Position numbers and translations under genes: made by a program
Origin: an uncultured Gammaproteobacteria bacterium
Lineage (GTDB): Bacteria; Pseudomonadota; Gammaproteobacteria; JAADHQ01
Reading direction: 5' to 3'
Assembly (NCBI GenBank): GCA_947258755.1
Contig: CAMYJO010000021.1
Location: 1-64,000, forward strand
DNA: 64,000 bases
Notes under the pieces: generated by a model
What the model saw: only the letters and a program-made list of their open reading frames with translations
Databases searched by the model: none
What the model was told of the DNA's origin: nothing
In this document: piece after piece, positions 1-64,000 of the stretch
Numbering within the stretch: the first letter of the stretch is position 1
Layout: every line of letters begins with the position of its first letter

Positions 1-2
1 TC

Positions 3-395
3 ATGTTACTGGTCTCAGGCAACTGGAACACCGTCGCGAAATTACAAGACCAAATGCCGGCACTGGAACAAAAACTGGGCATGTCGATTACGGCAAAGAT
101 CACGGAAAGAAGTCCATCCACACAAAAAACACTGCCCTATACCGCCGAGGTCATCGCCCTGGACCACCCCGGCATTGTAAACAAACTGGCACATTTCTTT
201 TCCACGCGCAGTATCAATATTGTTGAAATGACGACCAGCACCTATGCCGCACCGCATACCGGAACGGCCATGTTTTCGGTACAGATTGAGATTGGCATAC
301 CAGCTAATTTGTCTATTTCAGATCTGCGTGAATCCTTCATGGATTTTTGCGACAATCTCAACCTGGACGCAGTGCTGGAACCATTAAAATCCTGA
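3..395 (+). CDS. gcvR: Glycine cleavage system transcriptional repressor GcvR-like ACT-domain protein (5' end outside window)
   Basis: LLVSGNWNTVAKLQDQMPALE followed by a second ACT-type region (ALDHPGIVNKLAHFFSTRSINIVEM); adjacent to bcp as in many gammaproteobacteria; truncated by window edge. Confidence 0.8.
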   Translation: MLLVSGNWNTVAKLQDQMPALEQKLGMSITAKITERSPSTQKTLPYTAEVIALDHPGIVNKLAHFFSTRSINIVEMTTSTYAAPHTGTAMFSVQIEIGIPANLSISDLRESFMDFCDNLNLDAVLEPLKS

Positions 396-434
396 TTACT
401 ATTCACTGCACTTAACACGACAAGGAAACTCATC

Positions 435-920
435 ATGCCCAAAGCCATTGTTGGCAAAAAGGTACCTGCCTTTAACCTGCCTGCCACAGGAGACAAAAAA
501 ATCAGACTGTCCGAGCTCAAGGGCAAAAACATTGTGCTTTATTTTTATCCCAAGGACAGCACCCCAGGCTGTACCCGTGAAGGCCAGGATTTCCGTGACA
601 ACCTGACAAAATTCAAGCGCCAGAATACAGTTGTTATTGGCGTCTCACGTGACAGCATCAAATCACATGAAAAGTTCAGGGAAAAGCAGGGTTTCAAATT
701 CGATTTGATTGCCGATGAAGAAGAGAAACTGTGTGATATCTTCGATGTCATCAAGATGAAAAACATGTACGGTAAGAAGGTACGCGGCATTGAACGCAGC
801 ACTTTCCTAATCAGCGCCGATGGTAAATTGGTGCAGGAATGGCGCAAGATCAAGGTAGACGGTCACGCCGAAGCGGTATTGGATGCAGTCAAAACATTTA
901 ACAAGGAAAATAAAAGCTGA
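435..920 (+). CDS. bcp: Thioredoxin-dependent thiol peroxidase (Bcp-type peroxiredoxin)
   Basis: LYFYPKDSTPGCTREGQDFRD peroxiredoxin active-site motif. Confidence 0.93.
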   Translation: MPKAIVGKKVPAFNLPATGDKKIRLSELKGKNIVLYFYPKDSTPGCTREGQDFRDNLTKFKRQNTVVIGVSRDSIKSHEKFREKQGFKFDLIADEEEKLCDIFDVIKMKNMYGKKVRGIERSTFLISADGKLVQEWRKIKVDGHAEAVLDAVKTFNKENKS

Positions 921-922
921 TC

Positions 923-2329
923 ATGGCAAAAAAAGAGATTGAGGGCGAACGACTGTTTGTATTAGACACTAATGTCCTGATTCATGACCCCACATCCATA
1001 TTCCGCTTCAAGGAACATGACATCTATCTGCCGATGATAGTGCTGGAAGAACTCGACAATTTAAAAAAAGGTGCGACTGAAGTTGCCAGGAACGCACGAC
1101 AGATGAGCCGCTTCCTCGATGAGCTTCTATCAGATAGTACTGTCGATGACATCAAAAAGGGACTAGCGCTAGACCAGGATAGAAATGAAGTGGCCGCCTC
1201 AAACGGACATCTGTTTTTTCAGACCCAGGCCATCGATAACAGTATCCCGGACATACTACCCGGTGCAAAAAATGACAACAGCATTCTTGGCACAGCGATT
1301 TTTCTCACCGAGCAATACCCGAACAGAACCATCACCCTGGTTTCTAAAGACATTAATCTACGCATCAAGGCCAATGTCCTCGGTATTCATACCGAAGATT
1401 ATTTTAATGATCAGGTCCTTGAAGATGTCGACCTGCTCTACCGTGGCGCACGCGCACTCAGCAAGGACTTCTGGGAACAACATAGCAAGAATATGGAGTC
1501 ATGGAATGCAGAAGGACATACTTACTATCGCCTGCAGGGTCCTGAGGTCGATAGCTGGCAGGTCAACGAATTTCTGTATATGGAAAGCGACCCTACCTTT
1601 AATTACCGCGTCTGTTCCAAGGAACAAGATACTGCTGTCATCGAATTAACGCGCGACTACGAACAGAGTACGCATGGCATATGGGGCATTCATGCACGCA
1701 ATCGCGAACAAAACTTTGCCTTAAACCTGCTAATGAATCCCGACATCGATTTTGTCACCCTGGTAGGCATGGCCGGTACCGGCAAGACCTTACTGACCCT
1801 CGCTGCCGGACTGGAACAAACACTGGAAGCCGGTCTCTACAATGAGATTATCATGACCCGTGTCACGGTACCGGTCGGCGAAGATATCGGTTTTCTACCG
1901 GGCACGGAAGAGGAAAAAATGACGCCATGGATGGGTGCGCTAATGGACAACCTGGAAGTGCTAACCAAAACTGAAGAAAATGGCGATTGGGGACAGGCGG
2001 CAACCAATGACCTGTTACAGCAACGCATCAAGATACGCTCGCTGAACTTCATGCGGGGACGCACCTTCCTGAAAAAACTGATTATCATCGACGAAGCGCA
2101 AAACCTGACATCCAAACAAATGAAAACCCTGATCACCCGCGCCGGCCCCGGCAGCAAGATCGTCTGCCTGGGTAACATAGCCCAGATCGATACCCCCTAT
2201 CTGACCGAGACCTCATCCGGCCTGACCTATGTCGTCGATCGTTTTCAGGGCTGGGAACACAGTGGTCATATTACGCTGTTACGCGGTGAGCGCTCGCGCC
2301 TGGCGGATTTCGCTTCTGAGGTATTATAA
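923..2329 (+). CDS. PhoH family ATPase with N-terminal PIN domain
   Basis: N-terminal FVLDTNVLIHDPTSIFRF (PIN) plus GMAGTGKTLLTLAAG Walker A and LIIIDEAQNLTSKQMKTLITRAG (PhoH). Confidence 0.93.
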   Translation: MAKKEIEGERLFVLDTNVLIHDPTSIFRFKEHDIYLPMIVLEELDNLKKGATEVARNARQMSRFLDELLSDSTVDDIKKGLALDQDRNEVAASNGHLFFQTQAIDNSIPDILPGAKNDNSILGTAIFLTEQYPNRTITLVSKDINLRIKANVLGIHTEDYFNDQVLEDVDLLYRGARALSKDFWEQHSKNMESWNAEGHTYYRLQGPEVDSWQVNEFLYMESDPTFNYRVCSKEQDTAVIELTRDYEQSTHGIWGIHARNREQNFALNLLMNPDIDFVTLVGMAGTGKTLLTLAAGLEQTLEAGLYNEIIMTRVTVPVGEDIGFLPGTEEEKMTPWMGALMDNLEVLTKTEENGDWGQAATNDLLQQRIKIRSLNFMRGRTFLKKLIIIDEAQNLTSKQMKTLITRAGPGSKIVCLGNIAQIDTPYLTETSSGLTYVVDRFQGWEHSGHITLLRGERSRLADFASEVL

Positions 2330-2337
2330 ATACCGTC

Positions 2338-2591
2338 TTAGCACGAACACTCGAACAAAAAACAATCACCCATTACCCTTATTGCCCTCTGTGGGAGCGG
2401 CCCTTGGCCGCGATAAAACAGTAGCGGGTAGCTAGTGGCTAGTAGCGAGGTAAAATAGAATCCGTATCCTGGTCTTTTTCTAGCCACTTGCCACTCGTTA
2501 CTAGTTACTTGAATGTCGCGGCCAAGGGCGCGCTCCTACACGGGAAAATTGCATGATTGATTCTCTTCGTGTCTTCGTGCCTTCGTGGTGA
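2338..2591. repeat. Nested palindromic repeat, copy A (complete, outer left arm degenerate)
   Basis: Outer arms gcacgaacactcgaac / cttcgtgccttcgtggtga; middle arms gtgggagcggcccttggccgcgataaaa / tgtcgcggccaagggcgcgctcctaca; inner arms gtagcgggtagctagtggctag / ctagccacttgccactcgttac. Confidence 0.85.
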
Positions 2592-2600
2592 CATCCATGC

Positions 2601-3092
2601 TCACAAGGACAATAGCGACTCGTAAAGTTTGCTATCTTCTGCGCTGAAACAACAAACGATAATTTCATCGAACTGTGACTCGTACTGATGCATGACTGCC
2701 AGTGCAATCTCGGCTGCCTGTTGCTTGGGAAAGCCATACACGCCGGTACTAATGGCGGGAAAGGCGATACGTCGGATCGGGTGTTGCCGGGCCAGCTCAA
2801 AGGAAGCACGATAGCAAGAAGCCAGCAAATCCGCTTCATGCTGCTGACCGCCCTGCCAGACAGGCCCGACCGTATGAATAACCCACTCAGCTGGCAAATT
2901 AAATGCGGGGGTTATTTTGGCCGCACCGGTCTGACAACCGCCCAGTGCTCGACAGGCCGTCAATAGCTGTGGGCCGGCGGCGCGATGAATGGCGCCGTCG
3001 ACACCGCCGCCGCCCAGTAAACTACTATTGGCTGCATTGACTATGACATCGACTTGCAAGGTGGTGATATCGGCTTGAATAATGTTGATCAT
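2601..3092 (-). CDS. Macro domain protein, YmdB-like O-acetyl-ADP-ribose deacetylase
   Basis: INIIQADITTLQVDVIVNAANSSLLGGGGVDGAIHRAAG macro-domain signature. Confidence 0.93.
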   Translation of the reverse strand: MINIIQADITTLQVDVIVNAANSSLLGGGGVDGAIHRAAGPQLLTACRALGGCQTGAAKITPAFNLPAEWVIHTVGPVWQGGQQHEADLLASCYRASFELARQHPIRRIAFPAISTGVYGFPKQQAAEIALAVMHQYESQFDEIIVCCFSAEDSKLYESLLSL

Positions 3093-3115
3093 CGGCCGTT
3101 TAGATACGCCGGACT

Positions 3116-3499
3116 TTATTTTACGACGCGTAGGTCAGGTTTGCCCGGTTTGTCAGGAGGAGTATCGTCTGGTGGCGTGTCATCAGAGTGATCACTGTCG
3201 CTAAAGACCATACCCTCACCGGATTCCATTGCATAAATGCTCAGGATCGCCTCTATCGGCACCCTGACGACCATCGATACGCCGTTAAAGCGCGCACTGA
3301 AGAAGACACCATCATTGCCCAGATCGAGTTCCTGGACCGCACGTGGACCGATATTGAGGACGATACGGCCGTCATGGATATGCTGCTGCGGAACCTGGAC
3401 GCCTTCGAAAGCGGTATCAACTAATACGTAGGGCGTAAGACCGTTATCATTGATCCACTCATACAGTGCTCGAATCAGATAAGGGCGGCTGGACGTCAT
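3116..3499 (-). CDS. sspB: ClpXP protease specificity-enhancing factor SspB
   Basis: SSRPYLIRALYEWINDNGLTPYVLVD and C-terminal DLRVVK ClpX-binding-like tail; next to sspA. Confidence 0.93.
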   Translation of the reverse strand: MTSSRPYLIRALYEWINDNGLTPYVLVDTAFEGVQVPQQHIHDGRIVLNIGPRAVQELDLGNDGVFFSARFNGVSMVVRVPIEAILSIYAMESGEGMVFSDSDHSDDTPPDDTPPDKPGKPDLRVVK

Positions 3500-3542
3500 T
3501 GAGATAGACCCTGTTAACTATTTACACATTATTTATAGAAGA

Positions 3543-4169
3543 CTAGAGCTTCATTTCCTTTTCCTGCTCGGTCAGGCTCGCCTGAAATGACTCACGCTCA
3601 AACACGCGCTCGGCATATTCATGGATAGCCTTAGCCTGGGTCGGCAAATCAATCCCGTATTGCTCAAGACGCCACAACATCGGCGCAATAGCACAATCGA
3701 CCAGGGTGAAATCATCACTAAGGAAATAAGGTTTGAACGAAAATACCTCAGCGCTCGCTGCCAGACTATCACTCAGAATTTTGCGTGCCTTGCTCATACG
3801 TTTGCTGTCACCGGATTCAAGCTCATCGACCTGGCTATACCAATCAGCATCAATACGATGCATGGCAAGCCTGGTTTTAGCACGTGAGACAGGATCTACC
3901 GGCATCAACGGAGGATGCGGAAAACGTTCGTCGAGGTATTCAACGATCACTTGTGAATTATACAGAACCAACTCTCGGTCAACGAGCGTAGGTACGGAAT
4001 GATAGGGATTGATGTCGAGCAGGTCCTCGGGCAGGCTACCCGCTTCAACATTACTGGTTTCAAAGGTAATCCCTTTCTCTCCAAGCACAATCCTTGCACG
4101 ATGACAGTATGGGTCCAACGGTGATGAAAACAGGGTCATTACAGAACGTCTATTGGCAACCAAAGCCAT
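3543..4169 (-). CDS. sspA: Stringent starvation protein A (GST-like)
   Basis: LFSSPLDPYCHRARIVLGEKGITFE GST-like N-terminus, LDERFPHPPLMPVDPVSRA; upstream of sspB. Confidence 0.92.
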   Translation of the reverse strand: MALVANRRSVMTLFSSPLDPYCHRARIVLGEKGITFETSNVEAGSLPEDLLDINPYHSVPTLVDRELVLYNSQVIVEYLDERFPHPPLMPVDPVSRAKTRLAMHRIDADWYSQVDELESGDSKRMSKARKILSDSLAASAEVFSFKPYFLSDDFTLVDCAIAPMLWRLEQYGIDLPTQAKAIHEYAERVFERESFQASLTEQEKEMKL

Positions 4170-4217
4170 ACGGATACTCCAAGATCCAACTAAAAGAGGG
4201 GCATTATACAGTAAAAG

Positions 4218-4260
4218 AGAAAAAAAATGTGGTGAAATCCCGGCTTAATGCCGGGATTTC
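4218..4260 (-). terminator. Rho-independent terminator downstream of petC
   Basis: Perfect 11-bp stem GAAATCCCGGC-TTAAT-GCCGGGATTTC followed on the minus strand by a T-rich tract. Confidence 0.8.
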
Positions 4261-4283
4261 GCCAAAAGAAATGACAAGCCGGA

Positions 4284-5036
4284 CTAATGCACGTCTTCCC
4301 AGAAGGCCTTCTTCATCAGATAAGCCGGGATCAGCAGGATAATCAGAAACAGGATAACCTTAACACCCAAACTGTAGCGCACCAGCTTGGCCGGTTCGCC
4401 GGTATAGTCCAGATAATTGACTATATCCAGAACTGCCTGGTCGTATTTGGCCGCTGACATCGAGCCTTCTGTCAGTAATTCGAATTTATCGAAAACTTCA
4501 ACCTTACTACCGTCGGCACCTTCCTCAATCTTGAATACGGCTTTCTTCAGCCCTTCAAGCTCCTCGAACACATGTGGCATACCGACATCCGAAAAGGCCA
4601 GGTTATTCACACCAAATGGACGTGAGTCATCGGCATAGAAGGTCTTCATATAGGTATACAGCCAGTCCTTACCACGTGAACGCGCCACCAGTGACAAATC
4701 GGGTGGCAGCGTACCAAACCATACCTTGGCATCTTCTGCCGGCATGGCGATAGTCATGTAGTCACCGATTTTGGCATCGCTGAAGATCAGGTTTTTCAGT
4801 ACCAGCTCCTTGTCTAAGCCCAGATCAGTAGACATACGCTCATAGGACATGTACTTGGTGGAATGACAACCCATGCAGTAGTTAACAAACAATTTAACAC
4901 CACGTTGCAGAGAAGCCTTGTTATCCAGGTCAGTATTGGCCTTGTAGCAATCGATCTTGCCGCAGCTAAGACCACCTGCAGCCTGGACCATAGCCGGTGC
5001 CACCATGATTAAAAGTGCAATTATTATGTTTCTCAT
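4284..5036 (-). CDS. petC: Ubiquinol-cytochrome c reductase, cytochrome c1 subunit
   Basis: CMGCHSTKYMSY heme motif, C-terminal TM helix; start chosen at MRNIIIALL, overlapping petB end. Confidence 0.92.
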   Translation of the reverse strand: MRNIIIALLIMVAPAMVQAAGGLSCGKIDCYKANTDLDNKASLQRGVKLFVNYCMGCHSTKYMSYERMSTDLGLDKELVLKNLIFSDAKIGDYMTIAMPAEDAKVWFGTLPPDLSLVARSRGKDWLYTYMKTFYADDSRPFGVNNLAFSDVGMPHVFEELEGLKKAVFKIEEGADGSKVEVFDKFELLTEGSMSAAKYDQAVLDIVNYLDYTGEPAKLVRYSLGVKVILFLIILLIPAYLMKKAFWEDVH

Positions 5037-6271
5037 TTGTCTGTCACCCTTTCCGGAACCGGCTTGGTCTTGTCTATCGATGTGTACCAAGGCATCAAGA
5101 TGAAAAATGCGAAATAAACGATACTGAAGATCTGCGACAGCGTCAGGTAAATACCCCCTGCCGGCTGTGTACCCAACCAGCCCAACACCAGGAAGCTGAC
5201 AACGAACACGGCCAGGGCGATCTTGTAAAGTCCACCACGATAGCGGATAGAACGCACTGGACTACGGTCCAGCCATGGCACCAGGAACAATACAACGATA
5301 GCCAGGCCCATTGCTGCCACACCCGGGAACTGTGAATTCAGGATCGGTGGTACCGCACGCAAAATCGCATAAAATGGTGTGAAATACCATAATGGCACAA
5401 TATGCTCAGGCGTCTTCAATGGATCAGCGGGGACAAAGTTATCCTTCTCCAGGAACCAGCCCCATAAATCAGGAACAAAGAACAGCACCATTGAGAACAG
5501 AATCAGGAATACGATCACGCCGACGATGTCCTTGACCGTGTAATACGGGTGGAACGGGATACCGTCTTTGGGAATACCGTTAGCATCCTTGTTTTTCTTG
5601 ATATCAACTCCATCCGGGTTATTCGATCCTACTTCATGCAGAGCGATGATGTGGGCCACCACCAGCATCAGCAGAATCAATGGCACCGCGATGACATGGA
5701 AGGCAAAGAAGCGGTTCAGGGTCGCATCGGCGACGACAAAGTCGCCACGAATCCATTCAGAAATCGGCTCACCGAGACCAAAGGGGATAGTACCGAATAA
5801 GGAGATGATAACCTGCGCACCCCAGTAGGACATCTGACCCCAGGGTAACAGATAACCCATAAAGGCCTCAGCCATCAAGGCCACGTAGATCAGCATTCCG
5901 AAGATCCAGATCAATTCACGCGGTTTCTTGTAAGAACCGTACATCAGGCCACGGAACATATGCAGATAAACCACAATGAAGAATGCCGAAGCACCGGTGG
6001 AATGTAAGTAGCGGATCAGCCAGCCCCATTCGACATCACGCATGATGTATTCTACAGAAGCGAAGGCCATTTCAGCATCCGGCTTGTAGTTCATGGTCAG
6101 GAAGATACCGGTGACAATCTGCAGGACCAGTACCAGCAGTGCCAATGAACCGAAGAAATACCAGAAGTTAAAGTTCTTCGGTGCATAATATTCGGACAAG
6201 TGCTCTTTCCACATCTTGGTCGCCGGAAAGCGCGCATCGACCCAACCCATAAGTGATTGCATTTTACTCAT
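5033..6271 (-). CDS. petB: Ubiquinol-cytochrome c reductase, cytochrome b subunit
   Basis: Multi-TM cytochrome b; RYLHSTGASAFFIVVYLHMFRG, GYLLPWGQMSYWGAQV. Confidence 0.96.
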   Translation of the reverse strand: MSKMQSLMGWVDARFPATKMWKEHLSEYYAPKNFNFWYFFGSLALLVLVLQIVTGIFLTMNYKPDAEMAFASVEYIMRDVEWGWLIRYLHSTGASAFFIVVYLHMFRGLMYGSYKKPRELIWIFGMLIYVALMAEAFMGYLLPWGQMSYWGAQVIISLFGTIPFGLGEPISEWIRGDFVVADATLNRFFAFHVIAVPLILLMLVVAHIIALHEVGSNNPDGVDIKKNKDANGIPKDGIPFHPYYTVKDIVGVIVFLILFSMVLFFVPDLWGWFLEKDNFVPADPLKTPEHIVPLWYFTPFYAILRAVPPILNSQFPGVAAMGLAIVVLFLVPWLDRSPVRSIRYRGGLYKIALAVFVVSFLVLGWLGTQPAGGIYLTLSQIFSIVYFAFFILMPWYTSIDKTKPVPERVTDK

Positions 6272-6870
6272 TACGCGGCTCCTTCTTGATCAATGCCGAT
6301 CAGAATCGTGGTATCTGTCAGGTATTTGTGTGGAGGCACGATCAGGTTAGTCGGTGCAGGTACACCGGCGTAAACACGACCCGAGAGGTCAAACGTGGAA
6401 CCATGACAGGGACAATAGAACCCGCCCTTCCAGTCTGCACCGTGGCCGGAGGCAGCACCCATTTCAGGTTTGAATGTCGGCGAACAACCCAGGTGCGTAC
6501 ACAATCCCACCATGACCATGAATTCCGGTTTGATGGAACGCGCTTCACCCTTGACGTAGGCAGGTTGTTGCGGGACTGTCGATTGCGGATCGGCCATTTT
6601 ATCATTCAGTGCCACCAGGTCAGTCATATTCTGATCGGTACGGCGCACGATCCAGACCGGTTTTTTACGCCATTCAACGGTCATTTTCTTACCTGGCTCC
6701 AGTTTACTGATGTCCACCTCGACCGGTGCACCAGCGGCACGCGCTTTCGCACTGGGGGTCATATAAGTAACAAAAGGAATTATAGCCGCAGCTACTCCGG
6801 CCCCACCTACGACTGCGGTTGTCGCGGTCAAAAAGCGGCGTTTTCCGAGATCCACACCTTCTTTGCTCAT
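6271..6870 (-). CDS. petA: Ubiquinol-cytochrome c reductase, Rieske iron-sulfur subunit
   Basis: Tat-like RRFLTATTAVVGG; CTHLGCSPTF and CPCHGSTFDLSGRV Rieske motifs. Confidence 0.96.
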   Translation of the reverse strand: MSKEGVDLGKRRFLTATTAVVGGAGVAAAIIPFVTYMTPSAKARAAGAPVEVDISKLEPGKKMTVEWRKKPVWIVRRTDQNMTDLVALNDKMADPQSTVPQQPAYVKGEARSIKPEFMVMVGLCTHLGCSPTFKPEMGAASGHGADWKGGFYCPCHGSTFDLSGRVYAGVPAPTNLIVPPHKYLTDTTILIGIDQEGAA

Positions 6871-7081
6871 GAAAATTCTCCAGAAACCAAAATATTACAT
6901 TCTCGTAATGGGTCGATACGCAGGCCTGACAGACAGTGCATACCTATATATAAAGCGGCGTGATTCTATCAGAATATTCTTATGCATTACAGTCATTAGC
7001 CGCAGAAAATGACCGAGCATTTTTTTAGGTAGGTATAAATAAAATCAGTGATGCCTATAATTACCCTTTATAAACATTAGC

Positions 7082-7840
7082 TTAAACAGGATTGTATAAA
7101 TCCTTGAAGCTGAATTCCAGACCAAAATGCTCAGCTAAATGTGCGCCCAATGCCTGCACGCCATAGCGCTCAGTGGCATGGTGTCCTGCCGCAAAAAAAT
7201 CGATGCCGGCCTCCTGCGCAACATGATAGGTGTGTTCCGACACCTCGCCACTGATGAAGGCATCCAGGCCCAGCGCCGCCGCCTCCTCAAGATAACCCTG
7301 AGCCGCTCCCGTGCACCAGCCAATGCGCTGGATCATGCCGTCATGTCCGTGGATATGGAATGGTTCACGCGCTAACACGCTATGCAAACGCTCAGCCAAC
7401 TCGCTGGCCGGCAAGGCCTGTGGGAATTGACCATAACAAGCGATATCGATATTACCCTGGCGGCCGAAACCACCTTCGATTTCAACGCCCAGAAGCCTGC
7501 CTAATTGCACATTATTACCGTATTCGGCGTGTGCATCGAGTGGCAGATGATAGGCCAGCAGCGAGATGCCCGCCTCGATCAAGCGTCGAATACGCTCATA
7601 TTTAAGCCCGGTGATACAGGCTTGTTCGCCCTTCCAGAAATAACCATGATGCACAAGAATGGCATCCGCTCCCGCCTCAACTGCGGTATCAATCAAGTCA
7701 CGGCTGGCAGTGACTCCGCCAATCAGACGTTGCACCTCCGTCTTGCCCTGGATCTGCAGGCCATTGGGACAGTAATCCTTGAACTGCCCAATATCGAGTA
7801 ATTCATTGGTGTAATCAACAATCGTGTTCAATCGAGCCAT
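7082..7840 (-). CDS. Nif3-like dinuclear metal centre protein
   Basis: DYCPNGLQIQGK, ADAILVHHGYFWKGE, GHHATERYG Nif3/YbgI-type motifs. Confidence 0.92.
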   Translation of the reverse strand: MARLNTIVDYTNELLDIGQFKDYCPNGLQIQGKTEVQRLIGGVTASRDLIDTAVEAGADAILVHHGYFWKGEQACITGLKYERIRRLIEAGISLLAYHLPLDAHAEYGNNVQLGRLLGVEIEGGFGRQGNIDIACYGQFPQALPASELAERLHSVLAREPFHIHGHDGMIQRIGWCTGAAQGYLEEAAALGLDAFISGEVSEHTYHVAQEAGIDFFAAGHHATERYGVQALGAHLAEHFGLEFSFKDLYNPV

Positions 7841-7910
7841 GGTATCTCCATTGCATGCGGGCCATTAGTGCATAATAATAGCCAATCCTAACCCAACTAA
7901 TGACGCTGTT

Positions 7911-9086
7911 GTGAAACATATTACCAAAACCGCCTTATTCCTGTTTCAGTTTATCGCCATCGGACTCGCCGCTGCCTTTGTCATCCTGATCCTGAAACCT
8001 GAATTACTGAACAACATACGCCCCAAGGTTGAAATTCGCCAGCATGCGCCGACTGCGGTCGAGCACAACGTCACCCATAGCAATCCTACTGCGCCATTCT
8101 CGTATGCCACTGCCGTGCAACTGGCCGCGCCCTCGGTCGTCAATATCTACACCAGCAAGCTGGTGGCCAGACAACCCTCGGCCGAAGACCTGCTCAGACA
8201 TTACTTTAATGGCACAACCCCGGAAAGCTCGTCTGTGGAAACCAGTCTCGGCTCCGGCGTCATTATGACGCCGCAGGGACACATTATTACCAACAACCAC
8301 GTTATTTCGGGTGCCACAGAAATTCAGATATTATTGAATGATGGTAGGTCAGCCAGCGCGCAGATCGTCGGCAAAGACCCGGAAACTGACCTGGCCATTC
8401 TGAAAACCGACCTCGACTCTCTGCCTGTAATAACAGTAGGCGGATCAGACAAGCTGCAGGTGGGTGATGTGACCCTCGCTATTGGCAATCCCTATGGTGT
8501 CGGTCAAACCGTAACCCAAGGCATCGTCAGCGCAACCGGACGTAAACGCCTGGGCCTGAATACCTTTGAAAATTTCATCCAGACCGATGCCGCGATTAAT
8601 CCGGGTAATTCCGGCGGCGCACTGATCAACCCTCGTGGTGAACTAATCGGTATCAATTCCGCCATCTTCAGTAAAAGCGGCGGCTCACAGGGGATTGGTT
8701 TTGCGATACCGATAAACCTGGCACGCAAGGTCATGACAGAAATCATTGAAAAAGGTCATGTCGTGCGTGGTTGGCTTGGCGTACGCCTGCGTGATTTACC
8801 TGCTAATATTGCCCAAGGTCTGAATCTTCCGACACCGGGCGGCGTTATCGTCACCGGCCTGTTCGAGCATGGACCTGCATTGAATGCCGGACTGCAAGCC
8901 GGAGATATCCTGGTCAGTGTTAACAATCAAGCTATCCTGGATGCGCGCAGCCTGCTCGACGCAGTCGCCAAACAACCACCCGGCAGCATCATCGAACTCC
9001 AGGGCCAGCGTGATCAGCAAAAATTCAAAGCGAATATAGAGGTAACCCAGAGACCGGTGATGACTTATCGGAATTTACGCCGATAA
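7911..9086 (+). CDS. DegS/AlgW-type trypsin-like serine protease with one PDZ domain
   Basis: N-terminal TM anchor, SGVIMTPQGHIITNNHVI, TDAAINPGNSGGALIN, one C-terminal PDZ; length 391 aa. GTG start. Confidence 0.9.
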   Translation: MKHITKTALFLFQFIAIGLAAAFVILILKPELLNNIRPKVEIRQHAPTAVEHNVTHSNPTAPFSYATAVQLAAPSVVNIYTSKLVARQPSAEDLLRHYFNGTTPESSSVETSLGSGVIMTPQGHIITNNHVISGATEIQILLNDGRSASAQIVGKDPETDLAILKTDLDSLPVITVGGSDKLQVGDVTLAIGNPYGVGQTVTQGIVSATGRKRLGLNTFENFIQTDAAINPGNSGGALINPRGELIGINSAIFSKSGGSQGIGFAIPINLARKVMTEIIEKGHVVRGWLGVRLRDLPANIAQGLNLPTPGGVIVTGLFEHGPALNAGLQAGDILVSVNNQAILDARSLLDAVAKQPPGSIIELQGQRDQQKFKANIEVTQRPVMTYRNLRR

Positions 9087-9097
9087 ACAGCATATGA

Positions 9098-9348
9098 TCA
9101 CCACGAAGACACGAAGAAAAAAATACTCATTACGTCCCTGTAGGAGCGGCCCTTGGCCGCGATAAAAAAACAGTAGCGAGGGACGAGTGGCTAGTAGCTA
9201 GTAGCTAGAAAAATACCAGGATATTGGATCTGTTTAACCTAGCTACTAGCTACTAGCTACTAGCAACCCGCTACTATTTTATCGCGGCCAAGGGCCGCTC
9301 CTACAGCGTTAAAATGGGTGTTTGTTTTTCTTCGTGCCTTCGTGGTGA
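9098..9348. repeat. Nested palindromic repeat, copy B (best-preserved)
   Basis: Outer arms tcaccacgaagacacgaag / cttcgtgccttcgtggtga; perfect 30-bp middle arms ctgtaggagcggcccttggccgcgataaaa (9138-9167) / complement at 9277-9306; inner arms based on repeated CTAGTAG units. Confidence 0.92.
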
Positions 9349-9403
9349 ATACCAAGGCTAAAGAACTAAGCTGCCAAGAATACCTTCATACTAAACTCAA
9401 TAC

Positions 9404-10480
9404 TTAAAATCCATTTACAATCTCGATGAACTTGTCATTTTCTTCCGGCTTACCGACCGTCACCCGCAGGCAGTCCTGCAATAGACCACCCGCATTAGCA
9501 AGGTTCTTGATCAACACGCCACCAGACTTTAGCGCCTCAAATAAGGCGTTGGCACGACCATCACTAACACGGATCAGGATAAAGTTGGCTTCACTGGGAT
9601 AGACCGTCAGTCCTTTTATCGACATGAGCTGTGCATACAATCGACTACGTTCCTGCCTTATCAAATCGGTCTGCTGATCAAGCACGTCTTTGTGGCGTAA
9701 TGCAAACTCGGCGCTGACCTGGGTCAACACATTGATGTTGTAAGGCAGGCGTATCTTATCGAATTCCTGCAGTATGTCTGCAGGACCAGCAAGGTAACCG
9801 AGACGCAGGCCGGCCAGACCCATCTTCGAGACGGTACGCATCACCAATAAATTCGGATATTGCCCGAGGTTGGACATGAAACTGTCATCGGCAAAGGCGG
9901 CGTAGGCCTCATCGAGGACGACCAGGCCCGGAGCCAGGGTTAAAATTTCTTCGACTTGCTCACGTGCAAACATATTGCCGGTCGGATTATTCGGATAGGC
10001 CAGAAAAATGATCGCCGGTTTGTGTTCTGTAATCGCCGCCTTCATCGCCGCCATATCAAGGCTAAAATCATCCGCATGCAGAGGCACACCGACATACTGC
10101 ATACCGACAAAACGCGCGATCATGTTATACATGACAAAGCCCGGCTCCGGTGCCAGGATAACCCGATCCTTCGCAGCCACAGCCATGGCAATAATCTGGA
10201 TGATCTCATCCGAGCCATTACCGAGCATGACACTCATGCCGTCAGGAATAGCAAAGGCCGTGCGTATCTGCTGCTGTAATGAGCGGCTGCCCGGATCCGG
10301 ATAACGGTTCAGGGCCGTATCTTGCAATAAGGCCTGCCACTCCGTGATCATTTGCTGCGGCCAGGTATAGGGATTTTCCATAGCATCCAGTTTTATCATG
10401 TTCCCGGGATCAGGTACATGGTAGGCGGACAGCGCCTGTATTTCCGGGCGTATCCATTGTTTGATGAGTTTATTGGTCAT
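9404..10480 (-). CDS. hisC: Histidinol-phosphate aminotransferase
   Basis: LGNGSDEIIQIIAMA, AYPNNPTGNMF, class II aminotransferase; adjacent to hisD/hisG. Confidence 0.94.
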   Translation of the reverse strand: MTNKLIKQWIRPEIQALSAYHVPDPGNMIKLDAMENPYTWPQQMITEWQALLQDTALNRYPDPGSRSLQQQIRTAFAIPDGMSVMLGNGSDEIIQIIAMAVAAKDRVILAPEPGFVMYNMIARFVGMQYVGVPLHADDFSLDMAAMKAAITEHKPAIIFLAYPNNPTGNMFAREQVEEILTLAPGLVVLDEAYAAFADDSFMSNLGQYPNLLVMRTVSKMGLAGLRLGYLAGPADILQEFDKIRLPYNINVLTQVSAEFALRHKDVLDQQTDLIRQERSRLYAQLMSIKGLTVYPSEANFILIRVSDGRANALFEALKSGGVLIKNLANAGGLLQDCLRVTVGKPEENDKFIEIVNGF

Positions 10481-10545
10481 GGTTAGACGTAAGCTAGTAA
10501 TTTAATTGTCGTTTAGCCCCTCCCTTAGGGAGGGAGACAAGGGAA

Positions 10546-11847
10546 TCAATCTTTTATACGGTATTCAGCCGAACGCGCATGCGCAGTCAGGCCTTCGCCA
10601 CGTGATAGTACCGATGCCGTCTTACCCAATTCAGAAGCACCGTCGGCCGAACACATGATCAGGCTACTGCGTTTTTGAAAATCATAAACGCCGAGCGGTG
10701 ACGAAAAACGCGCCGTACGTGAGGTCGGCAACACATGATTGGGCCCGGCACAGTAATCTCCCAGCGCCTCGGCCGTATAGCGGCCCATGAAAATCGCACC
10801 GGCGTGACGAATACGCGCCGCCATGGCCTGTGGGTCTTCGACCGACAATTCCAAATGCTCGGGGGCAATGTAGTTGACCAGATCAATGGCTTCATCCATA
10901 TCCTTGACCTGTATCAACGCGCCACGTGCTGACAGTGAGGTGCTTATAATAGGTGCACGCTCCATCTGCGGCATCAGGCGTTCGATACTGGCGGCCAGGC
11001 GTTCGATAAAATCGGCATCGGGGCAGACCAGTATCGACTGCGCATCCTCATCATGCTCGGCCTGCGAAAACAGGTCCATCGCAATCCAGTCCGGATCGGT
11101 ATTGCCATCACAGACCACCAGTATTTCCGAGGGCCCGGCAATCATATCGATGCCGACAGTACCGAACACCATGCGCTTGGCGGTGGCGACATAGATATTA
11201 CCCGGACCGACAATCTTGTCGACCTGCGGAATGGACTCGGTACCATAAGCCAGCGCGGCCACGGCCTGCGCCCCGCCGACAGCGAACACCCGATCGACAC
11301 CGGCGATAGCCGCGGCAGCAAAGACCAGTTCATTGACTTCGCCATCCGGAGTCGGCACCACCATGATCAATTCGCCAACACCGGCGACCTTGGCCGGAAT
11401 CGCATTCATCAATACCGACGAGGGATAGGCCGCCTTGCCGCCGGGTACATACAGACCGACCCGGTCCAGGGCCGTGACCTGCTGACCCAGCAAGGTGCCA
11501 TCGTCTTCGGTATACGACCATGACTCCATTTTCTGGTGCTCGGCATACGCGCGAATGCGTGCGGCCGCCAGCTCCAGCGCCTCACGTTCTGCTGCCGGGA
11601 TCGCAGCCAGAGCCGACTGCAGGCGCTGTGCTGATATCTCCAGCTCCTGCATCGATGTCGCCTGCATGCGATCAAAACGATTGCTATATTCCAGCACGGC
11701 ACTGTCACCCTGCCGGCGAACGGCCGACAGGATTTCCATAACTGTACCGAGCACAGCATCATCCGACACCGACTCCCAGGCCAGCAGGTCTTTCAGGGTC
11801 TGCCGAAAGCCGGGATCAGCCGTATTTAAACGTTGAATAGAAGACAT
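10546..11847 (-). CDS. hisD: Histidinol dehydrogenase
   Basis: [38 protein letters not shown]. Confidence 0.97.
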
Positions 11848-11861
11848 GTTGGCCGTACCTG

Positions 11862-12509
11862 TTAACCGGCAGGACGGTTTTTGACAACCGCTTCCTGCAT
11901 CAGATCGATAAAGCGCCGGATGCGCTCGTGTTTCATTTTCATGGCGGCCTTGTTAACCACCAGGCGTGAACTGATATCGGCGATATGCTCCAGTGGCATC
12001 AGACCGTTGGCCTTCAGAGTATTGCCGGTATCGACGACATCGACAATGCGGTCGGCAAGACCGACCAGCGGCGCCAACTCCATCGAACCATAGAGCTTGA
12101 TCATTTCAACCTGCTTGCCCTGCTCGGCATAATAACGCTTGGTACAATTGACGAACTTGGTGGCGATACGCAAACGACCGTGCCCGCTCGGCACACCTTC
12201 TGGTCCGGCGACCATTAACTTGCAACGCGCTATTTCCAGGTCGAGCGGTTCATACAGACCTTCACCACCGTGCTCCATCAATACATCCTTGCCGGCTACA
12301 CCAACTTCTGCTGCACCGTATTGCACATAGGTCGGCACGTCGGTGGCGCGAATGATCACCAGCTTGACGTCTTCCTGGTTGGTATCCAGGATTAATTTGC
12401 GACTGGTTTCCGGGTCATCGACAGGCTCGATACCGGCGTGCGCAAGCAATGGCATCGTTTCTTTAAAGATGCGCCCTTTTGATAAAGCTATTGTAAAAAT
12501 ATCTTTCAT
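11862..12509 (-). CDS. hisG: ATP phosphoribosyltransferase (short form)
   Basis: [43 protein letters not shown]. Confidence 0.96.
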
Positions 12510-12541
12510 ACTTGATTCTACTGTATTGCTAACACGGTTGA

Positions 12542-14090
<1,549 letters not shown>

Positions 14091-14250
14091 TATCTAGCAA
14101 ACCATTCGTTAGAGAAAAAGACCGCAGACCGGTCAAGTGCTGTTAACAGCGCTTGAGCAAAATCCCGGAGAGGCAATGATATAGAAATTCCGTTAAAAAC
14201 GGGAGGATTTCCGTCTACTTTTTACAATTAACCGGTGAATTTGATGGGAT

Positions 14251-14559
14251 TTATGCTATAGAACGCGAAAGTGGCAGGATCCCATCCAGTCCACTGACCC
14301 TGACGATAGCCAGCATCTGCTCGGGGATATCCAGAAACTGCAGTGATTTTCCGTGCTCTCGGGCCAGGCGTAACCACTCAAGCAGCATCGCCACGCCGGC
14401 ACTATCGGCACGCGAAACCTGATCGAGCCTGATCACCAACTGATCATTGCCCTGGACTAATGGCATAAAAACCCCACTCAGACCGGGCACGGACTGAAAG
14501 CTGAGCTCTCCACTCAATTCGTATTGCTGCTCATTGTTTTTTTTCAGGGCTGCATCCAT
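14251..14559 (-). CDS. mlaB: STAS-domain protein, MlaB-like
   Basis: LDQVSRADSAGVAMLLEWLRLAREHGKSLQFLDIPEQM STAS signature; position in mla locus. Confidence 0.87.
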   Translation of the reverse strand: MDAALKKNNEQQYELSGELSFQSVPGLSGVFMPLVQGNDQLVIRLDQVSRADSAGVAMLLEWLRLAREHGKSLQFLDIPEQMLAIVRVSGLDGILPLSRSIA

Positions 14560-14582
14560 TTTCCGATTCCTATCATTTAGTT

Positions 14583-15065
14583 CTACTCGCCGCTTTCCGC
14601 TTCCTGTATCAGGAACTTGCCGACCATGCGCTCAAGCACAAAGGCAGACTGGGTTTCATCGATCACATCACCGTCTGTAAAGCTCTCCTCCGAACCACCA
14701 GGTTGCAGGCTGATATACTGCTCGCCGAGCAGGCCGGCCGTATAGATGCTAGCACTACTGTCATTCGGAATACGGCTATGCTTGCTGTTAATATGCAGGG
14801 TAACGACGGCCTCAAGCAGTTCATCATCGTAATCGATACTGTCCACCCTGCCGACACGAACGCCGCTGATACGTACCGGCGAACGTTCTTTCAGACCACC
14901 GATATTATCGAAGCGTGCCTTGAGGATATAGGTATCCCGTTCCGTCAGCGCCGTGATATTACTGACCTTCATTGCCAGCATAAAAAATGCGGCGATACCC
15001 AACGCAATGAATATCCCTACCAGTATCTCTACTGTTCTGCTTGTTTGCATGCTAGTTATCTCCAA
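14583..15065 (-). CDS. mlaD: Outer-membrane lipid asymmetry protein MlaD (MCE domain)
   Basis: N-terminal TM, ARFDNIGGLKERSPVRISGVRVGRVDSI MCE motif. Confidence 0.94.
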   Translation of the reverse strand: MEITSMQTSRTVEILVGIFIALGIAAFFMLAMKVSNITALTERDTYILKARFDNIGGLKERSPVRISGVRVGRVDSIDYDDELLEAVVTLHINSKHSRIPNDSSASIYTAGLLGEQYISLQPGGSEESFTDGDVIDETQSAFVLERMVGKFLIQEAESGE

Positions 15066-15834
15066 ACATGATTGCAGTCAATATAAAATCCAGACCCAAC
15101 ACGGCAAAGGCCGTGTGCACTACTGTCCGGGTCGTTGCCCGACTTACACCTTCGGTCGTCGGTACAGCCTTATAGCCCTCAAACACGGCTATCCAGGCAG
15201 CTACCATTCCAAAGACAATACTCTTGATGACGCCATTAACGACGTCTGCATCCAGCGCTACCTTATGCTGCATCTGCGACCAGAAGGCACCATCATCGAC
15301 ACCCAACATACCAACCCCGACGATATAGCTACCGAGGATACCAACCGCGCTGAACATCGCCGCCAGTAAGGGCATGGAAATCAGGCCGGCCACATAACGC
15401 GGTACCACGACACGTTTGACCGGATCCACGGCCATCATTTCCATTACCGACAACTGATCAGTTGCCTTCATCAATCCGATCTCGGCCGTCAACGCGGAAC
15501 CGGCGCGACCCGAGAACAGCAATGCAGTCAGCACCGGGCCCAGTTCGCGTACTAGCGACAGGGCCACCACCGGTCCCAACGAATCTTCAGTGCCAAAATC
15601 CACCAGTGTGTTGTACATCTGCAGACCCAACACCATGCCGACAGTAAGGCCGGAAATAACAATAATTGCCAATGATAATACACCGACCGAATAGAGCTCA
15701 TGCACCAACAAACGGGGATGCCGAATCAGGCTCGGGATACCCATCAGGATTTGTAGCAAGAATAACGAGGCTTCGCCCAGACGCTGAAATACGCGCATGC
15801 CCGATTGACCCAGGTTCTGCAGCCACATCAGCAT
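15052..15834 (-). CDS. mlaE: Lipid asymmetry ABC transporter permease MlaE
   Basis: Multi-TM; LGPVLTALLFSGRAGSALTAEIGLMKATDQLSVMEMM. Confidence 0.95.
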   Translation of the reverse strand: MLMWLQNLGQSGMRVFQRLGEASLFLLQILMGIPSLIRHPRLLVHELYSVGVLSLAIIVISGLTVGMVLGLQMYNTLVDFGTEDSLGPVVALSLVRELGPVLTALLFSGRAGSALTAEIGLMKATDQLSVMEMMAVDPVKRVVVPRYVAGLISMPLLAAMFSAVGILGSYIVGVGMLGVDDGAFWSQMQHKVALDADVVNGVIKSIVFGMVAAWIAVFEGYKAVPTTEGVSRATTRTVVHTAFAVLGLDFILTAIMFGDN

Positions 15835-16736
15835 CAGTCAAGACCTTCCAGCAGATCCTCAGCAAAAGGAGGCGCCGGATAGTGGAATGGCACCGGGCCG
15901 TCAGGCGAGGCATGCATGAATTGGCCGACCCAGTCAGAATCAGAATTCTGCAGCTGTTCAGGACCACCGCTACCGACGACCTTGCCGTCCGAGATCATGT
16001 ACAACTGGTCCGAGATCGCACAAACCTCCTGCACATCATGCGAGACGATGATAGTGGTCATACCCAGGCTGTCATTCAGCAGGCGAATCAATTGCATGAT
16101 GACCCCCACCGTAATCGGGTCCTGACCGGTAAATGGCTCATCGTACATCATCATCATTGGGTCCAGTGCAATCGCCCGGGCCAGGGCCACGCGCCTGGCC
16201 ATACCGCCGGACAGTTCCGCAGGCATTAGATCGCGGGCGCCACGCAGGCCAACGGCCTGTAATTTCATTAACACCAGAGTGCGAATCAGCGATTCCGATA
16301 AATCGGTATGTTCACGAACCGGAAAGGCTACATTTTCGAAAACCGACAGATGGGTAAACAGTGCGCCGCTCTGGAACAGCATGCCCATACGTTTACGTAG
16401 TTGGTACAGATCTTTGTTACTGAGAGAATGGATATTCTGACCCGCTACCGTCAAGGTCCCCTGCGCGGGCGCTATCTGGCCGCCGATCAGGCGTAGTAAA
16501 GTGGTCTTGCCACAACCACTGGGGCCCATAATAGTAGTGATTTTACCGTGAGGAATTTCAATATTGACGCCATCCAGGATTTTTCTCGAACCGCGTGCAT
16601 AATGCAGATCGTTAATGCGCACCAACATTTCATCCTGCTGCTGTGCTTTCTTAGTATCCAACATGTTGTCGATAGCCTTAAATAGCATCCCCCGATGGCC
16701 TGAATTATAAGGCTTATAAGAACAGTATGCGAACAT
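15834..16736 (-). CDS. mlaF: Lipid asymmetry ABC transporter ATP-binding protein MlaF (true start may be internal)
   Basis: GPSGCGKTTLLRLIGG Walker A, ELSGGMARRVALARAI signature. Confidence 0.94.
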   Translation of the reverse strand: MFAYCSYKPYNSGHRGMLFKAIDNMLDTKKAQQQDEMLVRINDLHYARGSRKILDGVNIEIPHGKITTIMGPSGCGKTTLLRLIGGQIAPAQGTLTVAGQNIHSLSNKDLYQLRKRMGMLFQSGALFTHLSVFENVAFPVREHTDLSESLIRTLVLMKLQAVGLRGARDLMPAELSGGMARRVALARAIALDPMMMMYDEPFTGQDPITVGVIMQLIRLLNDSLGMTTIIVSHDVQEVCAISDQLYMISDGKVVGSGGPEQLQNSDSDWVGQFMHASPDGPVPFHYPAPPFAEDLLEGLD

Positions 16737-16816
16737 TATCTGTATTCAGTGGGGTGCAGATATATTGTCTGGAAAAGCTACTTTTTCAGCTACTCCCGAA
16801 TACACCCCCTATTGAA

Positions 16817-17275
16817 TTAGGGGATGGGTCGAGTGGCCTTGCGGATGACCTTATCGACATCGGACTGCCAGCGTGAAACCATTGCCAGGTACTCGCGATC
16901 ACGTGCTGCCTTTTTCAGCATATTAAAGGGCATACCCTGCAAATAGATTTTATCCTCATCTTCATAGACCGTTATAGACAGCGGCAGGAAGACTGTAAAT
17001 TGCGGGTAGCGCTGCTGGACGATATCAAAATCCAACGGATTGCCAAAAAAAATGATGCGATAACGGTCGATTGTGTAGCCGGCCTTTCCCAGGCCTTGAT
17101 CCAATGCCTGGATCCTGGTGACCTTATAGCCCTTGTTAGCCAGCTCCTGCTGAACTTTCGTCATCGTATCCGGAAAATCATTTCGTGATTCTACCCCGTC
17201 AGATAAATTACAGGCGGATAACAGTATGCAGACAAATAATACGGACGGGCCCGTGACTGTGAAACGATTTTTCAT
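16817..17275 (-). CDS. DUF302-like putative lipoprotein
   Basis: Lipobox-like LLSACN; IIFFGNPLDFDIVQQRYPQFTVFLPLSITVYEDEDKIYL resembles DUF302 core. Confidence 0.7.
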   Translation of the reverse strand: MKNRFTVTGPSVLFVCILLSACNLSDGVESRNDFPDTMTKVQQELANKGYKVTRIQALDQGLGKAGYTIDRYRIIFFGNPLDFDIVQQRYPQFTVFLPLSITVYEDEDKIYLQGMPFNMLKKAARDREYLAMVSRWQSDVDKVIRKATRPIP

Positions 17276-17736
17276 AGCGTCGCTTCCTCAATGACGCTTT
17301 TCATAGCTGTAGAAATCTGATCGCACAGACCATTCAATTTATTATTGCCATGCCCCTTGACCAATTGCGGATTGAGATAATAAATACTGACCTTTCCCGC
17401 TTTCTCAATCAATGTCAGCCTGCATGGCAACATGAAGCCAATGCGTTTGTCGAACTGAATCGCCTTATGGGCCACTGCAAAATTACAGAAATACAATACA
17501 CGGAAGTGCGGATCTTCGGCGCCACCCAAACCATCCTTGAGAGTCTGTTCACGCAGAAAACGAAAATTATTATTCACCAGTGCTTGCTTGATATTCTGGA
17601 TGGTCTTGCGCATACCATGGGGCGAATCCACAGAAATCAACATCGGCGGTTTGCTTGTCGAGGCAATACCCGTAGCCAGCAGGATGAAACCAGCAAACAC
17701 AATAACGGCAAAGGAATAAATCCTTCGATGATTCAT
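17272..17736 (-). CDS. DUF302-like exported protein
   Basis: N-terminal signal/TM; RVLYFCNFAVAHKAIQFDKRIGFMLPCRLTLIEKAGKVSIYYLNP resembles DUF302; overlaps next gene by 4 nt. Confidence 0.7.
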   Translation of the reverse strand: MNHRRIYSFAVIVFAGFILLATGIASTSKPPMLISVDSPHGMRKTIQNIKQALVNNNFRFLREQTLKDGLGGAEDPHFRVLYFCNFAVAHKAIQFDKRIGFMLPCRLTLIEKAGKVSIYYLNPQLVKGHGNNKLNGLCDQISTAMKSVIEEATL

Positions 17737-18257
17737 AATTACTCCTTCCTTAGAGATTTAGCGATAAATGATTAAGCAATGATGCAAATCTATAAGGCTG
17801 ACTTTACAGAGCAACCATTATCTACACCAGCATTCAGCGTGCTGCATGATACATCACATTCCTAAATATTGTACTTACTTTTTTCAGGAAATTTGACAAC
17901 GATGTTAATAAGATTCAACTAGAAAAACAGGCAACTGACCAATGTGCAGAATTGTTAATCTGATCTAATCGTATAGCGCGTGTATAAATTGTTTATTATT
18001 AAACAATCCCAATAAAAAAGCTTGACAGGTAAAAGCAACAGACTGTGCAAAGGCCAGTGTTTTTATGATATGAAGTAAAATTTTTCTGCAATAATTTATA
18101 CCTAATAAATATCTTTTCCGCGTTGCATGACAGGCTGGTAGCTGCCAAGGTTTACATTCTGGCCGAGGCTGATGACCCACCCTTAGGGCGCTTCCTTGTA
18201 ATTTGTTCATGATGACACTATATATCTATTTCCGTAGTTTATTGTTGAGTATTAGAC

Positions 18258-19106
18258 ATGCACAGTTTCGATACAAACCTTGAATCCTTCACCGAAGACG
18301 TCCTCAATGCCTCGCAAGAAACGCTGGTGCTGGTAGACTTCTGGGCGCCGTGGTGCGGCCCCTGCAAGAGCCTGATGCCCGTCCTGGAGAAACTGGCCGC
18401 TGACTACCAGGGTGCATTCAGACTGGCCAAGGTCAACATCGATGAGCAACAACAACTGGCCCAACAGTTTTCGGTGCGCAGTGTACCGACGGTCAAACTG
18501 GTCAAAAATGGACAGGTCGTGGATGAATTCATGGGCGCGATCGCAGAATCAGAAATAAAGACCTATCTGGATAAATTTATTGTCCGCGAATCTGACCAAC
18601 TGATGTCGGCTGCCGTGGAAAAATACAATAGCGGCGACAGTAACGCCATCAGTGATATGCAGGCCATCATCAATGCTGACCCCGATAATAATAATACCCG
18701 CCTGCTCTATGTAGATATTTTACTGAATGAAAAACAATACGACGACGCCAGCATCATCTTGCAGTCATTGCCTGCAGAGATCAGGGAACAAGAGCAGGTC
18801 GCTGCATTAATAAGCCGACTGGAAGTCATGGCCATGTCCGCCGACTTTGGCGACATTGAAACGCTGCAGAAAAATGTTGCACAAGCGCCGGATAACTGTG
18901 AGGCCCGCCAACAACTCAGCAATGCCTATCTGGCTAGCGGTGACTTTCAGAATGCCATGGAACAGCTGTTGGAAATCATGAAACGGGACCGGCAATTCAA
19001 TGATGATGCCGGCCGCAAGGGTTTACTCAAAGTCTTTGAGATGCTCGGCAACAGTGGTGAGCTGGTCAACCACTACCGCAAAAAAATGGCCTTACTATTA
19101 TATTAG
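18258..19106 (+). CDS. Thioredoxin-TPR protein (CnoX/YbbN-like)
   Basis: DFWAPWCGPCKSLMPVLEKLA followed by TPR-like C-terminus. Confidence 0.9.
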   Translation: MHSFDTNLESFTEDVLNASQETLVLVDFWAPWCGPCKSLMPVLEKLAADYQGAFRLAKVNIDEQQQLAQQFSVRSVPTVKLVKNGQVVDEFMGAIAESEIKTYLDKFIVRESDQLMSAAVEKYNSGDSNAISDMQAIINADPDNNNTRLLYVDILLNEKQYDDASIILQSLPAEIREQEQVAALISRLEVMAMSADFGDIETLQKNVAQAPDNCEARQQLSNAYLASGDFQNAMEQLLEIMKRDRQFNDDAGRKGLLKVFEMLGNSGELVNHYRKKMALLLY

Positions 19107-19162
19107 GACGGCAGTACTGACATAAGGCAACAGTCACCAACAGCCTGTAGGCTTTAGGTAAG

Positions 19163-19792
19163 CTATACCAGCATCTGCAGGATAATCTGGGCATCCTGCA
19201 TGGCCTTGGTCGATGGCGCTTGACCCTGATAGACCAGATAAAGTTGCTGCGTACCACCCTGCTCTATGAAGGCCTCGATATGTGCGCGCATGTTGCGCAT
19301 ATCCTTGGCCGCATCCGGTCGCAGAAAACCAATCTTACAGCCATTGACATCACGACCCTTGCGCCAGCAGCACCTGACTCCAGTGAAGGACTCATTCACG
19401 GCGTCAGTATCCAGATAAACTGGCGCTAATGCAGACAAGCCCTGCAACATAGAGGGTTCGATTACATTTCCATCCTCAAATATGACCAGCCCACACAGGC
19501 GCTTGTTGAGGATTCCTTTTATCCGGCCAATCTGCTCAAGGGCAGATTCGTTGATATCACCCACACTCAAGCCCAGAAAAAATTCAAACGAGTCCTTAAC
19601 ATCTTCCAGCCATTGTTCGATGTCACTTTCGCTGCAATGCATCCATTCCTGCGCCTGCATCAACACAAACTGGAAATGATGGCTATAGTAGTCCAGTCGC
19701 CAGTCTTCGGGCAGGTCTTCAGGATAGTAAGCGCTATCCCAAGCCTGATGTGTCCAGCCAAGAGCACCGATTTCAATATTATCTTTTGCCAT
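19163..19792 (-). CDS. Conserved hypothetical, N-terminus resembling DUF72
   Basis: IGALGWTHQAWDSAYYPEDLPEDWRLDYYSHHF resembles DUF72 N-terminus, remainder divergent. Confidence 0.6.
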   Translation of the reverse strand: MAKDNIEIGALGWTHQAWDSAYYPEDLPEDWRLDYYSHHFQFVLMQAQEWMHCSESDIEQWLEDVKDSFEFFLGLSVGDINESALEQIGRIKGILNKRLCGLVIFEDGNVIEPSMLQGLSALAPVYLDTDAVNESFTGVRCCWRKGRDVNGCKIGFLRPDAAKDMRNMRAHIEAFIEQGGTQQLYLVYQGQAPSTKAMQDAQIILQMLV

Positions 19793-19949
19793 AGGAACCG
19801 CTTCGTCTTGTTTATATTATATTTTGTTAATTCTGCCTGTATAATGGCATGTCATTGGAATAATTCAGGGAATTGCCATCATTTGTATGTAAACTGCCCT
19901 GTACCCTGTCAAAATCATGCACAGGCAATATGGAAACTGATAATACCCC

Positions 19950-20135
19950 ATGGCCGATATCATAGCATTTAAAAAGCCCAAACCCGGTCAGAAGCATAAG
20001 GGCAAAACCCTGTGCAGGCATAATTTCCATAAGTGGGTCGAGGACAAGAAAATGGGTTTTGATGTCAAACAAGGCAAGCTGATAACCCGTTACCGTTGCA
20101 CACGTTGTGGCGCCACGCGGGTCAAACGCACTTGA
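19950..20135 (+). CDS. Small (61 aa) putative zinc-binding protein
   Basis: Lys-rich N-terminus then CRHNFHKW...YRCTRCGATR (C-x2-H-type plus CxxC). Confidence 0.65.
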   Translation: MADIIAFKKPKPGQKHKGKTLCRHNFHKWVEDKKMGFDVKQGKLITRYRCTRCGATRVKRT

Positions 20136-20167
20136 ATTTCCACACAGAGAAGAAGAAATAGTAAGCT

Positions 20168-21136
20168 ATGTTTGAGAATATCCTGATCATCCTCGCCGGT
20201 TTTGTCATCCTGTTATGGGGCGCTGACCGTTTCGTCATGGGCGCCTCCGCCCTGGCCAGCAATCTTGGCGTCAGCCCGCTGATCATTGGCCTGACCATCG
20301 TTGGTTTTGGTACCTCCGCGCCTGAGATACTGATCTCGGCCGTGGCCTCCTATGATGGCAATCCGGGCCTGGCCATCGGCAATGCTATCGGTTCCAATAT
20401 CGCTAACATTGCCCTGGTACTTGGCTTTACCGCCCTGGTCTTACCACTCACGGTCAGATCAGAAACCCTCAAACGCGAGTACCCGGTGATGCTGGCGATT
20501 ACCCTCGGCAGCCTGGTGTTATTGATGGACGGCCACTTCAGCCGCACGGATGGTTTTATCCTGATCACCGGCATGTTTGTCGTCATCTACGCGATTACTA
20601 TGATCGGCCTGCGCTCACGCAAAACAGACCCGATCATTGAGGAATACGCGGATGAAATACCGGTTGGCATGTCGACCATGAATGCTTCCCTCTGGTTCCT
20701 GGGCGGACTGTTAACGCTGCTACTGGGCTCAAAGCTGCTGGTTAATGGCGCTGTCAGCATTGCCACAGCACTCGGCGTCAGTGATGTCGTCATTGGCCTG
20801 ACCATCGTTGCCATCGGTACCAGCCTGCCAGAATTGGCCGCCTCAGTCATGAGCGCCTACAAAAAGGAACCGGATATCGCCATTGGCAATATCATTGGCT
20901 CAAATATGTTTAACCTGCTGGCCGTATTGGGTATTCCAGGTGCGGTCAGACCCGGGCCTGTACCAGCCAACATTCTCGAGCGTGATTTCCCGGTCATGAT
21001 CGCACTGACGATACTGCTATTTGCCATGTCGTATGGATTCAGGGCCCCAGGCAAGATCAATCGCATCGAAGGTGGCGTGCTACTATCGATGTTTCTTGCG
21101 TATCAGGGCTTCTTATATTTTTCTAGCCAGCACTAA
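20168..21136 (+). CDS. Calcium/sodium antiporter, YrbG-like
   Basis: Two inverted repeats with GFGTSAPEILIS and AIGTSLPELAASVMS; upstream of kdsD. Confidence 0.94.
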   Translation: MFENILIILAGFVILLWGADRFVMGASALASNLGVSPLIIGLTIVGFGTSAPEILISAVASYDGNPGLAIGNAIGSNIANIALVLGFTALVLPLTVRSETLKREYPVMLAITLGSLVLLMDGHFSRTDGFILITGMFVVIYAITMIGLRSRKTDPIIEEYADEIPVGMSTMNASLWFLGGLLTLLLGSKLLVNGAVSIATALGVSDVVIGLTIVAIGTSLPELAASVMSAYKKEPDIAIGNIIGSNMFNLLAVLGIPGAVRPGPVPANILERDFPVMIALTILLFAMSYGFRAPGKINRIEGGVLLSMFLAYQGFLYFSSQH

Positions 21137-21349
21137 GTGGATACAAGCCATATGGACACGATTAAATTCAACGCCAAGAACATCAAATGCATGGGTTGTG
21201 TTAACACGATACAACAAGGCCTCGTGACCCTGACTGGCGTCGATAAGGTTGAGGTCGACCTGCAAGGTCACGTCACGGTAACTGGCCAGGGGCTGATCAC
21301 CGATGAACTCATCGAAAAATTGGCTGAATTAGGCTATCCATTAGCGTAA
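21137..21349 (+). CDS. Heavy-metal-associated (HMA) domain small protein
   Basis: IKFNAKNIKCMGCVNTIQQGL (CxxC) and ferredoxin-like HMA pattern; start could be internal Met. Confidence 0.82.
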   Translation: MDTSHMDTIKFNAKNIKCMGCVNTIQQGLVTLTGVDKVEVDLQGHVTVTGQGLITDELIEKLAELGYPLA

Positions 21350-21407
21350 AGTGGGCTATTGGCAGGTATAATGCCTTTAAATACAGATACGACAGCATCA
21401 TAACGAT

Positions 21408-22379
21408 ATGACAAAACACGATTTCATAAGCCTGGGCCGGGCCGTCCTCGAGACCGAGGCACAATCCATCCACGACCTGATCAAGCGTCTTGACCAGGCA
21501 TTTCATCAGGCCTGTGAATTGATGCTGGTTTGCGAAGGCCGAATTGTTGTCATCGGCATGGGTAAATCCGGTCATATTGGCGGCAAGATCGCCGCCACCC
21601 TGGCCAGCACCGGCAGCCCGGCCTTTTTTGTCCATCCGGGCGAGGCCAGTCATGGCGACATGGGCATGATCACATCCAAGGATGTGGTCCTGGCATTATC
21701 AAACTCAGGCGAGACTGCCGAAATCCTGACCATCCTGCCATTGATCAAACGTCTGAATACGCCCTTGATCAGCCTGACCGGCAATCCGAAATCCGAATTA
21801 TCGCGCGCGGCCGATGTCAACCTTGACGTCAGTGTCAGCAATGAAGCCTGCCCGCTGGACCTGGCCCCCACTTCCAGCACTACCGCAACACTGGCCATGG
21901 GCGACGCCCTTGCCATCGCCCTACTGGAGGCCCGTGGTTTTACCGCCGAAGACTTTGCCCGCTCGCATCCGGGGGGCAGCCTGGGGCGTAAACTGTTGCT
22001 GCACGTCGAGCAGATTATGCATACGGATGACAGCATTCCATCCGTCTTGGACAATGCCGTACTCGGTGAAGCTTTGCTGGAAATGACACGCAAGAGCATG
22101 GGCATGACGGCGATAGTCGATGAACACAGTGGCATCGTCGGCATCTTCACCGATGGCGACCTGCGCCGGACTCTGGATCTTGGCCTCGACATTCATAATA
22201 CGCCAATCAGAGATGTCATGACTGCCAATAGTAAGGTCGTCAGAAAAGAAATACTCGCCGCCGAGGCACTGCAAATTATGGACAGCCATAAGATTAATGC
22301 ACTGCTGGTTGAGGATGAAAATCACCGCTTGATTGGCGCCCTGAATATGCATGATTTATTACGCGCCGGCGTGGTCTAA
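21408..22379 (+). CDS. kdsD: D-arabinose-5-phosphate isomerase
   Basis: SIS domain GMGKSGHIGGKIAATLASTG, HPGGSLGRKLLLHVEQIM, CBS pair. Confidence 0.96.
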   Translation: MTKHDFISLGRAVLETEAQSIHDLIKRLDQAFHQACELMLVCEGRIVVIGMGKSGHIGGKIAATLASTGSPAFFVHPGEASHGDMGMITSKDVVLALSNSGETAEILTILPLIKRLNTPLISLTGNPKSELSRAADVNLDVSVSNEACPLDLAPTSSTTATLAMGDALAIALLEARGFTAEDFARSHPGGSLGRKLLLHVEQIMHTDDSIPSVLDNAVLGEALLEMTRKSMGMTAIVDEHSGIVGIFTDGDLRRTLDLGLDIHNTPIRDVMTANSKVVRKEILAAEALQIMDSHKINALLVEDENHRLIGALNMHDLLRAGVV

Positions 22380-22415
22380 GAAGAAAAATAGCGCCCGATA
22401 CAATGGAAAAAACTG

Positions 22416-22946
22416 ATGAAAGATATATTAGATAAAGCCAAAAATATTAAAATCGTTATTTTTGATGTCGATGGTGTATTGACGGATGGCTCTCTGCTTA
22501 TCGGTGACGATGGACAGGAATACAAGGCCTTCAATTCACGTGACGGCCATGGCATGAAAATGCTGCAAAAAACAGGCGTCGAAATTGCAATCATTACGGG
22601 ACGTACTTCTGAAGTCGTCAAACACCGCATCAAGGACCTGGGTATCAAAATTGTTTACCAGGGCCAACACGACAAGACCATAGCCTTTAATGACCTACTG
22701 CAAAGCAAACAACTGACTGCAGCAGAATGCGCCTACGTCGGCGATGATGTGGTCGACTTGCCGGTCATGAGCCAGGTCGGCCTGGCCATTGCCGTTCAGG
22801 ATGCACACCCGATGGTAATAAAACACTCGCATTGGCAAACACCCTCCGCTGGCGGCCGAGGGGCTGGCCGAGATGTTTGCGAGATGATCATGGAAGCCAA
22901 AGGCAGTCTGCAAGCAGAATTGGACAGCTACCTGCATAAAGACTGA
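22416..22946 (+). CDS. kdsC: 3-deoxy-D-manno-octulosonate 8-phosphate phosphatase
   Basis: IFDVDGVLTDGSLLIGDDGQEYKAFNSRDGHGMKML. Confidence 0.96.
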   Translation: MKDILDKAKNIKIVIFDVDGVLTDGSLLIGDDGQEYKAFNSRDGHGMKMLQKTGVEIAIITGRTSEVVKHRIKDLGIKIVYQGQHDKTIAFNDLLQSKQLTAAECAYVGDDVVDLPVMSQVGLAIAVQDAHPMVIKHSHWQTPSAGGRGAGRDVCEMIMEAKGSLQAELDSYLHKD

Positions 22947-23518
22947 TGACTCGCCTACGCACCTTTCTGTTACTGGTCCTCATCAGTGTCATCGTCACTG
23001 CCAGTATACAGTTGAGCGAAAAAATCACCGAACAGGCCCTGCCACCCGACAGTAGCCTGAGCAAGGACGAAATTGATTATAGTATCGAGGATTTCAACCT
23101 GTCGCTGCTGGACAAGGAAGGTATAATGCAATATCACCTAAATGCCGTCAGCATGCTACACTACAAAAAAAGTGATCAGACAATATTAAAGGAACCCAAA
23201 CTGGAACTGCTACGCACCCCGGGAGAACAATGGCAAATGCTTGCTCGGGAAGGTCAGATTAGCCCGCGCGGCAAAGATCTGTTACTACAGGGAAAGGTCA
23301 GTATTACACGCGCAGCGACAGCGACACAGGAAGCCTTAATTATGACGACAGAAAGCCTGAATATAAGCACCAGCACTAACACGGTGAACACGGAAGACAA
23401 TATTTATTTAAAAGGTGATGGCATAAAATTGCAGGCCAAAGGGTTATTTATCGATATTAACCAGGAATTGATTCAACTCCTTGCAAATGTAAAAGTAAGC
23501 TATGATCCTCAACGTTAA
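22946..23518 (+). CDS. lptC: LPS export protein LptC
   Basis: Single N-terminal TM and LptC-like domain; between kdsC and lptA. Confidence 0.87.
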   Translation: MTRLRTFLLLVLISVIVTASIQLSEKITEQALPPDSSLSKDEIDYSIEDFNLSLLDKEGIMQYHLNAVSMLHYKKSDQTILKEPKLELLRTPGEQWQMLAREGQISPRGKDLLLQGKVSITRAATATQEALIMTTESLNISTSTNTVNTEDNIYLKGDGIKLQAKGLFIDINQELIQLLANVKVSYDPQR

Positions 23519-24032
23519 ATCCCTGAAGCTAATAATCTGCATGTCCTATCTAGGCCTGTGCACAAATGCCCTGGCATTAGAGTCTGATAGTAAACAGCCC
23601 ATTAATGTAGAAGCGGACCGTGCAAGCATCAATAAAAAAACCGGCACCAGCACCTACAGCGGAAATGTCGTCGTGCAACAAGGCAGCCTGAAAATTACAG
23701 CTGATAAACTAACGGTCTATACCCGTAAGGGCAAGCTGGATAAAATGCAGGCACAGGGACAACCTGTCGCATTCAGTCAACGCACTGATAGAAACAATAA
23801 AAATATTTCCGCCATAGCCGGTCGCATGACTTTTGAGGCCGTCAACAACATAATTATATTCGAACAGGGCGCTGAATTAAGTCAGGGCGCTAATACATTT
23901 TCAAGCAACCGTATTATATACAACATGGACAAGGATACCGTCGATGCCGGCAAAAAAAGTGGTGGTGACCGAGTCACGATCACCATTCAACCTGCGGATG
24001 ATACCAACGCCAACCGAAAAAGCATGCCTTAA
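23502..24032 (+). CDS. lptA: LPS transport periplasmic protein LptA
   Basis: [41 protein letters not shown]. Confidence 0.93.
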
Positions 24033-24757
24033 TGACCCAACTACGTACTGCGAATCTGGTCAAACGTTATAAGAACAGAACCATTGTTGATAATGTCAGT
24101 ATGACCGTCAACACCGGCGAGGTCGTTGGCCTGCTCGGCCCCAATGGTGCCGGCAAAACCACCACTTTTTATATGATTGTGGGTCTGATACCGACTGACC
24201 AGGGACAGATCTTTATTGATGACCAGGATATTGCCAGTCTACCCATGCATGCCAGGGCAAGAAGCGGCATTGGTTACCTGCCCCAGGAAGCCTCCGTATT
24301 TCGCAAGCTAAGTGTCGCCGACAATATCATGGCCGTCCTGCAATTACGTCAAGACCTGAGTCCACATGAGCGTGAAACAGAAATGGAGAAATTGCTCATG
24401 GATCTACACATCAGCCACATCAGGGATAATACCGGTATCAGCCTGTCTGGCGGAGAACGCCGCCGTGCAGAAATTGCCCGCGCCCTGGCCATGAATCCAG
24501 CGTTTATTCTTCTCGATGAACCCTTCGCCGGCGTTGACCCGATATCGGTTGTCGATATCCAGCAGATTATCAAACAGCTGCGCGACCTTGGCATCGGCAT
24601 ATTAATCACCGATCACAATGTACGCGAAACCCTGGGGATCTGCACTTCCGCCTATATATTAAGTGAAGGGCAGATCATCGCCGCCGGCGAGCCCGAATCC
24701 ATTCTTAATAATCAACAGGTTAGAGAAGTATATCTGGGTCATGACTTTTCTCTGTGA
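24032..24757 (+). CDS. lptB: LPS export ABC transporter ATP-binding protein
   Basis: [33 protein letters not shown]. Confidence 0.96.
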
Positions 24758-24892
24758 GAGCATAGCTATCATCATGACCGACAACAGTTATTGACCCTGG
24801 CGGCCGCTAATAGAGAAAGAGCCCATTGAATAAATACTGTAATATTTCACTCAGGAAATATAATTAAAAATAAATACGTAATCTACCTGCAC

Positions 24893-24908
24893 TGGCATAA
24901 TAAATGCA
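24893..24908 (+). promoter_or_regulatory. Candidate sigma-54 (-24/-12) promoter upstream of rpoN
   Basis: TGGCAT-AATAA-ATGCA keeps the GG and GC dinucleotides at the spacing of TGGCAC-N5-TTGCA; 57 nt before the rpoN ATG. Confidence 0.45.
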
Positions 24909-24964
24909 GTAAAATATTAGCTAAAGTAGTTAAACATTTTGCGGTCGAACTTAAGCTTTAGAAT

Positions 24965-26449
24965 ATGAAACAATCACTCTATCTTGGTCATGAACAACGC
25001 TTGCACATGACCCCCCAGTTGCAACAGGCCATTAAACTGTTACAGCTATCTACTATCGATCTGCAAATGGAAATTCAAAATGTCCTTGAATCCAACTTCA
25101 TGTTGGAAGTGGCTGAAGAAGATACTGAGAATAGTAGCAGCACGGAGAACGATACTAACGAAGCTGCCAAAGAAGCCAGCGAAACACAATCAGCAACAGA
25201 AACATCCGAGCTGACCAACAAAGATGAAATGCCTGATGAGTTACCGACAGACAGTAATTGGGACGATGTCTATGACGGTTCAACCTCTTACTCTCAACCT
25301 GCCAGCAATGAACAGCAGGAGCAATGGGAAGGGACAAATCCGGCAGGTGAGAGCCTGCATGAACACCTCACGTGGCAGATGCAACTAACCCCATTTTCGG
25401 ACACTGATCGCGCCATCGCCATGTCGATTATCGATTCGATCGATGAAGACGGTTATCTGTATATTCCCCTTGAAGATATTCATCAGGGGATCATTCAGAA
25501 TATAAGTGAGGATGAAGAGACGATCGGCATTGACGAAGTCGAAGCCGTTTTGCGCCGCATCCAGCAGTTTGATCCACTCGGCGTCGCTGCCCGTGACCTC
25601 AAGGAATGCCTATTTGTGCAGCTACAACACCTTGCTAGCGACACGCCACACTTAAAGGTAGCCATTGAGTTGGTACAAAACTATCTTGACGCCTTGGCTT
25701 CACGTGACTTCAAGCGCATTATGCGGCAACTACATATCAGCCAGGATGTGCTGATGGAAGCAATTCAACTCATCCAGACCCTTGACCCTAAGCCGGGATC
25801 CACTGTTTCACCGGCCACCCCGGAATACATTATCCCTGATGTCGTAGTAAAGAAAAAAAACGGTAAATGGACCGTAGATCTAAATCCGGATACCATGCCA
25901 AAAATTCGCATCAACCAGCAATATGCCGGCATGATCCGGCGAACCGATAACAGTGATGACACCAACTCTCTCAGGAATCACCTACAAGAAGCTCGCTGGT
26001 TTCTAAAGAGCCTGCAAAGTCGTAATGAAACCCTGCTCAAGGTGGCACGTTGCATCGTCGAACGTCAACGCGGCTTCCTTGATTATGGCGAAGAAGCCAT
26101 GCGCCCTCTGGTATTGAGAGATATCGCTGAAGCAGTAGAAATGCATGAATCAACCATCTCCCGCGTAACGACACAAAAATATATGCATACCCCTAATGGC
26201 ATCTTCGAATTCAAGTACTTCTTCTCGAGTCACGTTAACACGACTGAAGGCGGCGTGTGCTCTGCCACTGCCATACGTGCAATCATCAAAAAATTAATAG
26301 CCGCTGAAAGTCCTGAAAAACCCCTGAGTGACAGCAAACTAGCTGATCTATTAATGAAACAGGGAATCAAAGTGGCGCGTAGAACTGTGACCAAATACCG
26401 TGAGGCCATGTTGCTACCCTCTTCTAATGAACGCAAGCGACTGGCATAA
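24965..26449 (+). CDS. rpoN: RNA polymerase factor sigma-54
   Basis: MKQSLYLGHEQRLHMTPQLQQAIKLLQLST and ARRTVTKYREAMLLPSSNERK RpoN box. Confidence 0.98.
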   Translation: MKQSLYLGHEQRLHMTPQLQQAIKLLQLSTIDLQMEIQNVLESNFMLEVAEEDTENSSSTENDTNEAAKEASETQSATETSELTNKDEMPDELPTDSNWDDVYDGSTSYSQPASNEQQEQWEGTNPAGESLHEHLTWQMQLTPFSDTDRAIAMSIIDSIDEDGYLYIPLEDIHQGIIQNISEDEETIGIDEVEAVLRRIQQFDPLGVAARDLKECLFVQLQHLASDTPHLKVAIELVQNYLDALASRDFKRIMRQLHISQDVLMEAIQLIQTLDPKPGSTVSPATPEYIIPDVVVKKKNGKWTVDLNPDTMPKIRINQQYAGMIRRTDNSDDTNSLRNHLQEARWFLKSLQSRNETLLKVARCIVERQRGFLDYGEEAMRPLVLRDIAEAVEMHESTISRVTTQKYMHTPNGIFEFKYFFSSHVNTTEGGVCSATAIRAIIKKLIAAESPEKPLSDSKLADLLMKQGIKVARRTVTKYREAMLLPSSNERKRLA

Positions 26450-26471
26450 AAACCTAACCAAGGAGTTTAAA

Positions 26472-26768
26472 ATGCAAATCAACCTTACTGGACATCATGT
26501 AGATCTAACTGATTCCCTTCGTGACTATGTTGAATCCAAGTTGGAAAAACTCGAGCGGCATTTTGATCAAGTTGTAGATGTGCATGTGATTTTAAGTGTT
26601 GAAAAACTCAGGCAGAAAGCAGAGGCCACAGTACACCTAAGCGGTACCAACTTATATGCGGATGACACTCAGGAAGATATGTATGCCGCCATTGATGGTC
26701 TTATAGACAAGCTTGATAGGCAAGTTAAAAAACATAAAGAAAAAATAACCAACCACCATCGTAGATAA
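26472..26768 (+). CDS. hpf: Ribosome hibernation promoting factor (short HPF)
   Basis: MQINLTGHHVDLTDSLRDYVESKLEKLERHFD; start internal to the listed ORF, after aaggag. Confidence 0.95.
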   Translation: MQINLTGHHVDLTDSLRDYVESKLEKLERHFDQVVDVHVILSVEKLRQKAEATVHLSGTNLYADDTQEDMYAAIDGLIDKLDRQVKKHKEKITNHHRR

Positions 26769-26788
26769 TCAGCTTATAGCAGACGCCC

Positions 26789-27256
26789 ATGAAAATATCA
26801 GACCTTATCGCACTAGAACGAATCAGTTGCGATAACAACTCCAAGAGCAAGAAGAAAGTCCTGGAGGCATTGAGTGCACTATTGGTTGCAGACACACCTG
26901 ATGTCAGCCAAGATGAAATATTCAAAAGCCTTATCAGTCGCGAAAGACTGGGTAGCACCGGGCTTGGGCATGGCGTTGCATTACCCCATGCCCGACTACC
27001 CGGTAGAGAGCAGGCCATTGGCGCATTCATTAAACTGGAAAAGGGAGTTGATTTCGATGCGATTGACAACCAGCCAACAGATTTGCTGTTCAGCCTGCTG
27101 GTACCAGACCATTTTACCGATGAACACCTGGATATTCTTGCGCAACTAGCCAAGACATTCAGTGACGAGACGTTTTGCGATGCACTCCGAAAGAGTGATA
27201 CCGAGGAGGAATTATTCAAACTCCTTAGTGGCCAGCACACCAGTTCCGCAGCATGA
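26789..27256 (+). CDS. ptsN: PTS IIA-like nitrogen regulatory protein PtsN
   Basis: RERLGSTGLGHGVALPHARLPG with conserved His. Confidence 0.95.
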   Translation: MKISDLIALERISCDNNSKSKKKVLEALSALLVADTPDVSQDEIFKSLISRERLGSTGLGHGVALPHARLPGREQAIGAFIKLEKGVDFDAIDNQPTDLLFSLLVPDHFTDEHLDILAQLAKTFSDETFCDALRKSDTEEELFKLLSGQHTSSAA

Positions 27257-28203
27257 CTACCATCGCCGTACATGAACTCGTCAGCCAGTTACATAGTCGT
27301 ATCACACTGGAATGGGTAGCAGGCGGGCAAGGCGGTCAGCGGGCAATCAAATCAACGAGCTACGATAACAGGAACAACATAGTGTTGGTTGGCCATCTCA
27401 ATATTATTCACCCCAATAGAATCCAGGTGCTCGGAAAAACTGAACTCGACTACCTGGAAAAGCTGGGCAAGAATTCGCACGATGATACGGTCAATCAACT
27501 TTTTTCCCAGGAATTGACAGCCATGGTCCTGATCACTGATGGCTTACCAGTGCCACGTGAATTCCGCTCATCAGCTGACCGACTTGGCATTTCTCTGCTA
27601 AGCTGCCAGGCTAATAGCCAAGAAGTCATCAACCACCTGCAATACCTACTTGGATCAGTACTCGCCAACACTACTATTATCCATGGCGTTTTTATGGACG
27701 TCATGGGCAGCGGTGTATTGCTGACTGGTGAAAGCGGCATCGGCAAGAGTGAACTGGCCCTTGACCTGATCAGTCGTGGCCATCGCCTGATAGCAGACGA
27801 CGCACCCGAATTTTCCAAAATTGCACCAGACATTATCAACGGCACTTGCCCTGAAATGCTGCGCGAATTTCTTGAGGTGCGAGGACTGGGCATATTAAAT
27901 GTTCGCGCACTATTCGGCGACAGCGCTATCAAAATCAGCAAATACCTACGCCTGGTCATCGATCTGGAAGTTATGACCGATGAGCAACTACACCATGTTG
28001 ACCGACTGCGTGGCGCAAAACGAAATCGCAAGATATTAGGGATCAATGTCCCTGAAGTAAGCCTACCCGTGGCCCCTGGACGTAATCTGGCTATCGCTGT
28101 GGAAACTGCAGTACGAAACCACATTCTGATAGAAAAAGGCTATGATGCAGCGGAAGATTTCATTAATCGCCAGAACAACGCTACACAGAAGAACAGCCAA
28201 TGA
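27253..28203 (+). CDS. hprK: HPr kinase/phosphorylase
   Basis: GESGIGKSELALDLISRGHRLIADD and EVRGLGILNVRALFGDSAI signature. Confidence 0.96.
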   Translation: MTTIAVHELVSQLHSRITLEWVAGGQGGQRAIKSTSYDNRNNIVLVGHLNIIHPNRIQVLGKTELDYLEKLGKNSHDDTVNQLFSQELTAMVLITDGLPVPREFRSSADRLGISLLSCQANSQEVINHLQYLLGSVLANTTIIHGVFMDVMGSGVLLTGESGIGKSELALDLISRGHRLIADDAPEFSKIAPDIINGTCPEMLREFLEVRGLGILNVRALFGDSAIKISKYLRLVIDLEVMTDEQLHHVDRLRGAKRNRKILGINVPEVSLPVAPGRNLAIAVETAVRNHILIEKGYDAAEDFINRQNNATQKNSQ

Positions 28204-29057
28204 AACTGATTATAATAAGTGGCTTGTCCGGTTCAGGTAAAAGTATTGCGCTCAATACGCTTGAAGATCTGGACTACTACTGTATCGATAATATGCCCAT
28301 CGGCATGCTACCCTCCCTGACCGAACAGCTGACCAATAACTGGGACGATACAAACAACATGATCGCTGTAGGCATCGATGCTAGAAACATTCGCCAGGAC
28401 CTGGAAAATTTCCCGCAGTGCATAGAGGACATAAAGTCATCCGGAATGGATATAGAAGTAATATATCTGGAAGCCAATGACAGCGCCTTGTTAAAACGCT
28501 TCAGCGAGACTAGACGCAAACACCCACTGACCAACGAAGAACGATCCCTGGCCGACGCCATTAAACTGGAGCGCCAGCTGATTTACCCAATTGCTGCACA
28601 GGCTAATCTGCACATAGACACTACGCATACCAACATCTACCAATTACGTGACATGATACGTAACAGAGTCATCAATGAACCGACCGAATCCATGTCGCTT
28701 TTATTTCAGTCTTTCGGCTTCAAGCATGGCACCCCGAGCGATGCTGACTTTATTTTTGATATGCGCTGCCTGCCTAACCCTCACTGGGAAACCTCATTAC
28801 GGCCACTAACAGGGATGGATACCAAGGTCATTGAGTACCTTGAAAAACAGGCTTGGGTTACCGAAATGAAACAGAATCTGATCGATTTCCTTGATACCTG
28901 GATACCAAGGTATGAACAGGAAAACCGCAACTACATGACTGTCGCCATTGGTTGCACTGGCGGCCAACATCGATCAGTATATATGGTAGAAGCCGTCGCA
29001 GATTATTTTAAAGGATTGCGTAGCAACATCATGGTTAGGCACAGGGAATTATCATGA
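28200..29057 (+). CDS. rapZ: RNase adapter RapZ
   Basis: ISGLSGSGKSIALNTLEDLDYYCIDNMP; GCTGGQHRSVYMVEAVADYF. Confidence 0.97.
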   Translation: MKLIIISGLSGSGKSIALNTLEDLDYYCIDNMPIGMLPSLTEQLTNNWDDTNNMIAVGIDARNIRQDLENFPQCIEDIKSSGMDIEVIYLEANDSALLKRFSETRRKHPLTNEERSLADAIKLERQLIYPIAAQANLHIDTTHTNIYQLRDMIRNRVINEPTESMSLLFQSFGFKHGTPSDADFIFDMRCLPNPHWETSLRPLTGMDTKVIEYLEKQAWVTEMKQNLIDFLDTWIPRYEQENRNYMTVAIGCTGGQHRSVYMVEAVADYFKGLRSNIMVRHRELS

Positions 29058-29440
29058 GCGTAGGCATTTTCATCATCACCCATAACGATATTGGCCAACA
29101 ATTACTGGAGACAGCCAGAGTCATGCTCGGCACATGTCCGCTGGAATCCACGAGCCTTTCAATACCCAGCGATTGCGCTTTGGAGACATCGATTGCAGAA
29201 GCGAAACTGATTATAAACAAGCTCGATAGCGGCGATGGTGTTCTTGTTCTGACCGATATGTTTGGCTCAACTCCAAGCAATATTGCCAACCGTCTTAGTA
29301 ATAATAATTCTGTAACCGTTATATCCGGTGTAAACCTGCCTATGTTGATCCGTGTATTAAATTATCCGCGCTTGAATCTGAAGCAACTCGCTGAAAAGGC
29401 GTATTCAGGCGGACATGACGGCATTATGATTTGCAAATAG
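29054..29440 (+). CDS. PTS mannose-family IIA component
   Basis: VGIFIITHNDIGQQLLETA, LVLTDMFGSTPSNIANRL. Confidence 0.93.
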   Translation: MSVGIFIITHNDIGQQLLETARVMLGTCPLESTSLSIPSDCALETSIAEAKLIINKLDSGDGVLVLTDMFGSTPSNIANRLSNNNSVTVISGVNLPMLIRVLNYPRLNLKQLAEKAYSGGHDGIMICK

Positions 29441-29443
29441 ACC

Positions 29444-29713
29444 ATGATTGAAAAACAGGTTCACATCATAAACAAACTTGGCCTGCATGCCCGCGCCGCA
29501 GCCAAATTTGTCACCCTGGCATCAAGCTTTACAAGCAATGTCTATTTAAGCAAAGGCCCGCAGAAAGTAAATGGCAAGAGTATTATGGGTGTCATGATGC
29601 TGGCCGCATCCAAAGGCACCCAACTGACATTGAGCGCATCGGGAATTGATGAAGAGCTGGCCACTAACGAACTGGATGCTTTGATTCAGAACCGCTTTGG
29701 TGAAAATGAATAG
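29444..29713 (+). CDS. HPr family phosphocarrier protein
   Basis: NKLGLHARAAAKFV (His15 site) and KSIMGVMMLAA (Ser46-type site). Confidence 0.95.
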   Translation: MIEKQVHIINKLGLHARAAAKFVTLASSFTSNVYLSKGPQKVNGKSIMGVMMLAASKGTQLTLSASGIDEELATNELDALIQNRFGENE

Positions 29714-29860
29714 ATTATAAAAGTATCCAGCTGACTGTTTAAGGACGAGAATGACCAAGACACAGATAACAGTTGTCCATTTATTTTCGCAGACAGATAC
29801 TGCTCTGCCCAACTGTTTCATGTCAGACATAAGCTCAAGCAACATCATCGGTGGACAAAC

Positions 29861-31609
29861 ATGACCCTGGCAATCAAAGGTATCGCTGTCTCACGGGGTG
29901 TAGCCATGGGTCGCACGCACCTCCTCGAAAGAGGGCGTCCAGATATTGCCGAAACCTGCATACCCCACGAACATCTAGAAGATGAAATTGCACGCCTACA
30001 TCGTGCAATTGATATTGCCAACATGCAGCTGCGACAAATACAGGAAAAAATACCCCGGTCTACAGCCACTAATATCGCCGCCTTTATTGATACACACTTA
30101 CTCATGCTCAATGACCCTGCCCTGTCAGATGCTCCAGTCGAAATCATGCGATCACGCTCATGCAGTGCTGAATGGGCACTTAAGCTGCAACTAGACAGCC
30201 TGGTCAGAGTTTTTGATGAAATGAATGACCCCTACCTGAAGACACGCCGAGATGATGTCATTCACGTTGTTGATCGGATTCTGCGCATCCTTACTAATAT
30301 GAATGAAGAACTACCTCTTCACGATGGCGCACAATTTCTGCAAAACCGCATAGTGGTGGCAGATGATCTGACCCCGGCCGATATCGTGCTACTGCAACAC
30401 CAGGGTATGATTGCATTCATTACCGAATCTGGCGGCCCGCTCTCACACACAGCAATACTCGCACGCAGCCTCAAACTCCCAGCCATCGTCGGTATTCGCC
30501 ACGCCAAACGTTATCTCCTCAATGATGAGGATATTATTATTGATGGTGATCAGGGCATCGTCCTGAGCAAAGCTACTGCGCCAATCAAAACCTATTACGA
30601 AGATAAGCAACGATCCTCCCGCCAACACTATTCTCGCCTCAACAATCTAAAAAGCAAGCCCACCTTAAGCCTAGATAATATAACCGTTCAACTGCATGCC
30701 AATGCCGAACTACCAGAAGACATGCAAACACTGCGAGACACCAATGTAGATGGCATCGGCTTATTTCGTTCAGAATACCTGTTTATGAACAGGGACGACC
30801 TCCCTGATGAAGAGGAGCAGTTTAACGCTTACAGCAAAATAGTATCAGCAATGAGTGGCAAACCCGTCACCATACGCACACTCGACCTCGGAGCCGACAA
30901 GGCCTTAAAAAATATGCAACAATCTGAATGCCCTACCAACCCCGCATTGGGACTACGGGCCATCAGACTCTGCCTCAAGGACCCGGGGCTATTCATGCCA
31001 CAACTGCGTGCGATACTACGCGCCTCGGCAATAGGCCCAGTACGCCTGATGATCCCGATGTTGTCGAGCACTGAAGAAATTCTGCAGGTGATCAACATTG
31101 TTGATAACATTAAGATGGAATTGCGCAGGCTAAAGATCGACTATGACGAAAATATACCGGTTGGCGGCATGATAGAAGTACCTGCAGCAGCCATCACATC
31201 ACATCTGTTTGCCCGCCATCTTGATTTTCTATCAATAGGCACGAATGATTTGATCCAGTACACACTGGCTATCGATCGTATCGATGAAGACGTCAATTAT
31301 CTATATAAACCCAGCCACCCATCGGTTCTATTTTTGATCCGAAAGATCATAGAAGCAGGCGAAAATGCCGGCATACCGGTCGCCATGTGCGGGGAAATGG
31401 CTGGCGACCCTGAATATACACGTCTACTACTAGGCTTGGGCCTACGTGAATTCAGCATGCAACCCAACGCAATCCTCGAGGTGAAAAATATTATCAATCA
31501 TTCCCGAATTTCAACACTTGAATCAGCCAGCCTCGATGTGCTTCAGTGTGAACATGCCGACGAGTCACTCACACTAATTCAGGCCATCAATTCACAGCAA
31601 CATCAATGA
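29861..31609 (+). CDS. ptsI: Phosphoenolpyruvate-protein phosphotransferase (Enzyme I)
   Basis: ITESGGPLSHTAILARSLKLPAIVG; FLSIGTNDLIQYTLAIDR. Confidence 0.96.
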   Translation: MTLAIKGIAVSRGVAMGRTHLLERGRPDIAETCIPHEHLEDEIARLHRAIDIANMQLRQIQEKIPRSTATNIAAFIDTHLLMLNDPALSDAPVEIMRSRSCSAEWALKLQLDSLVRVFDEMNDPYLKTRRDDVIHVVDRILRILTNMNEELPLHDGAQFLQNRIVVADDLTPADIVLLQHQGMIAFITESGGPLSHTAILARSLKLPAIVGIRHAKRYLLNDEDIIIDGDQGIVLSKATAPIKTYYEDKQRSSRQHYSRLNNLKSKPTLSLDNITVQLHANAELPEDMQTLRDTNVDGIGLFRSEYLFMNRDDLPDEEEQFNAYSKIVSAMSGKPVTIRTLDLGADKALKNMQQSECPTNPALGLRAIRLCLKDPGLFMPQLRAILRASAIGPVRLMIPMLSSTEEILQVINIVDNIKMELRRLKIDYDENIPVGGMIEVPAAAITSHLFARHLDFLSIGTNDLIQYTLAIDRIDEDVNYLYKPSHPSVLFLIRKIIEAGENAGIPVAMCGEMAGDPEYTRLLLGLGLREFSMQPNAILEVKNIINHSRISTLESASLDVLQCEHADESLTLIQAINSQQHQ

Positions 31610-31723
31610 TCGTTATAAGAGTAATAGTTAAATATTTATAAAATTCTGACCAAGGATAGACCTGCCAGTTGAATCTGGTTACACTCTTGGGCGAGCAAGC
31701 TATTAATATTAGAGCCTTGACCC

Positions 31724-33085
31724 ATGAGTGAAGCCATCCAGACAGAGCATAAAACCGAGAATCGCCTGGATTCATTCCTTGAGGCACTAAGAAAAGGTAA
31801 AAATCAGCATATCTGGAATATGCTGGCCGACCTCCATCCGGCTGAAATCGCCCATATCATCGAATCCCTACCTACGACAGAGCGTCAATTCGTCTGGAAG
31901 CTGGTTAATCCCGACGATGAAGGCGAGATCCTGTTACATGTTAATGACGAGGTGCGCGCTGGCCTGATCAAAGACATGGACAATGATGAGCTGGTGGCAG
32001 CCACAGACGGTATGGACATGGATGACCTCGCTGACCTACTCAACGACCTGCCCGATATCGTCATCAAGGAAGTACTGCGCTCAATGGACAAACAGGACCG
32101 TCTGCGCCTGCAGTCAGTCCTATCCTACCCGGAAGACAGTGCCGGCGGGCTGATGGATACTGACACACTCACAGTACGAGCGGATGTCACCCTGGACGTG
32201 GTCTTACGCTATCTGCGCCTGCGCGGTGACTTGCCAGCTTTTACCGACAAAATGATAGTCGTCAATCGCTTTGACATGTTTCTGGGCAATCTTGATCTAT
32301 CCAAAATAGTGACCAGCGACCCGAGCATGACCGTAGCCGAAATCATGAGCAAGGATGTGGAGCCCATTGAGGCCAATATGTCAGCCAAGGAAGTCGCCCA
32401 TTTGTTCGAAAAAAGAGATTTGATCTCGGCCCCCGTCGTCAGTGAAGATAACCGCCTGATCGGACGCATTACCATAGATGATGTCGTCGATGTCATCCGT
32501 GATGAGGCCGAACACTCCCTGATGAGTATGGCGGGCATGCATGAAGAAGATGACATGTTTGCCCCTGTTATCCATAGCGCAAAAAGCCGCGCCTTCTGGT
32601 TGGGCCTGAACCTGTTGACCGCACTGCTGGCTGCCTGGGTCATCGGACTGTTCCAGGGGACCCTGGAAAAAGTAGTGGCCCTGGCCGTATTGATGCCGAT
32701 CGCGGCCAGCATGGGAGGCATTGCCGGTACGCAGACCCTGACATTAATCATTCGCGGTATGGCCCTTGGACATATCGGTAAGTCCAACGCCAAATGGCTA
32801 TTATATAAAGAAGCAGCTGTCGGTGCCCTGAATGGTGTGGTCTGGGCAGCTGTGGTTGCAGCCTTCACAATATTCTGGTTTAAAGATGTCATGATAGGCG
32901 TCTTTATCGCCGCAGCCATGCTGATCAATCTATTGTTTGCGGCCATCGCCGGTTTCAGTATTCCGCTTGTTCTGAAGAGAATGGGTATCGACCCCGCCCT
33001 GGCCGGTAGCGTCATCCTAACCACGTTCACGGATATCATCGGTTATATTGCCTTCCTTGGCTTAGCGACAATCTACTTTATCTGA
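31724..33085 (+). CDS. mgtE: Magnesium transporter MgtE
   Basis: MgtE N-domain, CBS pair, C-terminal TM domain PIAASMGGIAGTQTLTLIIRGMALG. Confidence 0.96.
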   Translation: MSEAIQTEHKTENRLDSFLEALRKGKNQHIWNMLADLHPAEIAHIIESLPTTERQFVWKLVNPDDEGEILLHVNDEVRAGLIKDMDNDELVAATDGMDMDDLADLLNDLPDIVIKEVLRSMDKQDRLRLQSVLSYPEDSAGGLMDTDTLTVRADVTLDVVLRYLRLRGDLPAFTDKMIVVNRFDMFLGNLDLSKIVTSDPSMTVAEIMSKDVEPIEANMSAKEVAHLFEKRDLISAPVVSEDNRLIGRITIDDVVDVIRDEAEHSLMSMAGMHEEDDMFAPVIHSAKSRAFWLGLNLLTALLAAWVIGLFQGTLEKVVALAVLMPIAASMGGIAGTQTLTLIIRGMALGHIGKSNAKWLLYKEAAVGALNGVVWAAVVAAFTIFWFKDVMIGVFIAAAMLINLLFAAIAGFSIPLVLKRMGIDPALAGSVILTTFTDIIGYIAFLGLATIYFI

Positions 33086-33170
33086 TCCGTTACTGCAGGG
33101 TCAGGCATTCTTCACATGCTCTGACCTGGACAAAAACTTATACTTGAATAAAGTTTTTTGTATTTTGATT

Positions 33171-33201
33171 TTCACAACGAAGACACGAAGAAAAGCAGAT
33201 A
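33171..33201. repeat. Isolated left outer half-arm of the nested palindrome family
   Basis: ttcacaacgaagacacgaagaaaagcagata matches the left outer arm of copy B (accacgaagacacgaagaaaaaaata). Confidence 0.7.
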
Positions 33202-33528
33202 CTTATATGTATTAATTCTGATTTAATCTGACACTATAACGGCTACTTTTCTTCGATAGCGGTCATTAAGATTAAATCAATGATGTACTGCTATCGGCCA
33301 GAAGCCGCGCATCGACTGTCTAATGTTGAGTGACTGCTCCCAATCATTAGCGGACCTTCATCTTTCAAACATTGCGAGCTTAGTTTCACCCTATCCAGTC
33401 GTTTAGACTTGTAAGTTCTAAAGCAGAGTACGGCCAGTGGCGGTCATTTAATCCATTTCAATCGAGTCTGACCATATTGATCTCGGGTATCGGCAATTTG
33501 GGTAGAACATGGAGACAATTTGATGGTC

Positions 33529-34348
33529 TCAGCCGAGCAAACCGGTAGAAGGCGCCCGGCCATCCGGCAATAGGCCCGTTGTCACTAAAATCACCTTTCC
33601 CTGCAAATGGGTGAGGATCCTCTCGACCACCACTGAATCCTCTATGCTGGCTATGACCTTGGCGGCACCACCACATTCCCCGCAGGTCTCTATGTCGATG
33701 GTAAACACCTGCTTGTGTCGTTGCGCCCAAGTTATCGATGCCCGGCGTTCGGCTGGCATTTTATCTTTTTTCTTCCTCGTCCGCCCCAAAATCTGGTTTA
33801 TGTCCTTTGCCCGTTTGGCCGGTGTTACCAAAGCTTGATGCTTGCTGTTGGGAGCAAAAACACCTTGATATCCGGTTAGATTCACTCGTGACTTGGGCAT
33901 TAGTGCGGCGTACCTGGCGCTGACGTGCATGGACGCACTAATGCCGCGGGCGCAAGGATGCGCTAGAGCGGCGAAGTCTAGTGGCTCGAAGCTCACATGC
34001 GTGGCGCCATACCCAAAGCACTCGCTACGCTCGCGGGGCAAGCTTTCGTGATAGGGGGGGCAGCTCATAACATACTTTGCCACTTGCAGTTAGCGACAGA
34101 CGCTTTTCCGAGGCTATATAGCGGCACAGTCGCCCTAGCTTCTTACGTTCATGGGTTTTGGCAGCCACGCCAGCATGCAGACTGAAGCCAGCCACCTTGC
34201 CCACCGTATTTGCGAATTTCTCACCTGAGTCTGCGGCCGGCAGTGCTCGCAGTGTAAATACCTTGCGTCCCGCCTGCGGACCCACAGTAATGCGATTGGT
34301 GATGTATTGCCCGCCATAGCGGATCCATTGACCCTGCTTCCATTGCAT
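33529..34348 (-). pseudogene. Decayed IS91-like transposase (C-terminal portion, frameshifted)
   Basis: ORF 34025..34348 (ITNRITVGPQAGRKVFTLRALPA...VGKVAGFSLHAGVAAKTHERKKLGRLCRYI) continues in another frame as ORF 33529..34083 (ATHVSFEPLDF...KSRVNLTGYQGVFAPNSKHQALVTPAKR), typical of IS91-type transposases. Confidence 0.85.
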
Positions 34349-34685
34349 AAGCCTATATGCAATAATTATTATATAAGGTGTATTAAGGAATTTGTTGATA
34401 ATGCAGCTTTTGATAATTATATCACATTGTTTTGATTGGGTTTTTTATAGCAAGCCATGATTATGACACTTTAGTGATCCCTACAAATTCAGGGCGTTAT
34501 AAAGATTACTGCAAAAATTGAGCATAGATCAAGATTGGGGCTAAAGTGTCGATACTACCAAGCATAAGTGCAGCTTGTGTCATTATCACAGGCCCTATTG
34601 TGAAAGGCTGTAATATATTTTTTATTCTTTGTGAAAATATTACAGATTGAATTTAATAGTATTAATATAAAATCAAAGGTACGAG

Positions 34686-35465
34686 ATGAAAGTTTTATTA
34701 CTTGCTGGTGGTCTGGGAACCAGACTATCTGAAGAAACAGAAATTAAGCCAAAACCAATGGTAGAGATCGGTGGTAAACCGATACTCTGGCATATTATGA
34801 AAATATACTCTCATTATGGCTATAATGATTTCGTCATACTTTTAGGTTACAAAGGATATGTTATAAAAGAGTATTTTTTAAACTATTTCCTACATCAAAG
34901 TGATGTCTCGATCAATCTTGCTGATAATAAAGTTGAGATCTTAAACAACTCTTCAGAACCCTGGAAGGTGACACTTGTCGATACCGGCCTACATACAATG
35001 ACTGGCGGCAGGATTAAAAAGGTAGCATCCCATATTGGTGACGAACCGTTTATGTTGACATATGGGGATGGTGTTGCAAATGTAAACCTGGATCAGGCAA
35101 TGGAATTTCATAACAGCCATGGAAAGTTGATTACAATGACCTCGGCAAGACCAGAAGCAAGATTTGGTGTAATGGATATCCAGGAAGATAATAAAGTTGC
35201 TTCATTTTATGAAAAGCCCATTTCAGATGGCGGTTGGATTAATGGCGGTTACTTTATTTGTGAGCCAGGTGTCCTTGATTATATCCCTGATGGGGACGAA
35301 GCTGTATTTGAGCAAGAACCACTTATTGAACTGGCAAAATCTGGTAATTTATATACTTACAAGCATGATGGCTTCTGGCAATGCATGGATACACTCAGAG
35401 ATAAGTCGAAATTAAATGCATTATGGGATTCAGGTGATGCCCCTTGGAAAATTTGGAAAAGCTAA
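34686..35465 (+). CDS. rfbF: Glucose-1-phosphate cytidylyltransferase
   Basis: MKVLLLAGGLGTRLSEETEIKPKPMVEIGGKPILWHIMKIYSHYG. Confidence 0.96.
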   Translation: MKVLLLAGGLGTRLSEETEIKPKPMVEIGGKPILWHIMKIYSHYGYNDFVILLGYKGYVIKEYFLNYFLHQSDVSINLADNKVEILNNSSEPWKVTLVDTGLHTMTGGRIKKVASHIGDEPFMLTYGDGVANVNLDQAMEFHNSHGKLITMTSARPEARFGVMDIQEDNKVASFYEKPISDGGWINGGYFICEPGVLDYIPDGDEAVFEQEPLIELAKSGNLYTYKHDGFWQCMDTLRDKSKLNALWDSGDAPWKIWKS

Positions 35466-36565
35466 TGTTTAACGGTGTCTACAAAAATAAAAGAGTTCTT
35501 ATAACAGGTCATACTGGATTTAAAGGTACCTGGCTCACTTCATGGTTATTGAATTTGGGTGCCAATGTAACAGGTATCTCGGATAGAATACCGACAGAAC
35601 CATCGATGTTCAAAGAGATAGGCCTGGAAAATAAAATTGATCATCGCATTCTGGATATCAGGGACTACGACAAGTTAAAGTCTGTAATGGATGAATGCAA
35701 GCCTGATTTTGTTTTTCATTTAGCCGCCCAGGCAATAGTGTCTGATTCATATGCCGACCCATTAAACACACTGTCAAGTAATGTCATGGGTACAGCTCAC
35801 GTAATGGACGTGCTGAAAGATTTCAAGCACCCCTGTGTTGCAGTAATCATCACAAGTGACAAGTGTTATGACAATGTGGAATGGGTCTGGGGCTATAAAG
35901 AAACTGATCACATGGGAGGCAAGGATGTCTACAGTGCTTCAAAAGGCGCTGCCGAACTAGTTTATAAGTCATACTTTCATTCTTTTATAAAAAATAATAA
36001 TCATGGAGTAAAAGTCGGAACAGGCCGCGCCGGTAATGTAATTGGTGGTGGGGACTGGGCCAAGGACAGAATAGTTGTCGACTGTATGAAGGCATGGAGC
36101 CAGGGAGAAGCTGTAGAAATCAGGAGTCCGGAAGCAACCAGACCCTGGCAGCATGTGTTGGAACCATTAAGTGGTTATTTATCTCAGGGAATGTATTTGT
36201 TATTAAATGAAAACCTAACGGGCGAAAGCTTTAATTTTGGACCCAGGTCCGAGCAGAACAGGACTGTAGTTGAATTACTGTCTGATTTAAGTTCTTATTG
36301 GAACTTTGACTCTAATGATGACGCCTATAAATGTACTGATAACATCCCTTTTCATGAAGCTGGTCTTTTAAAACTGAACTGTGATAAAGCATTATTCTAT
36401 TTGAAGTGGCAATCTACTTTAAATTACTCACAGATGATTAAATTTGTTAGTGAATGGTATTTTGATTTTTACAAGACAGAAAACAATATGTTTGAAAAGA
36501 CGATGCAGCAAATAGATGAATATCAGAATATTGCTAAAGAAATCCAGCAAGACTGGACAATATAA
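35465..36565 (+). CDS. rfbG: CDP-glucose 4,6-dehydratase
   Basis: KNKRVLITGHTGFKGTWLTSWLLNLGANVTG; start at MFNGVYKNKR overlapping the rfbF stop. Confidence 0.95.
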   Translation: MFNGVYKNKRVLITGHTGFKGTWLTSWLLNLGANVTGISDRIPTEPSMFKEIGLENKIDHRILDIRDYDKLKSVMDECKPDFVFHLAAQAIVSDSYADPLNTLSSNVMGTAHVMDVLKDFKHPCVAVIITSDKCYDNVEWVWGYKETDHMGGKDVYSASKGAAELVYKSYFHSFIKNNNHGVKVGTGRAGNVIGGGDWAKDRIVVDCMKAWSQGEAVEIRSPEATRPWQHVLEPLSGYLSQGMYLLLNENLTGESFNFGPRSEQNRTVVELLSDLSSYWNFDSNDDAYKCTDNIPFHEAGLLKLNCDKALFYLKWQSTLNYSQMIKFVSEWYFDFYKTENNMFEKTMQQIDEYQNIAKEIQQDWTI

Positions 36566-37000
36566 ATGGAAGGTGTTTCATTAAGCCCACTGAAAATAAT
36601 TGAAAACAGTAAAGGTGATATTTATCATGCCCTGAAGCAAGGAGATGAAAGCTTTGTTTCATTTGGAGAAGCATATTTTACCAATGTAAATTTTTCCGAG
36701 GTAAAAGGCTGGAAAAAACATACTGAAATGACACTGAACATAATTGTACCAATTGGTGAAATTAAGTTTGTGATATTTGATGATCGGGAAAATTCGCCAA
36801 CCAAAGGCCAATTCACTAGCCACAATCTTTCGCTCGGTAATTATCAAAGGCTTACAATTCAGCCCGGCCTTTGGATGGCTTTTCAAGGAATATCGGAAAA
36901 TCAAAATATGCTGTTAAATATAGCAAGCATTGAGCATGATCGGCTAGAAGCCACCAATCTAGAGCTCGATAAAATACCATATGACTGGGAAATGACATGA
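36566..37000 (+). CDS. dTDP-4-dehydrorhamnose 3,5-epimerase-like (RmlC-type cupin) sugar nucleotide epimerase
   Basis: Cupin-type KGWKKHTEMTLNIIVPIGEIKFVIFDDR; follows rfbG. Confidence 0.78.
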   Translation: MEGVSLSPLKIIENSKGDIYHALKQGDESFVSFGEAYFTNVNFSEVKGWKKHTEMTLNIIVPIGEIKFVIFDDRENSPTKGQFTSHNLSLGNYQRLTIQPGLWMAFQGISENQNMLLNIASIEHDRLEATNLELDKIPYDWEMT

Positions 37001-37854
37001 AGATTTTGATTACAGGTGGCAATGGAATGTTAAGTAAACAATTAGTAAAGGATTTTAGTAGTCACGAGTATGAATTATTTGCATATGGTAGAGACAAGCT
37101 TGATGTGTGCTCAAGAGAAAATGTCAAAGACGTTGTTACGCAAACTTCTCCTGATATAATTATACATACTGCAGCATTTACCAATGTTGATGCCTGCGAA
37201 AAAGATGTTGATTTAAGTTATAAAATCAATCTTATTGGCACACAAAATCTAGTTGAATCCAATATAGATATCAATGCCAAATTTGTCTATATCTCCAGTA
37301 CTGGCTGCTACGGCACCTCTAAACACAAAGAGGCTTACTCAGAGCTTGATGTGCCTGAACCCACTACCGTGCATCATAAAAGCAAGCTAACGGGAGAAGA
37401 GTTCGTTAAAGCTCATCTAAATGATTATCTGATATTAAGAACAGGCTGGCTTTATGGCGGCGATAAAGATGATGCCAAGAATTTCGTTTACAAGCGTTAC
37501 CTGGAATCACTAGGTAAAGAAGAAATGTTTTCAGATCAATCCCAGATAGGGAACCCTACATATGTAGGTGATTTTGCCAATCAAATAAAAACATTAATCC
37601 AGGAAAAGTGTCTAGGTGTCTTTAATTGCGTCAATAGTGGCACCGCTTCACGTTTCGAATATGTAAAAAAGATAATAGAGCTCTTTGAAAGTGACTGCAG
37701 GGTATTACCCGCCCCTCCTGATAGTTTTAAAAGACTGGCGCCTGTATCGAATAACGAGTCAGCAATTAACTATAAATTAGATCTGATGGGCTTAAATGTA
37801 ATGCCTTCGTGGGAGTCTGCTTTACAAGGTTATATCAATAGTTTGATTAAGTGA
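36997..37854 (+). CDS. RmlD-like sugar nucleotide reductase (SDR)
   Basis: MKILITGGNGMLSKQLVKDF; HTAAFTNVDACEKD; LRTGWLYGG. Confidence 0.87.
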   Translation: MKILITGGNGMLSKQLVKDFSSHEYELFAYGRDKLDVCSRENVKDVVTQTSPDIIIHTAAFTNVDACEKDVDLSYKINLIGTQNLVESNIDINAKFVYISSTGCYGTSKHKEAYSELDVPEPTTVHHKSKLTGEEFVKAHLNDYLILRTGWLYGGDKDDAKNFVYKRYLESLGKEEMFSDQSQIGNPTYVGDFANQIKTLIQEKCLGVFNCVNSGTASRFEYVKKIIELFESDCRVLPAPPDSFKRLAPVSNNESAINYKLDLMGLNVMPSWESALQGYINSLIK

Positions 37855-38963
37855 AAATAATGAAAAAACTATACATTATTGGTTCTAAAGGACCTTATTC
37901 AATTGGTGGCTACGAAACATTTGTAAGATGCGTTGGTGATGAATTAAGCCAACTTGATTATGATGTGTATGTAACCAGTGAAAGTTCACCTCAAAGAGAA
38001 GGTGATTTGGATTTTCGCTTCAAACCAGTGCATATGTTCAAAGAAGAAAAGTCAATATCTCCCTTTAAAAGAATAATGTATGACTTATATGCCGCGTATT
38101 TAACAGTTAAAGGCAAAGCTGATATCGTTTACATGTGTGGCTATAATGCAGCCTGGGTGCTGTTTTTACCTTTACTATTTCGCAAAAAGGTATTCATAAA
38201 CTCAGATGGTATAGAGTGGCAAAGGCCATCCTGGGGCAAAAACATATTTAAAAGAGGCTATTTAATATTTAATGAATTTTTATTGAAAGCATATCCGGTT
38301 CATGTGATATCAGATTCGACAGAAATTGCCTCTTATTTCGAGCAGAAGTATAAACTGACTTCGACATATATTCCTTATGGCGGTGACTCTTTTTCATTGG
38401 TTGATGCTAGTTTAGAACAACAGGTTCTACAAAAGCATTCTCTCCAAACAAATTCTTATTATTTTATCTCGGTTAGAATTGTAGAAGATAACTATGTCGA
38501 CAAGTTGATTCAATCTTTTGAAGATTCAATAAAAACCAAGCTTGTCATAATTGGAAAAATACCTGATACGACTTATGGTGAATATGTAAGGTCTATATTG
38601 CATGATAATGTAAAGATAATTGATTTAACTTCATTGGATGATGATTATAATATAATCCGTAAAAATGCTAAAGCAAATATACATTCGCATAGATTTGGTG
38701 GTACATCTCCAAACTTGTTAGAAGTAATGTACTTGGATATACCAATAATTTCTTTTGATACAGTATATTCAAGAGAGGTTTTAGGTGATAACGCTCTATT
38801 TTACAATGATCCAGAATCATTGATAAAAAGAATTTATGAGTTTGAAGATTTGAGTAAAGAAGCGCTGGAATTAATGGTTAATAATAATAAGAATAAAATA
38901 AATGATCTGTATAACTGGAAAACAATTGCATCTAAATGTGATGAGGTGTTTAAGGATATTTAA
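37851..38963 (+). CDS. Glycosyltransferase family 4-like protein (DUF1972-type N-terminus)
   Basis: LYIIGSKGPYSIGGYETFVRCVGDEL and HRFGGTSPNLLEVMYLDIPIISFDTVYSREVLGDNALFY. Confidence 0.87.
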   Translation: MKIMKKLYIIGSKGPYSIGGYETFVRCVGDELSQLDYDVYVTSESSPQREGDLDFRFKPVHMFKEEKSISPFKRIMYDLYAAYLTVKGKADIVYMCGYNAAWVLFLPLLFRKKVFINSDGIEWQRPSWGKNIFKRGYLIFNEFLLKAYPVHVISDSTEIASYFEQKYKLTSTYIPYGGDSFSLVDASLEQQVLQKHSLQTNSYYFISVRIVEDNYVDKLIQSFEDSIKTKLVIIGKIPDTTYGEYVRSILHDNVKIIDLTSLDDDYNIIRKNAKANIHSHRFGGTSPNLLEVMYLDIPIISFDTVYSREVLGDNALFYNDPESLIKRIYEFEDLSKEALELMVNNNKNKINDLYNWKTIASKCDEVFKDI

Positions 38964-39163
38964 GTTAAATATGATAGAATGCTATATTGCTAAAGCGTTT
39001 TGTTATATAAGATAATTATCTAGTTAGTTGGTTTAATTGCTTAATCATAGAATGCTCTGCATATCACTTCATTAGCTATTGAAAGTAGCTACTTATCACC
39101 TGAGCTTTTCCCATAAGCATAAATATATGTAAAGTTGCTTAAATTATATTTATGTCTGATTCA

Positions 39164-39195
39164 ATGGACTTTTTATTGTCCATAGCAGTTTTTTT
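39164..39195 (+). terminator. Candidate rho-independent terminator after the sugar cluster
   Basis: ATGGAC...GTCCAT stem followed by TTTTTTT. Confidence 0.45.
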
Positions 39196-39254
39196 GAAAT
39201 GAAACTTACCTGTCAATTTATCATTTCTACTATGACCCCGATCATTTCCGTTTT

Positions 39255-39674
39255 GTGTCTATCGAATTTCACCATGAGCTTTTCTGGCTAAATTTTCGCA
39301 CATTCATCATCACCCTGCTTCTGTTACTGGTCGGCATCAGCTTGATACTTGCGCATCACCAGGGCCAACGCTGGCATCAAGCTATCAAACGCATCCTGAT
39401 CTTATTGGCCTGCTCCGCAATAATTACAATCGTGTCCTACTTTTTATTTCCCGGCCTCACGATTTGGCTTGGTATCCTGCAATTCATTACCGTTACCAGT
39501 CTATTAGCTATCCCGTTTGTTAAATATCCAATCTATAGCCTGATTATCGGCATATTGCTAATCGTCATTGGTAACAACGTCATCTTCACTCAATTCAATC
39601 ACCCCGCACTTCACTGGATAGGGATAACGACTCATCGTACCTTAACCGAGGATTATGTACCGCAACTACCCTGA
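39255..39674 (+). CDS. Hypothetical small integral membrane protein (GTG start)
   Basis: 139-aa ORF with about four hydrophobic segments; no family recognised. Confidence 0.5.
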   Translation: MSIEFHHELFWLNFRTFIITLLLLLVGISLILAHHQGQRWHQAIKRILILLACSAIITIVSYFLFPGLTIWLGILQFITVTSLLAIPFVKYPIYSLIIGILLIVIGNNVIFTQFNHPALHWIGITTHRTLTEDYVPQLP

Positions 39675-39969
39675 ATGGCTGTGGTGTTATGTGGGGTGAC
39701 GCTGGGACATTTCCTTATACATACAAGCATGGGCAAATGTGTGTTTGTTGTATGCCAATGATCGATTCAGTAAATCATCGTCATTAAATCTGGCCGGAAG
39801 ATATAGCTTGTGGATTTATATGCAGCATCAACCTTTGTTGTTTGGGTTGCTTTGGGGTGTGACTACAATTAACTAACCAAATTCAAGTTAAGGCACTAAG
39901 TCATTCATAGCAACACAAATATCCTATGACAGCTTTCGGCCACAAGCCGCTATTCCTTCAGTCCATCAT

Positions 39970-40065
39970 CCCCGAGCGCCTTTGTCGGGGATCCATTAGT
40001 CACACGATTGCAGAAAGGGGCCTGATACCTTTAAGGCCATGGATCCCCGACTAAAACATTCGGGG
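39970..40065. repeat. Imperfect inverted repeat with arms CCCCGAnnnnnTTTnGTCGGGGATCCAT
   Basis: ccccgagcgcctttgtcggggatccat (39970-39996) versus atggatccccgactaaaacattcgggg (40039-40065). Confidence 0.75.
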
Positions 40066-40379
40066 TACTTCCTCTTATAGCTAATTAGTTATCCTATATT
40101 AGGAACATCTAATTGCCTGCTTTGCGGTGTGAGCAGCCACTCATCGAGAATGCTGGTCGGTTCTTGCCTGCCGCCTTTAAAGCTCAAATTGCCATTTTCG
40201 GAATAGAGCAGTCATTTCTCATCTGGCATTGTCTGACAGATCGAGTTTGGACTACTACAACTTAGATACCATCATCAAGTGCTCATAACCGCGATGTCGA
40301 CGTTTCTGACTTTAACCCCAACAGGGAGTCATGCGTATCATTCATGATTACAAACTTGCCTCAGTCACATTACGAAAAA

Positions 40380-40397
40380 CTTCGTGCCTTCGTGGAA
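40380..40397. repeat. Isolated right outer half-arm of the nested palindrome family
   Basis: cttcgtgccttcgtggaa matches the right outer arm of copies A and B (cttcgtgccttcgtggtga). Confidence 0.7.
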
Positions 40398-40432
40398 ATA
40401 ATCCATCTATCATCGAGTAGTGGCTAGCACAT

Positions 40433-41776
40433 CTAGTCGCCGGCAAGTGTCATATTTTCTATCAACACGGAACCGGTATGTATATTTCCACGTAAGTCGA
40501 CGTCATTCGCTACGTGTACAATATGTTGAAACATCTCCTTTAGATTTCCGGCTATAGTAATCTCTTCAACCGGGTACTGGATCTTGCCATCTTCAACCCA
40601 GTAACCCGCAGCGCCCCTCGAGTAATCACCGGTGACGATATTAATACCCTGACCCATTAATTCCGTTACCAGTAAACCCTGATGCATTTCCGCCAGCAAG
40701 CCGTCAAAATCCAGCCCGGTTGGCTTAATTTGCAGGTTATGCACACCACCCGCATTACCGGTTGTCTGCATGCCGAGCTTGCGCGCAGAATAACTACCGA
40801 GCACATAGGACTGCAGGATGCCATCACGGACCAGGTCCCGGTCCTGCGTTGCTACACCTTCGTTATCATAGGCCGCACTACCGAGACCTTTTTTAAGATG
40901 TGGCCGCTCCTGAATCTGAATAAACTCAGGAAATATTTTCTTACCCAGGTGGTCCAGCAAGAAACTTGATTTTCGGTACAGACTACTGCCGGAAACAGCA
41001 CTGATCAAATGGCGGAATAGACTACCGGCGACATCCGCATTGAGCATGACCGGCACCTGGGCTGTTTTCAGTTTACGGGCATTAAGGCGTTTAAGTGTAC
41101 GCTGCGCCGCCTTGTTACCTACCTGAACAGCAGGTTCCAGGTCTTTAGCATCACGCGCCACGCTGTACCAGTAATCACGCTGCATGCCGGCCTCGTCATT
41201 GGCAATCACACTGCAACTGACGCTGTGACGGGTAGCCGAGTAACAACCAAAAAAACCATGTGTATTAGCATAGGCACTGATACCAGTATGCGTCGATACC
41301 GACGCACCTTCAGAATTACTGATACCATCATGTGATCGCGCAGCATCTTCGCATTCGCGCGCCAGCTCGATACCCTGTTCGGCGCTCAAGTCCCAGGGAT
41401 GCAGTAAATCAAGGTCCGGCAATTTGGTCGCCATACGATCTGCATCGGCCAGGCCGGCATACGGATCTTCACCCGAGTGCCGGGCGATAGCACAAGCAGC
41501 CTTAACCGTTTCCTGTATTGCCTTTTCACTCCAATCGGAAGTGCTTGCCGAACCTTTCTGCTGGCCAAGATACACCGATATACCCAAACTGCGATCACGA
41601 TTGTATTCCAGTGTTTCCACTTCGGCCATACGCACAGTAACATTCAGGCCGGCACCATAACTCATGCCTGCTTCGGCGGTACTGGCGCCATTTTCCGTAG
41701 CCAATTGCAAGGCATACGAGACCACGTTTTGCAGTTCCTCCTGATCCGGAAAATCCGCAACTATTTTTTCTGACAT
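40433..41776 (-). CDS. pmbA: Metalloprotease PmbA/TldE
   Basis: RDGILQSYVLGSYSARKLGMQTTGNAGGVHNL; paired with tldD. Confidence 0.95.
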   Translation of the reverse strand: MSEKIVADFPDQEELQNVVSYALQLATENGASTAEAGMSYGAGLNVTVRMAEVETLEYNRDRSLGISVYLGQQKGSASTSDWSEKAIQETVKAACAIARHSGEDPYAGLADADRMATKLPDLDLLHPWDLSAEQGIELARECEDAARSHDGISNSEGASVSTHTGISAYANTHGFFGCYSATRHSVSCSVIANDEAGMQRDYWYSVARDAKDLEPAVQVGNKAAQRTLKRLNARKLKTAQVPVMLNADVAGSLFRHLISAVSGSSLYRKSSFLLDHLGKKIFPEFIQIQERPHLKKGLGSAAYDNEGVATQDRDLVRDGILQSYVLGSYSARKLGMQTTGNAGGVHNLQIKPTGLDFDGLLAEMHQGLLVTELMGQGINIVTGDYSRGAAGYWVEDGKIQYPVEEITIAGNLKEMFQHIVHVANDVDLRGNIHTGSVLIENMTLAGD

Positions 41777-41821
41777 GCTATACTCCCAGTCAATCCCGAC
41801 AATTTGTCATTGCCTTCAATT

Positions 41822-42331
41822 ATGTCTACAGAAAACGAAAACGATTTAGCCCCCGAGAAGAGCAAAACCCAAAAAAAACAAGAGGCCAATGCCTTGCAGG
41901 CCCTTGGCACCCAACTCACCGAGCTTAGCGAGGAACAGCTACATAACATCCAACTACCAGCAACCCTGCTCGATGCCATTCTAAGCGCACAGAAAATACA
42001 CCAACATGGTGGACGTAAACGTCAGTTACAATATATTGGCAAACTGATGCGCGATATCGATCCTGAACCTGTCAAACAGGCCATCCAGGAAATACAGTTA
42101 CAACATAAACGCGACAGTGCACAGCTCCATCAGATTGAAGACTGGCGCGATCAATTATTGCAACATTCAGCAACGATAATGGATGACTTACTAACAAGGT
42201 TTCCTGACCTGGATATTCAGCATATACGCCAGCTTGTACGCAATGCAGACAAAGAAAGCAGACAGCAAAAACCACCCAAGTCCGCCCGCGCACTGTTTAA
42301 ATATCTGCATACATTACAAAACAATAGCTGA
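41822..42331 (+). CDS. yjgA: Ribosome-associated protein YjgA (DUF615)
   Basis: SKTQKKQEANALQALGTQLTELSEEQL; GGRKRQLQYIGKLMRDID; divergent from pmbA. Confidence 0.94.
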   Translation: MSTENENDLAPEKSKTQKKQEANALQALGTQLTELSEEQLHNIQLPATLLDAILSAQKIHQHGGRKRQLQYIGKLMRDIDPEPVKQAIQEIQLQHKRDSAQLHQIEDWRDQLLQHSATIMDDLLTRFPDLDIQHIRQLVRNADKESRQQKPPKSARALFKYLHTLQNNS

Positions 42332-42346
42332 TTACCTTTAAGAAAA

Positions 42347-43789
42347 CTAAACGCCTGTACCACCAACCGTAATCCCGTCAATACGCATGGTCGGTTGACC
42401 GACACCAACAGGAACACTCTGCCCTTCCTTGCCGCAGGTACCGACACCATCGTCCAACTGCAGATCATTGCCCACCATACTCACCCGCGTCATCACTTCC
42501 GGGCCATTGCCAATCAGGGTTGCGCCCTTTACCGGGCGAGTGACCTTACCATTCTCGATCAAATAAGCCTCACTAGCTGAAAAAACAAATTTACCGGAGG
42601 TGATGTCTACCTGCCCACCGGAAAAATTAACCGCATACAAGCCATTGTCTACCGAGGCAATAATCTCCTCAGGGTCGAGCTCCCCTGCGAGCATATAGGT
42701 ATTGGTCATTCGTGGCATAGGTAGATGCGAATACGACTCCCTGCGTCCATTGCCAGTACAGGGCACGCCCATTAATTTAGCATTCAGGCGATCCTGCATA
42801 TAACCCTTAAGAATGCCATTCTCGATTAATACTGTTTGCTGAGTAGGCGTACCTTCATCATCGATATTCAATGAACCACGACGTTGGCTCATCGTACCGT
42901 CATCGACGACTGTACAATGTTCGGAGGCCACCTTCTCACCAATCCGCCCGGAAAAGGCCGAACTACCCTTACGGTTGAAATCCCCTTCCAGCCCATGACC
43001 GACCGCCTCATGCAACAACACCCCAGGCCAGCCCGGCCCCAAGACGACATTCATGCTGCCTGCCGGCGCCTCGACAGCATCAAGATTCAACAATGCCTGA
43101 CTTACAGCCTTACGCGCAAACTCCAGGCCGCGCTGCTCATTGATAAAATAGTCATAGGCGAAACGACCGCCCCCACCCGCTGAACCCTGTTCACGGCGTC
43201 CTTTGTCTTCGGCAATAACGCTGACATTCATCCGCACCAACGGGCGTACATCGGCGCCCAGGGATCCATCACTATTGGCCACCAGAATCACTTCATGTAC
43301 GCCGGATAAACTGACCACCACCTGCTTGATACGAGGATCAAGGCGGCGCGCCTCTGCATCCACATCATTCAATAATTGCAACTTAACTTCCGTTGATAAT
43401 GCCTCAAGAGGATCAGTACTCATGTATAAATCATGACCGCCGGCAGCCTTCCATGCCTGCAGCTGCCCTTGTTGTCCGCCACGCGCTATCGCACGTGCAG
43501 CTTTTGATGCCTGCATCAATGCCGGCATCATGATTTCATCGGAGTAGGCAAAGCCGGTTTTTTCGCCACTGATGGCTCGCACACCAACACCCTGATCGAT
43601 GTTATAACTACCTTCCTTAACAATACCGTCTTCCATGACCCATGATTCATGTCGCTGTGACTGAAAATAGATATCAGCACTGTCGATAGCACTACCGAGC
43701 GTGTTATCAAGAATTCTATTCAGGTCTTGGTCCTCCATGCCGGCAGGTGCCAATATTGTTTGTCTCGCTATATCCAGCAACTCAGTCAT
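42347..43789 (-). CDS. tldD: Metalloprotease TldD
   Basis: [29 protein letters not shown] (HExxxH). Confidence 0.97.
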
Positions 43790-43845
43790 AAGATTACCTA
43801 TACTCTATTTTGCATACATGTGCCGCAATGCTTCCTGTCTCTGTA

Positions 43846-44670
43846 TTAATCAACTTTACAATACAGGCGTCTATGCTCTACTGCCGGAAATGTTTTACGC
43901 ACATTATCAACCCGTTCAACATCAATTTCTGCCTTAACAATACCAGCAGCCTTGGACAAACGGTTAAGAACAATTCCCCACGGATCAACAATCATGCTAT
44001 CACCATAAGTCTCGCGCCCGGAGGCATGGTAGCCACCCTGCGCAGCAGCAATCACATAACACTGATTTTCAATAGCCCTGGCTCGCACCAAGGTTTCCCA
44101 ATGCGCCTTACCAGTAATAGCGGTAAATGCTGAAGGAATTGCCAGTATCTCCATTCCTCTATCGAGCATATCTCTAAACAACTCTGGAAATCTCAGGTCA
44201 TAACAGATAGCCAACCCGAGCTTACCGAAGGGCGTATCAACAACAACGGGTTCGGTGCCAGGCTCTATTGTCTCCGATTCTATGTAACGTTCTCCACTGT
44301 CTGGCAGATTGACATCGAATAAATGTATCTTGTCATAGCGTGCTACTTGCTCGCCTTGATCATTAAACAACAAACAGGCAGCGCGTATACGCGCATCATC
44401 ACCACTCTTCATCGGGATCGTTCCACCTACAATCCAGAGTGAATGTTTCTTGGCTTGCTGAGAAAGGAAATTCTGAATATCCCCTTCACCATCCGACTCA
44501 CGGACGGCTAATTTGTCGGATTCATCATGACCCATCAGGGAAAAGTTTTCCGGTAACACCACAATGTCAGCACCTTCCGCTGCGGCATTAGCGATTAATC
44601 GCTCCGCCTCAAGCAAGTTCGCATTGACCATGGGTCCAGATGCCATTTGTATGGCCACAACTACGGTCAT
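43846..44670 (-). CDS. Carbon-nitrogen hydrolase (nitrilase superfamily, Nit1-like)
   Basis: GADIVVLPENFSLMG, YDKIHLFDVNLPD, LGLAICYDLRFPELFR. Confidence 0.93.
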   Translation of the reverse strand: MTVVVAIQMASGPMVNANLLEAERLIANAAAEGADIVVLPENFSLMGHDESDKLAVRESDGEGDIQNFLSQQAKKHSLWIVGGTIPMKSGDDARIRAACLLFNDQGEQVARYDKIHLFDVNLPDSGERYIESETIEPGTEPVVVDTPFGKLGLAICYDLRFPELFRDMLDRGMEILAIPSAFTAITGKAHWETLVRARAIENQCYVIAAAQGGYHASGRETYGDSMIVDPWGIVLNRLSKAAGIVKAEIDVERVDNVRKTFPAVEHRRLYCKVD

Positions 44671-45053
44671 TCCATGTTCTCCTTATTTTTACTCAGCATT
44701 AAGGTGATATTTTCATACGAAGACTGGCCAGGTCGAATTTCAATTCTTGCCGAAGGCACGCCTAGTGACACCAACCAGTCCTTTAATTCGCTGGCCCATA
44801 ATGCGCCTTCTTCGCCACCGGGATAGCGGATAGATAATTGCGACATCGGCTCCTGAATGAGCGCCTGAACGGCAACAACTAACGACTCCATCTGCAATAA
44901 TGACTCACCCGAACGTGGGCGTGCCCACTCTTCGGCGCTGATTGTCCATGAAGCAGCCTGACTCAAAGAATGGGGGTAGAATGTTAAAACAGTCGCCAAT
45001 AATGAAAAGGCCAGAAACAAGGACTTAATTCTGCGCAAATACAATATCTTCAT
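44667..45053 (-). CDS. Hypothetical exported protein
   Basis: Signal-peptide-like MKILYLRRIKSLFLAFSLLATVLTF; overlaps nitrilase start by 4 nt; start chosen at internal Met. Confidence 0.6.
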   Translation of the reverse strand: MKILYLRRIKSLFLAFSLLATVLTFYPHSLSQAASWTISAEEWARPRSGESLLQMESLVVAVQALIQEPMSQLSIRYPGGEEGALWASELKDWLVSLGVPSARIEIRPGQSSYENITLMLSKNKENME

Positions 45054-45125
45054 ATGCCAAGCATACCATAAAAAAAGCATCACAATCAGTACACTATGGA
45101 TACATTATAATGTTTCGACAGTCGA

Positions 45126-48100
45126 TCATGGATCCGCCAATTCGCTATCCTGCTCTTCTTCTGTGGCTATTTTCGTGATTTTCGGGCTATCCCATGAGCC
45201 GGATAAGGTATAGCGTATACGCGACATCTGATGGATATTCTTACGCAAAATCTTTTCTGTCAGATACAGACCAATGGCTACCTGAGGCCCGGCGGCGAGA
45301 CCAAGAACCGGAATACTGGAAGAAAGCTTTGGCGTCACAGTTATTTGCTCGTCATAATCCTCGTCGGCTAGGCCAATTCTGCCAGCGATATCGATGTGTG
45401 CCGCAGGGCCGTCTACATATAGGTTACTGGTATAGGCGTCACCGTCGGCAATATTAAAATCGCCAGCAATCATGTCAAAGCTGAAACCTTTCTTGAACAG
45501 GTCGCTAAAATCCAGGAACAGGCGGCGCTGCAGTGATTGCAGACTCAGGAGCCCGAATATCCTGCCACCGCCCGGATCGACATCGCGCAGTTGTCCTTTC
45601 TTTATCGATAAATGTAGTTTGCCATTTAGGCGCTTCATCTCAAACCAGTGCGGTGGCCCACTCCAGCTCGCCTGTAAATGTGCATCGGCCTCGCCATCCT
45701 CGATACTCGCTTGAAAATCAAACAAGTGCAGTGCCTCAGCGATAGCCGGGGTTTTGAAGTTGATACTAAACGCAGATTCATGCCAGGACTTCTTAAACAC
45801 CCAGCTACCTGCACCAGTAACGGCAATCTGTTGGCCGTTCAATTCAAGCTTATCAATCTTTACCCCATTGACAAGCTTAGAGGCGTGTAATGTTAACTTA
45901 CCCAGTTCTTTGCCGTTGAGAAATAATTTATTACTGACCAGCTTGAATGCCGGGATATTCCTCGGGTTCGGCACAACAGATTCTTCTTTATTACCCGTGC
46001 CATTCAGATGTAAATATTTAAGATTTAACTCTGCCGCTATTTGAGTATTAGCCACAGGGAGAATAAGCTCACCCGCAACTTCATCCGCACTAACGGTAAC
46101 AAATATATCAGTCGGTCTTCGGGTTGCTATGATTGACAAGTTACTGTATTTATTCTGACCAACAAGAAAATTATTACATTTTAGATCAAGCTCGTTAATC
46201 AAAGCGATATCATCGAGGCTGTACTGCTTGCCTTCGACATCTCCTGTCAAAGCAAGCCATTGCTTGACATCAAGCTTGCGTACTCGCCCTTTAATAACAA
46301 GACCATCACTAGTGGCCAATATCGCCTTCCCTTTGCCAAAGCGAACCGTACCCCGTGAAAAACCTGCCTTGTTTTTCTTCCCTGACAGATTAAAAATGGC
46401 TTTGGCAATGTCACCATAAACAAGCTCGACCTGATTTATTTCTGACTGATAAAGGTGTGCATTAAATTGTGCTTTTCGTGCTTGATCGGCCTGCTTGGAA
46501 AAATCATCCGGCAAACGGATTTCTTCGCCGATTAAATCGGACTCAAATGACAAAGTGGTATCTTTATCCTGTAAATTGAGCGCAATCTTCCAGTTCGAAT
46601 CGCCACTGAAAATTTCTTGATCTTTTGGCAGCTTGTCTTTCAATAATTGCGACAAACCCATGCGCGCATGCATCTCCAGGGAAACCAGAGATGCCTGCCC
46701 GGGATTATTCATTGTTCTGACAAAGAGTTGTGCAGGCTGATCCTGAAATTTCCCCTGTAGATTATCTGCCTGGTAACTGTAATTATCACCATCGTATGAA
46801 TAAAACAAATCCCCCTTAAATTGTTCAAGTTCGTGCTGCCATTTTGCTAAACGTACAGTACCGCCCTTAAATTGCATATGGCCTTGCATACGATATTTCT
46901 GAGGCTTTCCTAACGGGATAGCTAGTGTAAGTTTATTATTCATCTTGCCATCGGCACTGACTGCTGTTAGCACATCAGCAGCGGCTTTGCCTGCGGGACT
47001 CTGATAAAGGTAGTCAATAAACTGCTGGGTAGGCCCCGAAAAATCCAGCTCCATATCCAGCACAGCCCTTTTTCCCAGTGATTTTATTTTCAGCTGCGAA
47101 TCTCGTATCCCAACATTCTTTACACTGCCTTTATGAAGATCTACTGCCAGGGAATTTTCTTTAAAACGGACATGAGCATCAACTTTGTGTAGTTGCGGCC
47201 ACGAATGGGCGTAATTAAAAAGTACGCCTTTAGCATCAAAATCGACCTGAAAGCTTCCTGGTTTATCAACAAAAGGAAAATTGGCAGAAGGCCCGTGAAA
47301 AACCATCGTCCCGGCACTGACTTCACCTTCAAGGAATGCCTTGTCCAACCAACTGACCGTTTTCTTTTTCATGATCCCGCGCGGAATATATTTGAACGCG
47401 GAGCTGGCCTTACCGTTGTCGAAATTCATACTCATGTCTATAAAAGGTGAGGCCCCGTCTGGCGGAATGATAATCGTTGCCCTGGAGATGGTTTCAAGAT
47501 CCTGATTATTGGCAAGCAATTCATCAAATGACAACAAAAGTCCTGCGTCCGTAGACTGCCAATAGATATCGCCTTTTAAGTCGCGCACCTGTAGAGGGCC
47601 CTTAAAAAGATCACCAAAATCCAGATGGGTATCCTGACTGCTCAACTGCAAGCTACCCGTGTCACGATTCAGGGTGATTTTTCCATCCAGCCCCCTAATA
47701 CCGGGTACTTTCTGTTGACGTTTAAAACCAAGATTATTGAAGTCAGCATTAAAAAAAAGAGAACGGATACCATCCTGGTCATGCTGGATACGAAATTTTG
47801 CTTGCTGCAGACTACCCTGCAGATCCAGCTGCCTGATCTGCTTGCTCTCGGCCATCGCATACGGCAAGTTACCGGAAAGCAGACCAGCGACATCTTCCAG
47901 CTTGATAAAACCGATCGCGCCTTCTAATGAGGCCTCCCTGAAGTCAACGCTTTCTCGATAGGTAAGATGGATTTCAGATTGAGGCCAAATCGAATCCTGT
48001 TTAGTAAGTGTAAAATCCTCGACATCAAGGTTCCAGCCTGTAACACTACGTGCCCAGAACATTTTTGCCTGCAACTCATCGATTTCATTGATGGCCTTCG

Positions 48101-48989
48101 CGCGTTGCCCATCTGTAATGGACCAGGCCAACTTGGATGCATGCATTTCTGCACTCACACGCTCGAGCCTTTGCAAAGAGCCTGCCCCCCATAGTCGCAA
48201 ATCGACATTACCCTGCTTGATATTAACCAATGGTCGCAACCATTCCTGCATGCCTGAAGAGACATTAACATCACCCTGCAGATAAAAATCATTGACAACA
48301 TGCTGTGGCCTCAGCATATCTCCGCGCATATCAATCACAAAGGACATGCTGCTTTGTCGCTGCCCGGGCACGGTAAATTGACCATAGGCATGATGCAGCT
48401 CATCACTGTTTTGCAATGAGACATTGACCCCGGAAAGCTCGATAGGCTGGCTACTATGACGCTTATCGAGATAAGTGAAACGGCTATTCTGTAATTCCAG
48501 ACGATCACGTGTAAACAACCATCTTAACAGGCCTGCCTGGTCATTCGGACTACTCTGATCCAGTCGGAAAGATTCGCCATTAATGACGTATTCCGTTTCT
48601 TTGCTACGATGCACGTCGAGCTGCAAACCATTAATGCTGACGCCACGAGTGTCTAACTGCCGCTTGGTCAATAGCGAAACCAGATCGATCGTCAACCAGA
48701 CATCGGCCACCTGCAGCCATTCGGCACTAGCTGACTTGGACTGCATACGCACCCCAGACAGGTGAACACGAGGCCATAGGCCTACCCATTCGCCTTTTAT
48801 AGCCTCTACCATTACCGGCCGCCCCAACTCTTCGCTGGCGAGTCGCTCCAGGTCTTGCCTATAATCAGCTATTAGCGGCATCAGCATACGACTGATGCTG
48901 ACAATCAATGCGAACAGAATGATCATAATCGCCAGCGTGGTCCAGCAAATGGTAATAAAGCGTCTGGAGAACTGTTTAAAGGTGAGCAT
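45126..48989 (-). CDS. yhdP: YhdP family AsmA-like envelope protein
   Basis: 1287 aa, single N-terminal TM, ends with DIAGRIGLADEDYDEQITVTPKLSSSIPVLGLAAGPQVAIGLYLTEKIL; next to rng. Confidence 0.93.
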   Translation of the reverse strand: MLTFKQFSRRFITICWTTLAIMIILFALIVSISRMLMPLIADYRQDLERLASEELGRPVMVEAIKGEWVGLWPRVHLSGVRMQSKSASAEWLQVADVWLTIDLVSLLTKRQLDTRGVSINGLQLDVHRSKETEYVINGESFRLDQSSPNDQAGLLRWLFTRDRLELQNSRFTYLDKRHSSQPIELSGVNVSLQNSDELHHAYGQFTVPGQRQSSMSFVIDMRGDMLRPQHVVNDFYLQGDVNVSSGMQEWLRPLVNIKQGNVDLRLWGAGSLQRLERVSAEMHASKLAWSITDGQRAKAINEIDELQAKMFWARSVTGWNLDVEDFTLTKQDSIWPQSEIHLTYRESVDFREASLEGAIGFIKLEDVAGLLSGNLPYAMAESKQIRQLDLQGSLQQAKFRIQHDQDGIRSLFFNADFNNLGFKRQQKVPGIRGLDGKITLNRDTGSLQLSSQDTHLDFGDLFKGPLQVRDLKGDIYWQSTDAGLLLSFDELLANNQDLETISRATIIIPPDGASPFIDMSMNFDNGKASSAFKYIPRGIMKKKTVSWLDKAFLEGEVSAGTMVFHGPSANFPFVDKPGSFQVDFDAKGVLFNYAHSWPQLHKVDAHVRFKENSLAVDLHKGSVKNVGIRDSQLKIKSLGKRAVLDMELDFSGPTQQFIDYLYQSPAGKAAADVLTAVSADGKMNNKLTLAIPLGKPQKYRMQGHMQFKGGTVRLAKWQHELEQFKGDLFYSYDGDNYSYQADNLQGKFQDQPAQLFVRTMNNPGQASLVSLEMHARMGLSQLLKDKLPKDQEIFSGDSNWKIALNLQDKDTTLSFESDLIGEEIRLPDDFSKQADQARKAQFNAHLYQSEINQVELVYGDIAKAIFNLSGKKNKAGFSRGTVRFGKGKAILATSDGLVIKGRVRKLDVKQWLALTGDVEGKQYSLDDIALINELDLKCNNFLVGQNKYSNLSIIATRRPTDIFVTVSADEVAGELILPVANTQIAAELNLKYLHLNGTGNKEESVVPNPRNIPAFKLVSNKLFLNGKELGKLTLHASKLVNGVKIDKLELNGQQIAVTGAGSWVFKKSWHESAFSINFKTPAIAEALHLFDFQASIEDGEADAHLQASWSGPPHWFEMKRLNGKLHLSIKKGQLRDVDPGGGRIFGLLSLQSLQRRLFLDFSDLFKKGFSFDMIAGDFNIADGDAYTSNLYVDGPAAHIDIAGRIGLADEDYDEQITVTPKLSSSIPVLGLAAGPQVAIGLYLTEKILRKNIHQMSRIRYTLSGSWDSPKITKIATEEEQDSELADP

Positions 48990-49039
48990 GGATAGCGACT
49001 ACTTGCCTGCTTGTATAATAAAGTGACAGATAAACATTG

Positions 49040-50515
49040 CTACATCAAAACAACATCATACTGCTCTGGTGAAAACATTGATTCCACCTGGAACTTAATC
49101 GGCACTTCGATAAAGGACTCTAATTCAGCCAAACTGGAACTCTCCTCGTCAAGCAACAGATCAACGACATCCTGGGAAGCCAGCACCAACAACTCTTTGG
49201 CATCATACTGGCGCGCTTCGCGTATGATCTCCCTAAAGATCTCATAACAGACCGTCTCTGCTGATTTTATCGAGCCGCTCCCGTCACATGTGGGACAAGC
49301 TTCACAAAGTACGTGTTCCAGACTTTCTCTGGTACGCTTACGTGTCATTTCAACCAGACCCAGATTCGAGACCTCGGTAATCTGGCTCTTGGCGTGATCC
49401 TTTATCAGGCATTTTTCTAATGCACGTAGTACCTGGCGCTTGTGCTCATCGAGTGACATGTCGATAAAATCAATGATAATAATACCCCCCAGATTACGTA
49501 ACCTGAGTTGCCTGGAGATGGCCTGCGCAGCCTCAAGGTTGGTCTTGAAGATAGTCTCCTCGAGGTTGCGATGACCAACATAGGCACCGGTATTGACATC
49601 TATCGTGGTCATGGCCTCGGTTTGATCTATGACCAAATGCCCACCCGACTTTAGTTGCACCTTACGTTCAAGGGCTTTCTGCAACTCGTCCTCGACATTA
49701 TATAAATCAAACACAGGACGCTCGCCAGGATAATACTCCAGACAGTCTGTCATCTGCGGTACAAACTGGCGGCTGAACTCCTGCATTTTTTGAAAGCTTT
49801 CACGAGAGTCGACACGAATCTTTTCAATACGATCATCAACCATGTCACGCAATGTGCGAATAGCCAAGGTCAGGTCTTCATAGATCGCTGAACCTGCAGG
49901 CGTGTCCTTTATCTGCTTTTGGATCGATTCCCACAACTTGCAAAGAAAATCCTGATCTGAAACTAAGGCCTGCTCATCAATACCCTCGGCCACCGTCCTG
50001 ATAATATAGCCTTTGTCATCGTCTCCCTCGGTCATACCGGAAACGGCTTCTTTCAAGCGCAGACGTTCTTCTTCATCCTCTATTCTGGTTGATATACCAA
50101 TATTACTCTCGCCAGGCAGCAGCACCAGATAACGCGAAGGAATTGTAATATGTGTGGTTAGTCTCGCGCCCTTGGTTCCTAATGGGTCCTTGATGACTTG
50201 CACCAGTATCTCCTGACCTTCCGTCACCAACTCGGTTATATCATTTTGACGTCTATCCTTACCGGGAAGCTCATCATCGGCCAATACGGCATTACTGATA
50301 TCCGAAGCGTGCAAAAAAGCCGCTCGATCCAGGCCAATATCAATAAAAGCCGCCTGCATTCCCGGAAGAACTCGACTGACCTTACCCTTATAGATATTGC
50401 CAACAATACCCCGTTTCCTGGTGCGCTCGATAAATACCTCCTGGAGCACGCCATTTTCAACCAGCGCTACGCGGGTTTCCCTCGGAGTTACGTTAATCAG
50501 AATTTCTTCACTCAT
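49040..50515 (-). CDS. rng: Ribonuclease G
   Basis: SEEILINVTPRETRVALVENGVLQEVFIERTRKRGIVGNIYKGKV. Confidence 0.97.
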   Translation of the reverse strand: MSEEILINVTPRETRVALVENGVLQEVFIERTRKRGIVGNIYKGKVSRVLPGMQAAFIDIGLDRAAFLHASDISNAVLADDELPGKDRRQNDITELVTEGQEILVQVIKDPLGTKGARLTTHITIPSRYLVLLPGESNIGISTRIEDEEERLRLKEAVSGMTEGDDDKGYIIRTVAEGIDEQALVSDQDFLCKLWESIQKQIKDTPAGSAIYEDLTLAIRTLRDMVDDRIEKIRVDSRESFQKMQEFSRQFVPQMTDCLEYYPGERPVFDLYNVEDELQKALERKVQLKSGGHLVIDQTEAMTTIDVNTGAYVGHRNLEETIFKTNLEAAQAISRQLRLRNLGGIIIIDFIDMSLDEHKRQVLRALEKCLIKDHAKSQITEVSNLGLVEMTRKRTRESLEHVLCEACPTCDGSGSIKSAETVCYEIFREIIREARQYDAKELLVLASQDVVDLLLDEESSSLAELESFIEVPIKFQVESMFSPEQYDVVLM

Positions 50516-50561
50516 AATGACTGCTTTCTATATTGTTGTTTCTATTATTATTGCAGATATC

Positions 50562-51203
50562 TCAAGGCTTGTTGAATTTTTCGGCTACTGATAAGCATTC
50601 GACACCAAAATCAGCCAGTAATTCCACAGTCTCATACAGCGGCAGCCCCATCACCCCCGAATAGCTGCCGCGCAGATCGCAGATAAACTGCGCAGCAAGA
50701 CCCTGGATTGCATACGCCCCGGCCTTGTCCAGCGGCTCTCCCGTCTGCCAGTAGGCATGCATCTCCTGTTCACTTAATGCGCGAAAACAGACCTGACTGC
50801 AATTAAGCTCGACGGCCTGCATAGACTCATGCACCAACGCCACGGCCGTTATTACCTGATGACAACGCCCGGAGATACGCGTCAACATATCCATGGCATG
50901 CTGACGGTCACGGGGTTTACCGTATATTTCTTCATCAACGACAACAACAGTGTCTGAACCAAGCACGGGTAAGGACTCTGTTCGTTGCCGATGCTGCCAG
51001 CCCGCCCTGGCCTTTTCCAACGCCATTCGGCTAACAAAATCACGGGGCGATTCAAATTCTTTTTTTTGCTCGTCGATGTCAATAGACAGGGTAGTAAATA
51101 CCAAGCCCATTTGCTGCAACAGTTCACGTCTACGTGGCGAAGTCGATGCCAGATATAACTGCAGCTTCTGTGACATTAGCACCTCACACATATAATTGAG
51201 CAT
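50562..51203 (-). CDS. maf: Maf family nucleotide pyrophosphatase (start may be internal)
   Basis: LYLASTSPRRRELLQQMGL; GSYSGVMGLPLYET. Confidence 0.95.
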   Translation of the reverse strand: MLNYMCEVLMSQKLQLYLASTSPRRRELLQQMGLVFTTLSIDIDEQKKEFESPRDFVSRMALEKARAGWQHRQRTESLPVLGSDTVVVVDEEIYGKPRDRQHAMDMLTRISGRCHQVITAVALVHESMQAVELNCSQVCFRALSEQEMHAYWQTGEPLDKAGAYAIQGLAAQFICDLRGSYSGVMGLPLYETVELLADFGVECLSVAEKFNKP

Positions 51204-51270
51204 TGATACAGATTAACACGAGTCGCACATCGTAAGTTGCTTTACTCATCATCTGTTCAGACCCATAGTG

Positions 51271-51738
51271 CTAACGGTGATAGGGATGATTATTTAGAAT
51301 ACTCCAGGCTCTGAACAGTTGTTCGGCAATAATCACACGCACCATCGGATGTGGCAACGTCAGTGGTGATAGTGACCAGCGCTGCTGCGCACGCTGATAG
51401 CATTCTTCTGACAAGCCTTCAGGTCCGCCCACCAGCAAGGCCAGATCTTGTCCAGACTGCATCCATGAAGAAAGCTCGGTCGATAACTGCTCGGTACTCC
51501 AGGAGGCACCGGCCACATCCAGCGCTATAACATGACATGAAGCAGGTATGGCCGCCAATATTTTTTGACCTTCTTGCATGCGCAACCTGTTCAGGTCGGC
51601 CCCCTTATGGCGTTTACCGGGATTTATTTCAATCAGATTAAGGACACAGTCACGGCGCAGGCGTGTGGCATAGTCCTGGTAGGCTTCGGCAACCCATGCC
51701 GGCATCCGTGTACCAACAGCAATCAGATTAATGCGCAT
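51271..51738 (-). CDS. rlmH: 23S rRNA pseudouridine-1915 N3-methyltransferase
   Basis: LLVGGPEGLSEECYQRAQQRWSLSPLTLPHPMVRVIIAEQLFRAWSI. Confidence 0.97.
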   Translation of the reverse strand: MRINLIAVGTRMPAWVAEAYQDYATRLRRDCVLNLIEINPGKRHKGADLNRLRMQEGQKILAAIPASCHVIALDVAGASWSTEQLSTELSSWMQSGQDLALLVGGPEGLSEECYQRAQQRWSLSPLTLPHPMVRVIIAEQLFRAWSILNNHPYHR

Positions 51739-52130
51739 TAATCAGACGGTTGCTCAACAGCTTGATCCGGTTCTTTAATCGTCCATAATTTTTCCAGATT
51801 ATAAAAATCACGGACCTGGGGCAGCATCACATGAACAACCACATCGCCCATATCAACCAATACCCATTCGCCAGCCGTCTCACCCTCACTACCCAATGGC
51901 GGCACGCCCTGCTCTTTGGCCTTAATAATGACATTGTCAGCAATCGACTTCACGTGCCGACTGGAACTACCACTGGCAATTATCATCACATCAGTGACCG
52001 ATGTCATATCGCGAACATCGAGTACGCGAATATCCACAGCCTTCATATCTTCAATGGCATCAATTACCAGTTTTTGTAATGCTTCGCTATTCATTCTCTT
52101 GTATTCAGACCTCTTGTCGGTACAGACCAT
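51738..52130 (-). CDS. rsfS: Ribosome silencing factor (start may be internal)
   Basis: [46 protein letters not shown]. Confidence 0.95.
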
Positions 52131-52740
52131 GCTGTTCTATGTAATCACAAACCTTGGCCGGTAATAAAAAACGCGGGCTATAGCCCTGGGCGCAGATTTC
52201 ACGAATCCGGGTTGCCGAAATTGGCAATGCGGTCACCGGGTGAATATATATCAGACCATGCTTGCTTTGCTGTAAACGCGATATATCATCGACCCTGGCG
52301 CCAGCCAGTAAAGCAGATAACTCCCCAGCCTCAGGCAAATCAACACCGGGCCGCGAGCAAACTATAATATGCGCGAGTGGCAACAACTCCTGCCAACGAT
52401 GCCAACCCGGCAAGCCATTAAATGCATCCGTGCCCAAGATGAGCGCCAGACTGCTATCCGGGTAACGTTGACGTAGAGACGACAGCGTATCAACCATATA
52501 CGACGGACCCGAACGATGGATTTCACACTCGTCGATAGTGACATCTTTCATACCCTGCAAGGCCAGGCGTAACATATTCAGACGATGCTCAATAGACGCA
52601 TTCGGACTATGCCGATGCGGAGGCTGACCACTGGGTATCCAGCGCAGCTCCTCGCAGCCTAAATCCTGAAAAACTTCAAAGGCCGGACGCAGATGTCCGA
52701 AGTGAATCGGGTCAAATGTGCCCCCGAAAATACCGATCAT
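52105..52740 (-). CDS. nadD: Nicotinate-nucleotide adenylyltransferase
   Basis: [37 protein letters not shown]. Confidence 0.96.
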
Positions 52741-52763
52741 GACAGGATCAAAACCACTCGCAT

Positions 52764-54044
52764 CTATGTCCTTATATGACCATCACCGAAAACAACGTAT
52801 TTCAGTGTGGTCAGACCTTCCAGGCCCACGGGTCCGCGCGCATGCAGTTTGTCAGTGCTGATACCGATTTCAGCACCCAGGCCATATTCAAAACCATCGG
52901 CAAAACGGGTGGATGCATTGACCATGACAGAACTTGAATCCACCTCGCGCAAAAAACGCCGTGCACTGGAAAAGTTTTCGCTAATAATCGCATCGGTATG
53001 CCGCGAACTGTGTGCCTCGATATGATCGATGGCCTCATCCAGACCTTTGACCACACGCACTGACAACAGCGGCGCCAGGTATTCGGTATCCCAGTCCTCC
53101 GCTGTCGCGGCTGTCGCTGTCGCCACCAGATTACAGGTGGTTTCACAACCTCTGATCTGCACGCCTTTTTCGGCAAACATACCACCCAGTTCGGGCAACA
53201 CTTGTTTGGCGATGACTTCTGACACCAACAAAGTTTCCATGGTGTTACAAGTGCCATAACGCTGTGTCTTGGCATTAAAGGCAACCTGTATGGCCTTATC
53301 CAGATCGGCATCATCATCGATATAGACATGACAAATGCCATCGAGATGCTTGATGACAGGCACGCGCGCCTCACGGCTGATACGCTCGATCAGGCCCTTG
53401 CCACCACGTGGCACAATGACATCAACAAAATCCTGCATCGTAATCAATTCACCAACAGCATCGCGATCCGTGGTCTCGATAACCTGAACGGCATCAGCCG
53501 GCAAACCGGCTTCCTGCAGGCCCTGCTGAATACAGAGTGCAATGGCCTGATTGGAATGAATGGCCTCTGATCCACCGCGCAGAATACTGGCATTGCCAGA
53601 CTTCAGACATAACGCAGCGGCATCGGCAGTGACATTTGGACGCGACTCATAGATGATACCGATAACACCCAATGGCACGCGCATACGTCCAACCTGAATA
53701 CCGCTGGGCTGGTATTGCATATCGCTGATGGCGCCAATCGGATCAGGCAGTGAAGCCACCTGTCGCAGACCTTCCGCCATCGCGGCTATGCGTTCCGCGC
53801 TCAGCTCCAGACGATCCAGCATCGCATCGCTCAGACCATTGTCACGGCCGGCGTCGAGATCCTTTTGGTTCTCACTTTGCAACTGCTGCGCACTTGACTC
53901 TAGGCGGTCGGCAATGGTCATCAACGCCGCATTCTTGCTATTTGAGTCGGCAGCGGCCATCAGTCGTGCAGCGCTACGCGCCTGCGCACCGACCGTTTGC
54001 ATATAGGCCTTTACCTGAAAACCGGATTGTGGATTTGCGCTCAT
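52764..54044 (-). CDS. proA: Glutamate-5-semialdehyde dehydrogenase
   Basis: [40 protein letters not shown]. Confidence 0.97.
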
Positions 54045-55063
54045 GATGATTCCAGCACTGTCATTCCTGTCATTGATAAGCCTAATTGTAACAGTTCATC
54101 CCACGGCTTTCCTACCTCTGCACCCTTGATTATGCGGTCAATCCTGCTGCAGTGCTGTAAAAACGCATACCAGCGGCCCAGCGAGTGCCGTTTCAAGGCC
54201 TCACGTACCAAGGGTTTACGACGCTCCCAGACTCGCTGTTGGCCCAACACCGTCTCGATCGCCGCCCCTTTGCGGACCTCGGCTGCCATCGCAGACAGGC
54301 TGCGTATTTCCCTGCTCAAGGCCCATAGCACCAGGATAGGCTCAACCCCTTCACTTCGTAGGCCATTGATTATTTTGAATGTTTTGTCGGCTTTACCGCT
54401 CAAGGCAGTATCGACCAGGCTATAGACACTATAACGGGCACTATCGGAAACCGCCTCGGCTACGGCCTCGGCATCAATCCGTCCAGGGCCATGCAACAGC
54501 AACAGTTTATCGATCTCCTGGGCGGCGGCCAGTAGATTACCCTCGACTCGCTCAACCAGCAACGCCACCGCCTCACGCGAGGCCTGCAAGTCCTGCTGAC
54601 GCATGCGCTGTTGGATCCAGTCAAATAGTTTGGCCTCTTCAACCGGCCAAACCTGAATCAACACACCGGCCTGCTCCAGCGCCTGCGCCCATTTTGTACG
54701 CAAGGTAGCACCATCCAGTTTACCGCAGCTGATCATCAACAGCGTGTCTTCGGCAGGCCTTTCGGCATACTCACGCAATACTCGTGCACCCTCGTCTCCT
54801 GGCTTACCGGTTGGCATGCGAATTTCAAGGATTTTGCGATCACCAAACAACGATAGACTATCGGCCATCTGCATCACTTCCTGCCAGGCAAAGCCACGCT
54901 CTACATGCCTGACTTCGCGTTCGCTGAAACCCTGTTGACGCGCTTGCTGACGGATCGCATCACAGGCCTCCTGTACTTGCAGAGGTTCATCACCACCCAC
55001 TAGATAGATGGGCGCCAGGCTTGATTGTAAATGCCGCTGTAGTTGTTCGGGTCTGATTTTCAT
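54041..55063 (-). CDS. holA: DNA polymerase III subunit delta
   Basis: [22 protein letters not shown]; between lptE and proA/nadD. Confidence 0.94.
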
Positions 55064-55074
55064 AGCAATTGCGA

Positions 55075-55602
55075 TCAGGGCTGAGGCGTTGTGTTATAGC
55101 TATATTGGATTTTGCGTAACATACCGTGCACGGCCTCGATTTTCATATCACGCAGCAGGCTTGCTTCTTCACGTTCCTTGGCCAACACCACATTTTCATT
55201 AAAGCTGTAATCCCGCCTTTGTTCGATGGTCTGTTGTGGCACAATCTCTTTACCATCAACGTCGCGTACCAGGAACCTGACTGAATAAAGGCTCTCGTAC
55301 TCCCTGACCCGGGCGGTGTCACTGACTGACAACACACCTCTACCCTGTTTTTCATTATCCACTACAAGGATCGCCGTCGCCTCGTTAACATCATCGACCG
55401 GAAGCGAGCCCGCCTTAATCAAAGACTGGCGCAAATAGCGCAATAGCAGAGTTGAGGCATTCGATTGTACATAGACCTTTTGCATTTCAGCAGGCAGTTT
55501 GGCATGCCCACGCAATTGAAAACCGCAGGCAGAGAACAGCGGAATCATCAAGACTACTAAAAAAATACGCATATTCTTCATACTTATTGACGCCATCAAC
55601 AT
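55075..55602 (-). CDS. lptE: LPS-assembly lipoprotein LptE
   Basis: Lipobox FSACGFQLRGHAKLPAEMQKVYVQS; between leuS and holA. Confidence 0.93.
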   Translation of the reverse strand: MLMASISMKNMRIFLVVLMIPLFSACGFQLRGHAKLPAEMQKVYVQSNASTLLLRYLRQSLIKAGSLPVDDVNEATAILVVDNEKQGRGVLSVSDTARVREYESLYSVRFLVRDVDGKEIVPQQTIEQRRDYSFNENVVLAKEREEASLLRDMKIEAVHGMLRKIQYSYNTTPQP

Positions 55603-55605
55603 GGA

Positions 55606-58077
55606 TTATTTCGCGACAATACTGACCAGCTTACCTGGTACGACGATCACTTTGTTCACATTCTTTCCGGCAATATTTCTTCGCACATTCTCATTCCCTA
55701 ATGCAATTTCCTTGATCGCCTCCTGATCACTATTGGCGGCAACACTGATGGTCGCTCGCACCTTGCCATTAACCTGTACCGCCAGGTCAATACTATCACG
55801 CCGCAATGCGTTTTCATCGACAATAGGCCATGCTGCCTGCAGGATATCATCACCATAGCCCAGGTCCCGCCATAGCGACAGGGCAACATGCGGCGCCACC
55901 GGTGATAACAACCTGATCATGATACCAAAGGCCTCATGATTAATACGCGCATCATTATCCGTACCCGTGCCACTGGCGCGTTTACCAATGATGTTTAATA
56001 TTTTCATGCATGCCGACACCACGGTATTAAACTGATAGCGACTGAAATCATGTAAGGCCTGTTGCAGTAATTCATGAATCTGCCGACGCGCAGTCTTTTG
56101 CTCGTCATTGAGTTCATCAACATTAATCACATAGTCGCCGCTATTACAGGCGCTGATACTCGCATGTTGTTCATGCGCAAATGCCCACAGACGCTTAATA
56201 AAACGATAGGCACCCTCAACACCACTGTCAGACCATTCCAGGGATTGCTCTGGCGGCGCTGCAAACATAGTGAACAGACGTACCGTGTCAGCGCCATATT
56301 TCTCGATCAGCTGCTGCGGGTCTACCGTATTGCCCTTGGACTTGGACATCTTGACGCCGTCCTTTAACACCATGCCCTGGGTCAATAATTTACTGAAGGG
56401 TTCATCAATCGTGATCATGCCTTCGTCACGCATCAGCTTGTTGTAGAAACGCGCGTACAACAAATGCAGGATGGCGTGTTCAATACCACCAATATACTGA
56501 TCCACGGGTAACCAGTAATTGGCGCGCTCATCCAACATCGCCTGGTCATTATCACGACAGGCAAAACGGGCGAAGTACCACGAGGATTCCATAAAGGTAT
56601 CGAAGGTATCGGTCTCACGTTCGGCATCCTGACCACATTCAGGGCAGCTCGTCTGATAAAACGATGGCATTTTTTTTATCGGTGAACCAACCTCAGTAAA
56701 TGAGACATCTTCCGGCAGTCGTACCGGCAGGTCTTCATCGGCAACGGCAACGGCGCCACAAGAAGGGCAATTAATAATTGGGATGGGTGTGCCCCAGTAA
56801 CGCTGACGGGAAACACCCCAGTCACGTAAACGATAATTAACCTGCACCTTGCCCTTGCCCTGCTCTTGCAAATAAGTGGCAATGCTATTAAAGGCCTTCT
56901 TGAAATTAAGACCATCGAATTCGCCGGAATTAATCAGTTTCCCTTTATCGACATAGGCACCCTGCTGCAGATCGATCGCACTACCATCCTGCGGCTCGAT
57001 AACCTGTTTGATTGCGATATCGTATTTGTGTGCAAACTCCCAGTCACGCTGGTCATGCGCAGGAACCGCCATGACCGCGCCCTCACCATAGGCCATCAAC
57101 ACGAAGTTGGCGGCATACACGGGTACGCGTTCGCCATTGACCGGGTGAATCGCCTGTAGCCCGGTATCGACACCCTTCTTCTCCATCGTCTCCATGGCCG
57201 CCTCGGAGGTCTCCATGTGACTGCATTCGTCGATAAAGGCCGCCAGCTCAGGATTGATCATGGCCGCCTGTGCCGCCAGTGGATGTTCGGGAGCCACGGC
57301 CACATAACTGACACCCATCAATGTGTCCGGGCGCGTCGTAAACACCTTCAAGGCCTGTTGCTGACCGTCTACAGCAAAGTGCACCTCGACACCGCGCGAT
57401 TTGCCGATCCAGTTTTTCTGCATCGTCAACACCTGCTCGGGCCAACCCGGCAACTTGTCCAAATCACGCAACAGCTCATCCGCGTAGGCGGTAATTTTCA
57501 TGAACCACTGCGGGATTTCCTTGCGCTCGACCAGGGTGTCACAACGCCAGCATTTGCCATCGATGACCTGCTCATTGGCCAGCACCGTCATGTCATGTGG
57601 ACACCAGTTGACCGCCGCCGTTTTTTTGTAGACCAGGCCTTTTTTAAACAGGCGTGTAAAAAGCCACTGCTCCCAACGGTAATATTCGGGATGGCAGGTC
57701 GCCAGCTCCCGGTCCCAGTCATAGGCAAAACCCAGGCGCTGCAACTGGCCGCGCATATAGTCAATATTTTCGTAGGTCCATTTGGCCGGCGCTACGTTAT
57801 TCTTCATCGCCGCATTTTCGGCCGGCAGTCCAAAGGCATCCCAACCCATCGGCTGCAACACATTCTTGCCCAACATGCGCTGATAGCGCGCGATCACATC
57901 ACCCAGGGTATAGTTGCGCACATGGCCCATGTGCAGACGGCCACTGGGGTATGGAAACATCGCCAGGCAATAGTATTTCTCCCGATCAGGGTCTTCTATG
58001 GCCTTAAATGTTTGATTTTTCAGCCAGTATTGCTGCGCACTGGCCTCTATTTCAGCGTGTTTGTAGGTGTCTTCCAT
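55606..58077 (-). CDS. leuS: Leucyl-tRNA synthetase
   Basis: [42 protein letters not shown]. Confidence 0.98.
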
Positions 58078-58129
58078 TGCGTGTGAACTTATGAGCCTGA
58101 TTCTGTTGAATAAAGATCAGAAGCATACC

Positions 58130-58262
58130 TTAAAATCAGGGTAAAGATAATAGTAGCGGGTTGCTAGTGGCTAGTGGCGAGGTAAAACAGAACCCAGGAC
58201 ATAGTCTTTTTCTAGCCACTAGCTACTCGTCACTCGCTACTATTATCTTCACCCTGACTTTA
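58130..58262. repeat. Nested palindrome family, copy C (inner core only, inside a different stem)
   Basis: Inner core gtagcgggttgctagtggctagtggcgaggtaaaa...ctttttctagccactagctactcgtcactcgctac, closed by stem tcagggtaaagataatagtagcg / cgctactattatcttcaccctga. Confidence 0.85.
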
Positions 58263-58326
58263 AGTATCTTTCCCCTGCCGTTATCCTACTTTTACATTTA
58301 CCCGTCGAATCAATGCATTCAGCTGC

Positions 58327-60429
58327 TCAAACTGATCCCCCCAACTGCCCGTAGTCATTGCCCCTGAGGCAATCTTCCATGTCAACGAGGTGGCTATAGA
58401 TTTCGCCGAAGCCCATATTGCCGGCCGTGCCTTTCAGGTCATGTAGCTGGTCTCCGAGTGCCGACCAGTCCTGTCGCTGAAATAAATCGTCAAGTTTGCC
58501 GCTCCTTTGTGGCAGGCAATGGACAAAGCGATTGACGATATCCGCAAGCTCGGGGTCTTCTTCCAGCAAGGTGGAGCAGATAGGATTACTAACTGTGTCC
58601 AATTGCTCGTCGGCTGGCAAAAACTGCATGAGTATTTCATTGATTTGTTGATTGCTAACCGGCTTACAGAGGAAATCGTTTGCCCCTGCCTGCGCACATC
58701 GTCGGCGATCTTCAGGGTAAGCATTGGCGGTGAGCATAATCACCGGCACATCCCAATGCCGGGCACGTATATTTTCTGTCGCCGTGATACCATCCATGAC
58801 TGGCATTTGCATATCCATAAATACCAGGTCATAGCTAGTCTGCTCAAGTAAGCCCAGAGCTTGTTGACCATTTCCAGCCAAATCAACCTGCACACCGGTC
58901 TTGCCGACAAAATACGAAATCAACTTACGATTGGCTTCGACATCATCCACCACTAACACTTTGCCTTGCAATACAGGCATCTCTACTACCTTGTTATCAT
59001 TCTCCGTATTTATTATCGGAACACTTTCCTGATGGATAAAATCGGCAACCTGTAATGGCCCAGTATCGATACTGACCGTAAACACACTACCTTTACCTGG
59101 CAGACTGTCGGCATTAATACTACCCCCCAACATGCCCGCCAGGCGTCGTGACAAGGTCAAACCAAGACCCGTTCCACCATATTTTCGTGTGGTACTCTTA
59201 TCAGCCTGAGAAAAGGATTCGAAAATATTGCTCATCTTTTCTGTGGCAATACCAATCCCAGTATCCTCGATGGCAAAATAAAGTTTCTGTTGCTCACTAT
59301 CGCAACTGACATTGATATAAATATGCCCTTTCTCTGTAAATTTGATGGCATTATTAATCAGGTTGAGTAATATTTGTTTCAATCGCAATGGGTCGGTTGT
59401 GATACTGGCCGGTAACGGATATTTGTAATTCAGCCCAAAGTTCAAACCCTTTTCCTGCACGCGACAACTAGACACATGACTGACATCCTGCAGGATTTCA
59501 AATGGCGAAATCTGCATCAACTCCAACTCCAGTTTACCGGCTTCAACCTTGGACAGGTCAAGGATCTCGTTAATCAACGACAATAAGTGCATACCGCTTT
59601 GATGAATAGTCTGAATACCATCCATGCGCTCCTGGCGGTTCTGGCCGGGATTCAGTGCGGCTTCGGCGTAACCAATAATGGCGGTCAACGGTGTCCTGAT
59701 TTCATGACTCATATTGGCCAGGAACTCGCTCTTCATCTGATTGGCAAATCGGGCTTCATCCGCCTTACGCAGATCATTCTGGATGCGCGCCGTGGTGCGC
59801 ACCACATAGAATATAATACCGCTACTGATCAGCAAGGCCAGCACTGTCAAGATCACGATGATCGAGTAGATTTTACGCTGATCAGCCTCGGCGTTGGTAA
59901 ATTCTTGCGCGACCTGCTCATTGTTATAATCGAACATTTCCGACAAGGTGTCCGCTATTTGCTGTTGCCACGGAATCACCTCATCACTGAGAATATCTAT
60001 TACCCGCTCGTAACTACCTTGCTGTAGCACTCGCACTGCCTCTACCTGAACACGTTGACTGGCGATCACCTTGAGCCTGATCTTCTCCCATAGTGACAGT
60101 CCCTTTTGATCGAGATCGAGTGCCAACAACTTGTCACGGGCATCTATGAATGCTCCGGCCAGCTCGGAAAACTCCTGGTACTTTTCATCCCTGTCTATCT
60201 CATCGGTCATTAGCAGCATCTCATGCAAGGCCAGTGCTCGTCGCAGCGAAACCTTGCGCATATCACCTATATGTCGGGCCGCCTCTCTAAAAGCGTCCAT
60301 CTTGACCAGGCGTTGTTGCTGATGACTCTGACTACTGACCCAAAATAAAATTAATATAATGAAAAACAACAGGATAATAGAAAATCCGGCAATAATGACA
60401 GGCTTGGTATTGTTTGCGACCATGGACAA
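58327..60429 (-). CDS. Hybrid sensor histidine kinase with REC and C-terminal HPt domain
   Basis: MSHEIRTPLTAIIGYAEAAL (H box), GTGLGLTLSRRLAGMLGG, LVFMDMQMPVMDGI (REC), HDLKGTAGNMG (HPt). Confidence 0.94.
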   Translation of the reverse strand: MSMVANNTKPVIIAGFSIILLFFIILILFWVSSQSHQQQRLVKMDAFREAARHIGDMRKVSLRRALALHEMLLMTDEIDRDEKYQEFSELAGAFIDARDKLLALDLDQKGLSLWEKIRLKVIASQRVQVEAVRVLQQGSYERVIDILSDEVIPWQQQIADTLSEMFDYNNEQVAQEFTNAEADQRKIYSIIVILTVLALLISSGIIFYVVRTTARIQNDLRKADEARFANQMKSEFLANMSHEIRTPLTAIIGYAEAALNPGQNRQERMDGIQTIHQSGMHLLSLINEILDLSKVEAGKLELELMQISPFEILQDVSHVSSCRVQEKGLNFGLNYKYPLPASITTDPLRLKQILLNLINNAIKFTEKGHIYINVSCDSEQQKLYFAIEDTGIGIATEKMSNIFESFSQADKSTTRKYGGTGLGLTLSRRLAGMLGGSINADSLPGKGSVFTVSIDTGPLQVADFIHQESVPIINTENDNKVVEMPVLQGKVLVVDDVEANRKLISYFVGKTGVQVDLAGNGQQALGLLEQTSYDLVFMDMQMPVMDGITATENIRARHWDVPVIMLTANAYPEDRRRCAQAGANDFLCKPVSNQQINEILMQFLPADEQLDTVSNPICSTLLEEDPELADIVNRFVHCLPQRSGKLDDLFQRQDWSALGDQLHDLKGTAGNMGFGEIYSHLVDMEDCLRGNDYGQLGGSV

Positions 60430-60528
60430 TTAAGACATGTAGATCAAGATAAACACTATTATCGGTCCTGCCGGGGAAATACTTGAGTAAGTCAAGCAAG
60501 TAAAAGGAATATTTCGCCAATACAGAGA

Positions 60529-62016
60529 TTAATGGCTGTTACGTAACCACAGCCCCAATAATATTAGCGATAACAGGATGACCATCGGATAGTTGCCATA
60601 ACGAACATAAGGGGTTGCCCCGCTACGCGCCTGCACCTTGGCGGTCAGGACATGGGTCTGAAACTGCGGTGAGCGCTGGATAATCCTGCCGCGATGATCG
60701 ACCACGGCACTGACACCGTTATTGGTCGCGCTCAATACATAACGCTCAGTCTCTAACGCACGCATTTGAGCCATCTGCAATTGCTGATACGGCATACTGG
60801 AATCGCCAAACCAGGTATTATTGCTGACATTGACCAAGTAGTTGGCCGCAGGCAGTGATTGTATGAGCTCACCATTGAATATGATCTCATAGCAAACGGT
60901 GGGCCCGGCCAGATAGCCACCGGCCTTGAGTGTCGTCTGCGTGCTGCTACCACGACTGAAACCAGACATCGGCAGGCCCATGAAGTCGAGCAGATCACTG
61001 AGCAGGCTCTGCAGCGGTATGAATTCACCGAAAGGCACCAGGTGACGCTTGTGGTAGAAGGCACGTTCAGCACCAAGACTTAACACGCTGTTGTAATACT
61101 CATCTGTCTCCAGGTCCTTGTAAGGGATGCCCACCAACAGATCAGTATTGGTATCACGTGCCTGTTTTTCCAGTATGTCAATAATTTCCGGGACGTGATG
61201 ATAAAACGCCGAAATGGCCGTTTCCGGCCAGATCATGACATCGACATCCCAGTGTGGCCGACTCAGTTTAAGGTAGTCGGAGATAATCTGGGTACGATAA
61301 TCAGGGTTCCATTTGGTTGCCTGATCGACGTTACCCTGCACCAGCGCGACCTTGAATGGCTCACCTGTCGCCTTAGTCCATTCGATTTGACGCAGCAAGT
61401 GCCCGCCTGCCCACACAACCAGGACCAATATCACGGTGATGATACGCGCCTTATTCGTGGCCTTGATGACATAGGCGCAGGCAGCAGCGGTCAGTGCCAA
61501 TAGAAAACCAATTGCATACTCACCCAGCAGCGGCGCATAACCCGCCAACGGCCAATGCACCTGACTGCTACCCAGGTTGAGCCAGGGAAAGCCGGTAAAA
61601 AACCAGCTCCTGACCCATTCCATCATCACCCATAAGGCCGGGTATAACAGTAGCAAGCGTTGCCAGTCGGCATTCTTGAAATAGCGCGCCGACAGCCAAC
61701 CAACCAGTGCTGGAAACAGGCCCAGGAACATTGCAAACAAAAACGTCAGCAAGGCTGAAAACACCATCGGTACTGCGCCATGCTCATGCATGCTGAAATA
61801 AACCCAGTACACGCCTGACAGAAACATGCCGGTACCAAAGGCCCAGCCCAGCCACCATGCCTGCGATGCAGTAGCCTGTTGCCACTGATAAAAAAGCACC
61901 GCCAGTATCGGCACTGCCAAAAATGCCCAGCCAAGCGGCGCATAAGCCAACGGCAACAGTAGTCCTGCCAGGAACAATATCGACATGTTCAAGCTGGGTG
62001 CAGATTTAATAAGCAT
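60529..62016 (-). CDS. lnt: Apolipoprotein N-acyltransferase
   Basis: Multi-TM plus nitrilase domain: VDVMIWPETAISAF, FGEFIPLQSLL, VCYEIIF. Confidence 0.95.
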   Translation of the reverse strand: MLIKSAPSLNMSILFLAGLLLPLAYAPLGWAFLAVPILAVLFYQWQQATASQAWWLGWAFGTGMFLSGVYWVYFSMHEHGAVPMVFSALLTFLFAMFLGLFPALVGWLSARYFKNADWQRLLLLYPALWVMMEWVRSWFFTGFPWLNLGSSQVHWPLAGYAPLLGEYAIGFLLALTAAACAYVIKATNKARIITVILVLVVWAGGHLLRQIEWTKATGEPFKVALVQGNVDQATKWNPDYRTQIISDYLKLSRPHWDVDVMIWPETAISAFYHHVPEIIDILEKQARDTNTDLLVGIPYKDLETDEYYNSVLSLGAERAFYHKRHLVPFGEFIPLQSLLSDLLDFMGLPMSGFSRGSSTQTTLKAGGYLAGPTVCYEIIFNGELIQSLPAANYLVNVSNNTWFGDSSMPYQQLQMAQMRALETERYVLSATNNGVSAVVDHRGRIIQRSPQFQTHVLTAKVQARSGATPYVRYGNYPMVILLSLILLGLWLRNSH

Positions 62017-62036
62017 AGGAGTGACAGCAGGCCCGT

Positions 62037-62912
62037 TTAGTCTGACTCAATGGACGTTGCCGCCGCTTCGTCTTCGAGAATAACCTCAAGCAAGTAAATC
62101 CTGCGATTATCTGAGCGCAGGATGCGAAATGATATATCATCGATCACGACCACTTCATCGCGTTTGGGCATATGGCCGAGTACATTCATGACCAAACCAC
62201 CGATGGTATCAAATTCATCATCACTGAAGGCCGTCTTGAAAAAAGCATTGAACTCCTCAATATCGGTTAAGGCCTTGACGATGTAGTGTGTATCATCATG
62301 TTTGAGAATGTACTTACCCTCATCGATATCATGCTCATCCTCGATCTCACCGACGATCTGTTCGAGAACATCCTCAATAGTAACCATACCGGCGACACCG
62401 CCATACTCATCGACAACAATAGCCAGATGGTTCTGGCTGGAACGAAAATCTTTGAGCAATACATTCAGTCGTTTACTTTCGGGAACGAATACCGGTTCAC
62501 GTAGAATTTCACGAATGGAAAAGTCTTCGCTATCTTCATCGCGGCTAAAGCGCAACATATCTTTGGCCAGGATTATTCCGAGCACTTCATCTCGACTGTC
62601 ACCTATCACCGGGAAACGCGAGTGGCCACTTTCAATCATGACCGACAACATGTTGTCACGGGATTGATCCCTGGATAATATCGACATTTGCGATCGTGGA
62701 ATCATGATGTCGCGCACCTGCATCTCGGATACCTGCAACACACCTTCAATCATACCCAGTGAATCGGTATCCAGTAAGGTCCGTTTTTCCGCCTCGCGGA
62801 GTATCTCCAGTAAATCTTCACGATCCCGGGGGTCTGCATGTAATATCTGGCCTAGTTTCTCCAGCCATGACCGACCCTCGGAATCGTTGCTACTCGATGT
62901 GTCCTCGCTCAT
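62037..62912 (-). CDS. corC: CorC/HlyC family CBS-domain protein
   Basis: VRDIMIPRSQMSILSRDQSRDNML; VVDEYGGVAGMVTIEDVLEQIVGEIEDEHD. Confidence 0.94.
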   Translation of the reverse strand: MSEDTSSSNDSEGRSWLEKLGQILHADPRDREDLLEILREAEKRTLLDTDSLGMIEGVLQVSEMQVRDIMIPRSQMSILSRDQSRDNMLSVMIESGHSRFPVIGDSRDEVLGIILAKDMLRFSRDEDSEDFSIREILREPVFVPESKRLNVLLKDFRSSQNHLAIVVDEYGGVAGMVTIEDVLEQIVGEIEDEHDIDEGKYILKHDDTHYIVKALTDIEEFNAFFKTAFSDDEFDTIGGLVMNVLGHMPKRDEVVVIDDISFRILRSDNRRIYLLEVILEDEAAATSIESD

Positions 62913-62936
62913 TAGTCTTTCTCTGTCTCCATAGTC

Positions 62937-63395
62937 TTACACTTCATCAATGTATGGTGCCGGATAGCCCATACCGGTTAAAATTTTTTTCTCCAAAGCT
63001 TCCATTTCAGCTGCTTGCTCGTCAGTCTGGTGATCAAATCCGAGCAAATGCAAGGTGCCATGCACAGCCATATGCGCCCAGTGTGATTCCGCGCTCTTGT
63101 GTTGTTCGATCGCCTCCCGCGCTATCACCGGCGCACAAATAACCAGGTCACCAAGCAAATCCATATCGACCTCGGCGGGAGCCATAAACGGAAATGACAA
63201 CACATTGGTCGAACCCTGCTTACCACGATAGGTCTGGTTAAGCTCAGCACTTTCCTGCTCATCCACAATGCGCACCACCACTTCTGCCGATGCTGTGTTT
63301 GCCGGTAACGCGGCTGCTATCCAGCGCTTGAAGTCTGCCGCCTGCGGTAGATTCTCGGCCTGACTAGGAATCTGCATATCAATCACGAGTTCCAC
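62937..63395 (-). CDS. ybeY: Endoribonuclease YbeY
   Basis: MAVHGTLHLLGFDHQTDEQAAEME. Confidence 0.97.
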   Translation of the reverse strand: MELVIDMQIPSQAENLPQAADFKRWIAAALPANTASAEVVVRIVDEQESAELNQTYRGKQGSTNVLSFPFMAPAEVDMDLLGDLVICAPVIAREAIEQHKSAESHWAHMAVHGTLHLLGFDHQTDEQAAEMEALEKKILTGMGYPAPYIDEV

Positions 63396-63404
63396 AAACA
63401 GTCA

Positions 63405-64000
63405 TCAATCCTGCTTAGTATGTTTATCGTAGGCAATCACTATGCGTTGCACCAAGGGATGGCGAACCACATCACGCGAGGTAAAGAAAGTGAAGCTAAT
63501 ACCTTCAATATTTTTTAACACCTCGGTTACATGACGTAGACCGGACTGACTATTATTAGGCAAGTCGGTTTGAGTGACATCGCCGGTGACAACGGCAGTC
63601 GAACCAAAACCTATCCGAGTCAAAAACATTTTCATTTGCTCGACAGTGGTGTTTTGCGCTTCGTCCAGAATAATGAATGATTCATTTAACGTACGACCAC
63701 GCATAAAGGCCAGCGGTGCGACTTCGATAACATGTTGGTCGATCAGCTTACTGACCCGGTCAAAGCCAAGCATTTCATACAGGGCATCATAAAGCGGGCG
63801 CAGATAGGGGTCGATTTTTTGCGCCATGTCACCCGGCAGAAAACCCAGGCGCTCACCCGCTTCTACCGCAGGCCTGACCAAGACGATACGTCGTACCTTT
63901 TCCTGCTCCAGTGCCTCGACGGCACAGGCCACGGCCAGGTAAGTCTTGCCGGTGCCGGCAGGACCAATACCAAAATTAACATCATGATTAAGAATATTGG
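63405..64000 (-). CDS. ybeZ: PhoH-like ATPase YbeZ (partial, N-terminus outside window)
   Basis: Reverse strand of 63933-64000 reads [15 protein letters not shown], continuing into [34 protein letters not shown]; next to ybeY. Confidence 0.94.

What the first reader, a model, noticed from the sequence alone, without database searches (positions are those of the whole stretch)
9098..9348. A 251-bp concentric palindrome built from three different inverted-repeat families (copy B)
The interval between convergent protease and hisC genes is almost wholly occupied by three inverted repeats, one inside the other. The outer arms are tcaccacgaagacacgaag / cttcgtgccttcgtggtga. The middle arms are a perfect 30-bp match (ctgtaggagcggcccttggccgcgataaaa, 9138-9167 and 9277-9306). 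The inner arms are made of CTAGTAG units. The middle arm resembles the general look of REP/BIME palindromes known from Pseudomonas. Layered insertion of elements into each other, or one composite mobile hairpin, would explain the structure. It could act as a bidirectional terminator or attenuator, a structured RNA, or a transposase substrate.
Basis: partly seen in the sequence, partly recalled or inferred. Interest (0 to 1): 0.68.

Follow-up and report, generated by a model that had tools for sequence, protein, structure and literature searches.

The report
Mobile REP hairpin nested in repeats
The 251-base palindrome is a known kind of tiny mobile hairpin (a REPIN: two facing REP repeats) whose middle is a second repeat made of 7-base units and which sits inside a third repeat made of 8-base units; it shows how bacterial intergenic repeats nest in each other and is a new variant of something known.

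Summary
Window 9098-9348 is three nested inverted repeats filling the gap between convergent protease and hisC genes (fold z = -21). Each layer is a separate dispersed family. The 30-bp middle arms are GTAG-type REPs: the strict pattern has 88 copies in this genome, and a RAYT transposase gene (NF047646, 140 bits, cut-off 80) is flanked by variants of the same REP. The inner arms are tandem GTNGCKA heptads, found at about 60 places; at least 28 lie between two outward-tagged REPs, most with a homologous 100-104 bp spacer, so REP-heptad-REP (~150 bp) is a REPIN lineage. The outer CACGAAG octad arms form a rare third family; four of its six strict loci lie beside a REPIN. Layering by insertion is supported by orthologous sites: a sister species' hisC gap lacks all three layers, and other REPINs have REP-free counterparts. 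Unexpected: heptad inverted repeats without REPs are old. 19 of 24 in sister G003 have a counterpart at the orthologous site here, usually at a stop codon, with arms no more complementary to each other than to other elements' arms. Mobility and RAYT action are inferred. New variant of a known kind.

The parts
9098..9116 (+). outer arm, left: two-unit octad repeat TCACCACGAAGACACGAAG (pairing extends to 9126)
9330..9348 (-). outer arm, right: CTTCGTGCCTTCGTGGTGA (pairing starts at 9320)
9138..9306 (.). REPIN: two REPs in inverted orientation, GTAG tags outside, with heptad spacer; the repeated unit
9140..9162 (+). REP, left: GTAG-GA-GCGGCC-CTT-GGCCGC-GA
9282..9304 (-). REP, right, same sequence on the other strand
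9163..9281 (-). spacer = heptad inverted repeat, 119 bp (standard length 100-104); one extra heptad in each arm and one arm end altered to match the other
9167..9208 (+). inner arm, left (heptads GTNGCKA)
9239..9280 (-). inner arm, right (heptads)
9209..9238 (.). loop of the inner hairpin; homologous to the loop of the other REPIN copies
2391..2539 (.). copy A: REPIN of the same lineage (spacer 2414-2515), lying in an octad pair (2565-2587 clear, about 2341-2361 degenerate)
58146..58247 (+). heptad inverted repeat of the same family without REPs
7911..9086 (+). flanking gene: trypsin/PDZ serine protease
9404..10480 (-). flanking gene: hisC-like aminotransferase

Best explanation
The core (9138-9306) is a REPIN: two GTAG-type REPs facing each other with a structured spacer, which spread through this genome as a unit, most likely mobilised in trans by the genome's RAYT (IS200/IS605-like) transposase acting on the single-stranded hairpin. 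Its spacer is a captured inverted repeat made of 7-base units. The REPIN then landed in the loop of an inverted repeat made of CACGAAG octads in the protease-hisC gap, giving three concentric palindromes. Shown by sequence: families, copy numbers, fixed spacing, the RAYT gene and its REPs, REP-free orthologous sites in sister species. Inferred: that RAYT moves it, the order of the layers at this very site, and a preference for palindromes as targets.
For: 88 strict REPs with 0 for the reversed control pattern (control given there). 52 neighbouring REP pairs with GTAG outside, 11 inside, 1 tandem; 27 of the 52 have gaps of 100-104 bp. The spacers are homologous. RAYT at G000:C22:37138-37590 scores 140 bits for NF047646 (cut-off 80) and is flanked on both sides by REPs. 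Among four genomes of the genus only G000 and G002 have a close RAYT (100%, 63%; others <=29%), and REP counts by a looser pattern are 96, 19, 3 and 0 for G000, G002, G001, G003. REP stems vary in compensating pairs: GGCC/GGCC, GGTC/GACC, GACC/GGTC, GAGC/GCTC. The orthologous protease-hisC gap in G003 has none of the layers. REP-free orthologues exist for the REPIN at C4:27524-27669 (G003 L103) and for the G002 REPIN in L308 (G000 C4:51489 and G003 L110). Four of six strict octad loci lie beside a REPIN; rough chance 2e-5 if 12% of the genome is open to both (assumed fraction).
Against: The REPs around the RAYT gene are the GGTC/GACC and GACC/GGTC stem types, whereas copy B has the commonest GGCC type, so the cognate pairing is not exact. 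No excision or insertion event was observed. No clean empty site exists for copy B itself: G003's gap is unrelated sequence of similar length. Only four genomes were held for the genus and order.
Confidence: 0.82

Rival explanations
1. The whole 251 bp, octads included, is one composite mobile element that moved as a unit; copies A and B are two insertions of it.
For: Copies A and B have all three layers 6.7 kb apart, and the stretch between octad arm and REP is alike in A-left and B-right (score reached by 0 of 500 shuffles).
Against: At least 28 REPINs were found with two REPs but only four have any octad arm nearby. Octad pairs occur without REPs, here at C44 and in G003 with other loops.
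Confidence: 0.12
2. The palindrome is kept by selection as a bidirectional transcription end or RNA-stabilising hairpin between the convergent genes; mobility is secondary.
For: Very stable fold; 18 of 40 REP-associated places lie between convergent genes by a simple ORF call; published REPs favour such sites (PMC3733652).
Against: No intrinsic terminator at 9000-9450; the orthologous gap in G003 has no such structure.
Confidence: 0.2
3. The layers grew in place by fold-back copying (one arm templating the other) rather than by insertion of separate elements.
For: In copy B one spacer end was altered to match the other arm and each arm gained a heptad, which fits arm-to-arm templating.
Against: All three layers are dispersed families with copies elsewhere, and the arms of other heptad elements pair no better with each other than with arms of other loci.
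Confidence: 0.07

Closest known systems
REPINs of Pseudomonas fluorescens SBW25 (Bertels & Rainey 2011, PMC3116915)
   Same: Inverted REP doublet, fixed spacing, hairpin-forming spacer, RAYT gene with neighbouring REPs in the same genome.
   Different: Spacing is longer (100-104 bp between REPs) and the spacer is itself a member of another, REP-independent repeat family built of heptads.
GTAG-1 REP family, HH dimers (Di Nocera et al. 2013, PMC3733652)
   Same: GTAG/GTGG tag, unpaired GA before the stem, conserved 3-base motif on the other side, HH dimers with conserved structured spacers. That paper also reports REP dimers lying inside long palindromes (Anabaena variabilis, Halothiobacillus neapolitanus).
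   Different: The surrounding palindrome here is an octad-repeat pair that also exists without REPs; in A. variabilis and H. neapolitanus empty target palindromes were not found.
Heptameric GGGAATC repeats of Xanthomonas (Rehm et al. 2015, PMC4692102)
   Same: Tandem 7-base units in intergenic regions, with 70-75 convergent pairs forming inverted repeats; most kept between related species.
   Different: Another unit (GTNGCKA), no GGG tract for G-quadruplexes, arms kept imperfect, and use as a REPIN spacer.

Membership tests
REPIN | Two REPs in inverted orientation | tested here: met
   9140-9162 + and 9282-9304 -; 52 HH against 11 TT and 1 HT neighbour pairs
REPIN | Preferred spacing and conserved spacer across dispersed copies | tested here: met
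   27 of 52 HH gaps are 100-104 bp, spacers homologous; copy B itself is 119 bp
REPIN | Unit can form one long hairpin | tested here: met
   copy B third most stable per nt of 37
REPIN | RAYT gene with flanking REPs in the same genome | tested here: met
REPIN | REPs at the RAYT identical to those of the unit | tested here: inconclusive
   same family, different compensating stem pairs
REPIN | Excision or transposition seen | not testable with these tools
   no reads or strains available
GTAG-1 REP | GTAG/GTRG tag, unpaired dinucleotide, stem-loop, 3-base motif | tested here: met
   GTAG-GA-GCGGCC-CTT-GGCCGC-GAT read directly, definition from PMC3733652
BIME-2 (tandem REP arrays) | Several alternating REPs in a row at this site | tested here: not met
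   one doublet only at 9138-9306
Intrinsic terminator | GC hairpin followed by T run | tested here: not met
Heptameric tandem repeats (Xanthomonas / cyanobacterial type) | Tandem 7-base units in intergenic DNA, some in inverted pairs | tested here: met
Heptameric tandem repeats (Xanthomonas type) | G-tract able to form G-quadruplexes | tested here: not met
   unit GTNGCKA has no GGG

The most novel reading that the evidence does not exclude
Heptad inverted repeats are their own class of intergenic element: kept at orthologous sites across species, mostly right at a stop codon and often filling the gap between codirectional genes, built on a period-7 skeleton T-N-G-C-N-A-G whose arms are kept imperfectly complementary, present in distant phyla, and in this genus captured as the cargo of a REPIN.
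Probability: 0.3. Interest if true: 0.62.

Novelty: new variant of a known kind. Interest (0 to 1): 0.4.

Why it matters
It gives a readable case of how mobile hairpins nest. A REPIN lineage carries a spacer taken from an independent, positionally conserved repeat family, and REPINs sit in or beside other palindromes with REP-free counterparts in sister species. The presence of RAYT and REP abundance agree in the four genomes at hand. The heptad elements, conserved at stop codons while their loops diverge, raise a testable question about intercistronic repeats.

Tried and rejected
Rfam: three sub-threshold eukaryotic matches only, taken as chance. Terminator and promoter scan: nothing. RNAalifold on 20 spacers: weak covariation, 2 of 19 pairs with double changes. 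Arm-pairing permutation test, expected to show hairpin selection, did not: own arms paired no better than foreign arms. A wider idea that all heptads here share a final AG (also ATACAAG, GGTAAAG) was noticed but not tested statistically. An empty structure given to the count of structure pairs returned an error. Papers searched for the octad and heptad words held none for them.

Full report
Observation. The three nested inverted repeats are present at the stated coordinates. The segment folds to -167.2 kcal/mol, z = -20.9 against shuffles. It fills the gap between a protease gene and hisC, which converge.

Middle layer. The 30-bp arm holds a REP of the form GTAG-GA-GCGGCC-CTT-GGCCGC-GAT, matching the published GTAG-1 description (PMC3733652). 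The strict pattern gives 88 copies in the genome and none for the reversed control. With up to two substitutions 127 were found in the DNA I held, which was chosen around repeats, so this is not a genome total. Of neighbouring pairs within 250 bp, 52 have the tags outside, 11 inside, 1 tandem. Tag-outside gaps cluster at 9-24 bp (13) and 100-104 bp (27). A Y1 transposase gene at C22:37138-37590 meets the NCBI REP-associated transposase model (140 bits, cut-off 80) and has REPs on both sides. In the four genomes of the genus, which is also the whole order in the collection, a close RAYT is found only in G000 and G002 (63%), and REPs number 96, 19, 3, 0 in G000, G002, G001, G003. Four genomes make this a consistent pattern, not a statistical proof.

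Inner layer. The spacers of the 100-104 bp doublets are homologous. A model built from 20 of them found 114 matches on both strands, which I grouped into 60 places. At least 28 have a REP on both sides; by a looser rule (one REP within 60 bp) 40 are REP-associated and 20 are not. The REP-free ones have unrelated loops of 15-95 bp, and two lie between tRNA genes. Copy B's spacer is 119 bp: one extra heptad in each arm, and one arm end changed so that it matches the other, which is why its REP arms match over a full 30 bp.

Outer layer. Strict octad pairs or single arms occur at six loci here and six in G003. Several enclose unrelated loops of roughly 100-200 bp. Four of the six here are beside a REPIN. 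The chance estimate of 2e-5 assumes 40 REPINs and 12% of the genome open to insertion; both numbers are assumptions. Copies A and B also resemble each other between octad and REP, so part of that count may reflect one event copied locally.

Layering. In G003 the orthologous protease-hisC gap has none of the layers and is unrelated sequence, so copy B is species-specific, but this is not a clean empty site. Cleaner comparisons exist elsewhere: G000 C4:27524-27669 carries a REPIN beside a terminator-like hairpin where G003 has none, and G002 L308 carries a REPIN next to a heptad arm where G000 C4:51489 and G003 L110 have only the heptad repeat. At C22:39836 a REPIN lies next to a heptad remnant whose orthologue in G003 holds another palindromic repeat in its loop.

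Heptad elements without REPs. Of 24 distinct heptad places in G003, 19 map to a heptad place at the orthologous site in G000; the other five are one REPIN site and four without a flank match in the DNA I held. By a simple ORF call, 14 of 20 REP-free elements here lie between codirectional genes, and most start within about 20 bp of the facing stop codon, while REP-associated ones lie farther away. Arms of one element pair no better with each other than with arms of other elements: 4107, 4609 and 4989 of 5000 permutations were as good in three sets. That speaks against selection for a precise hairpin and would fit removal of perfect palindromes, an inference only. The word AGTRGCKA in triplicate also appears in many phyla, without a matched control.

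Verdict. A REPIN with a captured heptad spacer, most likely inserted in an octad repeat. Families, copy numbers, spacing and orthologous absences are tool results; movement by RAYT and target preference are inferred.

Noticed in passing
L031 (C12:89562-89891) and L032 (C18:293-619): Two further Y1 transposases without these REPs, flanked instead by repeated AACAATTGTTTCTCTGACCCGGGTTT-like and GTAAGACCTGACCCCGTGATTC-like sequences.
   Followed up: no
L253:14748-14801 and flanks of several REPINs (e.g. L039, L008): A second heptad family (ATACAAG / ATTAAAG / GGTAAAG, or TTGTACC on the other strand) near REPINs.
   Followed up: partly
L303 (G003:C24:10547): A heptad inverted repeat whose loop holds yet another palindromic repeat (CATTGCGAGGAG...CTGCGCTCGCAATGAC).
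   Followed up: partly
L122 (G000:C31:245-371 and 447-559), L104 (G001): Heptad inverted repeats between tRNA genes, at the same place in two species.
   Followed up: partly
L011 (C3:73668-73779): Long run of CTAGTGG heptads directly beside a REP doublet, and an opposite run at 73990-74023.
   Followed up: no
window 33176-33190 and 40380-40394: Single octad arms without a clear partner.
   Followed up: no
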